Shown: in pieces, positions 1 to 47,570 of the stretch | Numbering within the stretch: position 1 is the stretch's first letter | Layout: each line of letters starts with the position of its first letter | IMG/VR virus record: IMGVR_UViG_3300029448_004129 | Coordinates: 35,067 to 82,636 of that record | Length of the DNA: 47,570 bases | Reading direction: 5' to 3' (one strand) | From: a virus | Made by a program: the position numbers and the translations under genes | The notes under the pieces: generated by a model | What the model saw: the letters and a program-made list of their open reading frames with translations, nothing else | The model's database searches: none | What the model was told of the DNA's origin: nothing

Positions 1-410
1 AAATCGTATAAGTCATTTAGTCTTAGTTGATATCTAACATCAAAAAGATTTAGTGACGCTTTGTCTGTGAATGGAAATATACGGACAACTGACATAACGT
101 TAGAAGGCATTGGTATATAATTTTTACCCTCTTTGAAAGCAGCCGTAACTGTGCTATCTGCTGTATCCGTTACCGTAGATAATGTTTCGTCTGACCTCGC
201 TCTTGTCTTATCGTCTGCTGTGACTTGATACTTGAGGTACATTCTCTCAGTACCGTCATAGTGATACTGTGCGAAGTATTGTAACGCCTCATCAATACGG
301 TCCTCTACCTGGTCATCTTCAACGTTAATCTCAATGACTGGTTTGCCTAATGCTCTAAGACAATATTGTTTAAGGGTTTCTCTTGTTGTAATCGGGTTAT
401 TTTGTGCCAT
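1..410 (-). CDS. Neck protein, gp13-like (partial; 3' end outside window)
   Basis: The gene begins at an ATG at 408-410 and runs off the left edge, so only about 136 N-terminal residues are visible. The N-terminus contains a segment rich in acidic residues (INVEDDQVEDRIDEALQYF) followed by YHYDGTERMYLKYQVT. I associate this pattern with neck or structural proteins of marine T4-like phages. It lies downstream of the fibre genes, where T4 has wac, 13 and 14, which supports a gp13-type neck role joining tail and head. An AAGGA Shine-Dalgarno precedes the start and a TATAAATA late promoter lies 19 bases upstream. The exact T4 equivalent is inferred from order and should be treated as probable only. 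Confidence 0.55.
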   Translation of the reverse strand, partial: MAQNNPITTRETLKQYCLRALGKPVIEINVEDDQVEDRIDEALQYFAQYHYDGTERMYLKYQVTADDKTRARSDETLSTVTDTADSTVTAAFKEGKNYIPMPSNVMSVVRIFPFTDKASLNLFDVRYQLRLNDLYD

Positions 411-429
411 ATTATAGTCCTTATGAGAC

Positions 430-437
430 TATTTATA
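430..437 (-). promoter_or_regulatory. T4-type late promoter (TATAAATA)
   Basis: The minus strand reads TATAAATAGT, the T4 late consensus, 19 bases before the neck protein start, with a separate AAGGA ribosome site in between. Confidence 0.7.
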
Positions 438-448
438 AGGAAAATAAC

Positions 449-3406
449 TTAATATCTAACAACTACTCTATCACCAGAAGCGGGAGCCGCGTCCAATGTG
501 AGTGTTGTACCAGAAACCGTGAAATCTTCCGTAGGTTCCTGAACGATACCGTTGATAGTTACTAAGAACTGGTCAACATCATACCCTGCCCCAACTGTTA
601 CAGTTGTTGCACTTCCGTTACCATCTAGTGTTGCTTTATTTGCACCCGATGAAATCTTAAATGTCTCGTCTGGGAATGTTACTGTTCTATCCGCAGTTGG
701 ATCAGTTACGGTTATAGTTGTCTCAAATGAGTTATTTGAAGCACCCTCGAATATGATCGTACCATCTTCCGTGATATTGACACCGTCAAATGTCGAAGCA
801 CCCGTAGATGTGAATGAAGTTGCCGTTACAGCGTCATTGAATGCCGCAGCCCCAGCCGCACTACCATCTATCGTTAAGAAGGTCGTATCTGAGGAACCAT
901 CTGTCCCTTTGAATATGATATCACTATCGTTTGCCTGTGCGTCAATTGTGATATTACCAGAAGTAGTTGTTAATGTTACTGCCGCGTCACCTGCTGTTAG
1001 GTCATCTGCCGCACTTGATACAGTATCAAAAGATAATGCACCACTACCGTCTGTTTTTAAGAACTGTCCAGAAGAACCATCTGCCGCAGGTAGTGTCATT
1101 ACGAAACTACTTGAAACTGTCGCTGGTGCCTCTAGGGCAACAAACTGTCCACCAGAAGCGTCTTGGAATCTTGCCTCAGCACGTGCCAATAATTCTATTG
1201 ATGTGCCAATGTTAGGACTCGTTAGTGTTTTGTTTGTTAGTGTATCTGTTGTTGCTTTACCTACAAGTGTGTCTGTCGCCGCAGGTAGAGTTACAGTAAC
1301 GTTACCTGAGTAGGCACTATGTGCCGCACTTTGTAATGCTGTGTAGTGTGCGTTTGAACTTTCACAATATAATCTGATCGCTGATTGAGCACCAGAGTTT
1401 TTCAACTCTATGAGACCAGTTGTAAATGTGATATCATCATCACCTGCAATCTTAAAGTGAATTGTATCGTCAGTATCTGCCGTGATTGATGTATCAGCGT
1501 CAGCGTCTAATACTAACTCACTGCCGTTCATGTCTAAAGTTCCGTTTACTTCTAAAGTAGAACCTGATAGAACGTCAAATTTATTAGCAGTAAATCTGAA
1601 ATCGTCAGCGTTTGAAATCTTAATGTCTATTTGGTCATCTGTATCTGCCGTGATTGAAGTATCAGCGTCAGCGTCTAAAATCAATTCAGTACCATTCATG
1701 TCGATAGACTTGTTATTTAAGGCAAGTGTACCACTATCATCTGGTAAGTTGATTGTTCTATCCGCAGTTGGATCAACAACGTTTAATGTTGATTCAAAAG
1801 AGTTAGCAGTTGAACCTTCGAATATAACACCACCAGATAATTCTACGTTTGAGAATGCCGCACTACCACCGCCGGTTACGTCTGTTAGGAACGCAACTGT
1901 ACCAGATCCATTCTGGAACGTGATAGTTCTATCTGCTGTAGGGTCTGTTACCGCAAGAGTTGTTTCGAAACTGTCTGCCGTACTACCCTCAAAAGTGATA
2001 TTACCAGTTGTTGTAATTGCACCTGAAGTTATTGTACCTGCCGCGGTTACGTTTGCACCACTAAATGTTAAAGCAGTTGTTGTGCCTGATTTGATGATTA
2101 AGTTACCACCTGTATTCGTTGCACTACCAAAAGTAACACCTCCATCTAGGAATAAAATATCTCCGCCATCAGCGTCTATCTTAATATCGCCAGGTGCGTC
2201 AAGTGTAACGTCTGTAGCACCGTTCATAACGAAGTCAAGGGCAGTAGTGCCACCCGCCTTCATTGTGATATTGTCGCCGTCAGCGTCTAATACGATATCA
2301 GTAGTTGCGTCAAGTGTGATTGTTGAACCTGAATCAATTTCTGTAATTACAGGTGTTGTTAAAGTTTTATTTGTTAGAGTATCAGTTGTATCTCTACCAA
2401 CTAACTGTGTAGTTGCGTTTGGTATTGTAACTGTTCTATCTGCTGTTGGATCTTCTACTTGTAAAGTTGTCTCAAAACTATCTGCTGTAGAACCCTCAAA
2501 TGTAAATGAGTTTGTTACTGAGATTGTTGAGGAATCAACCGTAGTTTGTGTACCAGAAACTGTTAAGTTACCTGCGATGGTAACGTTTGCACCAGACATT
2601 GTGATTGCAGTAGTAGGTGTAGAACCTGATTGGATTCTTAAATTACCACCGTTGTTATTCAACGCACCAAATGTAGTGCCGCCATCTTTTAATGTAATGT
2701 CTGCTCCATCAGCGTCTAAGATAATGTCAGTAGTTGCGTCTAAAGTTATAGAACCACTACTATCTATTTCAGCGATAACTGGAGTTGTAAGTGTTTTGTT
2801 TGTTAATGTGTCTGTAGTATCTCTACCAACTAAAGTTGTTGTTGCGTCTTGTATTGTAACTGTTCTATCTGCCGTTGGATCAGCAACCGCGATAGTTGTT
2901 TCAAAACTGTCTGCTGTAGAACCTTCAAATATTAACGGAGAAGCGTTAGAGAATATACCTTGCGTAGCAGTAACAGTAGAGGTAGACGTAATCGCACCAG
3001 AGCCAACAGTACCAGCAAGAGTTACGTTTGCACCACTAAAGGTTGCCGCAGTAGTGGTACCAGATTTTATGATTAAGTTACCACCTGTATTCGTTGCACT
3101 ACCAAAAGTAGTACCTGCGTCTTTGAAAAATATATCACCACCGTCCGCGTCTAATACGATATCCGTAGTTGCGTCTAATGTGATTGTCGATCCACTATCA
3201 ATCTCCGCGATAGTTGGAGTAGTTAGGGTCTTGTTTGTGAGAGTTTGTGCCGCCGCGTTTTGCGTGATTTCAAAACCACCTGCAGTTGAACCATCATGTA
3301 ACCTAAGCGTATCTAAAGTGGTATCAACACTAATCTCACCTACAGCACCCGTGAAACTGTTATTTTGAGAGGTAGTACCCCTTCTAAATTGTAACGCTGT
3401 TGGCAT
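449..3406 (-). CDS. Repetitive tail fibre protein (985 aa)
   Basis: This is a large virion fibre protein, probably trimeric and involved in host recognition. The N-terminus (ALQFRRGTTSQNNSFTG, then GEISVDTTLDTLRLHDGS) is the tail-fibre head motif I know from many phage fibres. The body is built from repeats: FEGSTADSFETT, then DPTADRT, then TLTNKTLTTPVI, then ITLDATTDIVLDADG. The C-terminal 65 residues (from NKATLDGNGSATT to GDRVVVRY) are nearly the same as the end of the fibre gene at 9908-11215, as is the ELKNSGAQSAIRLYCESSNA block. An AGGAG ribosome site precedes the ATG and a late promoter lies 35 bases upstream. Which fibre of the particle it forms cannot be told from sequence. Confidence 0.85.
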   Translation of the reverse strand: MPTALQFRRGTTSQNNSFTGAVGEISVDTTLDTLRLHDGSTAGGFEITQNAAAQTLTNKTLTTPTIAEIDSGSTITLDATTDIVLDADGGDIFFKDAGTTFGSATNTGGNLIIKSGTTTAATFSGANVTLAGTVGSGAITSTSTVTATQGIFSNASPLIFEGSTADSFETTIAVADPTADRTVTIQDATTTLVGRDTTDTLTNKTLTTPVIAEIDSSGSITLDATTDIILDADGADITLKDGGTTFGALNNNGGNLRIQSGSTPTTAITMSGANVTIAGNLTVSGTQTTVDSSTISVTNSFTFEGSTADSFETTLQVEDPTADRTVTIPNATTQLVGRDTTDTLTNKTLTTPVITEIDSGSTITLDATTDIVLDADGDNITMKAGGTTALDFVMNGATDVTLDAPGDIKIDADGGDILFLDGGVTFGSATNTGGNLIIKSGTTTALTFSGANVTAAGTITSGAITTTGNITFEGSTADSFETTLAVTDPTADRTITFQNGSGTVAFLTDVTGGGSAAFSNVELSGGVIFEGSTANSFESTLNVVDPTADRTINLPDDSGTLALNNKSIDMNGTELILDADADTSITADTDDQIDIKISNADDFRFTANKFDVLSGSTLEVNGTLDMNGSELVLDADADTSITADTDDTIHFKIAGDDDITFTTGLIELKNSGAQSAIRLYCESSNAHYTALQSAAHSAYSGNVTVTLPAATDTLVGKATTDTLTNKTLTSPNIGTSIELLARAEARFQDASGGQFVALEAPATVSSSFVMTLPAADGSSGQFLKTDGSGALSFDTVSSAADDLTAGDAAVTLTTTSGNITIDAQANDSDIIFKGTDGSSDTTFLTIDGSAAGAAAFNDAVTATSFTSTGASTFDGVNITEDGTIIFEGASNNSFETTITVTDPTADRTVTFPDETFKISSGANKATLDGNGSATTVTVGAGYDVDQFLVTINGIVQEPTEDFTVSGTTLTLDAAPASGDRVVVRY

Positions 3407-3441
3407 TTGTTTGTTCTCCTAATTAATATTAATTCTATTTC

Positions 3442-3449
3442 TATTTATA
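3442..3449 (-). promoter_or_regulatory. T4-type late promoter (TATAAATA)
   Basis: Exact TATAAATA on the minus strand, 35 bases before the fibre gene that starts at 3406, which has its own AGGAG site. Confidence 0.65.
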
Positions 3450-3457
3450 ACCTTTTA

Positions 3458-5257
3458 CTATGCAACACTACCTAAATCTACGGTAGAAACACTACCTGCT
3501 GGATCTTGGTGATCGAAGATACTACCTAATGCGATACCAAAGGCATCCGTAACAGTAACAAAAGGGGTCTCACTATCTGCCAAGTCAACATCTCCTGACG
3601 CCGCAGGGTGAGTAACTATGGTAGATGTTCTTTGGAATACCTGTGTTGTTGTTGCTAGACTACCTGTTGATGTAGGTAAGGTTAAAGTTATGTCCGCAGT
3701 TGGATTACCTGGTGCAAGTGTCGTCTCAAAACTGTCTGCCGTACTACCTTCAAATACTAGATTTGTTGAAATAGTACCACCAAAAGCGATTGTGTCTGAA
3801 CTTGCGTCACCTAAAGTAATTGTGGAGCCATTTGAAGTTGTCGTTCCAGTTACTGTTAAGTTACCTGCGATTGTGGTATTCGCACCACTCATTGTTAAGT
3901 TTGTGGTAGATGATGCTCCTGAAGCAATTCTTAACTCACCACCATTATTCGTAAATCTACCAAACTCTGTACCACCGTCTTTTAATATGACGTCCGCACC
4001 ATCAGCGTCAAATGTTATGTCGCCCGCGGAATCTAAAGTGATGGTTGAACCAGTAATCGTAGAAATGACTGGACTTGTTAGTGTCTTGTTTGTAAGAGTT
4101 TCAGTTGCGTCTAACAATGAAACTGTACCTGTTAGGTTTGGTAAAGTGATTGTTCTATCTGCCGTAGGGTCTGTTACAGTTAAAGTTGTCTCAAAACTAT
4201 CTGCGGTAGATCCTTCGAATACTACTGAACCAGATGAAGCAATAAATCCTGTTCCTGTTACTGTGCCTGTTGATGTGATTGCACCACTGCCTACCGTGCC
4301 CGCTAAAGTTACGTTTGCACCTGAAAAAGTTGCCGCGGTAGTTGTACCAGATTTAATTATTAAGTTACTACCAGTAGCAGTTAAACTACCGTAAGTAGTA
4401 CCGCCATCAACTAAGAATACATCACCACCATCAGCGTCTAACTTAATATCCCCTGGTGCGTCTAACGTTACGTCTGTCGTGCCATTTAATACGAAATCTA
4501 AAACGGTAGTACCACCATCTTTCATTGTGATATTGGCACCATCAGCGTCTAGTATAATGTCCGTAGTTGCGTCTAATGTAATAGTAGAACCTGAATCAAT
4601 CTCGGCGATAGTAGGTGTTGTTAAAGTTTTGTTTGTAAGTGTTTGTGTACTTGCAAGACCCACCAAAGTGTCTGAAGCACTTGCGGGTAATGTTAATGTG
4701 ATATCAGCAGATGGGTTACCCGGTGTTAAAGTTGTTTCAAAACTATCAGCACTTGAACCTTCAAATACTAAACTACCTTGAATTGTACCACCAAATGTAA
4801 CTGTATCAGTTGCCGCGTCACCAATTGTAATATTTCCATCACCCTCAGTATTACCAGTTACCGTTAAGTTACCTGCAATAGTAACATTGGCACCTGACAT
4901 TGAGATTGCCGTAGTCGTACTTGATGATGATTTGATGACTAACTGTCCAGATGAATTTGTAAAACGTCCAAACTCTGTACCGCCATCTTTTAAAACTACA
5001 TCAGCACCGTCAGCGTCTAGTATAATGTCTGCCGCGGAATCTAAAGTAATGTCACCACTTGATGTGGAGAAACCACTACCAAACTCTATGGCATTACCTG
5101 CCGCATTTACCTTTAATACTTGACCCGCACTACCTAATGATGATAACCCAGTACCACCATGTATGTGTCCTACCGTCTCACCTGATTGAAATTCTGCAAG
5201 TCCAGTAGCGTTTCCACTACTGTCGAAGACCGTACGAATTGGAACTTTATCTGTCAT
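3458..5257 (-). CDS. Repetitive tail fibre protein (599 aa)
   Basis: This fibre protein has the same repeat units as its neighbours (LTVTGNT, FEGSSADSFETTL, TLTNKTLTTPTIAEIDSGS). Its N-terminus is different: MTDKVPIRTVFDSSGNATG, then a VGHIHGGTGLSSLGSAGQVL segment of a kind common in phage fibres. It ends in a unique, repeat-free region of about 55 residues (from FQRTSTIVTHPAA to VDLGSVA), which could be the variable tip. There is no Shine-Dalgarno. Instead TATAAATA ends five bases before the ATG, which suggests a leaderless late mRNA. The gene is separated from the adjacent fibre genes by only 24-50 bases. Confidence 0.8.
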   Translation of the reverse strand: MTDKVPIRTVFDSSGNATGLAEFQSGETVGHIHGGTGLSSLGSAGQVLKVNAAGNAIEFGSGFSTSSGDITLDSAADIILDADGADVVLKDGGTEFGRFTNSSGQLVIKSSSSTTTAISMSGANVTIAGNLTVTGNTEGDGNITIGDAATDTVTFGGTIQGSLVFEGSSADSFETTLTPGNPSADITLTLPASASDTLVGLASTQTLTNKTLTTPTIAEIDSGSTITLDATTDIILDADGANITMKDGGTTVLDFVLNGTTDVTLDAPGDIKLDADGGDVFLVDGGTTYGSLTATGSNLIIKSGTTTAATFSGANVTLAGTVGSGAITSTGTVTGTGFIASSGSVVFEGSTADSFETTLTVTDPTADRTITLPNLTGTVSLLDATETLTNKTLTSPVISTITGSTITLDSAGDITFDADGADVILKDGGTEFGRFTNNGGELRIASGASSTTNLTMSGANTTIAGNLTVTGTTTSNGSTITLGDASSDTIAFGGTISTNLVFEGSTADSFETTLAPGNPTADITLTLPTSTGSLATTTQVFQRTSTIVTHPAASGDVDLADSETPFVTVTDAFGIALGSIFDHQDPAGSVSTVDLGSVA

Positions 5258-5262
5258 GTTAC

Positions 5263-5270
5263 TATTTATA
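5263..5270 (-). promoter_or_regulatory. Late promoter abutting start codon (TATAAATA)
   Basis: TATAAATAGTAAC runs straight into the ATG at 5257. The motif-to-ATG gap is 5 bases and no ribosome site is present. Confidence 0.65.
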
Positions 5271-5281
5271 TCCTTTCACTA

Positions 5282-8218
5282 TTAAAATAGGAATATTACT
5301 TCCTCCTGTGCTGTTAAGGCACTACCATCGTTCTTTGTAAAATTTCTAAACACATAGTTGAGGTTTCCTGATGCCGCAAAAGTAAAGTCAACGTTTTTAG
5401 TAGAGAGGTTACCCTTCTTAAAGAATGGTACCACACGTATTGCTTTACCTGTTGCAACTTCCGCAGAGGCAATCGCACTCGCACCAACTTTTGAACCAGC
5501 AGGTAATGTTGCACCAGTTGCCGCAATCGCAATCGTTCCTGTTCCGTCTGAACTAATTGTTGCACCACCTAGATTGATTGTCTCACCTGCTAAGAATAAT
5601 GTCCTCCATCTTTTCGTAGCAGAACCAAGGTCGTATGTATCGTTTGCCGCAGGTATGATATGACTATTGACCTGAGCATTGAATACAACTTGGTCAGAAT
5701 TTGCGTCACCTAAAGTAACGTTGCCAGTAGTCGCAAGTGTTGTAAATGAACCTGCTGCCCCACCACCCGTTACGTCTGTTAAAAACGCCAGGGTACCACT
5801 ACCATCTTGTATTGTGATTGTCCTATCTGCTGTTGGATTTGTAACTGTTAATGTTGTCTCAAAACTGTTTGAACTTGATCCCTCGAAGATAATCGAACTA
5901 TCAGATAAGTTTAAACCAGATACTACAGGACTTGTTAATGTTTTATTTGTAAGTGTATCAGTTGTTGCTTTACCTACTAATGTATCAGTAGCGTTTGGTA
6001 ATGTAACTGTTCTATCTGCTGTAGGATCTGTTACAGTTAAAGTTGTTTCGAAACTGTCTGCTGTGCTACCCTCAAAGATAATGTTACCAGTTGTAGTAGT
6101 ATTACCTGTAATCGCAGGTGTTGTCAATGCAGGACTTGTTAATGTTTTGTTTGTTAAAGTTTCACTACCTGTCAATGAGACAAAACTATCACCTTGTAAG
6201 GCAGTATTAAATTCTGTTAAAGAACCAGAAACAGTATTACTATCTAAATCAATTGACTTGTTAGTTAATGTGTCTGTAGTTGCTTTACCAACAAGAGTAT
6301 CACTAGCACTTGACGGCAGAGTTAGTGTAATATCACTTGATGGATTACCTGGTGTTAAGGTTGTTTCAAAACTATCGTCAGTAGAACCTTCGAAGACTAG
6401 AGAGCCCGTAATGGTACCAGTTAATGCGATTGTGTCAGTTGCCGAGTTACCAAGTGTGATCGTACTACCTTGTGTTGATGACGTACCAACAACTGTTAAG
6501 TTACCTTCAACTTGTACGTTTGCTCCTGACATTGTAAGAGCAGCGGTAGAACTTGAACTTGATTTGATTACAAGTTGTCCACTTGAATTACTAAATCGTC
6601 CAAACTCCGTGCCATCATCTTTTAAAATAATGTCTTGTTCACCTGCGTCTAAGATAATATCTGTTGCCGCGTCTAATGTGATAGAACTGTTACTATCAAT
6701 TTCAGCGATTACAGGTGTCGTTAAAGTCTTGTTCGTTAATGTGTCTGTAGTATCTTTACCAACTAACGTGGTTGTCGCATTTGGTAATGATATTGTTCTA
6801 TCTGCTGTTGGGTCTACTGTGGTTAGAGTTGTCTCAAAACTATCTGCTGTTGCCCCTTCGAATACAAAAGCATTCTGAATATTGATTGTAGAACTATCTA
6901 CGGTCGTTGTCGTACCAGAAACTGTTAGGTTACCCGATACAGTTACGTTACCCGCAGCAGTTAAATTCGCACCACTAAATGTTAATGCGGTTGTTGTACC
7001 TGACTTAACAATTAACTCACCAGATGAATTTGTTAAACTACCAAAAGTAGTGCCGTCATCTTTTAAGAATACATCTCCGCCACCTGCGTCTAAAGTTATG
7101 TCTTGTACAGCGTCTAACTCAATACCACCAGTACCAACTATCTCAGCAATTGTTGGACTCGTAAGTTGTTTGTTAGTTAAAGTTTCACTACCTGTTAGTG
7201 ATACAAAACTGTCACCCTGTAACGCTGTGTTAAACTCACCGAGTGTACCTGATAAAGTATTACTATCTAAATCTATTGATTTGTTTGTTAAGGTATCAGT
7301 TGTTGCTTTACCAACTAAAGTATCTGAAGCACTTGACGGTAAAGTTAAAGTTATATCTGAACTAGGGTTACCTGGTGTTAACGTTGTTTCAAAACTATCA
7401 TCAGTAGAACCTTCGAAAGTCAAACTACCAGTAATCGTACCACCAAAAGCGATAGTATCAGTTGCGGCGTCACCTAATGTTAATGTGCCACCGTTGAATG
7501 TTGTCGTCCCGGTTACTGTAAGGTTGCCATCTACCTGAGCATTACCCTCCATGGTGATGTTCGCACCAGACATTGTTAGAGCGGCAGTAGATGAACTACC
7601 AGACTTGATGACTAACTCACCAGATGAGTTTGTAAATCTACCAAATTCTGTGCCACCATCTTTGAGTATGATGTCCGCACCGTCAGCGTCAAAGTTAATA
7701 TCCGCTGAACTATCTAATGTAATACCTGCACCAGTAATATTTGTAATGACTGGACTTGTTAGTGTTTTATTTGTAAGTGTCTCTGATCCTGTTAGTGAGA
7801 CAAAACTATCACCTTGTAACGCGGTGTTAAATTCTGTTAATGTACCAGTAAGTGTGTTGGCGTCTAAATCAAAAGTCTTGTTTGAAAGTGTAATTGTGCC
7901 AGAAGTATCTTGGGTATCAATATACGCCTTGAGACTTTCGCCAGAGTGGATTGATGTTGAACTATTACCTGCAAGTGTATCACTATCAATAGGTAGTGAC
8001 GTTAAGAAAGGACCACCATCTGTTCCAATTTGTAGAATTGTGCCTGAGGCTGTTATAGTGGCGGTAACGTCTGTAAGGTTGTTTAAAGAAGTTACGTTGG
8101 TAACTGAACCACTTGCGGCAGGTACTTCTACGGATACTTGTTGAGGACCAGCAGAATTAGTCGAAGTAATCTTCGCCTTTTTCTTCGTTGAATTAGAAAC
8201 TCGTCCCTTTAATGCCAT
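5282..8218 (-). CDS. Repetitive tail fibre protein (978 aa)
   Basis: The N-terminus is basic (MALKGRVSNSTKKKAKITS) and probably anchors the fibre to the baseplate. It is followed by many copies of the LTVTGTTT / LGDAATDTIAFGGTI / FEGSTDDSFETTLTPGNP / TLTNKSIDLDSNT units. Near the C-terminus is NDTYDLGSATKRWRTLFLAG, a segment I have seen in other phage fibres. A unique end follows (SKVGASAIASAEVATGKAIR to EEVIFLF). The protein shares repeat units with the genes at 449-3406 and 3458-5257 but not the same ends, which fits assembly by recombination between modules. A GGGG-type ribosome site and a late promoter precede it. Confidence 0.82.
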   Translation of the reverse strand: MALKGRVSNSTKKKAKITSTNSAGPQQVSVEVPAASGSVTNVTSLNNLTDVTATITASGTILQIGTDGGPFLTSLPIDSDTLAGNSSTSIHSGESLKAYIDTQDTSGTITLSNKTFDLDANTLTGTLTEFNTALQGDSFVSLTGSETLTNKTLTSPVITNITGAGITLDSSADINFDADGADIILKDGGTEFGRFTNSSGELVIKSGSSSTAALTMSGANITMEGNAQVDGNLTVTGTTTFNGGTLTLGDAATDTIAFGGTITGSLTFEGSTDDSFETTLTPGNPSSDITLTLPSSASDTLVGKATTDTLTNKSIDLDSNTLSGTLGEFNTALQGDSFVSLTGSETLTNKQLTSPTIAEIVGTGGIELDAVQDITLDAGGGDVFLKDDGTTFGSLTNSSGELIVKSGTTTALTFSGANLTAAGNVTVSGNLTVSGTTTTVDSSTINIQNAFVFEGATADSFETTLTTVDPTADRTISLPNATTTLVGKDTTDTLTNKTLTTPVIAEIDSNSSITLDAATDIILDAGEQDIILKDDGTEFGRFSNSSGQLVIKSSSSSTAALTMSGANVQVEGNLTVVGTSSTQGSTITLGNSATDTIALTGTITGSLVFEGSTDDSFETTLTPGNPSSDITLTLPSSASDTLVGKATTDTLTNKSIDLDSNTVSGSLTEFNTALQGDSFVSLTGSETLTNKTLTSPALTTPAITGNTTTTGNIIFEGSTADSFETTLTVTDPTADRTVTLPNATDTLVGKATTDTLTNKTLTSPVVSGLNLSDSSIIFEGSSSNSFETTLTVTNPTADRTITIQDGSGTLAFLTDVTGGGAAGSFTTLATTGNVTLGDANSDQVVFNAQVNSHIIPAANDTYDLGSATKRWRTLFLAGETINLGGATISSDGTGTIAIAATGATLPAGSKVGASAIASAEVATGKAIRVVPFFKKGNLSTKNVDFTFAASGNLNYVFRNFTKNDGSALTAQEEVIFLF

Positions 8219-8237
8219 GCTACCCCTAGTATAACAC

Positions 8238-8245
8238 TATTTATA
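8238..8245 (-). promoter_or_regulatory. T4-type late promoter (TATAAATA)
   Basis: Exact TATAAATA on the minus strand, 19 bases before the 978-residue fibre gene, with an AGGGG ribosome site in between. Confidence 0.7.
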
Positions 8246-8249
8246 AGGA

Positions 8250-8591
8250 TTATCTAGTGGCGTTTGGACTAACTGTTACTATGCCTTGAATTACACGGGT
8301 GATTGAACTATCTGCGGTCTTCGTCAATTCAACATCATACACATATCTACCTTCTTCTAATAAGGCAGTTTGTGTGGGTGTTAAAGAAATAGTTATCTCA
8401 CCAGTCGCTCTATCTTCGTTGAATGATAAAGTGAATGTCGCACTTGCACTTGATGAACTGTAAGATTTTCTAATCTGAGACGCACCAGTGTGACCAGTTG
8501 TATCAAATAAGGAATCATCATCATTGAATACCGTGATGGTACTCGAAAATGTTGCGCCTTGATCTATGAGTAAGTTTGCAATTGCAGCCAT
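8250..8591 (-). CDS. Small beta-rich virion-type protein (113 aa)
   Basis: I do not recognise a named family. The protein starts MAAIANLLIDQGATFSSTITV and ends VIQGIVTVSPNATR. The pattern (DQGATF, then strands, then EEGRYVYDVELT, then a terminal GIVTVSP) resembles small Ig-like or BppU-N-type proteins that sit beside phage fibre genes. A structural role as a fibre or baseplate accessory is inferred from position between two fibre-related genes. The start lies six bases from a GATAAATA late promoter and lacks a ribosome site. Confidence 0.6.
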   Translation of the reverse strand: MAAIANLLIDQGATFSSTITVFNDDDSLFDTTGHTGASQIRKSYSSSSASATFTLSFNEDRATGEITISLTPTQTALLEEGRYVYDVELTKTADSSITRVIQGIVTVSPNATR

Positions 8592-8596
8592 AAAGA

Positions 8597-8824
8597 CTAT
8601 TTATCGTCTTTTGGTTCTTCTTCTGGTTTCTTATCTGTAATTTCTTTTGGTATTGTCTGTTCGTAGTATTTCAATAATACGTCTATTTTTTCAATCTCCA
8701 ATTGATGTTTGATTTTTTGCATTTGCATTTGTTGGTATTGCTCTGCATGTAACTTACCTTTAGGTGTCAATGCGTCCATATCAATCGTTGAACTCATTTC
8801 ATTTGTTTGCTGTTCTTCAGCCAT
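8597..8824 (-). CDS. Small acidic/amphipathic protein (75 aa), unknown
   Basis: Not recognised. The sequence is rich in Gln, Glu and Lys, with a central helix (KLHAEQYQQMQMQKIKHQLEIEKIDVLL, described here only as a probable coiled coil) and a charged tail (KKPEEEPKDDK). A good AGGAGA ribosome site stands before the ATG. Its place among fibre genes suggests a virion accessory or chaperone, but nothing in the sequence proves it. Confidence 0.6.
   Translation of the reverse strand: MAEEQQTNEMSSTIDMDALTPKGKLHAEQYQQMQMQKIKHQLEIEKIDVLLKYYEQTIPKEITDKKPEEEPKDDK
8598..8605 (-). promoter_or_regulatory. Late promoter abutting start codon (GATAAATA)
   Basis: GATAAATAGTCTTT leads directly to the ATG at 8591, a 6-base gap with no ribosome site. 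It overlaps the last codons of the upstream 75-residue gene. Confidence 0.55.
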
Positions 8825-8877
8825 AATATTCTCCTATTAAAATGTTGTTGAAATATATATACGGTAAAAAAAATCTA

Positions 8878-9216
8878 TTATGCGTTAGGATTCCAACCCA
8901 ATGTTTTCCAACCTGAGAAGTCGACATTGTTGAGTTGTGCCCATTCACCAACCATAACTGCTACCATATTTTTTGAAGCGTCAGTTGGCACACTTGCTGC
9001 CCCTGCGGAGCGTGAAGCAAATGTAGCGTCCATATCATCAGTTGAGTAAACTGAACTATCTGCTCTCTTATAACACTTGTTACTATCATAACCATTTTTC
9101 TGCATTTTCATTTCAACCCAGTTTCCTGCGTCCTCAGTTAATTCTGCTTCAAAATAAAAGTATCTTACATTGGATTCTAACGCTAATGTAACGTTTCGTA
9201 CTGCTTTGACCGCCAT
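8878..9216 (-). CDS. Hypothetical phage protein among fibre genes (112 aa)
   Basis: Not recognised. It begins MAVKAVRNVTLALESNVRYF and ends GWKTLGWNPNA, with several aromatic residues and no signal peptide or membrane segment. An AGGAGA ribosome site lies just upstream. It sits 11 bases from the downstream end of the fibre-type gene at 9228-9851, so the two are probably co-transcribed. A structural or adhesin-cap role is plausible by position only. Confidence 0.6.
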   Translation of the reverse strand: MAVKAVRNVTLALESNVRYFYFEAELTEDAGNWVEMKMQKNGYDSNKCYKRADSSVYSTDDMDATFASRSAGAASVPTDASKNMVAVMVGEWAQLNNVDFSGWKTLGWNPNA

Positions 9217-9227
9217 GTTTTAATCTC

Positions 9228-9851
9228 CTATGTTGATGATACGATTTCTTCTACTAACGCAAGACCACTTGCATTACCAGAAACGTGGTTATAGTTTGAT
9301 GGGTAGTTAGCACCTACTGTGAATGTGATACCAGCAGTTGACCCTGTTAAGTTAGTTACTCTTGTAAATCCACCATCCCAGTTTCTACTGTCTGCTCTAG
9401 CAACACTACCTGTAATGTTACCCGCACCAGTTACACCGTTGATGAAAAATACTGGATCGTCCCATGTTGGAGAATCCGGGTTACCAAGTGTTCCGCTACC
9501 ATTACCAAATATTCTTAAAAAGTTATTCGTAGAACAACCTGTTAGTGTAACCGTTAGTGTCTTGTCTACTGGGTTACCCCCATAGTTAAAGTTAAATGAA
9601 CTATGTTTCATTTGAATACTTGCACCTGCAGATATACCTGTTAGGTTTTCACCTGATATTGCTGGTAAAGTTGCAGGTAATCTAGCGTCAGGTAGAATAC
9701 CAGAACCAATGTTTGCCGCGTTAGTCGTGTCAGTGGTTGCACTTGTAGCAAGACCGTTGATCTTTGAAGCAGCGACTGCCGCAGAAGCGTTAACATCAGC
9801 GTTCAGTATTGTACCGTCAGTAATTTGACTGGATTTAATTCTAGTAACCAT
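9228..9851 (-). CDS. Tail-fibre-type protein (207 aa)
   Basis: The N-terminus (TRIKSSQITDGTILNADVNAS, AAVAASKINGLA, then GILPDARLPATLPAISGENL) is the repetitive proximal segment found in many phage tail-fibre and collar proteins. The C-terminal half is beta-rich with many Gly and Asn and ends GNASGLALVEEIVSST. It is far shorter than the other fibre genes and lacks their FEGSTADSFETT repeat, so it may be a separate short fibre or cap. AGGAGAT precedes the ATG and a TATAAATA late promoter is 21 bases upstream. Confidence 0.7.
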   Translation of the reverse strand: MVTRIKSSQITDGTILNADVNASAAVAASKINGLATSATTDTTNAANIGSGILPDARLPATLPAISGENLTGISAGASIQMKHSSFNFNYGGNPVDKTLTVTLTGCSTNNFLRIFGNGSGTLGNPDSPTWDDPVFFINGVTGAGNITGSVARADSRNWDGGFTRVTNLTGSTAGITFTVGANYPSNYNHVSGNASGLALVEEIVSST

Positions 9852-9872
9852 TTTAATAATCTCCTATAATAT

Positions 9873-9880
9873 TATTTATA
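9873..9880 (-). promoter_or_regulatory. T4-type late promoter (TATAAATA)
   Basis: Exact TATAAATA on the minus strand, 21 bases before the 207-residue fibre-type gene. Confidence 0.65.
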
Positions 9881-9907
9881 CGTTATTTTCTTTCCATCAT
9901 AAAAAAA

Positions 9908-11215
9908 TTAGTATATTGCAACAACCCTATCACCTGAAGCAGGTGCCGCGTCAAGGGTTATTGTAGTACCTGAATATGTAAAGTCTTCCGTAGGTTCCTG
10001 TCTTACACCATTTATAGTGACTTGGAACTGATTAACACTATAACCTGATCCTACTGTTAGGGTAGTTGCACTACCATTTCCGTCTAGTGTTGCCTTATTG
10101 GCATATGACGCTACCTTAAATGTTTCGTTTGGTAAAGTAACTGTTCTATCAGCGGTTGGATCTGTTACCGTTAGAGTAGTTTCAAAAGAGTTGTTTGAAG
10201 CACCTTCGAATGTGATCACGGCGTCTTCTATTAATACTAATGCCGTACCAACATTTGGACTCGTTAGAGTTTTGTTTGTCAATGTGTCTGTAGTTGTACG
10301 ACCAACTAAGGTATCAGTTGTCGCAGGTAGTGTTACTGTTACGTTACCAGAGTATGCGGAGTGTGCCGCAGATTGTAATGCCGTGTAATGGGCATTAGAA
10401 CTCTCACAATATAATCTAATAGCAGATTGTGCACCACTATTTTTAATTTCAATTAATCCAGTTGTAATCGTAATATCATCATCACCCGCAATTTTGATAT
10501 GTATAGTATCGTCTGTGTCTGCTGTGATAGAAGTATCAGCGTCAGCGTCTAAGATTAATTCTGTTCCGTTCATATCAATCGAAGCATTTTGTAATGCTAC
10601 AGTACCACTATTATTAGGTAACGTGATTGTTCTATCTGCTGTTGGATCTGTAACAGCGATTGTTGTTTCAAAACTGTCTGCCGTAGAACCTTCAAAGATA
10701 ATTGTTGGACTATTAATAGCAGGACTTGTAAGTGTTTTGTTCGTTAGTGTTTCTGTCGCTGTGATTAAAGATACAGTACCAGTTAAGTTTGGAAAAGTAA
10801 TTGTTCTATCTGCTGTTGGGTCTGTGATAGCAAGTGTAGTTTCAAATGAGTTAGCAGTCGCACCTTCAAAGATAATATTACCAGTCATGGTAGTATTACC
10901 AGTAAGTGTTGGTGTTGCAATTGATGGACTTGTAAATAAGTTACCAACTGTCATTTCTTTTAATGCACCACCATCATTGATGACAAAAGTATCTGTTGAT
11001 TCAGGTGCTCCACCTAAATCAGTTTGTGCTGTAATTGTTGTAACAGAAAATCCTGCAACCTCTGCTTCTAACTCGTTCATCGCCGCAACAAGGTTACTTG
11101 CACTTATAGATGAACTCAATTGTGAGATATCACCAAAGTCAGTTGCCGACAAAGTATTAAAAGTTGTTCGTAACTGTTCTAGTGTTGCCGTTGTTGCTAC
11201 TTGTCTTGCTGCCAT
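9908..11215 (-). CDS. Repetitive tail fibre protein (435 aa)
   Basis: The N-terminal 90 residues differ from the other fibres (MAARQVATTATLEQLRTTFN, a helical segment, then ITAQTDLGGAPESTDTFVI). The middle has the usual FEGATANSFETTL / DPTADRTITFPN / TLTNKTLTSP units. The last part is a near copy of the C-terminal third of the 985-residue fibre: ELILDADADTSITADTDD, the AIRLYCESSNAHYTALQSA block, and the NKATLDGNGSATT to APASGDRVVAIY end. Two fibres with different bases but the same tip would bind the same receptor or cap. A possible CATAAATA late promoter lies 60 bases upstream inside the preceding small gene. Confidence 0.8.
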   Translation of the reverse strand: MAARQVATTATLEQLRTTFNTLSATDFGDISQLSSSISASNLVAAMNELEAEVAGFSVTTITAQTDLGGAPESTDTFVINDGGALKEMTVGNLFTSPSIATPTLTGNTTMTGNIIFEGATANSFETTLAITDPTADRTITFPNLTGTVSLITATETLTNKTLTSPAINSPTIIFEGSTADSFETTIAVTDPTADRTITLPNNSGTVALQNASIDMNGTELILDADADTSITADTDDTIHIKIAGDDDITITTGLIEIKNSGAQSAIRLYCESSNAHYTALQSAAHSAYSGNVTVTLPATTDTLVGRTTTDTLTNKTLTSPNVGTALVLIEDAVITFEGASNNSFETTLTVTDPTADRTVTLPNETFKVASYANKATLDGNGSATTLTVGSGYSVNQFQVTINGVRQEPTEDFTYSGTTITLDAAPASGDRVVAIY

Positions 11216-11216
11216 T

Positions 11217-11447
11217 TTATTTCTCTATTATCTCTCTCAATAATGATTTTATTTCCATCATTTCTTGTTTCAAATTATTTATGTCTCTTACCGCATTTCT
11301 TAAATCGTTACTTGATTGTCTTGCCTCTCTAATACGTTGTATGTGTATTTGATAAGCAGATTTATCTGTATTGATGATTGCTTGAGATTTCATATCTCTA
11401 ACAATCGTCCCATGTCCCTCTACTTTTCTAAATTCTCTATACATCAT
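11217..11447 (-). CDS. Small conserved coiled-coil protein (76 aa)
   Basis: The first half (MMYREFRKVEGHGTIVRDMK, then SQAIINTDKSAYQIH) and the helical second half (LRNAVRDINNLKQEMMEIKSLL) match a short protein I know from marine T4-like phages beside the gp10-type gene. The end is a heptad-like coiled coil. Its ATG follows the TAA of the 1996-residue gene after one base (TAATATG), so it is probably translated by coupling. The function is not known; a scaffold or assembly role for the fibre-baseplate junction is a guess. Confidence 0.65.
   Translation of the reverse strand: MMYREFRKVEGHGTIVRDMKSQAIINTDKSAYQIHIQRIREARQSSNDLRNAVRDINNLKQEMMEIKSLLREIIEK
11276..11283 (-). promoter_or_regulatory. 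Possible late promoter (CATAAATA)
   Basis: CATAAATA on the minus strand inside the 76-residue gene, about 60 bases before the 435-residue fibre start. It is weaker than the others because the position is unusual. Confidence 0.35.
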
Positions 11448-11448
11448 A

Positions 11449-14400
11449 TTATACTGCTAATGCAATACCTCTCAGGTCTGTTATACGTGGTGGGTATGCA
11501 GGGTTTGTACCTTTCATAACAATCTTAATTTTGAAAGATGTAAACTCGTTGATATCACTTTCAGAAAATTCATAATCAAAGAAATCTGTTTTGAATGTAT
11601 CACTATAAGGTGATTGACTTCTACCCTCAGCACTCACTGCCGCATTTTGTTGTGACAGTTGAACATAAGGTATATCTTTCATTTCTCTATCATCATCAAT
11701 ACCTTTTACTTTTCTAAAGACTTCGATTGAAGATGTTGGGAATATACTTGCCGCAATTCTTAAATCTAATGCTGTAGATGGGTTCTCTAAACTAATCTCT
11801 CTAGTCACATATTTTGCACCCGCACTACCTCCACTTGGATCTGTTTCTGCCACGAATCCAGTTGTGTTGCCAGAAGTTGGACTATCTAATCTATTGTGTA
11901 TCGCATATAAACTTGTTCTACTTAAATCTATAACAGGACTTACATTTGCATTTGTTGATGATAATGTAATATTATAGAATAATGATTTAGCACTTGACAA
12001 GTGGGTTGTCTCATTTATAGATGACAATACTGCCTTCGCACTCGTAAAGTAGAAGTTATCATTTGGTACAATACTTGTAAATGAACTGTCCGTAGAATAT
12101 GCTGTTTCACTACCGTGTATGGATTGAGTTGATGTTGTTTTGATACTGTGTGTTGACGTAGTGTCTGGGAAGTTTAACATACCAATCTTAGGCATTACAC
12201 TTTCGAAGGCACGGTCTTGCGTTGCTACCAATGTGGTACCACCTACACTACCAGTTGATGTTGCAGGATCGCCACTCAATGTAACTGTGTATGAATCCTC
12301 TGTAACATTACCAATATCGTGTGTGCCATTTATAACACTACCTTGTATACCATTAAAGTCTGTAGTTGCACCAAGACCTGAAAGTGTAACCTTACTAGGT
12401 TTACTATCTGTCATGCCATGATGTTTATGATTAATCTTAATTATGTTAGGGTTACCACCAAATGCCGTACCACTACCTGCGGTAGCATTTGTTTCGATTG
12501 AATTATTATCTAGTGTCTTAGTTGCCAAAGTGTCATTTGTCATTTCGAAAGTACCAGAAGATCCAGTCGTAAATGCAGCCTTGTATAAAGTTATCTTTAA
12601 ATCTTCCATCTGGTCATCTGTCCATAAAGTTGCATTTTGTGAACGGAATAGTGAACCAAATAAAGGTTGTGTTGTAACTCGTCTAGTGCCACCAACATCA
12701 GTATCACCTAATCTACTTACCCATGCTTTATATTTTTGACTATCTGGTTTTAAGATAATCGCATATTCTTTACCACCTTGTAGAAATACAGGTGATGGGA
12801 ATGTGACAGTAGTTGCCGTTGCAGCCGTTGAACTTGTATTTACATCAGCAGCAGCGACCGTTACTTCACTAAATGGAAGTATTCTTCTACCAGGTCTACT
12901 CTCAATTGTTTCAACTAGGTAAACTTTGATTGGTATTGTACTATCTTTTTCTTCAAAGAATAAATCAACTTTAGTTAAGAATACACCTTCTAAATTTTCT
13001 ATCGTAAATGTTTGCGCTAGTGGATCTGGATTGTTTTGTTGAATACTTATACCAGCACTAATATTATCTACCGTTCTTCGCTCTTCATTTTCAGTAACAG
13101 TGGTAGATTGAATGATTGGTACTCTAGTGGATTCAATTGTTTCTTGTTTAGTTAATTGTAATCCTCTTGCCGTGAATGTTGAGTCCGCGAAAGTATCAAC
13201 ATCATCATCAATCTTACTGTTTGTTGATGAACTTGTTAATCTGAATACTCTGTTACCTGTTCTAAATCTGTTAGCGTCTGTGTTAGGTAAATCAAAAGTA
13301 CCTGTTATACTACCAATACTACTTGTTACTAAGTTACCACCTGCAACCCCACCATCTGGTGTTACAAAAGAAGTTATGTTTACATTGTCGAAGAATGGGA
13401 ATACCTTAGTGTTAGGTTTCATTCTTGTTGCCGTAAACGAAATAGTTTGTGATCTAATAAAAGGTATGAAAGATATATCAACTATCTTGTCACCGAATGA
13501 TTGTCTTTGTATATTTGAACCTGCAATCTCTCTACTAATACCCGTTCTTGTTCTACTTGTTACAGTACCAGATACGGTAGCACCCGCTTGTATGTTACCC
13601 TGTGATGCTCCAGCAGATTGAGACCACTGACCCGACCAGTTAGTCTGCCAGTTATTCCAAACTGTACCTAAACTGTTACCACCTCCTGCAAGGTCTGTCA
13701 TTGTATCAAATAAATTATTATCGTTTACAATTAAGTCTGGTCTTCTTTCTGTCTCGTACCACTCATCTAAATCTGGTGTCAACGCAACGTCACCTTGATA
13801 TTGGAATACCAAGAATGGGTTACAGTTTACACTTTTAGTTGCATATGGGTTTTTGATAAACTCGCTTGATGAATATGGTAGTGTAACCAAGTCACCAGTC
13901 TTTTGATAACCTAAAGTTGTTCTCTCAGCGTCTGTATCGTTTGCCGCTTTCTCAATCAACTTAACTTGGTCAGTATGGTGTTCTGGTCTTAATTCACCCT
14001 CGCTCATATCTACTGAACATTTGTATTCAGCGGATAGAACATCACCAATATTGTGACCCTTGAAACTGTCAACAATAATACCATTCTTAAATCTATCTAG
14101 TCCAGTTGCCGCGTCTTGTATCTGTGTGTTAATCGCTTGTTGTTCTAATAGACTTAATTGTGTGTAGTATTCTATGTTCTTAATTCTTTGTTCTAACTTA
14201 CCAATGTCTCTCATTGTGTAACGTCTGTTATCTACCGTAGTGATTTTTACGTCACTTGTATTGAAAGTGAAAGCAGGTAAGTTTAAGTAGTATAACGCCA
14301 TAGCGTCATCAAATGGTTCTGGTCTCTGTGGATCAATAGCAGGCGTACCTTTTGCCTGTTTGAATAGACCATCTTTAGTCATAAAGATACCATCTATTCT

Positions 14401-17400
14401 ACTCAAATGGAACTCGAAGTCTAGTGTTGCGTCACTACCAGGTTTAGGTATATCTACAGTTGCAGAACCACCACCTGTGTAATTTTTCGCACCGACACTA
14501 TCTACTGCTCCAAATCCTATAACGCCACTATCGTTTGCAACCATTGGTCTAAAGTCTAATGCGTCTCTTAATTCTATTCTACCTTTTGTTGGACTATCGA
14601 AAGATGGTATAGTGTCATAATCAACAACACCTGAATAACTGTCAACTGAGAAATAATCACCACTACCATGTGTGAAGTGTGAGAATGTAATTAACAATCT
14701 ACCAGTTGGAGTTTGTGCACCGTCTTTTCTTACAATACGACCTATGTCGTAGTAACTATCTCTTTGTCCATTATCTAAAGTAAATCTATCTGTTATATCT
14801 GTATGTGAAGTTGTCGCAGCCGTACTAAAGTCTGGCGCCATGAATACACTTGTTAAGGCAAAGATATCACCCTTACCCATACTGATTGTTTTTTCTTGGC
14901 AATTTGCTTCCGTTGATATCGCTTCTGTTGCACCAGTTACTAACGCTTTTGTTTTTTCGTTTGCAATACTTCTTGTTATAGTTGCAATCAATTTAACTTT
15001 TGCGGTAGCAAAGTTTGCACCAAGGTCAATCTGTATTTGTCTTCCAGATGGACTACCAGTTAGTGTGAACTTAGCGTCACCCTCATGGTTGTTACCTGAT
15101 AGTGATACGATATCACCAATAGCACCATCACTAGACCCTGCGGTCATTATTGATAGTGTATAGTCTGCCTCTGCATGTGCATTAAACGTTTCGTTTGCAC
15201 CAGCACTAAATGTTGCAACACCAGAAGATGATAAAGTCTCAACGAATTGTCTTCTTACTTTGTGACTTGTATCCGTGATACCTGCATTATCAGTTGTCTT
15301 TAATGTTTTGATAACTTTTTCTGGTAATGGATAAACAAGTGAAGTTGTATCAATGTTTTGTAATTTTGTTCTTCTTCTTTGTGTGCTTGCTGATGTTACT
15401 GTGCCTGTAATACTTTGAGTTATACTTGCCTCAGTATTAGAAACAATCGCACTAATAAATCTACTAAACTGTGTACCTACATCATTCTCAAATACAATGT
15501 TGTCACCAATTTTTAATTCAGTATTGAACTTCGTATTTTTACCTGTGATAGAAGTTGAGTTTTGTACTATATCAATAGAACCCGCAAGTGTGATATTACT
15601 TTCATCTTGTTCGTTTGCCGCACTGGTACTTAAAACTGTGTCCGCAGTAAATGTTGGCGACCCTGCCATACCCAAAGATTTAACTTGGGCAAATTCAAAT
15701 GCAATTTGTGTAGGTCTCTCAGGTGAAGCAGAAATAGTTGTACCACTATTTGTAGAAGTACCTCCTGTTACTGTTTCTCCTGCACTAAAAGTTCCTGATG
15801 TGTTACTTAATACTACTGTGGTTAAAACACTTTGCTCTAAGATGATATCATCACCATCTGTTTCATCAACAAGGTTGAATCCATCTTCCGTTATAATCTG
15901 ATCTGGGTCTGTCGCTGTGTTAGCAGATACCGCCTCAACGACACCAGTTGCCCCACTTGTACCACCAGATAGTGTTTCACCAGTTGAGAATGCTACTGAA
16001 CTTGTCACACCAAGGTGTGTGAACATATCTATATTGAATAGACCTAATTTATAAATTGATGTAGTGTTTGTTAATAATGATCCTGCTGTGCCAGAAACAT
16101 ATTCGAAATAACGAGGTTTCGCTCTACCAATTTGTTGTACATCAACGTTGCTTGTTGTATTGAGAGTACCTCTTGTAACATTACTATCTTTGAATAATGA
16201 TAATTCTTTAAATGCTTCTGTTTCACCTGCAACTGTGCCAATATCTGGCGAACCATGAATATTAGTTATATTAACAAAGTTACCAATATCTAATCTTGTT
16301 GTAGAATTGTTTATAGTATCAACTTCTCTTGCCTTTTCTATTGTAAGAAATTTTTGGGAAGTTGTATCTACTTCAAAACCTTTTACATATGCTTTACCTG
16401 GTGATAACCCAATCGCTAATCTTGCTTCTGAAGCAGTAGCAGTTAATCCATCATGTAAAGAATTACTATCTGCCTCAAAGATACCACGATTACTACCTGA
16501 TAGTTGATGTTCTCTAATATCTATATCAAATGGTTGTATTACATAATCACCACTTTCATCTGCTGTTCTTCTTGCCAGAGTTTCTTCAAGTATATTGTAG
16601 TCTGTTCTTTTTACAATACTTTCAATGTTACCACTATTAACTCTTAACAACTCAACAAAGTTTTCATCATCAGTAGCACTTGTAGTTTTCTTTGCAAGTG
16701 TTAAAGCAATTTTAAATCTGTGTGCCCCTGGAGCATTTACGTTTGATGAACCAGTTGCGTTATCGTTTATCGTACTATCGTCAGATGGTGTTACAAAACT
16801 TTCTGTTATTGTGAAACCAACTCTATATGATGGCGTGTTAGTGTAAGGATCTAATATTAAAGTTTCTTCACTATTGTTAACAAAGAAACCGTTTACGAAA
16901 TATACACCTGCCTGTACGTTAACTGAACTACCTTGTCCTGTTGCATTTGTAGATGTAGGTAATGATGTACCTGATGTGCCAACTACGGCAGTTGAACTTG
17001 TACTATTGAAAGTAAATGTTAAAGTTTCACCTTCAGTAAATCTTTTCGTTGTATTGTTTGTGCCTGATTTTGTATAAACAACATAGATTGTTGCAGCCGC
17101 AGTAGAAGTTGCCTCTGAACTATTTACAACCTCTGCCTCAATACCTGAGGTACCACCTGTCACGGTTAAACCAACCATGTTTGCGGCAGTTGATGTTGAA
17201 TGACTTGCCAGTTTTATATATTCAAATTTAGTGTTAAGTGTAACCTCACCAGGTATCACCATCGCACCATCTTTGAATACATGTTCACCAAATCTCTCAA
17301 CTTGGTTCTGTAGAATAGTTTGTAATTGAGTTAGTTCTCTTGCCTGTACAGCGAAAGCGGGTCTGAATAATACCCTATGAAAATTCTTACTTTCTGTAAA

Positions 17401-17439
17401 GTCATCATAGTAAGGAGAGACGTTAAAATTTGTTGCCAT
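11449..17439 (-). CDS. DUF4815-type giant baseplate/tail structural protein, gp10-like (1996 aa)
   Basis: The N-terminus (NVSPYYDDFTESKNFHRVLF then PAFAVQARELTQLQTILQNQ) is the hallmark of the DUF4815 family found in marine T4-like phages, where it takes the place of gp10 in the baseplate wedge. Inside are several GETVTGGTSG-type beta motifs (for example GETLSGGTSGATG). A region around YTMRDIGKLEQRIKNIEYYTQLSLLEQQ, seen as a helical linker, follows, with a long beta-rich C-terminal half. It lies between gp8 and the fibre genes, which fits a wedge protein that carries fibres. At 1996 residues it is about three times the length of T4 gp10, so it probably combines several roles. The exact T4 equivalent is uncertain. 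Confidence 0.75.
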   Translation of the reverse strand: MATNFNVSPYYDDFTESKNFHRVLFRPAFAVQARELTQLQTILQNQVERFGEHVFKDGAMVIPGEVTLNTKFEYIKLASHSTSTAANMVGLTVTGGTSGIEAEVVNSSEATSTAAATIYVVYTKSGTNNTTKRFTEGETLTFTFNSTSSTAVVGTSGTSLPTSTNATGQGSSVNVQAGVYFVNGFFVNNSEETLILDPYTNTPSYRVGFTITESFVTPSDDSTINDNATGSSNVNAPGAHRFKIALTLAKKTTSATDDENFVELLRVNSGNIESIVKRTDYNILEETLARRTADESGDYVIQPFDIDIREHQLSGSNRGIFEADSNSLHDGLTATASEARLAIGLSPGKAYVKGFEVDTTSQKFLTIEKAREVDTINNSTTRLDIGNFVNITNIHGSPDIGTVAGETEAFKELSLFKDSNVTRGTLNTTSNVDVQQIGRAKPRYFEYVSGTAGSLLTNTTSIYKLGLFNIDMFTHLGVTSSVAFSTGETLSGGTSGATGVVEAVSANTATDPDQIITEDGFNLVDETDGDDIILEQSVLTTVVLSNTSGTFSAGETVTGGTSTNSGTTISASPERPTQIAFEFAQVKSLGMAGSPTFTADTVLSTSAANEQDESNITLAGSIDIVQNSTSITGKNTKFNTELKIGDNIVFENDVGTQFSRFISAIVSNTEASITQSITGTVTSASTQRRRTKLQNIDTTSLVYPLPEKVIKTLKTTDNAGITDTSHKVRRQFVETLSSSGVATFSAGANETFNAHAEADYTLSIMTAGSSDGAIGDIVSLSGNNHEGDAKFTLTGSPSGRQIQIDLGANFATAKVKLIATITRSIANEKTKALVTGATEAISTEANCQEKTISMGKGDIFALTSVFMAPDFSTAATTSHTDITDRFTLDNGQRDSYYDIGRIVRKDGAQTPTGRLLITFSHFTHGSGDYFSVDSYSGVVDYDTIPSFDSPTKGRIELRDALDFRPMVANDSGVIGFGAVDSVGAKNYTGGGSATVDIPKPGSDATLDFEFHLSRIDGIFMTKDGLFKQAKGTPAIDPQRPEPFDDAMALYYLNLPAFTFNTSDVKITTVDNRRYTMRDIGKLEQRIKNIEYYTQLSLLEQQAINTQIQDAATGLDRFKNGIIVDSFKGHNIGDVLSAEYKCSVDMSEGELRPEHHTDQVKLIEKAANDTDAERTTLGYQKTGDLVTLPYSSSEFIKNPYATKSVNCNPFLVFQYQGDVALTPDLDEWYETERRPDLIVNDNNLFDTMTDLAGGGNSLGTVWNNWQTNWSGQWSQSAGASQGNIQAGATVSGTVTSRTRTGISREIAGSNIQRQSFGDKIVDISFIPFIRSQTISFTATRMKPNTKVFPFFDNVNITSFVTPDGGVAGGNLVTSSIGSITGTFDLPNTDANRFRTGNRVFRLTSSSTNSKIDDDVDTFADSTFTARGLQLTKQETIESTRVPIIQSTTVTENEERRTVDNISAGISIQQNNPDPLAQTFTIENLEGVFLTKVDLFFEEKDSTIPIKVYLVETIESRPGRRILPFSEVTVAAADVNTSSTAATATTVTFPSPVFLQGGKEYAIILKPDSQKYKAWVSRLGDTDVGGTRRVTTQPLFGSLFRSQNATLWTDDQMEDLKITLYKAAFTTGSSGTFEMTNDTLATKTLDNNSIETNATAGSGTAFGGNPNIIKINHKHHGMTDSKPSKVTLSGLGATTDFNGIQGSVINGTHDIGNVTEDSYTVTLSGDPATSTGSVGGTTLVATQDRAFESVMPKIGMLNFPDTTSTHSIKTTSTQSIHGSETAYSTDSSFTSIVPNDNFYFTSAKAVLSSINETTHLSSAKSLFYNITLSSTNANVSPVIDLSRTSLYAIHNRLDSPTSGNTTGFVAETDPSGGSAGAKYVTREISLENPSTALDLRIAASIFPTSSIEVFRKVKGIDDDREMKDIPYVQLSQQNAAVSAEGRSQSPYSDTFKTDFFDYEFSESDINEFTSFKIKIVMKGTNPAYPPRITDLRGIALAV

Positions 17440-17448
17440 CTATATCTC

Positions 17449-18840
17449 CTAATATTCCACGATTAACTTTACATTCTCCGTTTGGTCTGATGCCCTAGTA
17501 ATAGGTTTTCTATTTTCGATATAGATTATATCACCAGTATCAGCAGTTAGTTCAGGTGTTGTATCATGTGACGAAGGTGTGCCTGTCGCACTTGAAGTTC
17601 CACCTGTAACTGTGTTAGTTCCAGAGAAAGCAGTTAAGTTACCGCTACTATCAACACCTTGGTTTGTAAATTGTGGTTGTATGTATCTTAAAACTTTTGT
17701 GGTAGAATTAAAATCAACAACGAACCCTACAGCCCCGGTGGATGCCTGTGTAATCTTTTCGTCTGCTTGAAATGATCCTGGCGTGCCACTAAATGTGATT
17801 GACTTTGTTGCGTCTAATGTTGAAGCAGTTGCTGTTGAACCTGTTGTACTATCAGTTGGATTTCTTAATAAAGCAATTCTTCTAAAATCATTTGTAGTAT
17901 TAAAGTCACCTGATCCATCTGCTTCTGAAAAATCAACATTCATCATTACAAAGAATCCACCTAGTTCTGCCACACAATCTGAAGCGTGACCACCTGGCGG
18001 TGAAATTATGAAATCTAAATCAGCACCTGATGTACTACCAATATCACTTGCTAGAATACTTGCATAAGTGTAACCTGAACCTGCCGCAGTTATTGTTACT
18101 GCCGTTACAGCATTACCTGAAACAACTACAGTTGCAGTACCACTCGATCCATCACCACGAATTGCAACACTCGTATATGTACCGTTAGTACCACCACTAC
18201 CCCCAGCAGTTATCTTAACATGCTCAATGGCACCAGCAGTTGTAGAAAAATCTGAACTCTCCGTAGATACATGTATAAAGTCAGTTGACATAAAGTTTGA
18301 TTGTTCACTTGCTGATAGTGAATACATATATTTCCATTTGTAACTATCACCCGTACTGAATACGGAAGTTGATTTGTTACCCGATGGTTCTACTGTTGAC
18401 GCACTATCGCCATTATTGTCAATAACCTTGTACACATCAAAGGTACTATTCATTACATAGAACGTACTATCTAATAAAGCGGTTGCACCACTGTTAGCAG
18501 ATATTGTACTTCCTGCACTATTAATCTCTCCATAATCATGTCTGTAATAATCGTATGTAGTACCTGTCGTCCAGTTACGTCTTGGTATTACCAATGATAC
18601 GTCTGAACTAGAAACTTTTTTCGCACTCAATAAATCATCATACACATAATAATCTACTGATCCTACACTATCAACTGGTGTTGGTGGTGATGTATCAGTA
18701 CCGTCATTGAATGCCTGATCATTTGCAAATGCCTGTGGTCTACCTATAGCAAGGTAGTACGTATCCGCACTCTCACCAAAACTTTCCTCAAATTGTCTTG
18801 CATTGTGTATTCTAAAATCTTTTGTAACTATTGCTGGCAT
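17449..18840 (-). CDS. 8: Baseplate wedge protein gp8-like (463 aa)
   Basis: The N-terminus (MPAIVTKDFRIHNARQFEES) and the phrase DSYKWKYMYSLSASEQSNF match the gp8-type wedge protein of marine T4-like phages. GDSYKWKYMY is an especially stable motif. It lies directly upstream of the DUF4815 gene and after the gp7-like gene, the same order as 6-7-8-10 in T4. The C-terminal third contains two beta motifs (GAVGFVVDFNSTTKVLRY and TVTGGTSSATG) that resemble segments in the neighbouring large proteins. It ends NVKLIVEY. A late promoter lies 33 bases before the start. Confidence 0.8.
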   Translation of the reverse strand: MPAIVTKDFRIHNARQFEESFGESADTYYLAIGRPQAFANDQAFNDGTDTSPPTPVDSVGSVDYYVYDDLLSAKKVSSSDVSLVIPRRNWTTGTTYDYYRHDYGEINSAGSTISANSGATALLDSTFYVMNSTFDVYKVIDNNGDSASTVEPSGNKSTSVFSTGDSYKWKYMYSLSASEQSNFMSTDFIHVSTESSDFSTTAGAIEHVKITAGGSGGTNGTYTSVAIRGDGSSGTATVVVSGNAVTAVTITAAGSGYTYASILASDIGSTSGADLDFIISPPGGHASDCVAELGGFFVMMNVDFSEADGSGDFNTTNDFRRIALLRNPTDSTTGSTATASTLDATKSITFSGTPGSFQADEKITQASTGAVGFVVDFNSTTKVLRYIQPQFTNQGVDSSGNLTAFSGTNTVTGGTSSATGTPSSHDTTPELTADTGDIIYIENRKPITRASDQTENVKLIVEY

Positions 18841-18873
18841 TTGTTTGTTATCCTTATTTTAACTCTCTCAATC

Positions 18874-18881
18874 TATTTATA
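18874..18881 (-). promoter_or_regulatory. T4-type late promoter (TATAAATA)
   Basis: Exact TATAAATA on the minus strand, 33 bases before gp8. Confidence 0.6.
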
Positions 18882-18889
18882 CACCAAGT

Positions 18890-21800
18890 CTAACTAAATG
18901 TTGTTTTTATCTGACATGGTATAGCAAAATTCGTCTTTATGTTTGGAGAATTGTTAAACTCCGCAAATTGTGGCGCATTACCATCTAAATCTGAGTTACC
19001 AGTTCCAAACAACTTAATATTATTTAGTACGGCATATGTGATACCACTATCCATATCCCGTAATCCTAATTCTTGTTTGATATCACCACCATCCTCTAAT
19101 AGTAGTCCATCTTTCTCGTCTGCCGCAGTATTCAATATTATCCTATCAGGTGTATGATCGAATGCCGTAGTGGCAAAATTGTTTATTGATTTCAAACTCG
19201 CACCAGAGTAGATACCAACCCCCCTCGTTGCCAACTCATCTGTCCTCAATGTTATGTCATTGTCTTGGGCAATTTTTAATTTAATCTCTTGTTTTAGATC
19301 CACGGCACGTGTACTTGCGGTGAACGAAGCGTCTGCCTCAATTCCAAGATGTGGATTTGTACGTTTGGTAGATCCATCTGTAGTCGTACCTAATCTTCTA
19401 CCAATCTTCTCATCAAAGATAACTGTTAAGATTTCTATTACCTCATCTGATTCCGTTAGACCAGAAAGTCTAGTGAACCCAGTCTTCATTCTATTATTAA
19501 CTCTATTAACAATATTAACTTCACCACCAAAGTAGAACCCTGCAGGGTGTATTGCAGATTTTAAGTAATCTCTCCAGTTGGTAATACTCTCACCAACTTT
19601 TATGATGTATGAATAATCTTGGTAATATAAACTATCTTGTATCTTCTTTGTATTCTCAGAAACGAACCCATCAACACCCGAAAATGCACCATCTGTTTCT
19701 ATTGCTGTGCCTACAGTAGAAGACATTATCGCTCTGTCAGCATTAACTATTTCTGACGTTACACCTGATGTGCCACCAGTCAAAGTTGTTTGTGCTTCAA
19801 AAGTTCCACTAACGTTTGTAACTGTTAGTATGTTCGTCAATGCACTAAAGGATTCTACCGTGGCAGTTGACGCCGTAGTATCTTCATTTTGTAACCTACT
19901 ATCATCAGATCCATTGTGTGTAACGATTATCATATTGGACTCTGTGGATTCTTCGTAGATGGTATGTACTAATCTATTATTACCTTCACTATCTTCCGTG
20001 ATGATACCATTTAGTTCTTCACCATCAAATACAGGATCAGTTACAAGTTCCTCGAAAGCAATTGCCTCGCCTTCTTCCGTTAGTATATCACCTTCTTCAC
20101 TATCCAATCTCAATACTGCCTGTCTGTTATTTTCTAACAACACTTTAAAGTCTAATGGTGTGAACGGTTCAAATATTACATTGTCCTCTTTTGTTGCCGT
20201 AACAGTTTCACCTGTTAGATATGTGCCTGACAATGTGTCAACTTGCATATGTAACTTAGGACTAATCGTAGGTGTTTCTTCGTATCTAAATCCATGGTCA
20301 ATAGGATTGACACTCAATGCCTTACCAATACTATCTGATATAGGAAATACAGTTGCACTCGAACCACCCGTAGATGAAATTGTTGCTGTTGGTAACGATA
20401 GATAACCCGCACCACTATTTGTTACTTTTATTTTTGTTACATCATTTGTGCCTGAGTTAGTTTGTGCTTCCATTACAAGTTGGTCACCTGTGCCTTGTTC
20501 TAATAGTAAGATACCATTATCAATATCATCTTGCTCAACTAAGAAACCACCGTTGACTACAGCAACCTCACCTGCGAACCCAGAACCATCTGTCGGGTTT
20601 GTTACAGATAAAGCGTCACCCTCAGCGTAACCACTACCACCACTTTCTACTCTTACACTATCAACGGAACCATAAACAGTTGCGTCAATCTGTCCACTAA
20701 AGTTTGAACCACCAACTTGTTGGTCTACCAAAACGGACTCACCAACTGTGTAATATCTACCAGGTTCACTCACCGTCACATCATCAACAATACTTTCTAC
20801 CCTACATGTAATTAAACTATCTGGATCATTGTTAGGCACACCTGTAAATTCAACTGAGGTCTGTGTCAGTATTTCATCACCACTATCATCTTCATTTAAA
20901 ATATTATCACCTGCGTCTGTAGATGAACCATCTGTGCCGTCTAATAAAACTTTACTACCATCATTCGTAACAAAACTACCAGAGACAGAACCTTTATTGA
21001 TGACAAGTGTTGCCACATTTTGTTGAATACCACCTACAAGTATTGTTGCAACTGTAACATCTTCTACAATCGCTGTCGCTATGTTTACGTTTGGGTTACC
21101 TACAATATTTGCCTGAGTAATTGTTTGACCTTTTAGTTTAGTCATATCACCATCAGTAGGCGATACTAAAGTTGCTTTTAATATTTCTGTGGTATTAAAC
21201 TTACCATCTGATACTCGCAACATATCAACTGTTGGATAATATATCTCAGGTGTCTCATTAAACAATGCACGGAAAAATATTTCATTTGCTTTCTTCGTAC
21301 CCTTACGTTTATACAAAGATAAAATATTTTTTGTGAGTTGTCTCTTATCTAAACCAGACGTAAGTGTATTTGGTATGGTCTGTAAAAATGTATTTCTAAA
21401 TTGAACAAAGAAATCATCTAACGTATCATTAACATCAGCATATTCTAAAAGTTGCGTTAGTGTTTCATTTGGATTAGCACGGTACTTATTAATAATACCT
21501 TGAGCACCAGATGTGCTACCTGTAATAGTTTCACCAGTTATAAATTTTGAGTTAGCGTCTATATAAAGTTTTAAGTTGTCTGTATCTTCAGCAAGTATTA
21601 CGGAAGTCTCACCAGAAGTTTGTCCTGTGATTGTCTCACCCTTTGTGAACTCACCAACGCTTGTTTGTTCGTTAAGTATGTAATCACCAGAGTTTGATGA
21701 ACTATCGTCTGTCCCATCTAATGCAAGAAAACCTTCAGTAGCAGTTTCTAGTAATATCTGGTCACTTGCTGTTACACTCGTTAAAGATATCTGGGCAGAA

Positions 21801-21916
21801 TCCATGAACACATAATATTGCTTAATAAATTCCACCAAGAGTGGATTATTTGCCTGTATGTGTTGGGGTAATTGTCTGTTAACTAACGGACTTAATTTCT
21901 TGTTAAACTTTGCCAT
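18890..21916 (-). CDS. Large baseplate wedge protein, gp7-like by position (1008 aa)
   Basis: The N-terminus (KKLSPLVNRQLPQHIQANNP, then LVEFIKQYYVFMDS) is known to me from large structural proteins of marine T4-like phages. Position between gp6 and gp8 and length (T4 gp7 has 1032 residues) suggest the gp7 wedge initiator. The body contains repeated GETITGQTSG / GETITGSTSGAQG motifs and several acidic LLEDG or LTEEG segments (ILTEEGEAIAFEEL). Near residue 760 is DYSYIIKVGESITNWRDYLK, which is also typical. I see no direct sequence match to T4 gp7, so the assignment rests on order and size. Confidence 0.65.
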   Translation of the reverse strand: MAKFNKKLSPLVNRQLPQHIQANNPLLVEFIKQYYVFMDSAQISLTSVTASDQILLETATEGFLALDGTDDSSSNSGDYILNEQTSVGEFTKGETITGQTSGETSVILAEDTDNLKLYIDANSKFITGETITGSTSGAQGIINKYRANPNETLTQLLEYADVNDTLDDFFVQFRNTFLQTIPNTLTSGLDKRQLTKNILSLYKRKGTKKANEIFFRALFNETPEIYYPTVDMLRVSDGKFNTTEILKATLVSPTDGDMTKLKGQTITQANIVGNPNVNIATAIVEDVTVATILVGGIQQNVATLVINKGSVSGSFVTNDGSKVLLDGTDGSSTDAGDNILNEDDSGDEILTQTSVEFTGVPNNDPDSLITCRVESIVDDVTVSEPGRYYTVGESVLVDQQVGGSNFSGQIDATVYGSVDSVRVESGGSGYAEGDALSVTNPTDGSGFAGEVAVVNGGFLVEQDDIDNGILLLEQGTGDQLVMEAQTNSGTNDVTKIKVTNSGAGYLSLPTATISSTGGSSATVFPISDSIGKALSVNPIDHGFRYEETPTISPKLHMQVDTLSGTYLTGETVTATKEDNVIFEPFTPLDFKVLLENNRQAVLRLDSEEGDILTEEGEAIAFEELVTDPVFDGEELNGIITEDSEGNNRLVHTIYEESTESNMIIVTHNGSDDSRLQNEDTTASTATVESFSALTNILTVTNVSGTFEAQTTLTGGTSGVTSEIVNADRAIMSSTVGTAIETDGAFSGVDGFVSENTKKIQDSLYYQDYSYIIKVGESITNWRDYLKSAIHPAGFYFGGEVNIVNRVNNRMKTGFTRLSGLTESDEVIEILTVIFDEKIGRRLGTTTDGSTKRTNPHLGIEADASFTASTRAVDLKQEIKLKIAQDNDITLRTDELATRGVGIYSGASLKSINNFATTAFDHTPDRIILNTAADEKDGLLLEDGGDIKQELGLRDMDSGITYAVLNNIKLFGTGNSDLDGNAPQFAEFNNSPNIKTNFAIPCQIKTTFS

Positions 21917-21919
21917 AGA

Positions 21920-23767
21920 TTACGCATAACTTGTTGATGTTGTATAACCTATACCCGAAGTTGTATCAAAGTCATCTGCTGTTACAGTTGTTGTGGTATT
22001 TGTTTCGTCTATCTGTAACACTTGGTTACGTACGGGTTTCACATCTACTGAATTAGGTGTGATTGTTAAACGTATAGCAGTTGATGTAGCACCGTCAACA
22101 TTTGAAACCTCTGTAACAAATAAAGAATTTAAAACGATTGTACCAGTGGTGTAGTCAATAGTACCTTGAGTATTGTTTGTGTATGTTCTAACACCTGCCG
22201 CAAGATAATACAATCTTACGTTACCCTCTCCGTCTTCATCTAGGAAGTATTCGTTAGTTGTATCACCGTTTACTTTGAAACCAGATGATACAAGAATACC
22301 ACCAGCACTTGAATTGTGTCCACTGTGTGGGTTATAAAATGCGTTGTTGAAACCTATTGTGTAAGTTGTTGTAGATGTTGTTGTTGCCGTAAATGATTTA
22401 TGTAATTTAACAGTGGTGATATTTGATAATATCGCCGTATCAACTTTGTTAACTGTTTCGATAAATTTACTGTGTCTAAACATTTGGTCGAACTGTTGTA
22501 AATTATTATCATTGAAATTTGTAATCGTTGATTGAACTAATGACTTAATACTGTCCGCAGTTTTTGTTGTTGCCTTCTGGTCATACTTAACATTAATATT
22601 TAATTGTAAGAAAGTAGTTTCGACATCTTCGATTATAGGTGTGATACTCGCAACGTTGAAATCTTTTAGTTGAGTAATGATATCTGTTTTGTTACTAGCA
22701 GTTAATGTCGTGCCAGTTTTAGGACTAATAGAAATATAAACTCTACCATATACAGGTGTTGAGTTATCCTCACCGCCCCATACTTGAACTGACTTTGCAT
22801 TTGGAAAAATTGTTTTTACTCTTGCTTCGTAATCTTTTGTTGTTACGGCACGGTTCTGACTTGCAAATTGTTTTGGTGCATTGAAACGAATACTATCTGC
22901 TGTCTCAGGTAAAGAACCACCACCACTGTTACTTGCGGTAGTTACTGTTGCACTTGAACTGCCTGCGATGTTACCGGATAAACTAAATGAGGTTGCCCCA
23001 TTACTATCAACACCACTTGTCACTATGTAAGATAGTGTCACAATGTTACCTGTCGATAATGCCTTACCTAATACACCGTCACCAAATATAACCTCGTACT
23101 GTTCGTCCTCTGCACCCTCTAAAAAATAAACTGTAGAGGTTGAAGATACGTCCGCTAAGTCAGTTGACTTTGTGTAAGTAGCAGTTGTAGAATCCGTAGA
23201 ACTGTTTTGAACTGAAACTTTTAAAGTGGTTGTGTCCGCATTTTTATTTCTGATTAAAAATCTTTGGTCAGCGTTTGTAGTGTCAACCGTAAATTTATTT
23301 TCAACTAAGGTGCCTTCGTAAACTGGTAATTCTGAAAAAGTGTAAACACCTGAAACTGGTGAGATTGTTGTATCATCTTTTACAATATAGTTATAAGATA
23401 CACTATCAACTGTGGTTGTAAATGTTGTGCCTCTAGTTGCCGTTGCACTCGAACCTGATAAACCAGAAACGACTACGTTTAATTTTGCAAGAGGTGATGT
23501 TGCACTTCTAGGTGTGTACCCAACGTGTTTGGCATGAGAGACAATACTGTTTCTTAAATCAGCACTATCTAAAAACATTTCGTTTGCTAGTACGTTGGCA
23601 TAGACCGCGTTGTAGTGTGTGTTGTATGCCAGAACATCTAGTAGAGTTGAGATTGTCGAACCCTCAAAATCATAGTCAGCGAATTGATCCTGTTGTCTCA
23701 GGAATGTTTTCATATTATCTTTGATTGTATCAAAGTCTAGGTCCGTTACGGATAATCTTTTTGCCAT
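21920..23767 (-). CDS. 6: Baseplate wedge protein gp6 (615 aa)
   Basis: This is the main ring-forming wedge protein of the T4-type baseplate (gpJ family). The N-terminus MAKRLSVTDLDFDTIKDNMK followed by DYDFEGSTISTLLDVLAYNT is diagnostic. NAKSVQVWGGEDN and GRVYISISPKTGT lie in the conserved core near residue 330-355. T4 gp6 has 660 residues, close to this. It follows gp25 by one base and precedes the gp7-like gene by three, so the three genes are one operon. Confidence 0.9.
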   Translation of the reverse strand: MAKRLSVTDLDFDTIKDNMKTFLRQQDQFADYDFEGSTISTLLDVLAYNTHYNAVYANVLANEMFLDSADLRNSIVSHAKHVGYTPRSATSPLAKLNVVVSGLSGSSATATRGTTFTTTVDSVSYNYIVKDDTTISPVSGVYTFSELPVYEGTLVENKFTVDTTNADQRFLIRNKNADTTTLKVSVQNSSTDSTTATYTKSTDLADVSSTSTVYFLEGAEDEQYEVIFGDGVLGKALSTGNIVTLSYIVTSGVDSNGATSFSLSGNIAGSSSATVTTASNSGGGSLPETADSIRFNAPKQFASQNRAVTTKDYEARVKTIFPNAKSVQVWGGEDNSTPVYGRVYISISPKTGTTLTASNKTDIITQLKDFNVASITPIIEDVETTFLQLNINVKYDQKATTKTADSIKSLVQSTITNFNDNNLQQFDQMFRHSKFIETVNKVDTAILSNITTVKLHKSFTATTTSTTTYTIGFNNAFYNPHSGHNSSAGGILVSSGFKVNGDTTNEYFLDEDGEGNVRLYYLAAGVRTYTNNTQGTIDYTTGTIVLNSLFVTEVSNVDGATSTAIRLTITPNSVDVKPVRNQVLQIDETNTTTTVTADDFDTTSGIGYTTSTSYA

Positions 23768-23768
23768 C

Positions 23769-24212
23769 TTATCTACTTCTTTCTAACATTGTTGTTAACT
23801 CTATTAACTCACCTGGTACATTCACTACATAAAAACTTATTGTTACTTCGTAGGCATTTCGATCTGGTTGTGACGAAGCGATAACTGATACAAGACGGGC
23901 ACGTGGTTCAAAGTTTTCTATGACCTCTGCTATCGTTCTTTGTAGAACGTTGGCAGTAATAGGGTTCATAGGTTCAAACAATAGTGCCGTAACGTTTGAT
24001 CCAATCTCTGGGTGAAACGGTCTCTCATAATGATTTGTAAGAATAAGATTCCTTACAGATTGTTTGACCGCGTCAACGTCTTTCTTTACAATCAAGTCTT
24101 TAGTTGCCACATTCCTTTCGAATGATAGTCCTAAATCACTATAGATCCTAGTTGACCTTGAACTTGCGTTGGTCCCGCTTGCGTCTCTATATCCTGATTG
24201 AAGTATTGCCAT
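23769..24212 (-). CDS. 25: Baseplate wedge protein gp25, lysozyme-like fold (147 aa)
   Basis: gp25 starts sheath assembly at the inner baseplate. The conserved segments are TKDLIVKKDVDAVKQSVRNL, ERPFHPEIGSNV, which holds the family's EIG motif, and VIENFEPRARLVSV. The length matches T4 gp25 (132) and other family members. The ATG has no ribosome site and lies 6 bases after GATAAATA, suggesting a leaderless transcript. PAAR lies upstream and gp6 downstream, a cluster also seen in many contractile systems. Confidence 0.92.
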   Translation of the reverse strand: MAILQSGYRDASGTNASSRSTRIYSDLGLSFERNVATKDLIVKKDVDAVKQSVRNLILTNHYERPFHPEIGSNVTALLFEPMNPITANVLQRTIAEVIENFEPRARLVSVIASSQPDRNAYEVTISFYVVNVPGELIELTTMLERSR

Positions 24213-24218
24213 GATAAC

Positions 24219-24226
24219 TATTTATC
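24219..24226 (-). promoter_or_regulatory. Late promoter abutting start codon (GATAAATA)
   Basis: GATAAATAGTTATC is followed immediately by the gp25 ATG, a gap of 6 bases with no ribosome site. Confidence 0.65.
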
Positions 24227-24229
24227 AAG

Positions 24230-24490
24230 TTACCCAGCAAAAACGTCTGTACTCCCCGAACTTCTTGCATGAGCGCAGGTATCAGCGTCACCTACTCTAT
24301 TGACTGGTTTGCCATTTGCATTGACACTACCACTACCGTTTGCGGTTTTAACTCCAGTATGACTTGGTGGGTGTGCCGAGACACTATCACCATCTACGGA
24401 GATAGGTTTGCCATTCACATTGACATTACGAGAAGAACTAACAATTCCACCACCAGTATTGCTGTCACCGTTTCTATGAACACCTGGCAT
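24230..24490 (-). CDS. PAAR-type spike-tip protein (86 aa)
   Basis: PAAR proteins form the sharp metal-bound cone on the central spike. Visible are MPGVHRNGDSNTGG at the start, the repeated VNGKPI / VNANGKPVNRVGD turns, and the PPSHTG and DTCAHAR segments carrying the His and Cys expected for the metal site. It directly precedes gp25. Its ATG overlaps the stop of the upstream 44-residue gene by one base (TAATG), so it is translationally coupled. Confidence 0.88.
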   Translation of the reverse strand: MPGVHRNGDSNTGGGIVSSSRNVNVNGKPISVDGDSVSAHPPSHTGVKTANGSGSVNANGKPVNRVGDADTCAHARSSGSTDVFAG

Positions 24491-24624
24491 TACCCTTGAC
24501 CACGACTTCGTGTATGTTGTCTTCTCTTATGTTTGTTCTTTGGTTTCGACCTACAACTGTTTCCAATAGATGTTCGTTTCTTTGGACCCTGTCTATAAGT
24601 TACTACGTTAATACCTCTTGCCAT
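24490..24624 (-). CDS. Small Arg/Lys-rich conserved protein (44 aa)
   Basis: The ORF reads MARGINVVTYRQGPKKRTSI, then a short GNSCRSKPKN segment, and ends KRRQHTRSRGQG. I know a very similar 40-50-residue basic protein at this locus in marine T4-like phages; its function is not known to me. It lies two bases after the Cys-rich ORF and overlaps the PAAR start, so it is part of the same coupled unit. Its charge suggests binding to nucleic acid or to an acidic protein. Confidence 0.7.
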   Translation of the reverse strand: MARGINVVTYRQGPKKRTSIGNSCRSKPKNKHKRRQHTRSRGQG

Positions 24625-24626
24625 GT

Positions 24627-24722
24627 CTATACCTCATGTTCACAATTAGCGCACTCGCAAGATTGACAAGACCCACCACTACTACAGTGGCACCCATGTC
24701 CACAATTCTTACATGTACCCAT
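24627..24722 (-). CDS. Cys-rich metallothionein-like micropeptide (31 aa)
   Basis: This short ORF (MGTCKNCGHGCHCSSGGSCQ, then SCECANCEHEV) has 8 Cys at residues 4, 7, 11, 13, 19, 22, 24 and 27, plus His 9, 12 and 29. The CxxC and CxC spacing is that of a zinc or other metal binder. It is framed by coupled genes: it begins one base after the stop of the 58-residue ORF and ends two bases before the next ATG. It is too short to judge by coding statistics, but the dense Cys/His pattern and tight packing support a real gene. It may supply metal to the adjacent PAAR tip (inference). Confidence 0.7.
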   Translation of the reverse strand: MGTCKNCGHGCHCSSGGSCQSCECANCEHEV

Positions 24723-24723
24723 G

Positions 24724-24900
24724 TTACTTTTCCTTTTTCTTAGTAGCCTTCTTTTTCTTTTTGACTACTTTCTTTTTCTTCTTCTTCTTTACAATCTTTG
24801 GTTCATCTTTGTCGCCAAAGTGTTCTGCCAAATTCTTCTTTCTCTTATTTGGCATCCACAAACTATCTGTCATTGTCCACAATTTATCTAAAAATCCCAT
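24724..24900 (-). CDS. Small protein with a Lys-rich tail (58 aa)
   Basis: The N-terminus MGFLDKLWTMTDSLWMPNKR is hydrophobic and aromatic, and the C-terminal third is almost all lysine. GGAG lies 6 bases before the ATG. It is the first gene of the PAAR-gp25-gp6 operon, about 115 bases downstream of a TATAAATA late promoter at 25016-25023. A DNA- or RNA-binding role is possible from charge alone; the family is not recognised. Confidence 0.65.
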   Translation of the reverse strand: MGFLDKLWTMTDSLWMPNKRKKNLAEHFGDKDEPKIVKKKKKKKVVKKKKKATKKKEK

Positions 24901-24970
24901 AAAATCTCCACTTGTTGCAAAAATACAACACTTTTTATTTGTTCAATATTACTAAGTCATTGAAAAATAA

Positions 24971-24993
24971 CACTTTTAATTTAAAGAAAAGTG
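24971..24993. other. Inverted repeat in divergent control region
   Basis: CACTTTT and AAAAGTG form a 7-base stem around a 9-base loop, followed on the plus strand by a T-rich run. It could be a weak terminator or an operator between the two divergent units; the sequence does not decide. Confidence 0.3.
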
Positions 24994-25003
24994 TATTTTT
25001 TAT

Positions 25004-25032
25004 TTGACATTCTATTATTTATAGTATATAGT
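25004..25032 (+). promoter_or_regulatory. Sigma70-type promoter facing right
   Basis: A perfect TTGACA at 25004-25009 and TATAGT at 25027-25032 with a 17-base spacer lie about 30 bases before the ATG at 25063. This looks like an early, host-polymerase promoter for the plus-strand small genes. Confidence 0.65.
25016..25023 (-). promoter_or_regulatory. Late promoter facing left (TATAAATA)
   Basis: Exact TATAAATA on the minus strand, 115 bases before the 58-residue gene that opens the PAAR operon. It lies inside the spacer of the rightward sigma70-type promoter. Confidence 0.6.
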
Positions 25033-25062
25033 ATACCTATAATAACAAAGAAAGATTACATT

Positions 25063-25239
25063 ATGAATATTACTGAACTTGAAAACAATATGACTAAACC
25101 CAACTTATTCCGTTTCTATGCGTCACTAAAGACTTCTAGTGAAAGACTAGAATTTATTGAAATTATGAAAAACTTTTACCCTACTATCTTTGGCATTAAT
25201 TGGACTAATGTTGAAGAAAACGTAATGAACGAAGCCTAA
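25063..25239 (+). CDS. Small hypothetical protein (58 aa)
   Basis: Not recognised. I start it at ATG 25063 (MNITELENNMTKPNLFRFYA) and not at the in-frame ATG at 24991, because the upstream stretch contains the promoter. There is only a weak AAAGAAAG purine run before it. It is the first gene after the sigma70-type promoter, so probably early. It contains ERLEFIEIMKNFYPTIFGIN. Small early phage proteins often block host functions, but no target can be named. Confidence 0.6.
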   Translation: MNITELENNMTKPNLFRFYASLKTSSERLEFIEIMKNFYPTIFGINWTNVEENVMNEA

Positions 25240-25261
25240 CCCTAAACGAAAGGATTATATT

Positions 25262-25519
25262 ATGAAACAGAAAACAACTCAAAACAACTTATTAAAATAT
25301 ATCAATACTCCATATGATGGACAAGATTATGAGACTGCTGCTAACCTTATTGGTGGTAACCAGTTCGAGGCGGCTGCTAGTTTTATCGAAATGTTAGATA
25401 GTCTACCAAGAGATACAATGAAAACTATTATTGCTAAATCTTGTAAAACAATCTTTATCGAAATGTTTGATTGTGACCCATCTTTATACGCGGACGAACT
25501 AGGATTTTTTAACGCATAA
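25262..25519 (+). CDS. Small acidic hypothetical protein (85 aa)
   Basis: Not recognised. It contains NLLKYINTPYDGQDYETAAN and ends DPSLYADELGFFNA. The leader ACGAAAGGATTATATT before ATG is almost the same as that before the next gene (ACGAAAGGACTATATT). This indicates a shared translation-initiation design or a recent duplication of leaders. No signal peptide or membrane segment is visible. Confidence 0.6.
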   Translation: MKQKTTQNNLLKYINTPYDGQDYETAANLIGGNQFEAAASFIEMLDSLPRDTMKTIIAKSCKTIFIEMFDCDPSLYADELGFFNA

Positions 25520-25541
25520 CAACTAACGAAAGGACTATATT

Positions 25542-25817
25542 ATGAAACTTGAATTTAACAACCTACCCGATATACTAGAATTTATCAAAGACCCAGAGAA
25601 TAAGGATTCTCTGTTCCTATTAGAGTGTGCTATTAGAGACGCCAAGTCTAACTCTAAATCTTCTTTCAAAGTTGGCGACCATGTTATCTTTGGTAGACCA
25701 AACGGTCGTAAGAGACCTGGTGTCATCTTAACAATTAATCCTAAGAAGGCTCTGATTAGAGATACTAACTTAGGTGGTAAATGGAGAGTACCCTACTCTC
25801 TAGTGGAGGCAGCGTAA
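25542..25817 (+). CDS. Small protein with SH3/KOW-like end (91 aa)
   Basis: The C-terminal half (FKVGDHVIFGRPNGRKRPGV, ILTINPKKALIRD) has the look of a small beta-barrel RNA- or protein-binding domain: V-G-D-x-V-x-F-G-R, then G-V-I-L, then K-A-L-I-R. The N-terminal half is helical and acidic (PDILEFIKDPENKDSLFLLE). Its stop overlaps the next ATG by one base. Identity unknown; the domain call is from pattern only. Confidence 0.6.
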   Translation: MKLEFNNLPDILEFIKDPENKDSLFLLECAIRDAKSNSKSSFKVGDHVIFGRPNGRKRPGVILTINPKKALIRDTNLGGKWRVPYSLVEAA

Positions 25818-26062
25818 TGAAAAAAATGTTATACGATTTTATGTTTGATAATCAGATACCTTTCACTTACCCACCGTATAGTGAAATGTCATTGATGAAA
25901 AAAATTGATATCAAGTATCTGAAATTTGTTAAAGAGTTTATCAAAAAGAATAAACTACAATTGAGAGTTAGGTATCGTGGATCATCTACGGATAATTATA
26001 GACGTAACCCAAGTTATGTCTTAATGAATAATGCTCAAACTTTTGCCTTATATGAAAGGTAA
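25817..26062 (+). CDS. Small basic hypothetical protein (81 aa)
   Basis: I choose the ATG at 25817 (MKKMLYDFMFDNQIPFTYPP), which overlaps the previous stop as TAATG and has GGAGG upstream. A longer reading starting at 25781 would lie inside the previous gene. The protein is Lys- and Tyr-rich with FVKEFIKKNKLQLRVRYRGS. No family recognised. Confidence 0.6.
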   Translation: MKKMLYDFMFDNQIPFTYPPYSEMSLMKKIDIKYLKFVKEFIKKNKLQLRVRYRGSSTDNYRRNPSYVLMNNAQTFALYER

Positions 26063-26192
26063 TATATTTTGGATTATATTATTTGTAGCGGCACTATTAG
26101 TGCCGTTTGTTATTGGTCAATACCTTGACGGTGAACTATTTACTTTAGATTTAAAATTTGAAACTGAAAGATGGAAGTGTAGATTATGTTAG
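26052..26192 (+). CDS. Tiny membrane protein (46 aa)
   Basis: The ORF starts inside the end of the previous gene: MKGNIFWIILFVAALLVPFV (one transmembrane helix), a short IGQYLDGELFTLDLKFE segment and a CRLC end. Tight overlap with both neighbours supports it. The C-terminal CxxC could bind metal. Function unknown. Confidence 0.5.
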   Translation: MKGNIFWIILFVAALLVPFVIGQYLDGELFTLDLKFETERWKCRLC

Positions 26193-26329
26193 AAAAAATT
26201 TTGAAGTGTAAGATGAAGTATGATAAACTTGCCATGAGAGAACCAAGGAATGGTCGACAAGTGTATGACCGTATCGTCTGGGAAAGACTTCGAAAAATCT
26301 TAATTCAACGATACGGTCGTTTTGATTAA
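26186..26329 (+). CDS. Small basic protein (47 aa)
   Basis: MLEKILKCKMKYDKLAMREP, then the RNGRQVYDRIVWERLRKILI segment and a basic end (QRYGRFD). It overlaps the preceding ORF by seven bases and its stop overlaps the stop of the convergent gene at 26326. Not recognised. Confidence 0.5.
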   Translation: MLEKILKCKMKYDKLAMREPRNGRQVYDRIVWERLRKILIQRYGRFD

Positions 26330-26517
26330 CCTGAGACGTCCTCAGTTGGAACTGGGATCTCTATTTCAGGTTCGCTCTCAAAAGTAATCTTTGGTACTGG
26401 TACCTCGTCAATCATCTTCGCAGCCTCTTCACCATATTGGTGACCAAGCCAGAAAGCAAATATAACTACCACTACATAGAAAAATTTTTTCCAGCGATTT
26501 TTTGTTATGTCTCTCAT
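26326..26517 (-). CDS. Single-pass membrane protein (63 aa)
   Basis: Basic N-terminus (MRDITKNRWKK), a hydrophobic helix (FFYVVVVIFAFWLGHQYG) and an acidic Pro-rich tail (VPVPKITFESEPEIEIPVP). The topology is probably a cytoplasmic start with the tail outside. It overlaps the end of the convergent plus-strand unit by four bases. A spanin or host-envelope role is possible, but no motif proves it. Confidence 0.55.
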   Translation of the reverse strand: MRDITKNRWKKFFYVVVVIFAFWLGHQYGEEAAKMIDEVPVPKITFESEPEIEIPVPTEDVSG

Positions 26518-26526
26518 TATGGTTTC

Positions 26527-26685
26527 CTATGCTTTATGTCTCTGCCATAAGTTGACAGCGATCCATGCTATAAGACCCCATTTGATTACTGCCATTACTG
26601 GTAGTATGCCTGTGAAGATACAAACTGCTAATAGTATTAGTCCGTAATCTTTCCATGCGCTTAAATCTTTGAGCCATTTATCCAT
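26527..26685 (-). CDS. Small membrane protein (52 aa)
   Basis: MDKWLKDLSAWKDYGLILLA followed by a hydrophobic stretch (CIFTGILPVMAVIKWGLIAW), ending NLWQRHKA. One or two membrane passes are likely. It lies between the porin and the previous small membrane gene, so three envelope-associated genes stand together. The size would fit a holin or antiholin, but no family match can be made by eye. Confidence 0.5.
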   Translation of the reverse strand: MDKWLKDLSAWKDYGLILLAVCIFTGILPVMAVIKWGLIAWIAVNLWQRHKA

Positions 26686-26708
26686 TTTTTTTCTCCTTGT
26701 TTAATTGT

Positions 26709-27566
26709 TTAGAACGTAAATTTAGCACCTACTGAATAATGTTGTAAGTCTGTGCCTGTATCTAAATCATCTTGTTGCATTTCTGCATAGACGGTTAAAT
26801 CATCTGTCATACCATGGCTAAGACCATAAGTCATATACGTTCCTGTACCTTCTTTATCTCCGTAACCAACTGTGATTGCTTTCCAACCAATCGTTGCTTC
26901 CATACCTACAAGATCCGTTGCCGCATCTTTGACGGTATAAGTTGAAGCGATAGTTAAATCACCTACAGTTGTTGAAGCACCTGCGCCCCAATAAGAGATA
27001 TCGTTCACTACGTCATCAGAATATCCTACTGCAACATCAATGCCTTGAACACTATGAGAAAGAGTACCTTCCCACATATCAATACCATCTTGTCCAGAAG
27101 AACCATCAACCATAGCCATTGCACTAAAAGTGCCGTTGTCTAATTTGATTGTGTTTGATGACCTTGCACCATAACTGAATACAGCGTTGCCTCCGTACAC
27201 TTCAAAGTTTCCAGTTTTAGAAACCCATGAGTGTGCCTGACGACCAGCAGTAATAGAAACACCATTATTCTCCACACCTACATATGCAAGTCTGGAATCT
27301 AAAGTGTCTGATCCACTATCGTCAACGTCAACGCCTACTTCCAACTTGGCAATACCTGACATGGAACTTCCTTCATCAAAACTTTCGATAACATCTATAC
27401 CTAGAATTGATCCGTTGTTCTCTAACTTGTCATGTGCCACGCCTGAAGCGTTCTCGTCATGTGACCATTTATAGTTAAAGGTACCATACGGTGTTATATC
27501 TGCCGCACTTGCCTGATAGGCGAATAGCAACATCATAGCGCCCGTAATAGTAATTAATCTTAACAT
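26709..27566 (-). CDS. Outer-membrane porin-like beta-barrel protein (285 aa)
   Basis: A clear signal peptide (MLRLITITGAMMLLFAYQAS, cleavage after the ASA at residue 21) is followed by DITPYGTFNYKWSHDENASG, the start typical of alphaproteobacterial porins. Alternating strands run through the sequence: SRLAYVGVENNGVSITAGRQ, YGARSSNTIKLDNG, VAVGYSDDVVND, ATIGWKAITVGYG. The chain ends HYSVGAKFTF, with the terminal Phe that the BAM machinery recognises. This is a complete porin in a phage. It has AAGGAG before the ATG and a TATAAATA late promoter about 65 bases upstream, so it should be made late. It could change host permeability, mask a receptor, or be carried by the virion; the sequence does not say which. 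Confidence 0.85.
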   Translation of the reverse strand: MLRLITITGAMMLLFAYQASAADITPYGTFNYKWSHDENASGVAHDKLENNGSILGIDVIESFDEGSSMSGIAKLEVGVDVDDSGSDTLDSRLAYVGVENNGVSITAGRQAHSWVSKTGNFEVYGGNAVFSYGARSSNTIKLDNGTFSAMAMVDGSSGQDGIDMWEGTLSHSVQGIDVAVGYSDDVVNDISYWGAGASTTVGDLTIASTYTVKDAATDLVGMEATIGWKAITVGYGDKEGTGTYMTYGLSHGMTDDLTVYAEMQQDDLDTGTDLQHYSVGAKFTF

Positions 27567-27594
27567 ATTTTCTCCTTGATTAATTTTTACTCAA

Positions 27595-27609
27595 CACCCA
27601 GAAAGGGTG
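27595..27609. other. Hairpin in porin leader
   Basis: CACCC-AGAAA-GGGTG is a 5-base GC stem in an AT-rich leader. It stands between the late promoter and the ribosome site of the porin gene. It has no T-tract, so it is not a classical terminator. It may control or stabilise porin mRNA. Confidence 0.4.
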
Positions 27610-27630
27610 GATTAATGTATTACCTCGATA

Positions 27631-27978
27631 TTATTTATAACTCTCATCATAAGTAATCTCGTATATAGTATCAACGTCCTCTTGGTTCTCCAGGACGTAT
27701 GCGGATATGTGTGTATATCCACGACTTTTTGCCCATATAATTCTACGACCACCTGCCTGCCACTTTCGATATTTTCCGTTCATCTCACGTACCATGATTG
27801 GATGGAGCATGCCGTTCTCGTCCATGTCCTCGAATAATTCCTTGTAGTTTATACCTTGACTATCCGCATAGACAGTCCAATCACCCGTGACACTATCCCA
27901 TTTGAACGCCAACTCGTCCATAGGTATCATCTGGTGATACTGTGGGTGTGTAATCTCTTTCGCTCTTAATTCTTTCAT
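27631..27978 (-). CDS. ParB/sulfiredoxin-like domain protein (115 aa)
   Basis: The start (ELRAKEITHPQYHQMIPMDELA) and the segment GMLHPIMVREMNGKYRKWQA followed by GGRRIIWAKSRGYTHISAYV match the ParB N-terminal or sulfiredoxin fold. In that fold a (G)xRR-type motif after a PI(I/M)V strand binds nucleotide. It is a paralog of the gene at 28528-28902. It overlaps the cupin gene upstream by one base. Function in the phage is unknown. ParB-like domains can act as nucleases, CTP-binding switches or ATP-using transferases, and nothing here picks one. Confidence 0.65.
   Translation of the reverse strand: MKELRAKEITHPQYHQMIPMDELAFKWDSVTGDWTVYADSQGINYKELFEDMDENGMLHPIMVREMNGKYRKWQAGGRRIIWAKSRGYTHISAYVLENQEDVDTIYEITYDESYK
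27632..27639 (-). promoter_or_regulatory. Late promoter for porin (TATAAATA)
   Basis: Exact TATAAATA on the minus strand, overlapping the stop of the upstream ParB-like gene and 65 bases before the porin ATG. Confidence 0.65.
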
Positions 27979-28538
27979 TACATTATATTGATTGTCAATG
28001 ATAATCTTTTCTCGTCACTATCTATAACTGCATGTGGCATACCTTTTGGTATGTGTATGGTCTCTTGTGGTTGTAAGATTATCTCCTCGTCACCGAGAAT
28101 CCATTTGGCGGTACCATAAATCTGTTTGACGATAACATTATAATCGTGTGCATGTTTATCGAATGATGGTTTACGTCCAGGCTTACTAACATAGAAGTTA
28201 CCCAAGCACTCCATGCCTGTAACGTTTATCAATTCTCTCTCCAAGAAACGTAAATCTTTTGTTAAATCAAAAACGTTAGAGAGTATGCTCGTAAAACCTC
28301 TATCATAATATTCGTGCCACTTTTCAAAGTTTAAGAAGATACCCCTCCTACTCACATCAAAGAAGTTGGAGGTCTGTGCTCCTGTCTCCGTGATTATCTC
28401 TACTGATTTTATTTCTGTGTTTTGGTAGACGAAGGGCCAACGTGTCTTAATCTTCATCAGATCAAACAACGATTGCTCGTTCAAATCTATCTCGTATAGG
28501 GCGATGTTATTTTTTAGTTCGATATAATCAATGGTCAT
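27978..28538 (-). CDS. Cupin-type putative Fe-dependent oxygenase (186 aa)
   Basis: The C-terminal part has the cupin/JmjC-like core: FDKHAHDYNVIVKQIYGTAK, then EIILQPQETIHIPKGMPHAV. Candidate metal ligands are the two His of KHAH, a following Asp and the His of MPHAV. The N-terminal 110 residues are helical and unassigned. It overlaps both neighbouring ParB-like genes (11 and 1 bases), so the three are one coupled unit. The family of two-His cupins includes protein hydroxylases (for example ribosomal oxygenases); assignment to that activity is inference. Confidence 0.65.
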   Translation of the reverse strand: MTIDYIELKNNIALYEIDLNEQSLFDLMKIKTRWPFVYQNTEIKSVEIITETGAQTSNFFDVSRRGIFLNFEKWHEYYDRGFTSILSNVFDLTKDLRFLERELINVTGMECLGNFYVSKPGRKPSFDKHAHDYNVIVKQIYGTAKWILGDEEIILQPQETIHIPKGMPHAVIDSDEKRLSLTINIM

Positions 28539-28902
28539 AATAACTGTTCGTATATTTCTGCCAATACGTCTCCGAGTTTGTGTATTGGAATACTTTTATA
28601 TATGCACTATCGCTTGGCACACAGTAACAATCAATGTGCGTGTAACCGTTCCGTCTCGCATACCACACTCGTTGATTACCCACAGCGACCTTGTTATTGT
28701 TCCAAGTGTTCACTATGATTGGGTGTGTCATGCCGTTGAGTTTTATATCCCTCATCAAACTCTCTAACCTGAAACGTTGTTCTTTTCTCTCTTTGCCACC
28801 TAGGAAGACTTTCTTCTGGTCGATTACTTGTCCGAGTTCGTCAAGTGATAACGTCTTGTGGTATTCGGGAAACTCTATGTGATTAGCAGATAAGGTCCTC
28901 AT
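28528..28902 (-). CDS. ParB/sulfiredoxin-like domain protein (124 aa)
   Basis: Paralog of the gene at 27631-27978. LSANHIEFPEYHKTLSLDEL parallels LRAKEITHPQYHQMIPMDEL, and MTHPIIVNTWNNNKVAVGNQ then RVWYARRNGYTHIDCY parallels the other copy. The motif GNQRxxYARRxGYTHI takes the place of the ParB GxRR box. A phage copying a ParB-like domain twice around a cupin is not a layout I know. Confidence 0.65.
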   Translation of the reverse strand: MRTLSANHIEFPEYHKTLSLDELGQVIDQKKVFLGGKERKEQRFRLESLMRDIKLNGMTHPIIVNTWNNNKVAVGNQRVWYARRNGYTHIDCYCVPSDSAYIKVFQYTNSETYWQKYTNSYYDH

Positions 28903-28978
28903 GGAAAAGCAGCATTATATGTATGCTCCAGAAACGAGGATTTGTTGCCTATGTTCAAATAAATTTCTCATACTACAT

Positions 28979-29650
28979 CTAGTCTAAGCCAAGTAGACTA
29001 TCACTCATCACCGTGTTGAGTACGTACCGTGGTCCCTGTGTTGGGTTACTACTCGCATGGAGTATTCTACTGTTAAACTCTATCATTGTATTCGCCTTTG
29101 GTGTGAACCTCTTTATGATGTTACCGTTATCGTTAAAGAAGAATGTATCGCCATCGACATCATTCAGGTAGTATAGGAAACTCTTGTACGTCCTACCACC
29201 CTCACCCCAAACAACGTCCTGGTGTGGCACGTGATACTCTGGTGCGTTTGGATATGGCATGAGTAAGTTTACCTTCATACGGAATACATCTAACCTGTTC
29301 GACATGGTCAGTATCAACTCATGTAGGTGTGGTATGTCCCAGTAGTACCTGTGTATCATTATCGACTGGTCGAAGTCATGTGGTTTGCCATCATTCGCAA
29401 TGCCAGTTATGCCCTTACGGTAGAAGATGGTCCTACACATCTGCGGTGTCTCTTGCCACTTCTTCTCTTCCCACTGCTTCTCCATCTCTGGGAAGACTGA
29501 CGTGCCAGGTGCATATGCGACAGAAAAATTATATGAACAGATAAACTTTTGCAACTGTGCAAACTTATTCTCATCAAAAAATTTTTCATGTACCTTTATG
29601 TCCATGTCTTTGTGGACGAAGGGGTCTTTTATCTTATCATCATCAATCAT
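28979..29650 (-). CDS. 2-oxoglutarate/Fe(II) oxygenase (223 aa)
   Basis: The Fe-binding HxD...H set is visible: VPHQDVVWGEGG (His and Asp), later SRILHASSNP (His), followed by Arg in GPRYVLNTV for 2-oxoglutarate binding. The core strands TYKSFLYYLNDVDGDTFFF and NTMIEFNSRILH fit the double-stranded beta-helix fold. The first 90 residues are extra. Such enzymes hydroxylate proteins or nucleic acids; the substrate is unknown. It lies downstream of the tRNA-like gene, with a GC hairpin between them. Confidence 0.75.
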   Translation of the reverse strand: MIDDDKIKDPFVHKDMDIKVHEKFFDENKFAQLQKFICSYNFSVAYAPGTSVFPEMEKQWEEKKWQETPQMCRTIFYRKGITGIANDGKPHDFDQSIMIHRYYWDIPHLHELILTMSNRLDVFRMKVNLLMPYPNAPEYHVPHQDVVWGEGGRTYKSFLYYLNDVDGDTFFFNDNGNIIKRFTPKANTMIEFNSRILHASSNPTQGPRYVLNTVMSDSLLGLD

Positions 29651-29668
29651 AAAAATCTTTCTGGGAGC

Positions 29669-29688
29669 GCGGCGAAGTAAGTCGCCGC
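29669..29688. other. GC-rich hairpin next to tRNA-like gene
   Basis: GCGGCGA-AGTAAG-TCGCCGC is a perfect 7-base stem with a 6-base loop in an otherwise AT-rich neighbourhood. It lies between the CCA end of the tRNA-like gene and the start of the oxygenase. No T-tract follows on either strand, so a rho-independent terminator is unlikely. A tRNA 3' processing signal or mRNA-stabilising hairpin is more likely. Confidence 0.5.
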
Positions 29689-29709
29689 AATCTTACTATT
29701 AACTCCCTA

Positions 29710-29806
29710 TGGTACGGTCTATCAGATTTGAACTGATACGATACTGAACTTATTGTCCGTTATCAAAAACTATTGTCTTCGTGTCTACCTCTTCCACCAA
29801 GACCGC
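29710..29806 (-). tRNA. tRNA-Leu-like gene, anticodon arm abnormal (possibly degenerate)
   Basis: On the minus strand the acceptor GCGGTCT pairs with AGACCGT (one G-U), followed by A and an encoded CCA. The D arm reads GTGGAAGAGGTAGACAC, as in leucine tRNAs. The T arm is a perfect ATCAG-TTCAAAT-CTGAT. A long variable arm can be drawn (GGAC-AATAA-GTTC). The anticodon arm is not normal: no 5-base stem with a 7-base loop and a leucine anticodon can be found, and the gene is about 10 bases too long (97 with CCA). GACAATA occurs twice, 20 bases apart, in this part. It may be a decayed gene, an insertion, or an RNA with another job. Confidence 0.6.
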
Positions 29807-29818
29807 ATTAGTATATAG

Positions 29819-30130
29819 TTAGACAGAAAAAGAGGTCCCACAACCACAACTCGATTGTGCCGATGGGTTGGTGAACTTGAATGTCGCACCAAAGTCGTCC
29901 TTATCATAATCTATCTCCGTGTTCATCAGGTACAACTCGAACATCTTGTGGACCAGTAACACATCATCAATTATCCTATCGTCCTTCGTCTCAACATCAT
30001 CGAAGGACCACTTGTACTCGAAACCCGCACAACCACCAGCAGCGACCTCAAGTCGCACAAATTCCTTATTGTGTTTCCTACGTAGGTCCCTCAGGTGTTC
30101 GTATGCGTTATCTGTTAGTGTTATGTTCAT
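29819..30130 (-). CDS. IscA/HesB-type iron-sulfur cluster carrier (103 aa)
   Basis: A-type carriers pass Fe-S clusters to target proteins. The three cluster cysteines are present: C34 in AAGGCAGFEYKW, and C95 and C97 in SSCGCGTSFSV. Full length for the family (about 105). It stands between oxygenase genes and may serve iron enzymes made in infection. The start lacks a ribosome site and is 5 bases from AATAAATA, another candidate for leaderless late expression. Confidence 0.9.
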   Translation of the reverse strand: MNITLTDNAYEHLRDLRRKHNKEFVRLEVAAGGCAGFEYKWSFDDVETKDDRIIDDVLLVHKMFELYLMNTEIDYDKDDFGATFKFTNPSAQSSCGCGTSFSV

Positions 30131-30135
30131 CTTAC

Positions 30136-30143
30136 TATTTATT
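30136..30143 (-). promoter_or_regulatory. Late-type promoter abutting start codon (AATAAATA)
   Basis: AATAAATAGTAAG leads straight into the IscA-type ATG, a 5-base gap with no ribosome site. It overlaps the end of the upstream oxygenase gene. Confidence 0.5.
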
Positions 30144-30738
30144 TGAAGGGGTCACCAAGTGCCCACAGTACCAGTGAATATCTAGTGCCACTCGTTAGTG
30201 GTGTTATCTGGTGTGGTATGTAGGATGGGAATACAATGATGGAACCCTGGGTACGCACCTCAGGTGGTTCGAGGTACTGTGGCTTGTTATGTTGTCCCGT
30301 ATCGAACTTGAGGTTACCACCCTCGTAGTTCGTTGGGTCCGTGAGGTTCAACGTCATGCTGAGTTTCCGTATCTTGCCTATCTTCGCCTCCACGTTGGTC
30401 ATCTCCTTCGTGTAGGCACTATGGATATCACTACCGCCATCTGAGTGCCAGTGGTAGTAACCACCAGGCTCGTAACAGGTGAACTGTAGGGACTCGTACA
30501 TGGTAACATCATAGTCCCAACCAGACATCTTGTTGGCGTCAATCACATATGGGCTGACCTGTTCGAACAACCATGGGTCCGTCAACCAGGCGACATTACT
30601 CTTCCTCACGCTCTCCTTCTTCTCACCACCATCGACGGTCGCCTCCTCTACCTTCGATCTCCCCAATTCGATAATCCGCTGACATGTGGCGACATCCAAC
30701 GCCGACTCGTATAACATATATGGATTCTTCACTATCAT
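30139..30738 (-). CDS. Prolyl-4-hydroxylase-type 2OG/Fe(II) oxygenase (199 aa)
   Basis: Fe ligands are clear: GYYHWHSDGGSD (HxD) and SYIPHQITPLTSGTRYSLVL (His, then Arg for 2-oxoglutarate). This is the layout of phage and bacterial P4H-like enzymes of about 200 residues. The start (MIVKNPYMLYESALDVATCQ) fits the family's opening helix. It overlaps the upstream oxygenase by four bases (ATGA). G+C is high here: bases 30241-30300 hold 34 G or C of 60, against 16 of 60 at 46021-46080, in the curli cluster. Confidence 0.85.
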   Translation of the reverse strand: MIVKNPYMLYESALDVATCQRIIELGRSKVEEATVDGGEKKESVRKSNVAWLTDPWLFEQVSPYVIDANKMSGWDYDVTMYESLQFTCYEPGGYYHWHSDGGSDIHSAYTKEMTNVEAKIGKIRKLSMTLNLTDPTNYEGGNLKFDTGQHNKPQYLEPPEVRTQGSIIVFPSYIPHQITPLTSGTRYSLVLWALGDPFK

Positions 30739-31346
30739 ATGACCAACTCCGATAGAGGGCTACCATGGTGGTCATCATCATCACCCATCGTACCCTTTAC
30801 GAATACGTTACCAACGATACAGTATCGACTATCATTCGACTTGTTGACACCGGAGCCATGATGTACGAAACCAGGGAAGATGATACAGTAACCATTCGAT
30901 GCCTTTATGTGGACCTCCGGGGCTGTCAGGTTGGTCAACCTCTCCACATCTGGTAACACCGTGCCGGTCGTCCACGTGGGTCGTTGATCCTTCGATATGA
31001 TGAGGTCACCACTCTCCTCTGGCACCTCCGTGTAGAGTATGCAACTGAACATGGCGTTGGCGTGTATGTGTACCTTTGAGAAGTGACCGGGGTCGTGTCG
31101 AAGACCCCAACTCGTGGTCCACCTCCACCCTATGTGTCTCTTTATGAGCAACACCTCATACATGTACTCGTTGACACATTGTGCCATCAGGTCGCTGTAG
31201 TATGGGTTGTCGTTGAGGTACTTGTTCGTCTTAGTTCTCTGTCCGTTGTTGATGGGATTCCAGTCCTCGTAGGAGTGTAGTAGGTCGTTGTTGACCTGCA
31301 ACTGTTTTGAGTATAGGGGGATCCCGAATAATTGTGTGACGTTCAT
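30735..31346 (-). CDS. Putative 2OG/Fe(II) oxygenase (203 aa)
   Basis: The start MNVTQLFGIPLYSKQLQVNN resembles the small phage oxygenases of the 2OG-FeII-Oxy type that begin with a short FG(I/T)P(I/L) segment. The Fe-binding core is FSKVHIHANAMFSCILYT, and the far His and Arg are in FPGFVHHGSGVNKSNDSRYC. WRWTTSWG near residue 74 is also a common phrase of the family. It overlaps the prolyl hydroxylase-type gene by four bases. The target is unknown. Confidence 0.75.
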   Translation of the reverse strand: MNVTQLFGIPLYSKQLQVNNDLLHSYEDWNPINNGQRTKTNKYLNDNPYYSDLMAQCVNEYMYEVLLIKRHIGWRWTTSWGLRHDPGHFSKVHIHANAMFSCILYTEVPEESGDLIISKDQRPTWTTGTVLPDVERLTNLTAPEVHIKASNGYCIIFPGFVHHGSGVNKSNDSRYCIVGNVFVKGTMGDDDDHHGSPLSELVI

Positions 31347-31396
31347 AATAAAAAATCCTTTTAGTGTATAGTATATATGATACTAGAATTAGGTCG

Positions 31397-31413
31397 GGCC
31401 AGTTCCGCCCTAG
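31397..31413. repeat. 17-base direct repeat, copy 1
   Basis: ggccagttccgccctag, identical to copy 2 at 31463-31479, in the gap between gp5 and the first oxygenase. Its complement holds GGGC-GGAACTG-GCCC, a 4-base stem in this copy. Confidence 0.8.
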
Positions 31414-31440
31414 CCCCACATGGAGCGAAAGTGTCTATTG

Positions 31441-31448
31441 CATTTATA
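31441..31448 (-). promoter_or_regulatory. Late-like promoter between the repeats (TATAAATG)
   Basis: TATAAATG on the minus strand differs from the consensus at the last base. It lies between the two 17-base repeats and could serve the oxygenase operon, whose ATG is about 95 bases further on with an AAGG site. Confidence 0.35.
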
Positions 31449-31462
31449 GATTAGCGGATGGT

Positions 31463-31479
31463 GGCCAGTTCCGCCCTAG
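31463..31479. repeat. 17-base direct repeat, copy 2
   Basis: Same 17 bases as 31397-31413, 66 bases away, overlapping the TAG stop of gp5. Confidence 0.8.
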
Positions 31480-32516
31480 TTAAGGTTTATAGGGGCACCG
31501 TTGATATCATTCTCACCCGAACTATCTATCAACATCTTATCACCACTAGATATCGTAACCTTGTTAGAGGCATCCAACCTAAAGTTATCACAGGTCATAT
31601 TGATATCATCATTGACAAACATATTCACATTACCATTGACGTTGAAGTTGACAGAACCAGAACGTACCATCACATTAAAGTTAGCGTTAGACCCGATCTC
31701 TATATCGTAGTTATTACCAGAGGCGTCAGATTTATTCACCTTGAGTTTGAGACCCTTATCAATCGTCTCAACACTATCACCCTCAATCAAACTATTCTTA
31801 TCACCCGATACAATCTCAAACATCTTAGATACGATATGAGAAACCAAGGTACCATCATTACTATACTCGATATAAGAACCAGAACTATGAGATAGTAATA
31901 TACGTTTATGGTCGCTACTATCATCAAACTCAAACAAGTGCCCGGTCTCAGTAGAGTACACATGGTTACTCGGGTAGGATGGTTTATACGTGCCGTTTAC
32001 CACTAGGGGTTCATCGAAGGAACTGCCATTACTACCACTCACTGCTAGGCTACTGCCAACTGTTGGTATCTCAAAGCCATCGAAGTCGGCCGTGGCTACT
32101 GCTGTCTTTCTTATAACATCTCTATTGGTAGGATTAGTTGCGGTAGTGCTCCCTCTAGCATTCTCGTGGACATCTGATACGTTGGCTACTGTTGGATAGG
32201 TCCCTCCTGGATCGTTGAAGCCTATGTTAGTGTCGGCAGTGGTGTTAGGTATACCAGGTAGTCCCCCTAACACATATGGTTCCTGTCTGTCCTTATCGAA
32301 GAAGTCTACCAGGACCCAAGTGCCCTCCACGAAGAATGATGGGGTAGTGCCAATACCACTCATAGCGCCATCGTGTGTGATGACCGTGGCCCATGGCAGG
32401 TCCGCTGTTGGTAGTATCACCTTGTCCTCAGTGTGCAGGCCAAGTACCCTCACCTTGACCCTACCTAACTGTTTTGGATCACCGCGGTCCTCTACAACTC
32501 CGTAATAACTTTTCAT
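31476..32516 (-). CDS. 5: Central spike protein gp5-like, no lysozyme domain (346 aa)
   Basis: The N-terminal OB-fold domain is clear: MKSYYGVVEDRGDPKQLGRV, then VRVLGLHTED, then VEGTWVLVDFFDKDRQEPYV and LGGLPGIPN. The C-terminal part has the repeating short strands of a spike helix (VTISSGDKMLIDSSGENDIN; DINMTCDNFRLDASNKVTIS). T4 gp5 has a lysozyme domain between these; none can be seen here and the protein is shorter (346 against 575). The spike may therefore pierce without cutting cell wall. Confidence 0.85.
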   Translation of the reverse strand: MKSYYGVVEDRGDPKQLGRVKVRVLGLHTEDKVILPTADLPWATVITHDGAMSGIGTTPSFFVEGTWVLVDFFDKDRQEPYVLGGLPGIPNTTADTNIGFNDPGGTYPTVANVSDVHENARGSTTATNPTNRDVIRKTAVATADFDGFEIPTVGSSLAVSGSNGSSFDEPLVVNGTYKPSYPSNHVYSTETGHLFEFDDSSDHKRILLSHSSGSYIEYSNDGTLVSHIVSKMFEIVSGDKNSLIEGDSVETIDKGLKLKVNKSDASGNNYDIEIGSNANFNVMVRSGSVNFNVNGNVNMFVNDDINMTCDNFRLDASNKVTISSGDKMLIDSSGENDINGAPINLN

Positions 32517-32743
32517 TCTCGTTCTTCTTTCGGACGATAAGTGCCCTGTTTAACTTCACTAGACTTCATATTCTTTTCTACCTTTGCGTAGTTTACAGAT
32601 TTACTGGGTAGTTGTAAACTTTGTAAAGGATCATTCCTCATATCCTCTAGGTTAGCACCAGTTCTTCTCATGTATTCTGTCATAAAATCTATGACGTTGT
32701 TTTTACGCAAGGCATGGATTCTACCCCATATGTAGTCTTTCAT
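32513..32743 (-). CDS. Small hypothetical protein of the hub module (76 aa)
   Basis: MKDYIWGRIHALRKNNVIDF followed by MTEYMRRTGANLEDMRNDPL. It is helical and charged, and overlaps gp5 by four bases and the 55-residue ORF upstream by four (ATGA in both cases). Position between gp27-like and gp5 suggests an assembly role for the hub. No named family. Confidence 0.65.
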   Translation of the reverse strand: MKDYIWGRIHALRKNNVIDFMTEYMRRTGANLEDMRNDPLQSLQLPSKSVNYAKVEKNMKSSEVKQGTYRPKEERE

Positions 32744-32907
32744 TTACTCTTACCTGTTCTATTGGTTCTGTGGTCTACACGACCTTTTCTCTTCCTCTTG
32801 TGTTCTATCTGTCTCTTTAATCTACTTATCTCACCACTGTCTACCTCGTATGGATTCTCAAGCAGTGTGTGTAGTTCGTGTTCTAACATTGTTAAACTCT
32901 TAGCCAT
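32740..32907 (-). CDS. Small basic coiled protein of the hub module (55 aa)
   Basis: MAKSLTMLEHELHTLLENPY, then EVDSGEISRLKRQIEHKRKR and a GRVDHRTNRTGKSK end. It begins just before the stop of the gp27-like gene is left behind (1 base after it) and overlaps the next ATG. The very tight packing supports it. Function unknown. Confidence 0.6.
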   Translation of the reverse strand: MAKSLTMLEHELHTLLENPYEVDSGEISRLKRQIEHKRKRKGRVDHRTNRTGKSK

Positions 32908-32908
32908 G

Positions 32909-34273
32909 TTATAGTCTGTCTATCAATGCACCAGGTGTCTGGAATCTCGTCTTGTTGTTATCTACGATGGACTGGTCGTTACTCTCGTAGGCTGTCTCAA
33001 CACTATTTCTTATCACCTCGCATGTTGTCACGTAGGCGTTGTTATCTACCCTGTGGTTGACACTCTCCACCAGGTAGTTGCCTGTGAGGAATACATCGAA
33101 GGTCTTGTCATCAGATTGTGATACGATTGGTTCGTGGTTTGGGTACGTTATGTGTATGAGGTCCCCAGCGCCTATGTTGGAGTTACCGTGCATCTCCACC
33201 TTGACCTTGATACCATATGATGAACTACCCCTTAGTGCGTCCGCGGTACGATCTGAACTATTTGAGTAGTCCTGTGAGTCCGTGTTGGATTGGGTGTGTA
33301 TGTAGGGATCCTTGCTGGATACGGTTATCGTGCTATCGGGAAAATCGAATAGGTTGTGCGAATCGGACTCGGGGGTGTTCGTGTATAGTGGGAAACCATT
33401 TATGCCTACCTTGTTTAGGTACGTGGCGTAACTCGATATCTCCTTGCTGAAACTCTTACCCGTGCGGTCGTATGTGTAGTGCGTGTTGTTGAGCAACCCG
33501 TTGGAGTTGTCCCTCAACGTGTCCTGTGTTGTCATTATCTGGTAACTCTTTAGTGTCCTCATCTCTATAGGCGTATCGACCTGTGGTCTCTGGTGCGCTG
33601 TGAAGAAGGACTCGACTGGTTCTCTCGTTTCTACTTTGTTCTCATTGAATAGGTTTGATTTGGATATGAAGTTGTAACCCCTGTGGTTCTCAAAGAATGA
33701 GTATGTCGTGGTGCCAAAGTCCCTGCTTATGGATCTCTTTGCAGCCATACGTATGAACTCGAATGGGTACCTATTGTTACCCAGTAGGTGTACAAACTTA
33801 CTGCTCTCCTCCGCATAGAAAAGTTTTTGCGTCTTCAATACGTTGGTCAACACATCAGATATTATGGAGTTCGTGCTACCCCTATACGCCTGTTTCACCC
33901 TGGTCTGTGAGTTCCTCATGGCATCCATTGATACGAAGTGTAGCGTGTATACCTGTTCCGTGTTACTCGTTGGTATGATGTTCGATACCTTGTATATGCG
34001 ACCCCTAAATGTTTTGAAGTCTAAACTCTCAGCGAACTCATTTGTGCGTAACTCGAACTCTATCTCCTCCTGCCCAGTCATGGACATGTTACTACGATGG
34101 TTCATGGTGTCCCTGAGGATTATGTTACCAGACATGTATGGTGAGTTGATGGACTCGTAGATGTTCAACTCCAACATGAGGTTACGACAGGACAACCTAG
34201 GTAGTGTCTGCCCATATATCACTACGTCCTGTAACTGATAATCACCAGCAAGAAAATCTTTCGTGGTGCTCAT
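32909..34273 (-). CDS. Baseplate hub protein, gp27-like (454 aa)
   Basis: The hub ring links spike to tail tube. Visible: DYQLQDVVIYGQTLPRLSCR, MLELNIYESINSPYMSGNII, then EEIEFELRTN, and further on GNNRYPFEFIRMAAKRSISR. This is the pattern of hub domains in gp27/gpD-type proteins (a strand-rich domain that begins with a partial solution of the nearby gp5 ring). Near the end IGAGDLIHITYPNHEP and TGNYLVESVNHRV are the late domain. It lies next to gp5 and gp53, as expected. T4 gp27 is 391 residues. The assignment is by layout and fold-like features. Confidence 0.65.
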   Translation of the reverse strand: MSTTKDFLAGDYQLQDVVIYGQTLPRLSCRNLMLELNIYESINSPYMSGNIILRDTMNHRSNMSMTGQEEIEFELRTNEFAESLDFKTFRGRIYKVSNIIPTSNTEQVYTLHFVSMDAMRNSQTRVKQAYRGSTNSIISDVLTNVLKTQKLFYAEESSKFVHLLGNNRYPFEFIRMAAKRSISRDFGTTTYSFFENHRGYNFISKSNLFNENKVETREPVESFFTAHQRPQVDTPIEMRTLKSYQIMTTQDTLRDNSNGLLNNTHYTYDRTGKSFSKEISSYATYLNKVGINGFPLYTNTPESDSHNLFDFPDSTITVSSKDPYIHTQSNTDSQDYSNSSDRTADALRGSSSYGIKVKVEMHGNSNIGAGDLIHITYPNHEPIVSQSDDKTFDVFLTGNYLVESVNHRVDNNAYVTTCEVIRNSVETAYESNDQSIVDNNKTRFQTPGALIDRL

Positions 34274-34275
34274 TT

Positions 34276-34785
34276 CTATCTCCTAATTAAATTTCTAAAT
34301 TCCTCTGTAAATTTAGTCACATATGCACGGTCTAGTAGTTTTATATTTCTCTTGTTATCGTTTTCTGTCTGTTCGTACTCGAAATTTGTTACTGCAACTG
34401 CGCCAGTCGTATCACTCGATACCTGTAACTTCTTCGTGGTGTCACCACTCGTTGCGTTAATTTCATAGTGATGGATGCCGTTTACATCAGCATACTTATC
34501 ACTCACAAAGGAACTTAACGCAACTTGGTCGAGTGGCCAATCATAACGGGAGGTTATGTTGTTGATTGTGACTATGACCCAATGTAACTCTGGGTCGCCA
34601 TAGTATTTGTCTGCAACGATATCAGGTTGTTCACCGTCCTTTACCGTGTAGAAATCGAAGACCTGTGTGTTGGCTGCGACATTTGAACGCAGGTTGACAC
34701 GCCTCAGGATATCTGTTATAAGTACCTGTTCCTGTGTGTCCTCAAGGTCATATTGGTATACTGGAAACTTCTCAAAATATCCCAT
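34276..34785 (-). CDS. 53: Baseplate wedge protein gp53 (169 aa)
   Basis: gp53 joins wedges in the T4 baseplate. The family's central segment is here: DFYTVKDGEQPDIVADKYYG followed by DPELHWVIVTINNITSRYDW, with PLDQ just after. The N-terminus YFEKFPVYQYDLEDTQ is also typical of marine T4-like gp53 proteins. Length is near T4's 196. It is one base from overlapping the small membrane gene upstream. Confidence 0.88.
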   Translation of the reverse strand: MGYFEKFPVYQYDLEDTQEQVLITDILRRVNLRSNVAANTQVFDFYTVKDGEQPDIVADKYYGDPELHWVIVTINNITSRYDWPLDQVALSSFVSDKYADVNGIHHYEINATSGDTTKKLQVSSDTTGAVAVTNFEYEQTENDNKRNIKLLDRAYVTKFTEEFRNLIRR

Positions 34786-34979
34786 TACTTAATCACCTTC
34801 TTCAACCATAGGTATAATGCGTAACAGGCAAACAGATATAATGTCGCCACGCCCACGTCTACCAGGTGTTCTCTCATGTGGTATATGAACTCTATCCCTG
34901 CCTGGACATCACCCATGCTACCACCTTCTTCTATATTGACTATCTTTGTCCCCTCAAAATTTTCAATTGTCTGTTCCAT
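34785..34979 (-). CDS. Small single-pass membrane protein (64 aa)
   Basis: Soluble acidic start (MEQTIENFEGTKIVNIEEGG), an amphipathic middle, then the helix DVGVATLYLFACYALYLWLK and a KKVIK end. It stands between gp48 and gp53 with one-base spacing or overlap. A membrane protein inside a baseplate operon is odd; holin-like or accessory lysis function is possible but unproven. Confidence 0.6.
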   Translation of the reverse strand: MEQTIENFEGTKIVNIEEGGSMGDVQAGIEFIYHMREHLVDVGVATLYLFACYALYLWLKKVIK

Positions 34980-36170
34980 TTAGAATCCTTGTTTAATCAT
35001 CTCTTTTGTCATTATTTCTGTCTCAGTAAATTCTAGCGTCATATTGGTTTCTATTGGTGGTGGACTACCATCTACTGGTCTAAAGTTTTGTTGTTCACCA
35101 CTTGGTCCATATGATACTTTCACACCATTACATACGCAACTGTGGATCATTGGAAACCAAGTATTCTGTGTGCCCTGGTACATGTAGAATATATCAAACT
35201 CTGCAGGCATACGCAGGTGTCTACCAACTTTCTCACCCGCCATACGTTCTGGCGAAGCATGAAACTTAAATAGTCGCACAATATCATCTACAACACGCAC
35301 CTCTCTCTCACTTCTTGGTGTAAATCTAAAGTTGTATGAGAAAGTTCTAAAATCTATGTTTTGAAATATTGCCTCTAACGCAGGATTTGGTGCCTCGTTA
35401 ATCATCTTGTTCAGTTGTCCTACTGGATCACCAGATCCTAGGAAACTTGTAAGTTTTAGTGCGCCTTTAGCACCCATCAACTCACCAACACTACTCGCTA
35501 TGGTGTTTAAGTTCGCAACATTTGCTTGACTTGCTAGGTAATCTGTTACACTTTGGTTCTCGCCAATGACACCAGCAGTCTGCATGAGCACACCTGCCAT
35601 GCCAGTATCTGAGTTCTTGTAGTTCATCTTGTAACTCGTCTCTATACCTGGTGGCATGTACAAGGCAATCGTGTCTTTTGATTGTACAAATTTACCTGCT
35701 TGTCGCAAGTTATAACTCGTACTAAAACCTAATCTCTCATTAGCAGATAGTTTTATGTCTTCTTTGATTGGTTTACCAGATACCTTAGATGACCTAGATA
35801 TACCCGCTTCTGGATCACCTAAATTTTTATTATAATTTCCTAACTCTGCGCCTACTACCCCTGCCGCTGCGGCAGCAGTACCACTCAGAGCACGTGCGGA
35901 CATACTCGCCGTTGGACTTATATACTTTGATGTACTTCTCTCAAAGATATGGAATAATATGTAATGACCAAAATCATTGTTACCAAGGTCCTCTGGGTAT
36001 TGATGAATACCATAATCGAATTTACTCGCCTCTAAATTTAAGTGTGACGTATCTGCAGGTGATTGACTACCTCTACTGAGATTAGGGCCTGTGCTGGCAC
36101 TCATCTTATTAGACGAACCAAATATATTACCTGCTATTCTTTGTTTTAATCTTTGTAAACTGCTTGACAT
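34980..36170 (-). CDS. 48: Baseplate tail-tube cap gp48 (396 aa)
   Basis: gp48 caps the hub and starts the tail tube. Features: SSLQRLKQRIAGNIFGSS at the start, IALYMPPGIETSYKMNYKN in the middle, and FRTFSYNFRFTPRSEREVRV followed by FKFHASPERM, which is the diagnostic C-terminal part of gp48 proteins in marine T4-like phages. The end YQGTQNTWFPMIHSCVCNGV is also stable. The ATG has no ribosome site and is 7 bases after CATAAATA. Confidence 0.88.
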   Translation of the reverse strand: MSSSLQRLKQRIAGNIFGSSNKMSASTGPNLSRGSQSPADTSHLNLEASKFDYGIHQYPEDLGNNDFGHYILFHIFERSTSKYISPTASMSARALSGTAAAAAGVVGAELGNYNKNLGDPEAGISRSSKVSGKPIKEDIKLSANERLGFSTSYNLRQAGKFVQSKDTIALYMPPGIETSYKMNYKNSDTGMAGVLMQTAGVIGENQSVTDYLASQANVANLNTIASSVGELMGAKGALKLTSFLGSGDPVGQLNKMINEAPNPALEAIFQNIDFRTFSYNFRFTPRSEREVRVVDDIVRLFKFHASPERMAGEKVGRHLRMPAEFDIFYMYQGTQNTWFPMIHSCVCNGVKVSYGPSGEQQNFRPVDGSPPPIETNMTLEFTETEIMTKEMIKQGF

Positions 36171-36177
36171 GTAAGAC

Positions 36178-36185
36178 TATTTATG
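36178..36185 (-). promoter_or_regulatory. Late promoter abutting start codon (CATAAATA)
   Basis: CATAAATAGTCTTAC is followed by the gp48 ATG with a 7-base gap and no ribosome site. Confidence 0.6.
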
Positions 36186-36671
36186 CTATAATGGGGATAT
36201 AGTTGACCAGTGTTTTAGATGATCCTCTGTTATTATCTGGAAGTTTTGACCTCTTTTCTTACAATATGCCTCTGCAGCCTTCCACTTGGCATTGTTGATA
36301 ACAAATTGTTCCGCTGTGTATGCCCATGACTTGGTCTTACGTTTAGGTATACGTGGTGGTTCTGTGTACTTTTTAGGCTTGACTTCCCACACGGTTTCTG
36401 TTATAGTACCAGTAGAGTTGCGATACTTTATCCATATGTCAGGAAAATACCTACTAATACGTCCTGTCATAGGGTGTTTATATGGTACAAAAAACTCCTC
36501 ACTCGCCCATTTCATTACACTAGGGTTAGTATCAAGGTATCTAAAACAAGTTAGTTCCCAAGATGACCTGAATATGATATTAGATGGGTCACCCTTATAC
36601 TTCGATGGATTCTTGGGTTTAAATTTACCCTGTACTAACATTTTAGTTGACATTCTTTTTATACGTTTCAT
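36186..36671 (-). CDS. 4: Head completion protein gp4, nuclease-like (161 aa)
   Basis: gp4 (also called gp50/65) completes DNA-filled heads. The sequence has GKFKPKNPSKYKGDPSNIIF, SSWELTCFRYLD, ASEEFFVPY, then YFPDIWIKY and VWEVKPKKY. The Asp of FPD and the E-V-K of WEVK fit a PD-(D/E)xK nuclease site, as in the family. The AGGAG ribosome site touches the first ATG with no spacer, so an internal ATG (residue 7 or 11) could be used; neither has ideal spacing. Confidence 0.88.
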   Translation of the reverse strand: MKRIKRMSTKMLVQGKFKPKNPSKYKGDPSNIIFRSSWELTCFRYLDTNPSVMKWASEEFFVPYKHPMTGRISRYFPDIWIKYRNSTGTITETVWEVKPKKYTEPPRIPKRKTKSWAYTAEQFVINNAKWKAAEAYCKKRGQNFQIITEDHLKHWSTISPL

Positions 36672-36684
36672 CTCCTAATATTTA

Positions 36685-36692
36685 GATAAATA
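36685..36692 (+). promoter_or_regulatory. Late promoter abutting start codon, plus strand (GATAAATA)
   Basis: GATAAATAGTTCAG is followed by ATG 36699, a gap of 6 bases with no ribosome site. This opens the rightward tail operon, in the 27-base divergent gap with gp4. Confidence 0.6.
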
Positions 36693-36698
36693 GTTCAG

Positions 36699-37226
36699 AT
36701 GGCAACAATATTCGACAAAATAAGAGCAGAGGCGGGAAGTAGAGACTTATCACTTGCGTGGTACCGTAAACAGGTAAACGCATTGGCAAGTCGTATATCT
36801 GCTGGTCGTTTAATGCGTGAGGGTAAGTTGAGAAGCACACCAAAAATTAACACATTAAACTTCTTTAGATATGATCCAAAGACAGCGGCACTCTTACCAT
36901 ACTATGATAGGTTTCCATTAGTCATGCCCATAGGGGCCGCAAAAGGTGGTTTCTTAGGCATTAACTTTCACTATCTACCAATACCAATGAGAATGAGATT
37001 GTTAGAGACACTCGCAAAAAGAAATTTCAAAGGTGATTATAGAAAGTTGAAAAACATAAAACTCGTAAAACCGTGTGTGAAACACTATCTACGTTCACAG
37101 TTTGCTAGTCAGTTTTATGCTTTAGAAGAATTAGATTTCGCACCCGCAATATTCATGCCAGTTCAATCGTTTAAGAAGGCAGGTATGTCAGCGGCACATA
37201 GAGATAGTAGAAGGATAGCAAGTTAA
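36699..37226 (+). CDS. Conserved phage protein, DNA-end or neck type (175 aa)
   Basis: The segment TLNFFRYDPKTAALLPYYDR followed by FPLVMPIGAAKGGFLGINFH and YLPIPMRMRLLE is highly conserved in T4-like phages (YDPKTxxxLPYYDxFPLV is its core). I remember it as a conserved structural or DNA-associated protein, sometimes annotated DNA end protector, but I am not sure of the function. The N-terminus is basic. It is the first gene of the rightward operon and ends one base into the nuclease gene. Confidence 0.75.
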   Translation: MATIFDKIRAEAGSRDLSLAWYRKQVNALASRISAGRLMREGKLRSTPKINTLNFFRYDPKTAALLPYYDRFPLVMPIGAAKGGFLGINFHYLPIPMRMRLLETLAKRNFKGDYRKLKNIKLVKPCVKHYLRSQFASQFYALEELDFAPAIFMPVQSFKKAGMSAAHRDSRRIAS

Positions 37227-37651
37227 TGGCAAAGTTAGGTGACCCAACAGATTTCAGTTATCGTGTCAACAAGGTTGTAAAAGTTGTTGATGGTGATACA
37301 ATAGACGTATTGTTAGATTTAGGATTTGACATTATGTATAACAGTAGAGTAAGACTATTTGGTATTGATACACCAGAGAGTAGAACAAGTGATAAGATAG
37401 AAAAAAAATACGGCATGTTGTCTAAGAAATTTCTTAAAGAAGCATTGGCAAACGGCACTAAGATTTCTATAAAAACTTACAAAGGCGATGAGACTGGTAA
37501 GTTTGGTAGAATACTTGGTGATGTATTCGTAGATGGTAAATCTGTGAATAGTGCCCTATGTAAAGCAGGTCACGCTGTAGAATATTATGGTCAAAGTAAA
37601 GATGATGTTGAGGCAGCACACATGAAAAACAGAAAGAAACATAAGGTATAA
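37226..37651 (+). CDS. Staphylococcal-nuclease-type endonuclease (141 aa)
   Basis: SNase-fold enzymes cut DNA and RNA with Ca2+. The core is complete: VVKVVDGDTIDVLLDLGF, then VRLFGIDTPES (the Arg and Glu of the active site) and FGRILGDVFVDGKSVNSALC (second Arg). The length fits the domain alone, with no signal peptide, so it acts in the cytoplasm or inside the virion. It overlaps the stop of the previous gene by one base, and gp54 follows after one base. Its place in a tail operon suggests host or competitor DNA breakdown, or entry with DNA. Confidence 0.9.
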   Translation: MAKLGDPTDFSYRVNKVVKVVDGDTIDVLLDLGFDIMYNSRVRLFGIDTPESRTSDKIEKKYGMLSKKFLKEALANGTKISIKTYKGDETGKFGRILGDVFVDGKSVNSALCKAGHAVEYYGQSKDDVEAAHMKNRKKHKV

Positions 37652-37652
37652 A

Positions 37653-38594
37653 GTGGCAATTTTTCGACAAGGCAAAAGATTAGGACCATTTGATATAAGA
37701 CTTGGTATACCACGTGGACGTGAGTATGACAACATACCAGGTGATCCTAGAGTAAAACAACGTGCCAATCCTGAAACAACTATAAATCGTTTTAGGGCTG
37801 CAATCTCAAAAGGCGAAGGGCTTGCTCGTAACACTAGATTTCTAGTGAACATTGGATTGCCAAAAGGTAAGATATTAGAAGAAATATTAAATACAACAAA
37901 CACAAAAGCAAGACAAGGTGTTATTGTTGATGAGCAACAATCTGGTGCTGTTGGTGTATTATCTAACGATAGAAATATGTCACCAGACGCTTCGTTGATG
38001 TGTACCAATGCAACTATGCCTAGTCGAACATTGAATACAAGTCCATATCGTATATCTGGTGCAACATATAAGTACCCAACGCAAGTTCAATATAGTGACG
38101 TTACATTGACGTTCATTGGTGATAAATTTTTACGTCTAAGACGTTTCTTTGAAATGTGGCAAGGTGCGATATATAATAATCAAACTGGATTGTTTAACTT
38201 CTACAAAGAGTATATTGGCGATATAGATATATTTCAGTTAGGTTCTTTTGATGACACTAACGATAGAGACGCGGCTACTTATGGTGTAAGATTAAGAGAG
38301 GCATTCCCAACAGCGATTGGGGAAGTCAACTACGATAGTGGTTCTCAGAATGGTTTTGTTGCGATTAGCGTTACATTCGCATATAGAGATTGGTTGAATT
38401 TCAACCTAGATGTTGATAGTGTCGGCAAAGTAGGCGGACTATCTTCAGGAGAGATTAAACCAGGTGGCGGATTCTTAGATAGTCTACCACCTGAATTAAG
38501 ACGGGCAGGACGTCAAGTTGTTGGTCAACTTAAACGTTCTATCCCAATTGGTAAAGTATTTGGTGGTAAAGTATTTCCACCATTTACATTTTAA
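37653..38594 (+). CDS. 54: Baseplate tail-tube initiator gp54-like (313 aa, GTG start)
   Basis: gp54 sits on gp48 and seeds the tail tube. RNTRFLVNIGLPKG, YRISGATYKYPTQVQYSDVT, and LTFIGDKFLRLRRFFEMWQG are those of tube-like proteins (gp19/gp48/gp54 fold). TFAYRDWLNFNLDVD closes the conserved part. The start is GTG, with AAGG eight bases upstream and only one base after the previous stop. T4 gp54 has 320 residues, almost the same. Confidence 0.8.
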   Translation: MAIFRQGKRLGPFDIRLGIPRGREYDNIPGDPRVKQRANPETTINRFRAAISKGEGLARNTRFLVNIGLPKGKILEEILNTTNTKARQGVIVDEQQSGAVGVLSNDRNMSPDASLMCTNATMPSRTLNTSPYRISGATYKYPTQVQYSDVTLTFIGDKFLRLRRFFEMWQGAIYNNQTGLFNFYKEYIGDIDIFQLGSFDDTNDRDAATYGVRLREAFPTAIGEVNYDSGSQNGFVAISVTFAYRDWLNFNLDVDSVGKVGGLSSGEIKPGGGFLDSLPPELRRAGRQVVGQLKRSIPIGKVFGGKVFPPFTF

Positions 38595-38614
38595 ATTATA
38601 AAGGAGATTAAATT

Positions 38615-39316
38615 ATGGCTTTGCCGTTATTAAATACACAAACATTTGATTTGATGGTCCCTAGTACGGACGAAAAAATAAAATATAGACCCTTTCTTGT
38701 TAAGGAAGAAAAGATACTTCTACAAGCGCAAGAGGGTGAAGACAAGGAGATGATTGACGCTTTAATGACTATCATTAGTAATTGTACATTTGGTAAGATA
38801 CTACCAGAACAATATCCATCATTTGATATGGAGTACATATTTCTAAAGATACGTTCTAAGGCAGTTGGTGAGAAAGTCTCGTTAAACTTAACATGTCCTG
38901 ATGACAACGAAACCAAGGTACAAAGTACCATAGACCTATCAAAGGTTGAGGTTGAGGTTGAAGATGGACACTCGAATACAATTGACTTAACTGATACAGT
39001 AAGCGTGGTGATGAAGTACCCAACAGTAAAGACATTTTCTGGTAGAGATTTAAAGAAACTGTCACCTGAGGATACTATCTCTATGACTGGTCAATGTATT
39101 CACCAGATTGTTGATGGTGTTGAAACATATGAAGCAGATGATTTATCAGATAAAGAGATTGCGGACTTCCTAGAGAACCTAACGCAGGCTCAGTTTGGTA
39201 AGATACAAAACTTCTTTGCTACAATGCCTAGATTAAAGCATGTCGTTAATGTGACTAACCCTAAAACTAAAAAGAAAGGTAAAGTCGTATTAGAAGGTAT
39301 GCAAAGTTTTTTTTAA
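38615..39316 (+). CDS. 26: Baseplate hub assembly protein gp26-like (233 aa, zero-frame product)
   Basis: The T4_baseplate family pattern is plain: FDLMVPSTDEKIKYRPFLVK, EEKILLQAQEGEDKEMIDAL, then FDMEYIFLKIRSKAVGE and VSLNLTCPDDNE. It ends VLEGMQSFF. The last two codons are TTT TTT before TAA, in a run of eight T. This is a slippery heptamer next to a stop, with an open -1 frame continuing for 64 codons. AAGGAGAT precedes the ATG. Confidence 0.88.
   Translation: MALPLLNTQTFDLMVPSTDEKIKYRPFLVKEEKILLQAQEGEDKEMIDALMTIISNCTFGKILPEQYPSFDMEYIFLKIRSKAVGEKVSLNLTCPDDNETKVQSTIDLSKVEVEVEDGHSNTIDLTDTVSVVMKYPTVKTFSGRDLKKLSPEDTISMTGQCIHQIVDGVETYEADDLSDKEIADFLENLTQAQFGKIQNFFATMPRLKHVVNVTNPKTKKKGKVVLEGMQSFF
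39307..39313 (+). promoter_or_regulatory. Candidate -1 frameshift site (T TTT TTT)
   Basis: The heptamer T-TTT-TTT is set in the zero frame of gp26 directly before TAA at 39314-39316. Both Phe tRNAs can re-pair after a one-base slip and the -1 frame then reads on to 39507. Confidence 0.6.
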
Positions 39317-39507
39317 TATGCCTCTCTCATATTAATTTAGAACAATATTATGAATTGAATTTTAAGATGATACAGTTACACCATTGGTCGTTAACTGAGA
39401 TTGAAAATATGTTACCATATGAAAGAGAAGTTTATCTTGCTTTATTGAATGAACATATAAAGGAAGAGAACAAAAAGTATAGAGAGGCAAAGGCTAAGAG
39501 GAGTTAA
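39313..39507 (+). CDS. gp51-like frameshift extension of gp26
   Basis: Read in the -1 frame from the slip, this gives LICLSHINLEQYYELNFKMI, then QLHHWSLTEIENMLPYERE and VYLALLNEHIKEENKKYREA. The fusion would be 297 residues. If the part starts on its own, the ATG at 39367 gives 46 residues but has no ribosome site. The W-x-x-x-E-I-E-N-M-x-P-Y-E-R segment is the kind of sequence seen in small tail assembly proteins after gp26. The next gene follows after one base. Confidence 0.65.
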   Translation, partial: LICLSHINLEQYYELNFKMIQLHHWSLTEIENMLPYEREVYLALLNEHIKEENKKYREAKAKRS

Positions 39508-39508
39508 A

Positions 39509-39847
39509 ATGGCAGACGAAGAAACTAAAACAGTAACGGTTGATCCAGAAGTCGCAAAGAAAGACTTGAATGGTGATGGACACATCTCAAAAGCAGAGAT
39601 GGAGTTAGATATGGAATTTAAACGTAAAAGACTAGAGGACGAGGACGCTATGAGAGACGCTCAACGTAAGATGACTTGGTTTGCTCTTGCAGGTCTTTTA
39701 TTATATCCAATCGCAATCGTTATTGCTACTGTAGCAGGTCTGACACAAGCAAGTGAGATACTTGGTGATATGGCACCTACTTACTTTGTCGCTGTTGCTG
39801 GTATCGTTGCAGCCTTCTTTGGTTCACAGGCACTAAAAAAGAAATAA
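39509..39847 (+). CDS. EF-hand membrane protein (112 aa), holin-like
   Basis: A perfect 12-residue EF-hand loop is at residues 19-30 (DLNGDGHISKAE; ligands D19, N21, D23, H25, S27, E30). A charged helix (KRKRLEDEDAMRDAQRK) and two membrane helices (WFALAGLLLYPIAIVIATVA; TYFVAVAGIVAAFFGSQALK) follow. AGGAG stands before the ATG. Two helices after a soluble start would suit a holin or a tail-tip membrane factor that senses calcium; this is inference. Confidence 0.75.
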   Translation: MADEETKTVTVDPEVAKKDLNGDGHISKAEMELDMEFKRKRLEDEDAMRDAQRKMTWFALAGLLLYPIAIVIATVAGLTQASEILGDMAPTYFVAVAGIVAAFFGSQALKKK

Positions 39848-39850
39848 ACT

Positions 39851-42037
39851 ATGGCAACTTTTTCTGATGTAATATCTAAATTAGAGGAGAATAAAGGCGA
39901 TAACCGTGAGGTTACTGAGTCCTCAACGAAGGATCTATCTTCTACTATCATTGAGACGGCAAAGACCCAGAATAGGTCTTTTGGTCAATCTTTAGCATTA
40001 CAGTTTAAGAGAAATAATGACGCTCTAGGCAACATATCAAACACATTCTCAAATAACTTCCAGGAGATGATAAACTCTGCGGAAGACCAGGCTAATATGG
40101 CCGCAGATCAACAACAGGCAATGGCTGATCAGGCAGAGAGAAGTGCCCTACTAACCAAAAAAGGTGGGGGTGGAGATGATGGCTCAAAAGAAGCAGATGG
40201 TGTAGGTAAAGAGACGAAGAAAGGTCTTGCAGGCATACTCAGTAAATTAGGTATGGGTGCTGGTGGTATCATGTTAGGTGGTGGGGCATTACTCGCCGGG
40301 GCAGGATTACTCGCTGGTGGGGCAGGGGTTCTACTAGGTGAGTTGAATGAGTTAGATGGCAAGAAAGTAAGAGAAAATGTAAAAGAGTTATTAGGCATAT
40401 CTGATGACTTTGGTGGTAAGATAGGGTTCTTTGCTGAGGCAGGTACATTCGTTGTATCAATGACAGCAATTGGAGCGGGTCTGGCTGCATTTAGTATAGG
40501 CACAGGAGTTGCGGCAGCGGTAGATTATTTTTCTGCTTCAAGTGATTTCGCTAAAAACATTCGTGCCAATGTCAATGAATTATTAAGTATCAATGATGAC
40601 CATGGTGGTGATTTATCATTCTTAGCAGCAGGTGGGGCATTTGGTCTAGCCATGACTGGTATTGGGGCAGGTATCGCGGCATTTAGTGTTGGTGAGGCAG
40701 TTAGTGCTGGTGTTGATTACTTCTCAAAAGAAAGTGACTTCGCCAAAAATATAAGAGCCAATGTAAAAGAGTTATTGAGTATCAATGATGACCATGGTGG
40801 TTCATTAGAGTTCTTAAAAGACGGTGGTGGATTCTTTATTGCTATGACGGCTATAGGTGCGGGTCTTGCCGTATTCGGGGCAGGTTCTGCTGTTGCGGCA
40901 GCGTCTGATTCCTTTATTGCCCTTGACGCAAAAAGTATAGTTGATAATGTTACGACACTATTAGGTATCAATGATTTATTCACAGGGTTTGGAGACGCAT
41001 TAGTAGAAGGTGGTACGTTCTTCGTTGCCATGACGGGTATTGCTGCTGGTCTGGCTGTATTTGGCGCTGGGTCTGCGGTCGCAGCCCTAACAACTGGAGC
41101 GGGTGATTTCGTCAACCCAGATTGGGCACAAAGTATAGTTGATAATGTTACTACACTATTAAGTATCGCCAGTTTAGAAAATCTTGGTGACACGGCATTG
41201 TTCGTTGCCACTATGGGTGGTATTGGGGCAGGTCTCTTAGCATTTAGTGTTGGTAAGGCTGGGGCAGGTCTGGCAGAGGTTATTACACAATTCTCTGGTG
41301 TTGATTTCACACAAACAATAAAAGATAACGTCACAAGTTTATTAGGTATCATGGACGATCCTAACATCAACGTATCTAAGGCGGCAGACTTCACAACCGT
41401 CATGGGTGTTATAAGTGCGGGTCTATTGGCATTCTCTGGTGGTAAGTTAGTATCTGCCCTTGCCAATGTAGGTACATCTATACTCAACTTCTTATCAGGC
41501 GAAAAGAGTCCTGTACAGGAGATGTTAGACTTGGCTGATAATGCTAAGGATCTAACAACTGCTTCAACGGCACTAGATAGTCTGGCAATATCACTACAAT
41601 CCATATCTGGATTACAGTTTGATGGTAAAAAGATTAATATGAAAGAGTTTGCTAGTGACTTAGCAGAAAGTGTACCAGTTATAGAGGCAGCCATCATGGG
41701 TGGCACAATAAAGAAATTTGGTCTATTCAATGATATAGACTTTGAAGGTCTCGCAAGTCCAGAGATTGATTTTGATGTGGCAACTCAACGTATAAGAGAG
41801 TTACGTATGGCACTTGGTGCTGAAGTGGCACAGAAACAAGAAATGGCGGCAGATAGTGCCGCGGCACAAAATATGTCTAATATAAATGCTACCAACACGT
41901 CAGTTTCTAATACCAACGTTCAAAGTAAATCAACTTACTCTGTGGCAAGTTCAGTTCATAACCATGAGCGAACCGTTGGCATGATGAACAATATAAACGG
42001 TTCGCAATATAGTGAAACTCCTTTTGAAGATTTTTAA
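39851..42037 (+). CDS. Probable tail tape measure protein (728 aa)
   Basis: After a helical, polar start (about 120 residues) and a Gly-rich hydrophobic region (GAGGIMLGGGALLAGAGLLA), there are six repeats of about 60-66 residues. Each has a soluble strand-helix (IRANVNELLSINDDHGG or IVDNVTTLLGI) and a hydrophobic hairpin (AMTGIGAGIAAFSVGEAV). The last 200 residues are helical. A long repetitive protein with membrane-compatible hairpins, next to gp26 and EF-hand genes, fits a tape measure (T4 gp29 position) that may insert in the inner membrane at DNA entry. I cannot align it with gp29. Confidence 0.65.
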   Translation: MATFSDVISKLEENKGDNREVTESSTKDLSSTIIETAKTQNRSFGQSLALQFKRNNDALGNISNTFSNNFQEMINSAEDQANMAADQQQAMADQAERSALLTKKGGGGDDGSKEADGVGKETKKGLAGILSKLGMGAGGIMLGGGALLAGAGLLAGGAGVLLGELNELDGKKVRENVKELLGISDDFGGKIGFFAEAGTFVVSMTAIGAGLAAFSIGTGVAAAVDYFSASSDFAKNIRANVNELLSINDDHGGDLSFLAAGGAFGLAMTGIGAGIAAFSVGEAVSAGVDYFSKESDFAKNIRANVKELLSINDDHGGSLEFLKDGGGFFIAMTAIGAGLAVFGAGSAVAAASDSFIALDAKSIVDNVTTLLGINDLFTGFGDALVEGGTFFVAMTGIAAGLAVFGAGSAVAALTTGAGDFVNPDWAQSIVDNVTTLLSIASLENLGDTALFVATMGGIGAGLLAFSVGKAGAGLAEVITQFSGVDFTQTIKDNVTSLLGIMDDPNINVSKAADFTTVMGVISAGLLAFSGGKLVSALANVGTSILNFLSGEKSPVQEMLDLADNAKDLTTASTALDSLAISLQSISGLQFDGKKINMKEFASDLAESVPVIEAAIMGGTIKKFGLFNDIDFEGLASPEIDFDVATQRIRELRMALGAEVAQKQEMAADSAAAQNMSNINATNTSVSNTNVQSKSTYSVASSVHNHERTVGMMNNINGSQYSETPFEDF

Positions 42038-42120
42038 GCCGTCTGATACCTAGGCGTCTTCATTAGGTTGGATAAATTTTTAATCTTCTTTTGTTTCGAT
42101 TGTTTCTTTAAGTTTTTCAT
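42034..42120 (-). CDS. Possible 28-residue Lys-rich peptide
   Basis: MKNLKKQSKQKKIKNLSNLM, then KTPRYQTA, read leftward in the convergent gap. GGAG is 6 bases before the ATG and overlaps the end of the cyclase gene; the stop overlaps the tape measure stop through a shared TTAA. Very short, so only suggestive. Confidence 0.35.
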   Translation of the reverse strand: MKNLKKQSKQKKIKNLSNLMKTPRYQTA

Positions 42121-42121
42121 T

Positions 42122-44017
42122 TTAGTTCTCCTTTTGAATTGATTGAGCATTGTGCTCATTTGCCTCGATATCGTCATGCGATTTCTCCTCTGGTTTATAT
42201 ATGGTTATGAGTTCCTCTTTACCCTTAACCTTTATCTTATCTAACTCAACTGATTTAATATCAACCAATTGTTCCATAGTATAAGACGAATATATCGTAG
42301 GTGTAACTTTACCATTCTCATCTTTGTAATTTCTTGTGGACGCTTCTAAACGTGCCGCAAGATTTACAGCGTCACCAATAACTGAATAATCTAATCGCAT
42401 TTCACTACCCATATTACCTACTATACATGTACCAGTATTAACACCTGAACCAATGTTAATATCTGGTAAACCTTTTTCTTTAAACTCTTTCTTAATTCTA
42501 TCTGTCTCTTCCGCACACTCGATACTTGTCTTAACTGCCATCTCAGCATGGTTCTCACAATCAAGTGGTGCGTTCCAGAATGCCATTATACAATCACCCA
42601 TGTACTTGTCTATTGTACCACCATTCTTCATAACTATCATACTCATTCTGTTTAGATAGTCATTGATTACATTTACAAGTCCCTCTGGATCATCTTTGTT
42701 CTTATAGTATTCTGAAATAGGTGTGAAACCAACAATGTCCATGAATAAGAAACTCATTTCTTTTCTTTCACCACCTAGTTTTAATTTACTTGGGTCTTTT
42801 ACTAATATCGCCACTTGTCGTGGATCCAAGTATTTCTCAAACTGTTTTCTTATCTGTTGTTTTGCCCTAAACTCTAATATGAAACGTAGGAATGTGGCAT
42901 GGAATCCAGTAACCCATAGTGTCAATAATATCCATGTAACATCTATCAACACCAACGTCTCAAAGGCGATTGTGAAGTAGTTACCTATACCTAATGAGGC
43001 ACCAAGTAATGCAAGTCCAATAATCCAGTAAGGTGCAAATCTTGTTAATACTATTATAACACAACCTACCAGGAATGCAAGCGCTAATTCAATAAGACTA
43101 TCATATCTCTTTATCGTCTCTCCGTCAAGTATTGTTTGTAGTGAGTTGGCACTTATAACATAGTCGTACTGTTCACCTTTTGGCGTGGCAATAACACTCG
43201 ATAGACCCTCTGCCGTCAATGCGATTATAACTGTGGTACCTGCAGCCTCATCAAAATTATCACTCGCGGCACTAATTGTCTTAAACTCTTTATTCCAACG
43301 TAACCATATTCTTGCGTTTGCGTCTGTGTTTATAGTTGCATATGCAGGCACTCTCATCGCCACAACACCTGTTTGATCTGCTTTTACTTGATATGATGGA
43401 TCGCCAACAGCAACTCTAATTGTCTCTATCGCCATGTTAGGGTAAACTTCTTCACCAATCTTCATTAACAATGGCACTCGTCTCGTAACACCATCTATCT
43501 CTGGCGCCGTATTGATAACACCTACACCAGAAGCACATTCTGCCAACTCTGGTAGTGGTCCAACCATACCAGGCCATTCGTATAAGAAGTTGAGTGGGTC
43601 ACCTATCTTTGCCACACCTCTTGGTACAGGATTAGATGTTCTTTTTTGTACAGTACCAGTCTGTGCAATTACTGTACCATATGTTAGTGTCTCACAGAAA
43701 TCCATGTCACCATCAAATCTGTCTCTTTCACTAAACAATATTGGCATTACAATTATGCCTGTCTGTGCCTGTCGTAAATCAACAATCATATCTGCCAATA
43801 CTTGTCTTGGCCAAGGCCACTGTCCGTATTTCTCAATCGCTTCTTCGTCTATTGTTATGATTGTTATGTCCTGAGAAGGTGTGACTTCTTCGTTGCCTAG
43901 CACGTAGTCAAATGATTTAAGACGTAAGATTTCTTTGAAACCTGGGTCTTGTAATCCTATATAAGTCAACAATACCAACGTAATAAAGGCAGTTGACCAG
44001 TGGGTCAAAAACTTCAT
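42122..44017 (-). CDS. CHASE2-class III adenylate/guanylate cyclase (631 aa)
   Basis: Layout: membrane helix (about 8-22), CHASE2 sensor outside the membrane (about 30-300, with YGQWPWPRQVLADMIVDLRQ), three membrane helices (about 307-378), a linker, and a class III cyclase (about 418-608). The cyclase site is complete: metal Asp 427 (FMDIVGF) and Asp 475 (KYMGD), base-binding Lys 471, Ser 545 where bacterial type IIIb enzymes have Thr, and Asn 552/Arg 556 (VNLAARLE). It should make cAMP. CHASE2 cyclases in bacteria are often neighbours of FecR-domain proteins, as here. It lies ten bases after the curlin-like gene. A full, apparently intact membrane cyclase in a phage is remarkable. Confidence 0.92.
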   Translation of the reverse strand: MKFLTHWSTAFITLVLLTYIGLQDPGFKEILRLKSFDYVLGNEEVTPSQDITIITIDEEAIEKYGQWPWPRQVLADMIVDLRQAQTGIIVMPILFSERDRFDGDMDFCETLTYGTVIAQTGTVQKRTSNPVPRGVAKIGDPLNFLYEWPGMVGPLPELAECASGVGVINTAPEIDGVTRRVPLLMKIGEEVYPNMAIETIRVAVGDPSYQVKADQTGVVAMRVPAYATINTDANARIWLRWNKEFKTISAASDNFDEAAGTTVIIALTAEGLSSVIATPKGEQYDYVISANSLQTILDGETIKRYDSLIELALAFLVGCVIIVLTRFAPYWIIGLALLGASLGIGNYFTIAFETLVLIDVTWILLTLWVTGFHATFLRFILEFRAKQQIRKQFEKYLDPRQVAILVKDPSKLKLGGERKEMSFLFMDIVGFTPISEYYKNKDDPEGLVNVINDYLNRMSMIVMKNGGTIDKYMGDCIMAFWNAPLDCENHAEMAVKTSIECAEETDRIKKEFKEKGLPDINIGSGVNTGTCIVGNMGSEMRLDYSVIGDAVNLAARLEASTRNYKDENGKVTPTIYSSYTMEQLVDIKSVELDKIKVKGKEELITIYKPEEKSHDDIEANEHNAQSIQKEN

Positions 44018-44027
44018 ATAATACTAT

Positions 44028-44381
44028 TTAGTTTTGATTAACTGTTATGGTGCAAAATGTATGACCACACCATAGTGTGTTCGAATAAGATTTGTTATTA
44101 CCCGTTTGGTTGAAATACATTGATGAATTATTACTTGTTCTACCATCGACATTTACATCAAGTGAATTACCATCACCTATTTGATTTAACTGTATAATGA
44201 ATCCATCCATACTCACTATATCAAAATCAATGACATTATTCTCGCCATCTTGTACTATGTCTAAATCACCACCGTCTGTTTGATTGTCTATTGTTAGTGT
44301 TAGATCATTTGCCAGTATATCACTTGTCCAACAAGAGAATAGAAGATACACCAGAATACCAATTATTAAATATCTTATCAT
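44028..44381 (-). CDS. Curlin-like secreted repeat protein (117 aa)
   Basis: Signal peptide (MIRYLIIGILVYLLFSCWTS, end DILAND) then curlin-type strands with the G-x-x-N and Q-x-G pattern: IVQDGENNVIDFDI, FIIQLNQIGDGNSLDVNV, MYFNQTGNNKSYSN. It ends CTITVNQN. Cys 105 and 110 (CGHTFC) frame a turn. Curlin repeats form amyloid beta-solenoids on the cell surface and leave through CsgG. It is short and may be a nucleator or cap. The ATG has no ribosome site; GATAAATA ends five bases upstream. Confidence 0.75.
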   Translation of the reverse strand: MIRYLIIGILVYLLFSCWTSDILANDLTLTIDNQTDGGDLDIVQDGENNVIDFDIVSMDGFIIQLNQIGDGNSLDVNVDGRTSNNSSMYFNQTGNNKSYSNTLWCGHTFCTITVNQN

Positions 44382-44386
44382 GCTAT

Positions 44387-44394
44387 TATTTATC
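44387..44394 (-). promoter_or_regulatory. Late promoter abutting start codon (GATAAATA)
   Basis: GATAAATAATAGC runs into the ATG of the 117-residue curlin-like gene with a 5-base gap and no ribosome site. It drives a curlin-cyclase unit late in infection. Confidence 0.55.
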
Positions 44395-45315
44395 TTAGTA
44401 TTGTGTTACGGAGACAGCACAACCACCAACAGTTTGGCAATTTTGATTTAGTGTATATGATTGGGCACTCGTACTCTGATTTGATCCTTGTTGTAAATTA
44501 AAATCTGTACCATAACTTCCACCTAGTGTTATGTTAGCAGTATGTTGCCAGTTTTTCTTCTGGTCTATATCAACGTTGTTATCGTCATTATTGAGTGTGA
44601 GTGTTAACTCCTTACCAGAGTTATGTTCTTGTATGATATGGATATCGTTATCGTCTGAATATACATTGATGTCCATATCATGTCCAGATGTGTTGTTACT
44701 GGATCGTTGAGATAACATGATATCATTTCTATCACCAGTTACTCGTAAGTCCATACTATGACCACCTATTTCTAAGTTGTCATAACTAAAATTACCATTC
44801 CCATCTATTTTATAACCTTGACCCATTTTGATATTATTGTTATTACCTTGATAAACATTTAGTATCATGTGGTCTTGGTTACATGATGTGGCTGAACATT
44901 GTTGTTTCGCAATAACAGAATTATCATCATAATCTATCTCTAAATCCATGATAGCGTTATTGTGTATCTGTAGGGCGTCAAAATTATTATTGTCACCATG
45001 ATTGTCTAGGTACATTGTATTACCATCACCAGTTTGTACTGCGGTCATTGTACTTGATGTTTGATTATCAGAACCGTAATAGTGTTTGTATAGACCTATC
45101 TTATTATTATTACCAGTCTGTGTAAAATTAATCGTTTGATTTTTACCATACAATGTGGCAGGTGATGCTGCCGTACTCTTTGTAGATATCCTATTATTCT
45201 GACCGTCTTGCGTGATGGTTACCGTAACGTTAGTACCAACTTGACCTATGTAGATTTCATTGGTATAACCAGGGCTTGTCCAGATTAGAATGCTTATTAT
45301 CAGTATTCTTATCAT
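44395..45315 (-). CDS. Curlin-like secreted repeat protein (306 aa)
   Basis: Signal peptide (MIRILIISILIWTSPGYTNE), then about ten curlin-like repeats: VTITQDGQNNRIST, INFTQTGNNNKIGL, MTAVQTGDGNTMYL, NHGDNNNFDALQI, NVYQGNNNNIKMG, LRVTGDRNDIML, INVYSDDNDIHI, LTLNNDDNNVDIDQ, FNLQQGSNQSTS. N, D, Q and G dominate. Two Cys pairs (140/145, 293/299) stand in turns. The repeats are longer and less even than in E. coli CsgA (about 22 residues each). It has only a weak GAAAAG site before ATG. Confidence 0.8.
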   Translation of the reverse strand: MIRILIISILIWTSPGYTNEIYIGQVGTNVTVTITQDGQNNRISTKSTAASPATLYGKNQTINFTQTGNNNKIGLYKHYYGSDNQTSSTMTAVQTGDGNTMYLDNHGDNNNFDALQIHNNAIMDLEIDYDDNSVIAKQQCSATSCNQDHMILNVYQGNNNNIKMGQGYKIDGNGNFSYDNLEIGGHSMDLRVTGDRNDIMLSQRSSNNTSGHDMDINVYSDDNDIHIIQEHNSGKELTLTLNNDDNNVDIDQKKNWQHTANITLGGSYGTDFNLQQGSNQSTSAQSYTLNQNCQTVGGCAVSVTQY

Positions 45316-45356
45316 CTTTTCTATCGTACTTGGTTTTATCCTTAACGACCCTCTTT

Positions 45357-45728
45357 CTATATTTTGGTGTTCTCAGGTCTTTGGCTATTGGGTTCTGTTT
45401 CTTCATTTTTTTTCTTCGTAATCTTTTTCATCTTATCAATATATCTACGATATACTGCCGCCTCTGCCGTCTTACCCATAACTCTGGCACGTTGCTCCAT
45501 GGCAATCGCAGCCTGTATCTTATGAGCGTGTGTCTTACCACTGCCTTCTATCTTCTTTACACTTGCCTCTGCGGTCTTAACATCTTTGAACCCAAGACCT
45601 TTTATCGTGCCTTTTGGATTCTCGTCTGTGTATAAGTCACTATGTTTTTTACTACCTGCAGGCTGACCTTTCTTTCTAGGTATTCTTGGCGCCTCGATAA
45701 ATTCTTTAAACTTTAATATATCCCACAT
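45357..45728 (-). CDS. Lys-rich conserved protein of marine phages (123 aa)
   Basis: The core KKHSDLYTDENPKGTIKGLG, then FKDVKTAEASVKKIEGSGKT and HAHKIQAAIAMEQRARVMGK, with AVYRRYIDKMKK, is a known small domain in marine phages and large viruses (I recall a DUF5872-type name, not sure). It binds nothing that can be read from sequence. Its ATG overlaps the FecR stop as TAATG, so the two are translated together. Its place between secreted amyloid genes is odd, since it looks cytoplasmic. Confidence 0.7.
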   Translation of the reverse strand: MWDILKFKEFIEAPRIPRKKGQPAGSKKHSDLYTDENPKGTIKGLGFKDVKTAEASVKKIEGSGKTHAHKIQAAIAMEQRARVMGKTAEAAVYRRYIDKMKKITKKKNEETEPNSQRPENTKI

Positions 45729-46849
45729 TATTGTAACTGTTTTATTGTTATTGCGTTATCCTGTCCACCTAGTTCAAAATCATACATTTCAAACTCGTCT
45801 TGTATTATATTTAGTATATATCCATACTCTTTGTCAAGTCTTAATTCTATATATGCCCCACCAGCGTCTTCTCGTATCCATACCCATTGTGGATCCTCAT
45901 CTAATATAATGACACCTGTTACTGGATCTTTACCTAATCGTATTCCGTCTACTGATTTTTGTTTATCAAATTCATTTCTCATTTGTTTGGCAAGTTCTTC
46001 ATTGATTTGTGCTAGTATGTCTGCCAAAAAATTTTGTTGTAAGAAATCTATGTCTAAACCAGTTACATATAAATCTTCTTCTTCCTCTAAGTAGTCAACC
46101 TCTAAATCATCAAATTGTAAAAAGTCTAGGTCTAATGCGTCTGAAACTTCTTTTAATTTATCCTGATAATTTTCTTCCTCTAGTTTTTCTGGTTTTGCAA
46201 CGATTAACATATTATTAATCATATCTAATTCTAAGTCTAATTTTACAGGTGGTGATGGTGGACTCTCTGGCACGTTTACCTGTGTCGCTTGAAATGCCTG
46301 ATTGAGTATAACTTGTCCTGCACCACTTTCAACACTAATCTCACCAACTAAACAATTACCCTTTACATCACAACTTGGTAATAATATTATCGTACTACCA
46401 CCTAGTTCATCTATCGTCATAGAAAAATCTGTGCCCCTAACACCTATTGTTGCCGTGGGTGTTGTAATCGTTATATCTTGTCTGGAAGTTTTAGCAATTT
46501 GTCCTGACGCATATCTTATTGTGCCAAGTTTTGCTGATAGATTTAATTTACCTTTTTTTGTGTTAGGGTCATATACAAATTCATCTATAACTAATTTACT
46601 GTGTTGGGTTACATCTACCCTGGTATCATCTATGAATAGAATACCAACTTTACCATTACCAGTCTTTACAGTATCAAACTGTTCTACTTCTAATTCTTCT
46701 TGGATTGTTATATCTGTTTTATCACGGTCGATAACACCGTTACCTTCTAGTTGGTCAACGTTTCCTATGCTACCCCATAAAGAGGTAGCACAGAATATTA
46801 TTAATAATATTAAAAGTCCTCTAATCGTCCTGTGATATGTCAATATCAT
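45728..46849 (-). CDS. FecR-domain secreted protein (373 aa)
   Basis: After a signal or anchor helix (GLLILLIIFCATSLWGS) comes the FecR beta-domain: GNGKVGILFIDDTRVDVTQH, LVIDEFVYDPNTKKGKLNL, LGTIRYASGQIAK, ITTPTATIGVRGTDFS. The IGVRGTDF end is diagnostic. The C-terminal half is acidic and ends FELGGQDNAITIKQLQ, which looks like one curlin strand. I start at ATG 46849 because AGGTGA stands five bases before it; a GTG nine bases earlier is less good. In bacteria such proteins stand next to CHASE2 cyclases. It overlaps the previous curlin-like gene. Confidence 0.88.
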   Translation of the reverse strand: MILTYHRTIRGLLILLIIFCATSLWGSIGNVDQLEGNGVIDRDKTDITIQEELEVEQFDTVKTGNGKVGILFIDDTRVDVTQHSKLVIDEFVYDPNTKKGKLNLSAKLGTIRYASGQIAKTSRQDITITTPTATIGVRGTDFSMTIDELGGSTIILLPSCDVKGNCLVGEISVESGAGQVILNQAFQATQVNVPESPPSPPVKLDLELDMINNMLIVAKPEKLEEENYQDKLKEVSDALDLDFLQFDDLEVDYLEEEEDLYVTGLDIDFLQQNFLADILAQINEELAKQMRNEFDKQKSVDGIRLGKDPVTGVIILDEDPQWVWIREDAGGAYIELRLDKEYGYILNIIQDEFEMYDFELGGQDNAITIKQLQ

Positions 46850-47501
46850 GGTTGTCACCTACTGTTGTCAAATTGATTATGTTATCATACAAACCAGATT
46901 GTGTTATATCTACATCAGCGATTGATCCCGTATGGGAATGGACTAAGGTGTGTCCGTTAACATCACCATTACCATTTATATCAATTAAATAATTATTTGT
47001 ATCACCATTTACGGTCAACGTTAATATGGCACTCGTACCATCTATAGTAGCAGCAACAACGTTACTATCACTACCAGAGGCACCAGTTATACTTACAGTT
47101 GCGTTTGCCGCGTCTGCTGTCTCACCAATATCAATATCAATATCGTTACTATTACCTACCCATACAATGGAGGCTGTAGCAGTAGCACATGAGGATCCTG
47201 TCCCTGCGCTGTCACAATTGAAATCAATATCGTTTGAGTTACCAGTCGTACTAAACGTACCTGTGAAAGTTGCACCGTTTACATCAAACTTTAAAACGTT
47301 ACTATTACCAACCTGATCAATGTCGATAGTGGTAGTAGCACCAATCACGCTTGAAGCGGTTGTACTATTACCTACAGTATTGTTTTGTCCGTCTTGGGTA
47401 ATGTCGAGGTCAAGCGTTGCACCAGATTGTGTCACATAGATATCATTCGCACTTACCGGTAGTGCCAACAACATTACTATTACGATTAATTTAGCGTACA
47501 T
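46821..47501 (-). CDS. Curlin-like secreted repeat protein (226 aa)
   Basis: Signal peptide (MYAKLIVIVMLLALPVSAND), then LDITQDGQNNTVGN, IDIDQVGNSNVLKFDV, TTGNSNDIDFN, IVWVGNSNDIDIDI, TVNGDTNNYLIDIN, DITQSGLYDNIINL and TVGDNHDIDISQ: seven to eight curlin-like strand-turn units. Cys 96 and 105 frame a loop (CDSAGTGSSC). GGAG precedes the ATG and lies in the stop of the CsgG-like gene. It is the first curlin gene after the pore gene. Confidence 0.8.
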   Translation of the reverse strand: MYAKLIVIVMLLALPVSANDIYVTQSGATLDLDITQDGQNNTVGNSTTASSVIGATTTIDIDQVGNSNVLKFDVNGATFTGTFSTTGNSNDIDFNCDSAGTGSSCATATASIVWVGNSNDIDIDIGETADAANATVSITGASGSDSNVVAATIDGTSAILTLTVNGDTNNYLIDINGNGDVNGHTLVHSHTGSIADVDITQSGLYDNIINLTTVGDNHDIDISQDD

Positions 47502-47505
47502 TACT

Positions 47506-47570
47506 TTACTCCTCTATTTTAAATTGCCATAAACCACATTCAATGCCTTCGTGTATCATATTGAACACGG
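47506..47570 (-). CDS. csgG: CsgG-like curli secretion pore (C-terminal end only)
   Basis: Only 20 or so residues are visible: VFNMIHEGIECGLWQFKIEE, then TAA. E. coli CsgG ends with the same pattern (a long helix then IxxGIDRGLWDLQ). The phrase hydrophobic-x-x-(D/E)GI-x-x-GLWxxK fits the family. It is directly upstream of the curlin-like genes, and the ribosome site of the next gene overlaps its end. The rest lies outside the window. Given its neighbours I take it as the outer-membrane pore for these curlin-like proteins. Confidence 0.65.
   Translation of the reverse strand, partial: VFNMIHEGIECGLWQFKIEE

Follow-up and report, generated by a model that had tools for sequence, protein, structure and literature searches.

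A putative outer-membrane porin gene behind a T4-type late promoter in phages related to Pelagibacter phage HTVC008M

General porins of Gram-negative bacteria, among them OmpU and OmpT of V. cholerae, OmpF/OmpC and the R. blastica porin, carry a signal peptide, fold into a 16-strand barrel with loop L3 between strands 5 and 6 and end in phenylalanine, and all these features recur in the phage protein described below. Porins encoded by phages are already known as a kind. The temperate coliphage porins PA-2 Lc and NmpC are reportedly phage-encoded, placed in the host outer membrane and expressed from prophages during lysogeny. In phages of oxygen-minimum zones, a viral OmpL-like porin described as of Bacteroidetes origin lies next to glnK-amtB (PMC8115048), and the genome of Pelagibacter phage HTVC008M contains a gene annotated as ‘outer membrane porin’ (I899_gp042; YP_007517908.1). 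Other proteins named phage porins are included in the viral structure library. Our literature search found no discussion of a porin in pelagiphages or HTVC008M, and the word ‘porin’ is absent from the paper on 31 pelagimyophages (PMC7029224). Few cells on Earth are as abundant as SAR11 bacteria, and a late phage porin would give direct access to the question of how the outer membrane of a cell dependent on nutrient uptake is altered by a lytic virus; expression and timing are testable in the cultured phage-host pair of HTVC008M and strain HTCC1062.

The DNA analysed here, a stretch of 47,570 nucleotides referred to as the window, belongs to a virus record of 82,636 bases and contains a predicted porin gene (Table 1). 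HTVC008M is the closest annotated record. Its gp042 is 74.7% identical to the window porin over the full length, and it shares the ParB-like gene upstream, the homologues of sm52 and sm63 downstream, the baseplate genes beyond, the type of late promoter and a hairpin in the leader, so that the two loci differ only by sequence divergence and not in kind. Shared sequence and gene order around the porin place the window among the HTVC008M-type pelagimyophages. The window porin is phage-encoded like PA-2 Lc and NmpC, but its gene has baseplate genes as neighbours and is preceded by a late promoter; the HTVC008M annotation lists no integrase. The OmpL-like porin, compared by description only, is also encoded by a phage and adjoins a nutrient uptake gene, but its genomic surroundings differ. 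From the general porins of Gram-negative bacteria the window porin differs in being encoded by a phage and placed behind a phage late promoter, in an identity of ca. 20% or less to the solved structures, and in short, conserved and acidic outer loops.

Table 1. Features of the porin locus; positions refer to the window, except for the last line, which gives positions in other viral loci.
Feature	Position	Strand	Remarks
Upstream gene	27631-27978	(-)	ParB_N-like, 115 aa; end overlaps late promoter; borders porin slot in relatives
T4-type late promoter TATAAATA	27632-27639	(-)	Perfect word; overlaps 3' end of upstream gene
Hairpin in 5' leader of porin mRNA	27595-27609	(-)	CACCC-TTTCT-GGGTG; recurrence and covariation
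Ribosome binding site AAGGAG	27572-27577	(-)	5 nt before ATG; leader ...ATCAAGGAGAAAAT ATG
Porin gene	26709-27566	(-)	285 aa including predicted signal peptide (residues ~1-21); Porin_4 match, AlphaFold2 model, fold search
sm52	26527-26685	(-)	52 aa, two hydrophobic segments; 23 nt after porin
sm63	26326-26517	(-)	63 aa, one N-terminal hydrophobic segment, acidic Pro-rich tail; 9 nt after sm52; operon end
27-aa peptide in porin slot	L143:3372, L155:3039, L168:1628, L162:6780, L173:96, L176:382		Behind same promoter region

An initial annotation, made from the letters of the DNA alone, had read positions 26709-27639 as a late-promoter gene by which the phage encodes a full outer-membrane porin; this span corresponds exactly to the open reading frame plus the promoter, and family assignment, modelled fold, promoter and synteny support the reading. 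As conceivable roles the annotation had listed a masked or replaced host receptor, a change in nutrient uptake and a weakened outer membrane. The encoded protein begins with MLRLITITGAMMLLFAYQASA–AD and ends in VGAKFTF. The signal peptide claimed in the annotation is recognizable as a hydrophobic N-terminal helix (residues 2-21 in the model) with an AxA-type cleavage site, assigned by eye, and is retained among the relatives. The terminal phenylalanine, also part of the original description, and an intact frame are present in 56 of 57 relatives checked, the remaining one being truncated or shifted close to the end of the frame; the loss of frame in other isolates that the annotation had named as counter-evidence is thus not what the relatives display. 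Residues 10-281 match the Pfam family PF13609 (Porin_4) with an E-value of 6.9e-13 (49.5 bits versus a cutoff of 27), this family is also matched by 23 of 24 diverse relatives, and pairwise dN/dS values of 0.08-0.23 among the relatives indicate purifying selection. A chance open reading frame was rejected on the basis of the Porin_4 match, the purifying selection and the intact frames of the relatives. PHROGs and NCBIfam contain no family for the porin, and the Pfam family of cyanophage outer membrane proteins (PF24653, Phage_OMP) is matched by one of the 24 relatives (E = 0.0098) and not by the window porin.

The fold was settled by a structural search, where searches of the PDB by sequence (chance matches to antibodies only) and by profile (none) had failed. 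An AlphaFold2 model built with 24 aligned relatives has a mean pLDDT of 81.3 and a pTM of 0.71, and its best matches in the PDB are all classical 16-strand porins, namely OmpU and OmpT of V. cholerae, Omp32, PorB, OmpF and their kin. Superposition with OmpT-deltaL8 aligned 253 residues with an rmsd of 2.3 and a Z-score of 25.8 (OmpU: Z 25.5); altogether the OmpT/OmpU alignments cover 253-257 of the 264 residues of the mature protein (rmsd 2.3-2.6, Z 25-26). The modelled barrel, when residues 44-50 are taken as part of loop 1, consists of 16 strands with a 28-residue L3 (110-137) after strand 5, which conforms to the classical plan of a general porin and bears out the barrel strands postulated from the sequence.

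Relatives of the porin are encoded in 128 viral stretches detected in a scan of IMG/VR, where they are located between phage structural genes, and they form two old clades with identities of 50-92%. In a phage collection searched at E 1e-3, HTVC008M provided the only relative; none was found on plasmids, nor when 84,980 bacterial and archaeal genomes were scanned twice with short peptide patterns, a procedure of limited reach. These data bear on the possibility that the gene is a recently captured host gene useless to the phage, or a contaminant of the assembly, as might be suspected given the abundance of porins in bacterial DNA. However, the same locus recurs in dozens of contigs and in the cultured HTVC008M and is split into the two old clades, the coding sequence is under the selection described above and has a late promoter and leader of its own, and the bacterial genomes and plasmids scanned yielded no close relative. 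Synteny and selection refute cargo or contamination in practice, and we consider it highly improbable; the break to host DNA envisaged as a caveat in the initial annotation was rejected since the synteny is kept in HTVC008M and the dozens of contigs. On the basis of the predicted protein and its model, we propose that T4-like myophages infecting SAR11 own, in this gene, a functional porin for general diffusion.

The predicted late promoter and ribosome binding site of the porin gene are both present, the former as a perfect word and the latter as a strong site 5 nt before the ATG (Table 1), with a leader of ca. 60 nt downstream of the promoter. The window contains eight copies of TATAAATA, all on the (-) strand, compared to a two-strand expectation of 4.95 ± 2.21; this count by itself is weak evidence. 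Seven of the eight copies sit a short distance before the start of an open reading frame. A copy at 25016-25023(-) has no gene start close behind and is followed by an AT-rich inverted repeat. The promoter is recurrent in front of the porin: among 55 relatives with enough upstream sequence, TATAAATA is present in 40 within about 100 nt of the start and TATGAATA in 12, together 52 of 55. The same virus record encodes a homologue of the late sigma factor (G000:17114-17653; 76% identical to HTVC008M gp099, E 1.8e-83), and the annotation of HTVC008M includes late sigma and late promoter factors. Both attributes of a T4-type late gene, a late promoter a short way ahead of the start and a late sigma factor encoded by the phage, are thus found, and late expression of the porin, as predicted from these signals, appears well supported.

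Between promoter and ribosome binding site, the leaders of the near clade contain a hairpin with a 5-bp stem and a 5-nt loop. The stem reads CACCC/GGGTG in the window and AACCC/GGGTT or ATCCC/GGGAT in other members of the near clade. In 19 distinct leaders 96.3% of the cells are paired, compared to 19-53% in slid controls, and changes on both sides occur in 14 cells versus a mean of 6.0 in shuffled sets, a value reached in none of 500 shuffles; this count includes three pairs of a second stem lacking in the window itself, and as the leaders are related sequences it is not to be read as a probability. The support for the hairpin lies in this covariation. An unusually stable leader was rejected on the basis of z-scores between -1.6 and 0.6. 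A terminator was likewise rejected, since the hairpin sits after the promoter and no U run follows. No Rfam family matched the leader near any gathering score. Elsewhere in the loci scanned, the same type of stem turned up nowhere but within a single gp5-like coding stretch (L040/L089, which are the same contig, and L055). The mRNA of E. coli ompA has a stabilising 5' stem, and by analogy the simplest reading is that the leader hairpin may play the same part.

The porin is the first gene of a three-gene membrane operon behind the late promoter, followed by sm52 and sm63, which are the two small membrane protein genes noted in the initial annotation and both lie just downstream. In the near clade, the order is a gp5-like gene, variable genes, the ParB-like gene, porin, sm52, sm63 and then the gp25 and gp6 baseplate genes. 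Next to the slot in this clade there is also a second short ParB_N-like protein, which is encoded in the window at 28528-28902(-) and is similar to the upstream gene product; neither has an obvious second domain. Beyond it, the region 28979-31346(-) encodes three 2OG-Fe(II) oxygenase-like proteins and an IscA-like Fe-S protein; for 28979-29650 the PHROGs family name ‘DNA endonuclease V’ looks doubtful against the Pfam match 2OG-FeII_Oxy_3. On the other side, a 58-aa protein with an almost pure lysine tail (24724-24900(-)) occupies a constant place in most relatives, ahead of the PAAR-like and gp25 genes. The porin is directly followed by sm52 in 52 of 74 distinct loci, and the 22 loci without it all have porins of at most 55% identity. 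The distant clade (50-56% identity) has its porin between the same structural genes and, except in a few loci, is devoid of sm52 and sm63.

Some relatives possess the ParB-like gene, the promoter region, sm52 and sm63 with no porin in between. Their slot holds an open reading frame for 27 residues with one hydrophobic helix, e.g. MLEVVLMAYAITIIGGLIIQSTGLSSI, and is devoid of the porin leader hairpin. A search started from sm52 instead of the porin retrieved 38 loci, of which 31 have the porin (29 by script and two read from the script output) and seven the 27-aa peptide in the slot; no locus among those examined has both. Since the slot holds the peptide instead in some relatives, the porin is an optional cassette, an accessory gene of the late membrane operon. 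As far as our searches reach, neither the hairpin in the leader nor the slot shared by porin and peptide seems to have been described before, and phages with and without porin offer a natural comparison. We know of no lytic phage in which a porin is used as an interchangeable late envelope tool. Tentatively, the pelagimyophages might own a late envelope operon with an exchangeable first position, occupied by a porin with structured leader or by the 27-aa peptide and in either case continued by sm52 and sm63, so that porin and peptide would be two ways of accomplishing a single late task at the envelope, be it release, exclusion or permeability.

The composition of the operon raises the question of late help in lysis, whereby the porin and the two small inner-membrane proteins would weaken the envelope for release. 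The late promoter, the two-segment and one-segment membrane proteins encoded behind the porin and the one-helix peptide as alternative occupant, all membrane-acting by appearance, are consistent with such a function. However, no holin or spanin family of Pfam, PHROGs or NCBIfam is matched by sm52 or sm63, HTVC008M has its two endolysin genes far from the porin, and the porin itself has kept the form of an ordinary barrel, L3 included, so that we regard help in lysis as rather unlikely.

A further possible function is surface remodelling. The phage porin might replace or dilute host outer-membrane proteins, so that neither the infected cell nor its debris would still bind released progeny or competing phages. 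The late timing would suit a protection of progeny, and PA-2 Lc and NmpC are said to provide a precedent; the T4 exclusion genes imm and sp, however, are early and not late genes. The surface of the porin also argues against exclusion. Outer loops other than L3 are short, with 13 acidic residues and one basic residue, and with strand and loop limits taken from the model, their mean entropy in the near clade (0.33) is below that of the strands (0.57) and of the periplasmic turns (0.83). The conserved loops give no support for receptor diversification, and it is suggestive only that the surface is unlike one under diversifying selection or in an arms race, short turns being also constrained by structure alone. 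In favour of exclusion, other surface-altering genes are present in these phages, coding for O-chain enzymes and curli components (PMC7029224). Altogether, exclusion seems possible but doubtful, though less so than help in lysis; both are kept alive by the operon partners and by the peptide alternative.

We put first, at about even odds against these rivals, a late remodelling of the host outer membrane which probably raises its permeability for small solutes. This preference is based on the function of general porins, on a PstS-like gene in two relatives and on the other changes of the envelope made by these phages. In this scenario, the phage late sigma factor would drive the porin operon late in infection, the porin would be exported by Sec, and the BAM machinery of the host would insert it into the outer membrane of the SAR11 cell, where it would form channels, probably trimeric and probably cation-preferring. 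The changed permeability might keep small solutes reaching the infected cell, and the porin would then be one part of a wider envelope remodelling, to which the curli operon and the O-chain enzyme genes carried by pelagimyophages (PMC7029224) may belong. The PstS-like gene, assigned by eye to a phosphate-binding protein, follows the porin at L053:3874-4815 and L106:1678-2607, both of the distant clade, and was rejected as a general feature, being restricted to these two loci. Phosphate is not favoured as a substrate because the mature porin is strongly acidic (39 Asp and Glu versus 12 Lys and Arg). Further points count against a role in permeability: diffusion, not the number of porins, is taken as limiting in a model of SAR11-type uptake (PMC8168909), and the 27-aa membrane peptide, unable to be a porin, hints as alternative occupant at a membrane role other than uptake.

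Separately from the porin locus, the window contains a curli-like block at 42122-47501(-) with two secreted proteins recognized by eye as curlin-repeat-like (44395-45315 and 46821-47501), a protein with CHASE2 and guanylate/adenylate cyclase domains (42122-44017) and a FecR-domain protein (45728-46858); a similar block is present in HTVC008M.

Follow-up and report, generated by a model that had tools for sequence, protein, structure and literature searches.

A probable programmed −1 ribosomal frameshift makes short and long tail assembly chaperones from gp26 and gp51 in marine T4-like phages

Organization of the gp26–gp51 locus

The window, a stretch of 47,570 nucleotides from an uncultured marine T4-like phage of the pelagiphage type, carries the genes for a tail tube protein, gp26, gp51, a 112-aa protein, and a tape measure candidate assigned by position only, in this order (Table 1). 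Gp26 matches PF12322 over the whole length of the profile (3.3e-64, residues 11–233) and phrog_150 in a profile search (6.4e-70). The 3' end of its gene reads AGT TTT TTT TAA. The run of eight T residues at 39307–39314 includes the heptamer T_TTT_TTT, and the stop codon follows directly, as the preliminary description had pointed out. In the −1 frame, no stop is encountered from 39313 until 39505–39507. The 64 residues encoded there (LICLSHINLEQYYELNFKMIQLHHWSLTEIENMLPYEREVYLALLNEHIKEENKKYREAKAKRS) match phrog_634, 'baseplate hub assembly catalyst' (gp51), with an E-value of 1.6e-24 (1.3e-27 in the genome search), in support of the gp51 identity proposed earlier, and HTVC008M matches 97% of this tail at 73% identity. 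Joined by a −1 shift, gp26 and the gp51 tail give a computed product of 297 aa; the predicted junction peptides are VVLEGMQSFFLICLSHINLEQYYELNFK for the window and VVLEGLQSFFLICLSHIDLETYYDLIFK for HTVC008M.

Table 1 Features at and around the gp26–gp51 junction in the window
Feature	Position	Strand	Basis
Tail tube protein, upstream neighbour	37653..38594	+	phrog_45, 7.7e-41
gp26, most likely the short tail assembly chaperone (TAC-N), 233 aa	38615..39316	+	PF12322, phrog_150, AlphaFold2 model
GAAGG, weak Shine-Dalgarno-like, 9 nt 5' of the heptamer	39293..39297	+	sequence
Slippery heptamer T_TTT_TTT, in frame	39307..39313	+	sequence; in-frame T_TTT_TTN in 339 relatives
−1 frame gp51 tail (putative TAC-C), 64 aa; with the shift, a predicted 297-aa TAC-NC	39313..39507	+	
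Zero-frame stop TAA, directly 3' of the heptamer	39314..39316	+	sequence
Weak AU-rich hairpin UAAUAUG-CCUCUCU-CAUAUUA, directly after the heptamer	39314..39334	+	nearly invariant in the window clade
Internal ATG, −1 frame; annotated as the gp51 start in HTVC008M, not considered the real one	39367..39369	+	no Shine-Dalgarno; conserved tail codons upstream
112-aa EF-hand-like protein with a probable membrane segment, between gp51 and the next gene	39509..39847	+	
728-aa protein, tape measure candidate by position only	39851..42037	+	place of the HTVC008M 'putative tail tape measure'

The 112-aa protein and its positional counterpart in HTVC008M are 58% identical; the match of the former to EF-hand_5 (0.0025) is below the cut-off. 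The 728-aa protein contains repeated hydrophobic Gly/Ala-rich blocks of about 60–65 aa each. It has no significant sequence match to the HTVC008M tape measure candidate and no Pfam or PHROG family hit, and the absence of that match led us to reject the gene as a proven tape measure gene. Further out, the gene for a Staphylococcal-nuclease-like protein (37226–37651, plus strand; SNase, 7e-16) is flanked by those for the DNA end protector and the tail tube protein. On the minus strand, 42122–44017 encodes a 631-aa protein with a CHASE2 sensor and an adenylate/guanylate cyclase catalytic domain (Pfam, 2e-37 and 5.4e-19), and a cyclase is annotated at the matching place in HTVC008M. The proteins encoded at 44395–45315 and 46821–47501 (minus strand) have Asn/Gln-rich repeats and look like curlin subunits by eye; curli genes (CsgB-like, CsgG) are annotated in the matching region of HTVC008M.

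Conservation of the slippery heptamer

The preliminary description had proposed that homologous loci be aligned for a kept slippery run. Our set of loci combines the 80 nearest IMG/VR loci, named phages, and further scans; 80 of the loci from the further scans were collected by a protein pattern containing DFF, which leaves the choice of codons unbiased. The run is kept: 339 loci (184 clusters) have an in-frame T_TTT_TTN with the gp51 tail in the −1 frame. All of the 80 nearest IMG/VR loci have T_TTT_TTN at the end of gp26 and the same tail in the −1 frame. One more locus (L222) has the heptamer on a contig that ends before the tail becomes recognisable and stands outside the 339. Heptamer-bearing taxa include Kyanoviridae, Schizotequatrovirus (the KVP40 group), Aeh1, Pootjesviridae, pf16, PhiW-14, Menderavirus, and DLP6.

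The heptamer most often ends in C (138 of the 184 clusters) and less often in T (33), A (8), or G (5). The T run is only six residues long in 150 clusters, usually as TTTTTTC, and the zero-frame stop lies 0, 1, 2, 3, or 8 codons after the heptamer. As a control, comparable x-F-F/L sites of the same residue classes elsewhere in the same genes have the heptamer in only 16 of 101 cases. Given codon usage, the retention of xxT TTT codons in the 184 clusters has a log10 P of about −81, a value to be read as a guide and not as a probability, the clusters being related and not fully independent. GC-rich phages keep the heptamer too; a locus with a GC3 of 0.95 (L240) has GAT TTT TTA. By sequence comparison, this conservation across relatives shows that the two-frame arrangement with the heptamer is not due to chance.

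The heptamer is lacking in two Ackermannviridae (Ag3 and UPM2146), in Vibrio K351, in L272, which is one T short, and in the T4-type gp51 genes. L272 is an IMG/VR copy of a Stenotrophomonas phage and, near position 2250, has one T fewer than the near-identical L270, so that the frames are fused; the loss is either a homopolymer sequencing error or a real mutation. In Ag3 and K351 a stop/ATG overlap is present, and UPM2146 has neither heptamer nor ATG there (L093, L096, and L094). KVP40-type phages, Pootjesviridae, PhiW-14, and Yut2 (L089, L097, L086, L087, L090, and L091) combine the heptamer with an ATG that overlaps the stop of gp26, and so could produce the fusion as well as a free tail.

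RNA signals, start codons, and selection on the −1 tail

In the family, the 60 nt after the heptamer fold far more stably than expected from synonymous shuffles (mean MFE Z of −2.27 ± 0.14), compared with a Z of −0.30 for the control region 60–120 nt downstream. The stems vary in place and sequence from group to group. The window and its clade lack such extra stability, their downstream RNA scoring a z of +0.4 to +0.5 against shuffles, and HTVC008M lacks it too, whereas the sister clade (L014/L023) does have downstream RNA structure. What the window clade has is a roughly 35-nt block spanning the site, almost unchanged even between members with as little as 63% gp26 identity, and with raised synonymous conservation. 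The weak hairpin directly after the heptamer has the same sequence in 17 clade members, again down to 63% gp26 identity. It is a possible stimulator of the shift. Its fold, about −5 kcal/mol, is no better than those of shuffles, and on this ground a downstream stem-loop was rejected as the stimulator in the window.

Upstream of the heptamer, the GAAGG motif is a doubtful stimulator. Among relatives, Shine-Dalgarno-like 5-mers are seen 76 times against 43.5 expected, and matches of four or more 154 times against 143. A dnaX-like upstream Shine-Dalgarno stimulator was rejected because the L-E-G codons account for most of the signal and the 5-mer excess is small. For the pelagiphage clade, we tentatively consider, as a rather unlikely possibility, that the shift occurs without stable downstream structure and depends on the 8-T run, the adjacent stop, and the near-invariant 35-nt element with its weak hairpin, slow termination or RNA polymerase slippage then acting as the stimulator in place of the stem-loops of sister clades.

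Transcriptional slippage could also account for the arrangement as a whole: RNA polymerase would stutter on the 8-T run, and mRNAs off by a base or two would have the gp51 tail in frame. The 8-T run of the window clade and the lack of significant downstream RNA structure in this clade fit such stuttering. However, the 150 clusters with only six T residues do not, a run of six T being too short for efficient transcriptional slippage, and the downstream RNA structure in most relatives fits ribosomal pausing. We consider this explanation improbable.

A start codon for the tail is the next matter. The preliminary description had noted that the internal ATG at 39367 lacks a ribosome site, and we find no Shine-Dalgarno-like sequence before it and conserved codons 5' of it. 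The only other start listed in the −1 frame of the window is TTG 39355, and there is none earlier. When the −1 frame is read from its upstream stop to the end of codon 12 of the tail, 77 of the 184 clusters contain none of ATG, GTG, and TTG; if only ATG and GTG are counted, 99 clusters are without a start. Across 139 start-less loci, the early tail codons have a pN/pS of 0.37 in the −1 frame versus 1.36 and 1.59 in the other registers, indicating that the early tail is under purifying selection at the protein level. The structural details of the preliminary description, among them a −1 frame open for 64 codons, are all confirmed. Because the early tail evolves as protein and yet is start-less, its translation cannot depend on a start codon within the stretch.

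These observations bear on internal initiation or termination-reinitiation, by which a separate small gp51 would be made from ATG 39367 or coupled to the gp26 stop. The HTVC008M annotation places the gp51 start at this ATG, an ATG overlaps the gp26 stop in 13 of the 184 clusters, and the heptamer-less Ag3 and K351 have stop/ATG overlaps. But the conserved tail begins at the heptamer, 5' of any start in those 77 clusters and under purifying selection, the ATG lacks a Shine-Dalgarno sequence, and T4 gp51 contains head and tail in one chain; we regard separate initiation as improbable. A sequencing error or decayed gene, in which the locus is truly one frame with a wrong T count, has in its favour the one-T difference between L272 and L270 that aligns the frames, but it is refuted by the 339 loci, sequenced in many different projects, in which the two-frame arrangement recurs, and has a negligible probability.

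Probable short and long forms of a tail assembly chaperone

A programmed −1 ribosomal frameshift very probably makes a short and a long tail assembly chaperone from gp26 and gp51. The majority of ribosomes would terminate at TAA 39314 to give the 233-aa TAC-N. In the remaining minority, the peptidyl- and aminoacyl-tRNA(Phe) paired with UUU UUU would move back one base at U_UUU_UUU, and translation would continue into the gp51 tail to give the 297-aa TAC-NC. If the roles match those in lambda gpG/gpGT, the part shared by both forms would coat the tape measure protein, and the gp51 tail would recruit tail tube subunits. Sequence comparison provides the two frames, the heptamer kept among relatives, the protein-level selection on the −1 tail, and the fused T4 gp51, and a structural model supports the TAC-like N-terminal fold; the slip itself, its efficiency, the product ratio, and the binding roles are what we infer.

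T4 gp26 and gp51 are named as hub assembly chaperones (PMC3004832). T4 gp51 (249 aa) can be aligned with the fusion profile over its full length, junction included (hhalign E of 7e-23), and matches PF12322 (3.9e-52) and phrog_634 (1.2e-23). T4 gp26 aligns with the short form only. The two T4 genes are separate and on opposite strands; thus, T4 uses two genes instead, one for the short form and one for the full fusion, and needs no frameshift. In Campylobacter CPt10, head and tail form one open frame. Compared with T4 gp51, cyanophage gp51 is missing some 200 residues at its N terminus (Sullivan et al. 2010, PMC3037559), which we attribute to the frameshift.

The AlphaFold2 model of gp26 has a pLDDT of 86. 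Aligned with VIA-align, model residues 1–84 resemble the HK97 TAC (2OB9) with a Z of 7.8, a value below 8 and within reach of unrelated folds, and the Foldseek E is 0.86; 3FGX (7.3), YqbN (3KLU, 6.6), and 5IR0 (4.6) follow, and the next entry scores 2.9. Foldseek against the PDB gives no significant match for gp26 or T4-type gp51, a PDB sequence search returns nothing relevant and no sequence match to solved TACs, and NCBIfam has no model for gp26/gp51 proteins. The model supports a possible resemblance of the gp26 N-terminal domain to the HK97 tail assembly chaperone. Because of this resemblance and the colinearity with the T4 proteins, gp26 and gp26-51 are most likely TAC-N and TAC-NC, respectively. 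For marine T4-like phages, this corrects how gp26 and gp51 are annotated: most likely they are the short and long forms of one chaperone and not two hub proteins. In many records, gp51 is annotated with a wrong start or omitted.

The lambda gpG/gpGT type of layout suggested in the preliminary description is supported by the −1 heptamer, the start-less conserved tail, and the fused T4 counterpart. As in lambda gpG/gpGT and HK97 gp13/gp14 (Xu, Hendrix, Duda 2004), a short and a long form would arise from a −1 frameshift near the 3' end. The lambda and HK97 genes sit between those for the tail tube and the tape measure; in the window, the tail tube gene upstream is clear, and downstream lies a tape measure candidate by position only. 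Unlike these chaperones, gp26 is longer (233 aa) and has extra C-terminal parts, and the slippery site is T_TTT_TTN rather than the G_GGA_AAG of lambda.

The preliminary description knew of no such frameshift for gp26 in T4-like phages, and a literature search for a gp26 gp51 frameshift in those words found unrelated phages only. However, a study by Vladimirov, Gautam and Davidson (Virology 2022;566:9-15) is reported to have identified the tail assembly chaperone genes of T4-like phages, the same genes as gp26 and gp51 of the window. As cited elsewhere, it describes polyT sites for −1 slippage in the TAC-N genes of this group (PMC12846349) and, in some T4-like phages, separate short and fused long genes (PMC10885494). 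Since the mechanism has already been described for the T4-like group, the window is a further member; the 8-T run, the adjacent stop, and the lack of a stable downstream structure distinguish its clade. The breadth of conservation, the start-codon and selection tests, and the downstream RNA structure with its unusual absence in the pelagiphage clade are contributed here, and may in part be covered in that study.

The heptamer and the frame relation span cyanophages, pelagiphages, KVP40-type phages, Aeh1, and Rhizobium and Stenotrophomonas phages. Because of this span, we infer that the frameshift is likely the ancestral state and the two genes of T4 a later replacement. Frameshifting reportedly appears conserved in several T4-like groups, with T4 using genes 26 and 51. 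Outside these groups, the TAC of phage Adele (Vandenendeviridae/Andersonviridae, PMC12846349) likewise has a −1 shift at a T-rich site and a TAC-C upstream of the tape measure gene, but it belongs to other phage families and has a GTTTTT slippery motif.

Follow-up and report, generated by a model that had tools for sequence, protein, structure and literature searches.

A Type VIII (Curli) Secretion Cluster with a FecR-Domain Protein and a CHASE2 Cyclase in a Marine T4-Like Phage

What would a marine phage gain from a curli-type secretion cluster, and why should a FecR-domain protein and a membrane-bound nucleotide cyclase be encoded among its genes? The question is raised by a stretch of 47,570 nucleotides (the window) that comprises bases 35067-82636, the right end, of the 82,636-base linear IMG/VR virus record IMGVR_UViG_3300029448_004129. 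A preliminary description of the window placed seven genes at 42122-47570, all on the minus strand, and all seven are found there. They are the downstream portion of a type VIII (curli) secretion cluster (Table 1), and this cluster is a real, intact-looking member of a phage module that has already been published. The nearest named relative of the virus is Pelagibacter phage HTVC008M, with 69% identity in the tail tube protein (Mosig comes second, with 39%), and HTVC008M was the sole phage matched in a near-identity DNA search over 22 kb. The host is probably SAR11, the commonest bacteria of the ocean. According to the literature on these phages SAR11 has no curli of its own, so that infection by the phages would furnish these bacteria with a surface structure new to them.

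The genes of the cluster

Read from right to left along the minus strand, the genes are the end of csgG, curlin 1, the FecR-domain protein, a small phage protein, curlin 2, curlin 3 and the CHASE2 cyclase. The HTVC008M counterpart of the convergent neighbour is annotated as a putative tail tape measure. An Rfam search of the window gave no match.

Table 1. Genes of the cluster and its left-hand neighbour, in window coordinates
Feature	Position	Strand	Basis or remark
3' end of csgG, last 20 codons and stop	47506..47568	-	C-terminal identity to viral CsgG; contig end
Curlin 1, 226 aa, signal peptide, curlin-type strand-turn repeats	46821..47501	-	Relatives; AlphaFold2 model
FecR-domain protein, 376 aa, N-terminal hydrophobic export segment, FecR domain 62-154	45728..46858	-	Pfam, PHROGs, tail signature
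Small phage protein, 123 aa	45357..45728	-	Weak phrog_727 match
Curlin 2, 306 aa, signal peptide, repeats, conserved C-terminal Cys pair	44395..45315	-	
Curlin 3-like short secreted protein, 117 aa	44028..44381	-	Weak NCBIfam match, Cys pair, repeat pattern
CHASE2 class III nucleotide cyclase, 631 aa, adenylate type predicted	42122..44017	-	Pfam, catalytic residues
Convergent neighbour, 728 aa	39851..42037	+	Cluster boundary, outside the cluster

Since the end of the window coincides with the end of the contig, csgG is truncated. Its tail, at 47568..47506, reads VFNMIHEGIECGLWQFKIEE and shares 18 of 20 residues with the C-terminal ends of full-length viral CsgG proteins; scored against 20 CsgG proteins it reaches 54, while the maximum of 2000 shuffles is 45. 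The corresponding full gene of HTVC008M matches Pfam CsgG at 4.8e-53. The partial gene, which the preliminary description had taken for CsgG, is thus identified from its sequence as csgG, the outer-membrane pore component. The place of csgF in this phage lies beyond the contig end; the gene is present in 73 of 73 relatives with enough upstream sequence, and the HTVC008M CsgF matches its Pfam family at 4.7e-16. The CsgE gate, which is accessory and not essential, had no match in four phage genomes that bear the type VIII system, and CsgC and CsgD are absent from the annotated phage clusters.

That the curlin-like genes match curlin profiles holds for their relatives, whereas the copies in the window stay below the threshold. 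The latter score 15.9 and 14.2 bits against Curlin_rpt, under the cut-off of 20.7, and their NCBIfam CsgA/CsgB matches are weak. The curlins of HTVC008M and Melnitz score 33.1, 26.0 and 21.8 bits, and among the relatives 16 of 29 curlin-2/3 proteins and 5 of 12 curlin-1 proteins are matched. The window proteins, with their own weaker matches, are called curlins because these relatives exceed the Pfam cut-off. Curlin 1 shares 45-88% identity with its relatives, of which some exceed the Curlin_rpt cut-off, and its AlphaFold2 model has repeated strands (pLDDT 67); a comparison of this model with the PDB gave nothing significant. Curlin 3 is the least certain assignment among the parts: its NCBIfam CsgA match (2.6e-4) is far under the cut-off of that model, and it has the C-terminal Cys pair and the repeat pattern in common with the other curlins.

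Curlin 2 is of special interest on account of its N-terminal part. In HTVC008M this part is a PA14 domain (27.7 bits, cut-off 24), for which the best PDB match is the RsgI3 protein, and PA14 is matched in 4 of 29 curlin-2/3 proteins. When 37 distinct complete curlin-2 proteins are sorted by sequence patterns, 5 are of the PA14 type, 18 have another N-terminal domain, for which no identification was obtained, and 14 have none or a different one. The window protein falls in the last class, without the N-terminal domain common in relatives, and one relative locus (L026) has a curlin 2 of the same type. What the curlin-2 proteins have in common is the curlin-repeat region and the C-terminal cysteine pair. 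With its interchangeable N-terminal domains, curlin 2 looks like a display subunit.

Gene order, a late-promoter motif and the published module

Do these genes travel together? The 160 matches on viral contigs correspond to 151 loci. Among distinct FecR loci, csgF, csgG and curlin 1 are all present in 73 of the 73 with room upstream, and a curlin and the cyclase in 41 of the 41 with room downstream. Starting instead from the cyclase, the rest of the cluster is found in 31 of 32 loci with 6 kb upstream, and the single exception is interrupted by its own contig end. The order csgF-csgG-curlin-FecR-curlin-cyclase recurs without change in all viral relatives that are long enough, among them the cultured phages HTVC008M and Melnitz, and a chance explanation is excluded because the synteny is strict across dozens of contigs. 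This fixed order bears out the view that a single conserved cluster of marine T4-like phages comprises CsgG, curlins, a FecR-domain protein and an intact CHASE2 cyclase. The stretch from FecR to the cyclase is variable, and may hold a small phage gene (a phrog_727 relative), curlin 3, SoxYZ or long inserts. Only some relatives have the small phage protein inserted between FecR and curlin 2, and this record contains no second copy of it. Three bacterial-looking matches (L156-L158) consist of short contigs with the phage cluster, which are probably of phage origin and were binned into metagenome-assembled genomes.

The relatives also suggest when the genes are expressed, the operon promoter of this phage itself being situated beyond the contig end. 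In 50 of 69 distinct loci the T4-type late promoter TATAAATA occurs 8-16 nt upstream of the csgF start codon; 31 of these have it at exactly -13, and several further loci have near matches in this place. Upstream of later genes it is found before csgG in 0 of 71 loci, curlin 1 in 0 of 72, FecR in 0 of 71 and curlin 2 in 0 of 32, and overall it occurs at 0.11 copies per kb per strand. As the 50 loci are related they do not count as 50 independent events, and the evidence lies in the contrast with the downstream genes. Within the window, six of the eight copies of the motif are 5-35 nt upstream of the start of an ORF, which in four cases is a tail or baseplate gene. Because the motif precedes csgF but almost no later gene, the set from csgF to the cyclase is probably one late operon.

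The preliminary description regarded the link between curli genes and a FecR-cyclase pair as new. This part did not stand, for the full pelagiphage module, with FecR and adenylate cyclase, was reported by Wittmers et al. (2022, mSystems; PMC9599517), along with phylogenies, an alphaproteobacterial origin, an ocean-wide distribution and metatranscripts. Their module is the same: it has CsgF, CsgG, CsgA/B, FecR, a second CsgA/B and the adenylate cyclase in the same order, comes from the same phage group and, as they noted, lacks CsgE. The present copy differs by an extra third short curlin-like gene and the inserted small phage gene. Earlier, csgF and csgG had been reported by Zaragoza-Solas (2020; PMC7029224), who proposed "sibling capture", and a lysis pore was proposed for Melnitz by Buchholz (2022; PMC9004378). 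What is added here is the position of the late promoter, the interchangeable domains of curlin 2, and the FecR-domain protein as a secreted protein that ends like curlin 1. Word searches of the main text of Wittmers et al. (PMC9599517) found no mention of CHASE2, PA14 or signal peptides.

The closest cultured examples show how far the module varies. HTVC008M (NC_020484) carries the complete csgF-csgG-curlin-FecR-curlin-cyclase set as gp014-gp019, adjoining tail genes, with 83% identity to the present copy in the cyclase and 72% in FecR; in contrast to this copy, it has PA14 at the N-terminus of curlin 2 and neither the inserted small gene nor curlin 3. The Methylophilales phage Melnitz (MZ577097) has the same order, with identities of 47% for the cyclase and 49% for FecR, but its host is OM43, and its authors connected the pore with lysis and stated that csgA/B are lacking. 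With the enterobacterial curli system (csgBAC-csgDEFG) the phage cluster has the CsgG pore, CsgF and curlin repeats in common, whereas a FecR-domain protein and a CHASE2 cyclase are added, CsgE is not found, and CsgC and CsgD are lacking from the annotated clusters.

The FecR-domain protein and the cyclase

Two names used for the module, iron-dependent regulator (for FecR) and histidine kinase (Wittmers et al. 2022; PMC9599517), do not appear to fit the proteins seen here. The FecR-domain protein opens with a hydrophobic export segment, and its FecR domain (Pfam 3.6e-9, residues 62-154) is the only Pfam domain; on these grounds a reading as a ferric-citrate sigma regulator or iron-dependent regulator was rejected. 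A gene for a sigma factor or a TonB receptor is present neither in the cluster nor in the annotated neighbourhoods, those of HTVC008M and Melnitz included. Judged by its sequence, the protein is secreted and not a cytoplasmic iron regulator. As to the histidine kinase, the genes directly upstream of csgF in HTVC008M-like phages are a pair encoding proteins of ~93-94 aa (phrog_18771) with one apparent hydrophobic segment, for which there was no Pfam match, HisKA and HATPase domains included. The published kinase is probably this pair of ~93-aa proteins, the two being matched by position only.

The C-terminus of the FecR-domain protein carries a signature, G..N.I.I.Q, that is found in 87 of 90 FecR proteins, 81 of 84 curlin-1 proteins and 0 of 1283 other ORFs, and that counts as one observation, the sequences being related. 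Neither a curlin-repeat HMM (only six seeds) nor hhalign gave a link between the FecR tail and curlin repeats. An AlphaFold2 model of the protein, made from 17 sequences, was discarded at a pLDDT of 35.

That FecR and CHASE2 stand together in bacteria, as the preliminary description had it, agrees with what is seen in Alphaproteobacteria, where a FecR-domain protein is likewise encoded near a CHASE2-domain protein. The profile of the phage protein matches 101 of 289 alphaproteobacterial genomes; the strongest matches span the FecR part alone (about residues 20-205), often within long open frames. Among the matches listed, at least 34 of 148 FecR matches are within 6 kb of a CHASE2 domain, and such proximity occurs in at least 32 of the 75 alphaproteobacterial genomes that hold both, where the chance expectation is roughly estimated at about 1%. 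FecR-CHASE2 pairs are thus common in Alphaproteobacteria. In the three bacterial loci where csgF and csgG occur together, there was no FecR or cyclase match within ~1.5 kb.

The cyclase itself has all the features of a CHASE2 class III enzyme: the CHASE2 domain (Pfam, 2e-37), membrane segments, and in the Guanylate_cyc domain (5.4e-19) the two metal-binding Asp, the substrate Lys, Asn and Arg. Of 81 sequences, 80-81 retain each of the residues D427, K471, D475, N552 and R556. K471 and S545 occupy the positions of substrate specificity in class III cyclases, and they point to ATP; the enzyme is accordingly predicted to be of the adenylate type, with cAMP as product. Both proteins were known from phages already, since each has a PHROGs family, phrog_35576 for the cyclase and phrog_37870 (3.9e-159) for the FecR protein. 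A receptor that binds cyclic nucleotides was not found in four phage genomes bearing the type VIII system, and from this follows that the target of cAMP in these phages would have to be a host protein.

Proposed surface display and its alternatives

The purpose of the module is disputed in the literature between a lysis pore, uptake, exclusion and sibling capture. The dispute is made testable, in the cultured HTVC008M, by the position of the late promoter, the adhesin-type domains of curlin 2 and a secreted FecR protein as partner of CHASE2. The reading favoured here, with a probability of about 0.55, is that the operon serves late display of an amyloid or adhesin by type VIII secretion, and that the cyclase reads the status of export or assembly. 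CsgG and CsgF would form a pore in the outer membrane of the infected host, and the curlins would cross the inner membrane by means of their signal peptides, leave through the CsgG pore and presumably form amyloid fibres. The role of conserved fibre subunit or of nucleator would fall to curlin 1, and that of the displayed, variable subunit to curlin 2 (here with curlin 3). The FecR-domain protein may reside in the periplasm or else at the base of the fibre, where its curlin-like last strand could contact the fibre and where it could partner the periplasmic CHASE2 domain, so that the status of export or assembly would be converted to cAMP, with a host receptor as its target. The benefit would most likely be that adhesive amyloid coats infected cells or debris and holds or catches neighbouring hosts, as in sibling capture. 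The display reading is weakened by the lack of a CsgE gate and of a phage receptor for cyclic nucleotides, by the profiles, which leave the homology of the FecR tail unconfirmed, by the curlin 1 model, which has no significant counterpart in the PDB, by the position of this operon's promoter off the contig, and by the observation of Buchholz et al., with flow cytometry or electron microscopy, that Melnitz-infected cells do not clump (PMC9004378).

A more specific version is tentative and rather doubtful. It makes the FecR-domain protein a subunit of the fibre end or base, with its last strand docking on the amyloid and its FecR domain reporting to the CHASE2 cyclase, and curlin 2 an exchangeable adhesin head. 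If this were true, the phage would encode a circuit by which the assembly of amyloid outside the cell is translated, late in infection, into cAMP within the host.

Superinfection exclusion, in which a curli coat blocks the adsorption of other phages (proposed by Wittmers et al. 2022; PMC9599517), is unlikely. A complete secretion set with curlins would indeed coat the surface, but with a late promoter upstream of csgF the coat would arrive late, and the variable curlin-2 domains, among them the carbohydrate-binding PA14, suit adhesion better than plain shielding. Exclusion systems, T4 imm and sp among them, are early products. The promoter position is therefore a mild argument against early-acting roles like T4-style superinfection exclusion.

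Late expression is also compatible with lysis, and Buchholz et al. (2022) proposed that CsgG, with CsgF, is a pinholin- or secretin-like pore that times lysis while curlins are not exported. The lack of a CsgE gate and the unusual shape that they predicted for CsgF/CsgG (PMC9004378) agree with such a pore, but its premise is that csgA/B are absent, and the Melnitz record annotates two curlin-repeat proteins in the operon, both of which pass the Pfam curlin cut-off. As curlins, moreover, accompany csgG in every relative of sufficient length, the lysis pore is decidedly improbable.

An uptake channel, suggested in PMC7029224 and PMC9599517, would likewise agree with the lack of CsgE and make use of an ungated CsgG pore, here for the entry of nutrients or cofactors, with FecR as the link to iron or siderophore import. 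It is highly improbable, for it leaves curlins with exchangeable adhesin-type domains unexplained, and the FecR-domain protein resembles the FecR modules of long bacterial proteins in a cluster with neither sigma factor nor TonB receptor.

That the phage carries a Pycsar-type defence cyclase against rival phages is barely credible: the cyclase domain matches PADLOC models of Pycsar cyclases (best 1.1e-24), but all class III cyclases share the domain that these models match, no PADLOC effector model matched the other proteins of the cluster, and the enzyme has a CHASE2 sensor and the adenylate-type lysine and always accompanies curli genes.

Late-promoter motif and genes upstream of csgF

In 31 loci of related contigs, the ATG of csgF is preceded by the T4-type late-promoter motif TATAAATA, the first nucleotide of which lies exactly 13 nt before the ATG, and the same motif-to-start spacing is found at a tail gene in the window. 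From this spacing and that of T4 follows that transcription would start on the csgF ATG itself, and the late mRNA of csgF may, by this analogy, be leaderless.

The genes immediately before csgF encode two paralogous proteins of ~93-94 aa (phrog_18771), each with one apparent hydrophobic segment. No kinase domain was found in them, and the pair is probably the "histidine kinase" of the published pelagiphage module (Wittmers et al. 2022, PMC9599517).

Features and their positions
Feature	Position
TATAAATA upstream of csgF (example)	L154:5957-5964
Tail gene start; motif	window 5257 (-); 5263-5270
phrog_18771 pair	L061:5335-5897; L154:5308-5870
Fused SoxY-SoxZ gene	L059:5739-6482; also L068, L075
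N-terminal domain beginning like ALIYHSNYSDAHTNVKTQLEADGYTV	curlin 2 of L051, L053, L102 and others
Variant cyclase	L157:6672-8708
tRNA-Tyr	window 29710-29806 (-)

Variation within the cluster

In 18 of 37 curlin-2 proteins a further N-terminal domain, for which ThuA gives no more than a weak match (0.043), is fused to the curlin repeats. In some relatives the gene of the FecR-domain protein is separated from curlin 2 by one for a SoxY-SoxZ fusion protein (SoxY 2.4e-25, SoxZ 5e-16), a sulfur-oxidation carrier gene inserted in the curli operon. The L157 cyclase has GDAVSTAAR where other cyclases have GDAVNLAAR; this replacement of the catalytic Asn by Ser possibly weakens its activity.

Clusters in bacterial bins

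The cluster also occurs on three contigs (L156, L157, L158) binned in Flavobacteriaceae, Rhodobacteraceae and Pirellulales MAGs, with four csgF contigs in the Rhodobacteraceae MAG. The three are probably phage contigs placed in MAGs, and such contigs could mislead trees of origin.

The 97-nt tRNA-Tyr predicted in the window by ARAGORN has the unusual anticodon ATA.
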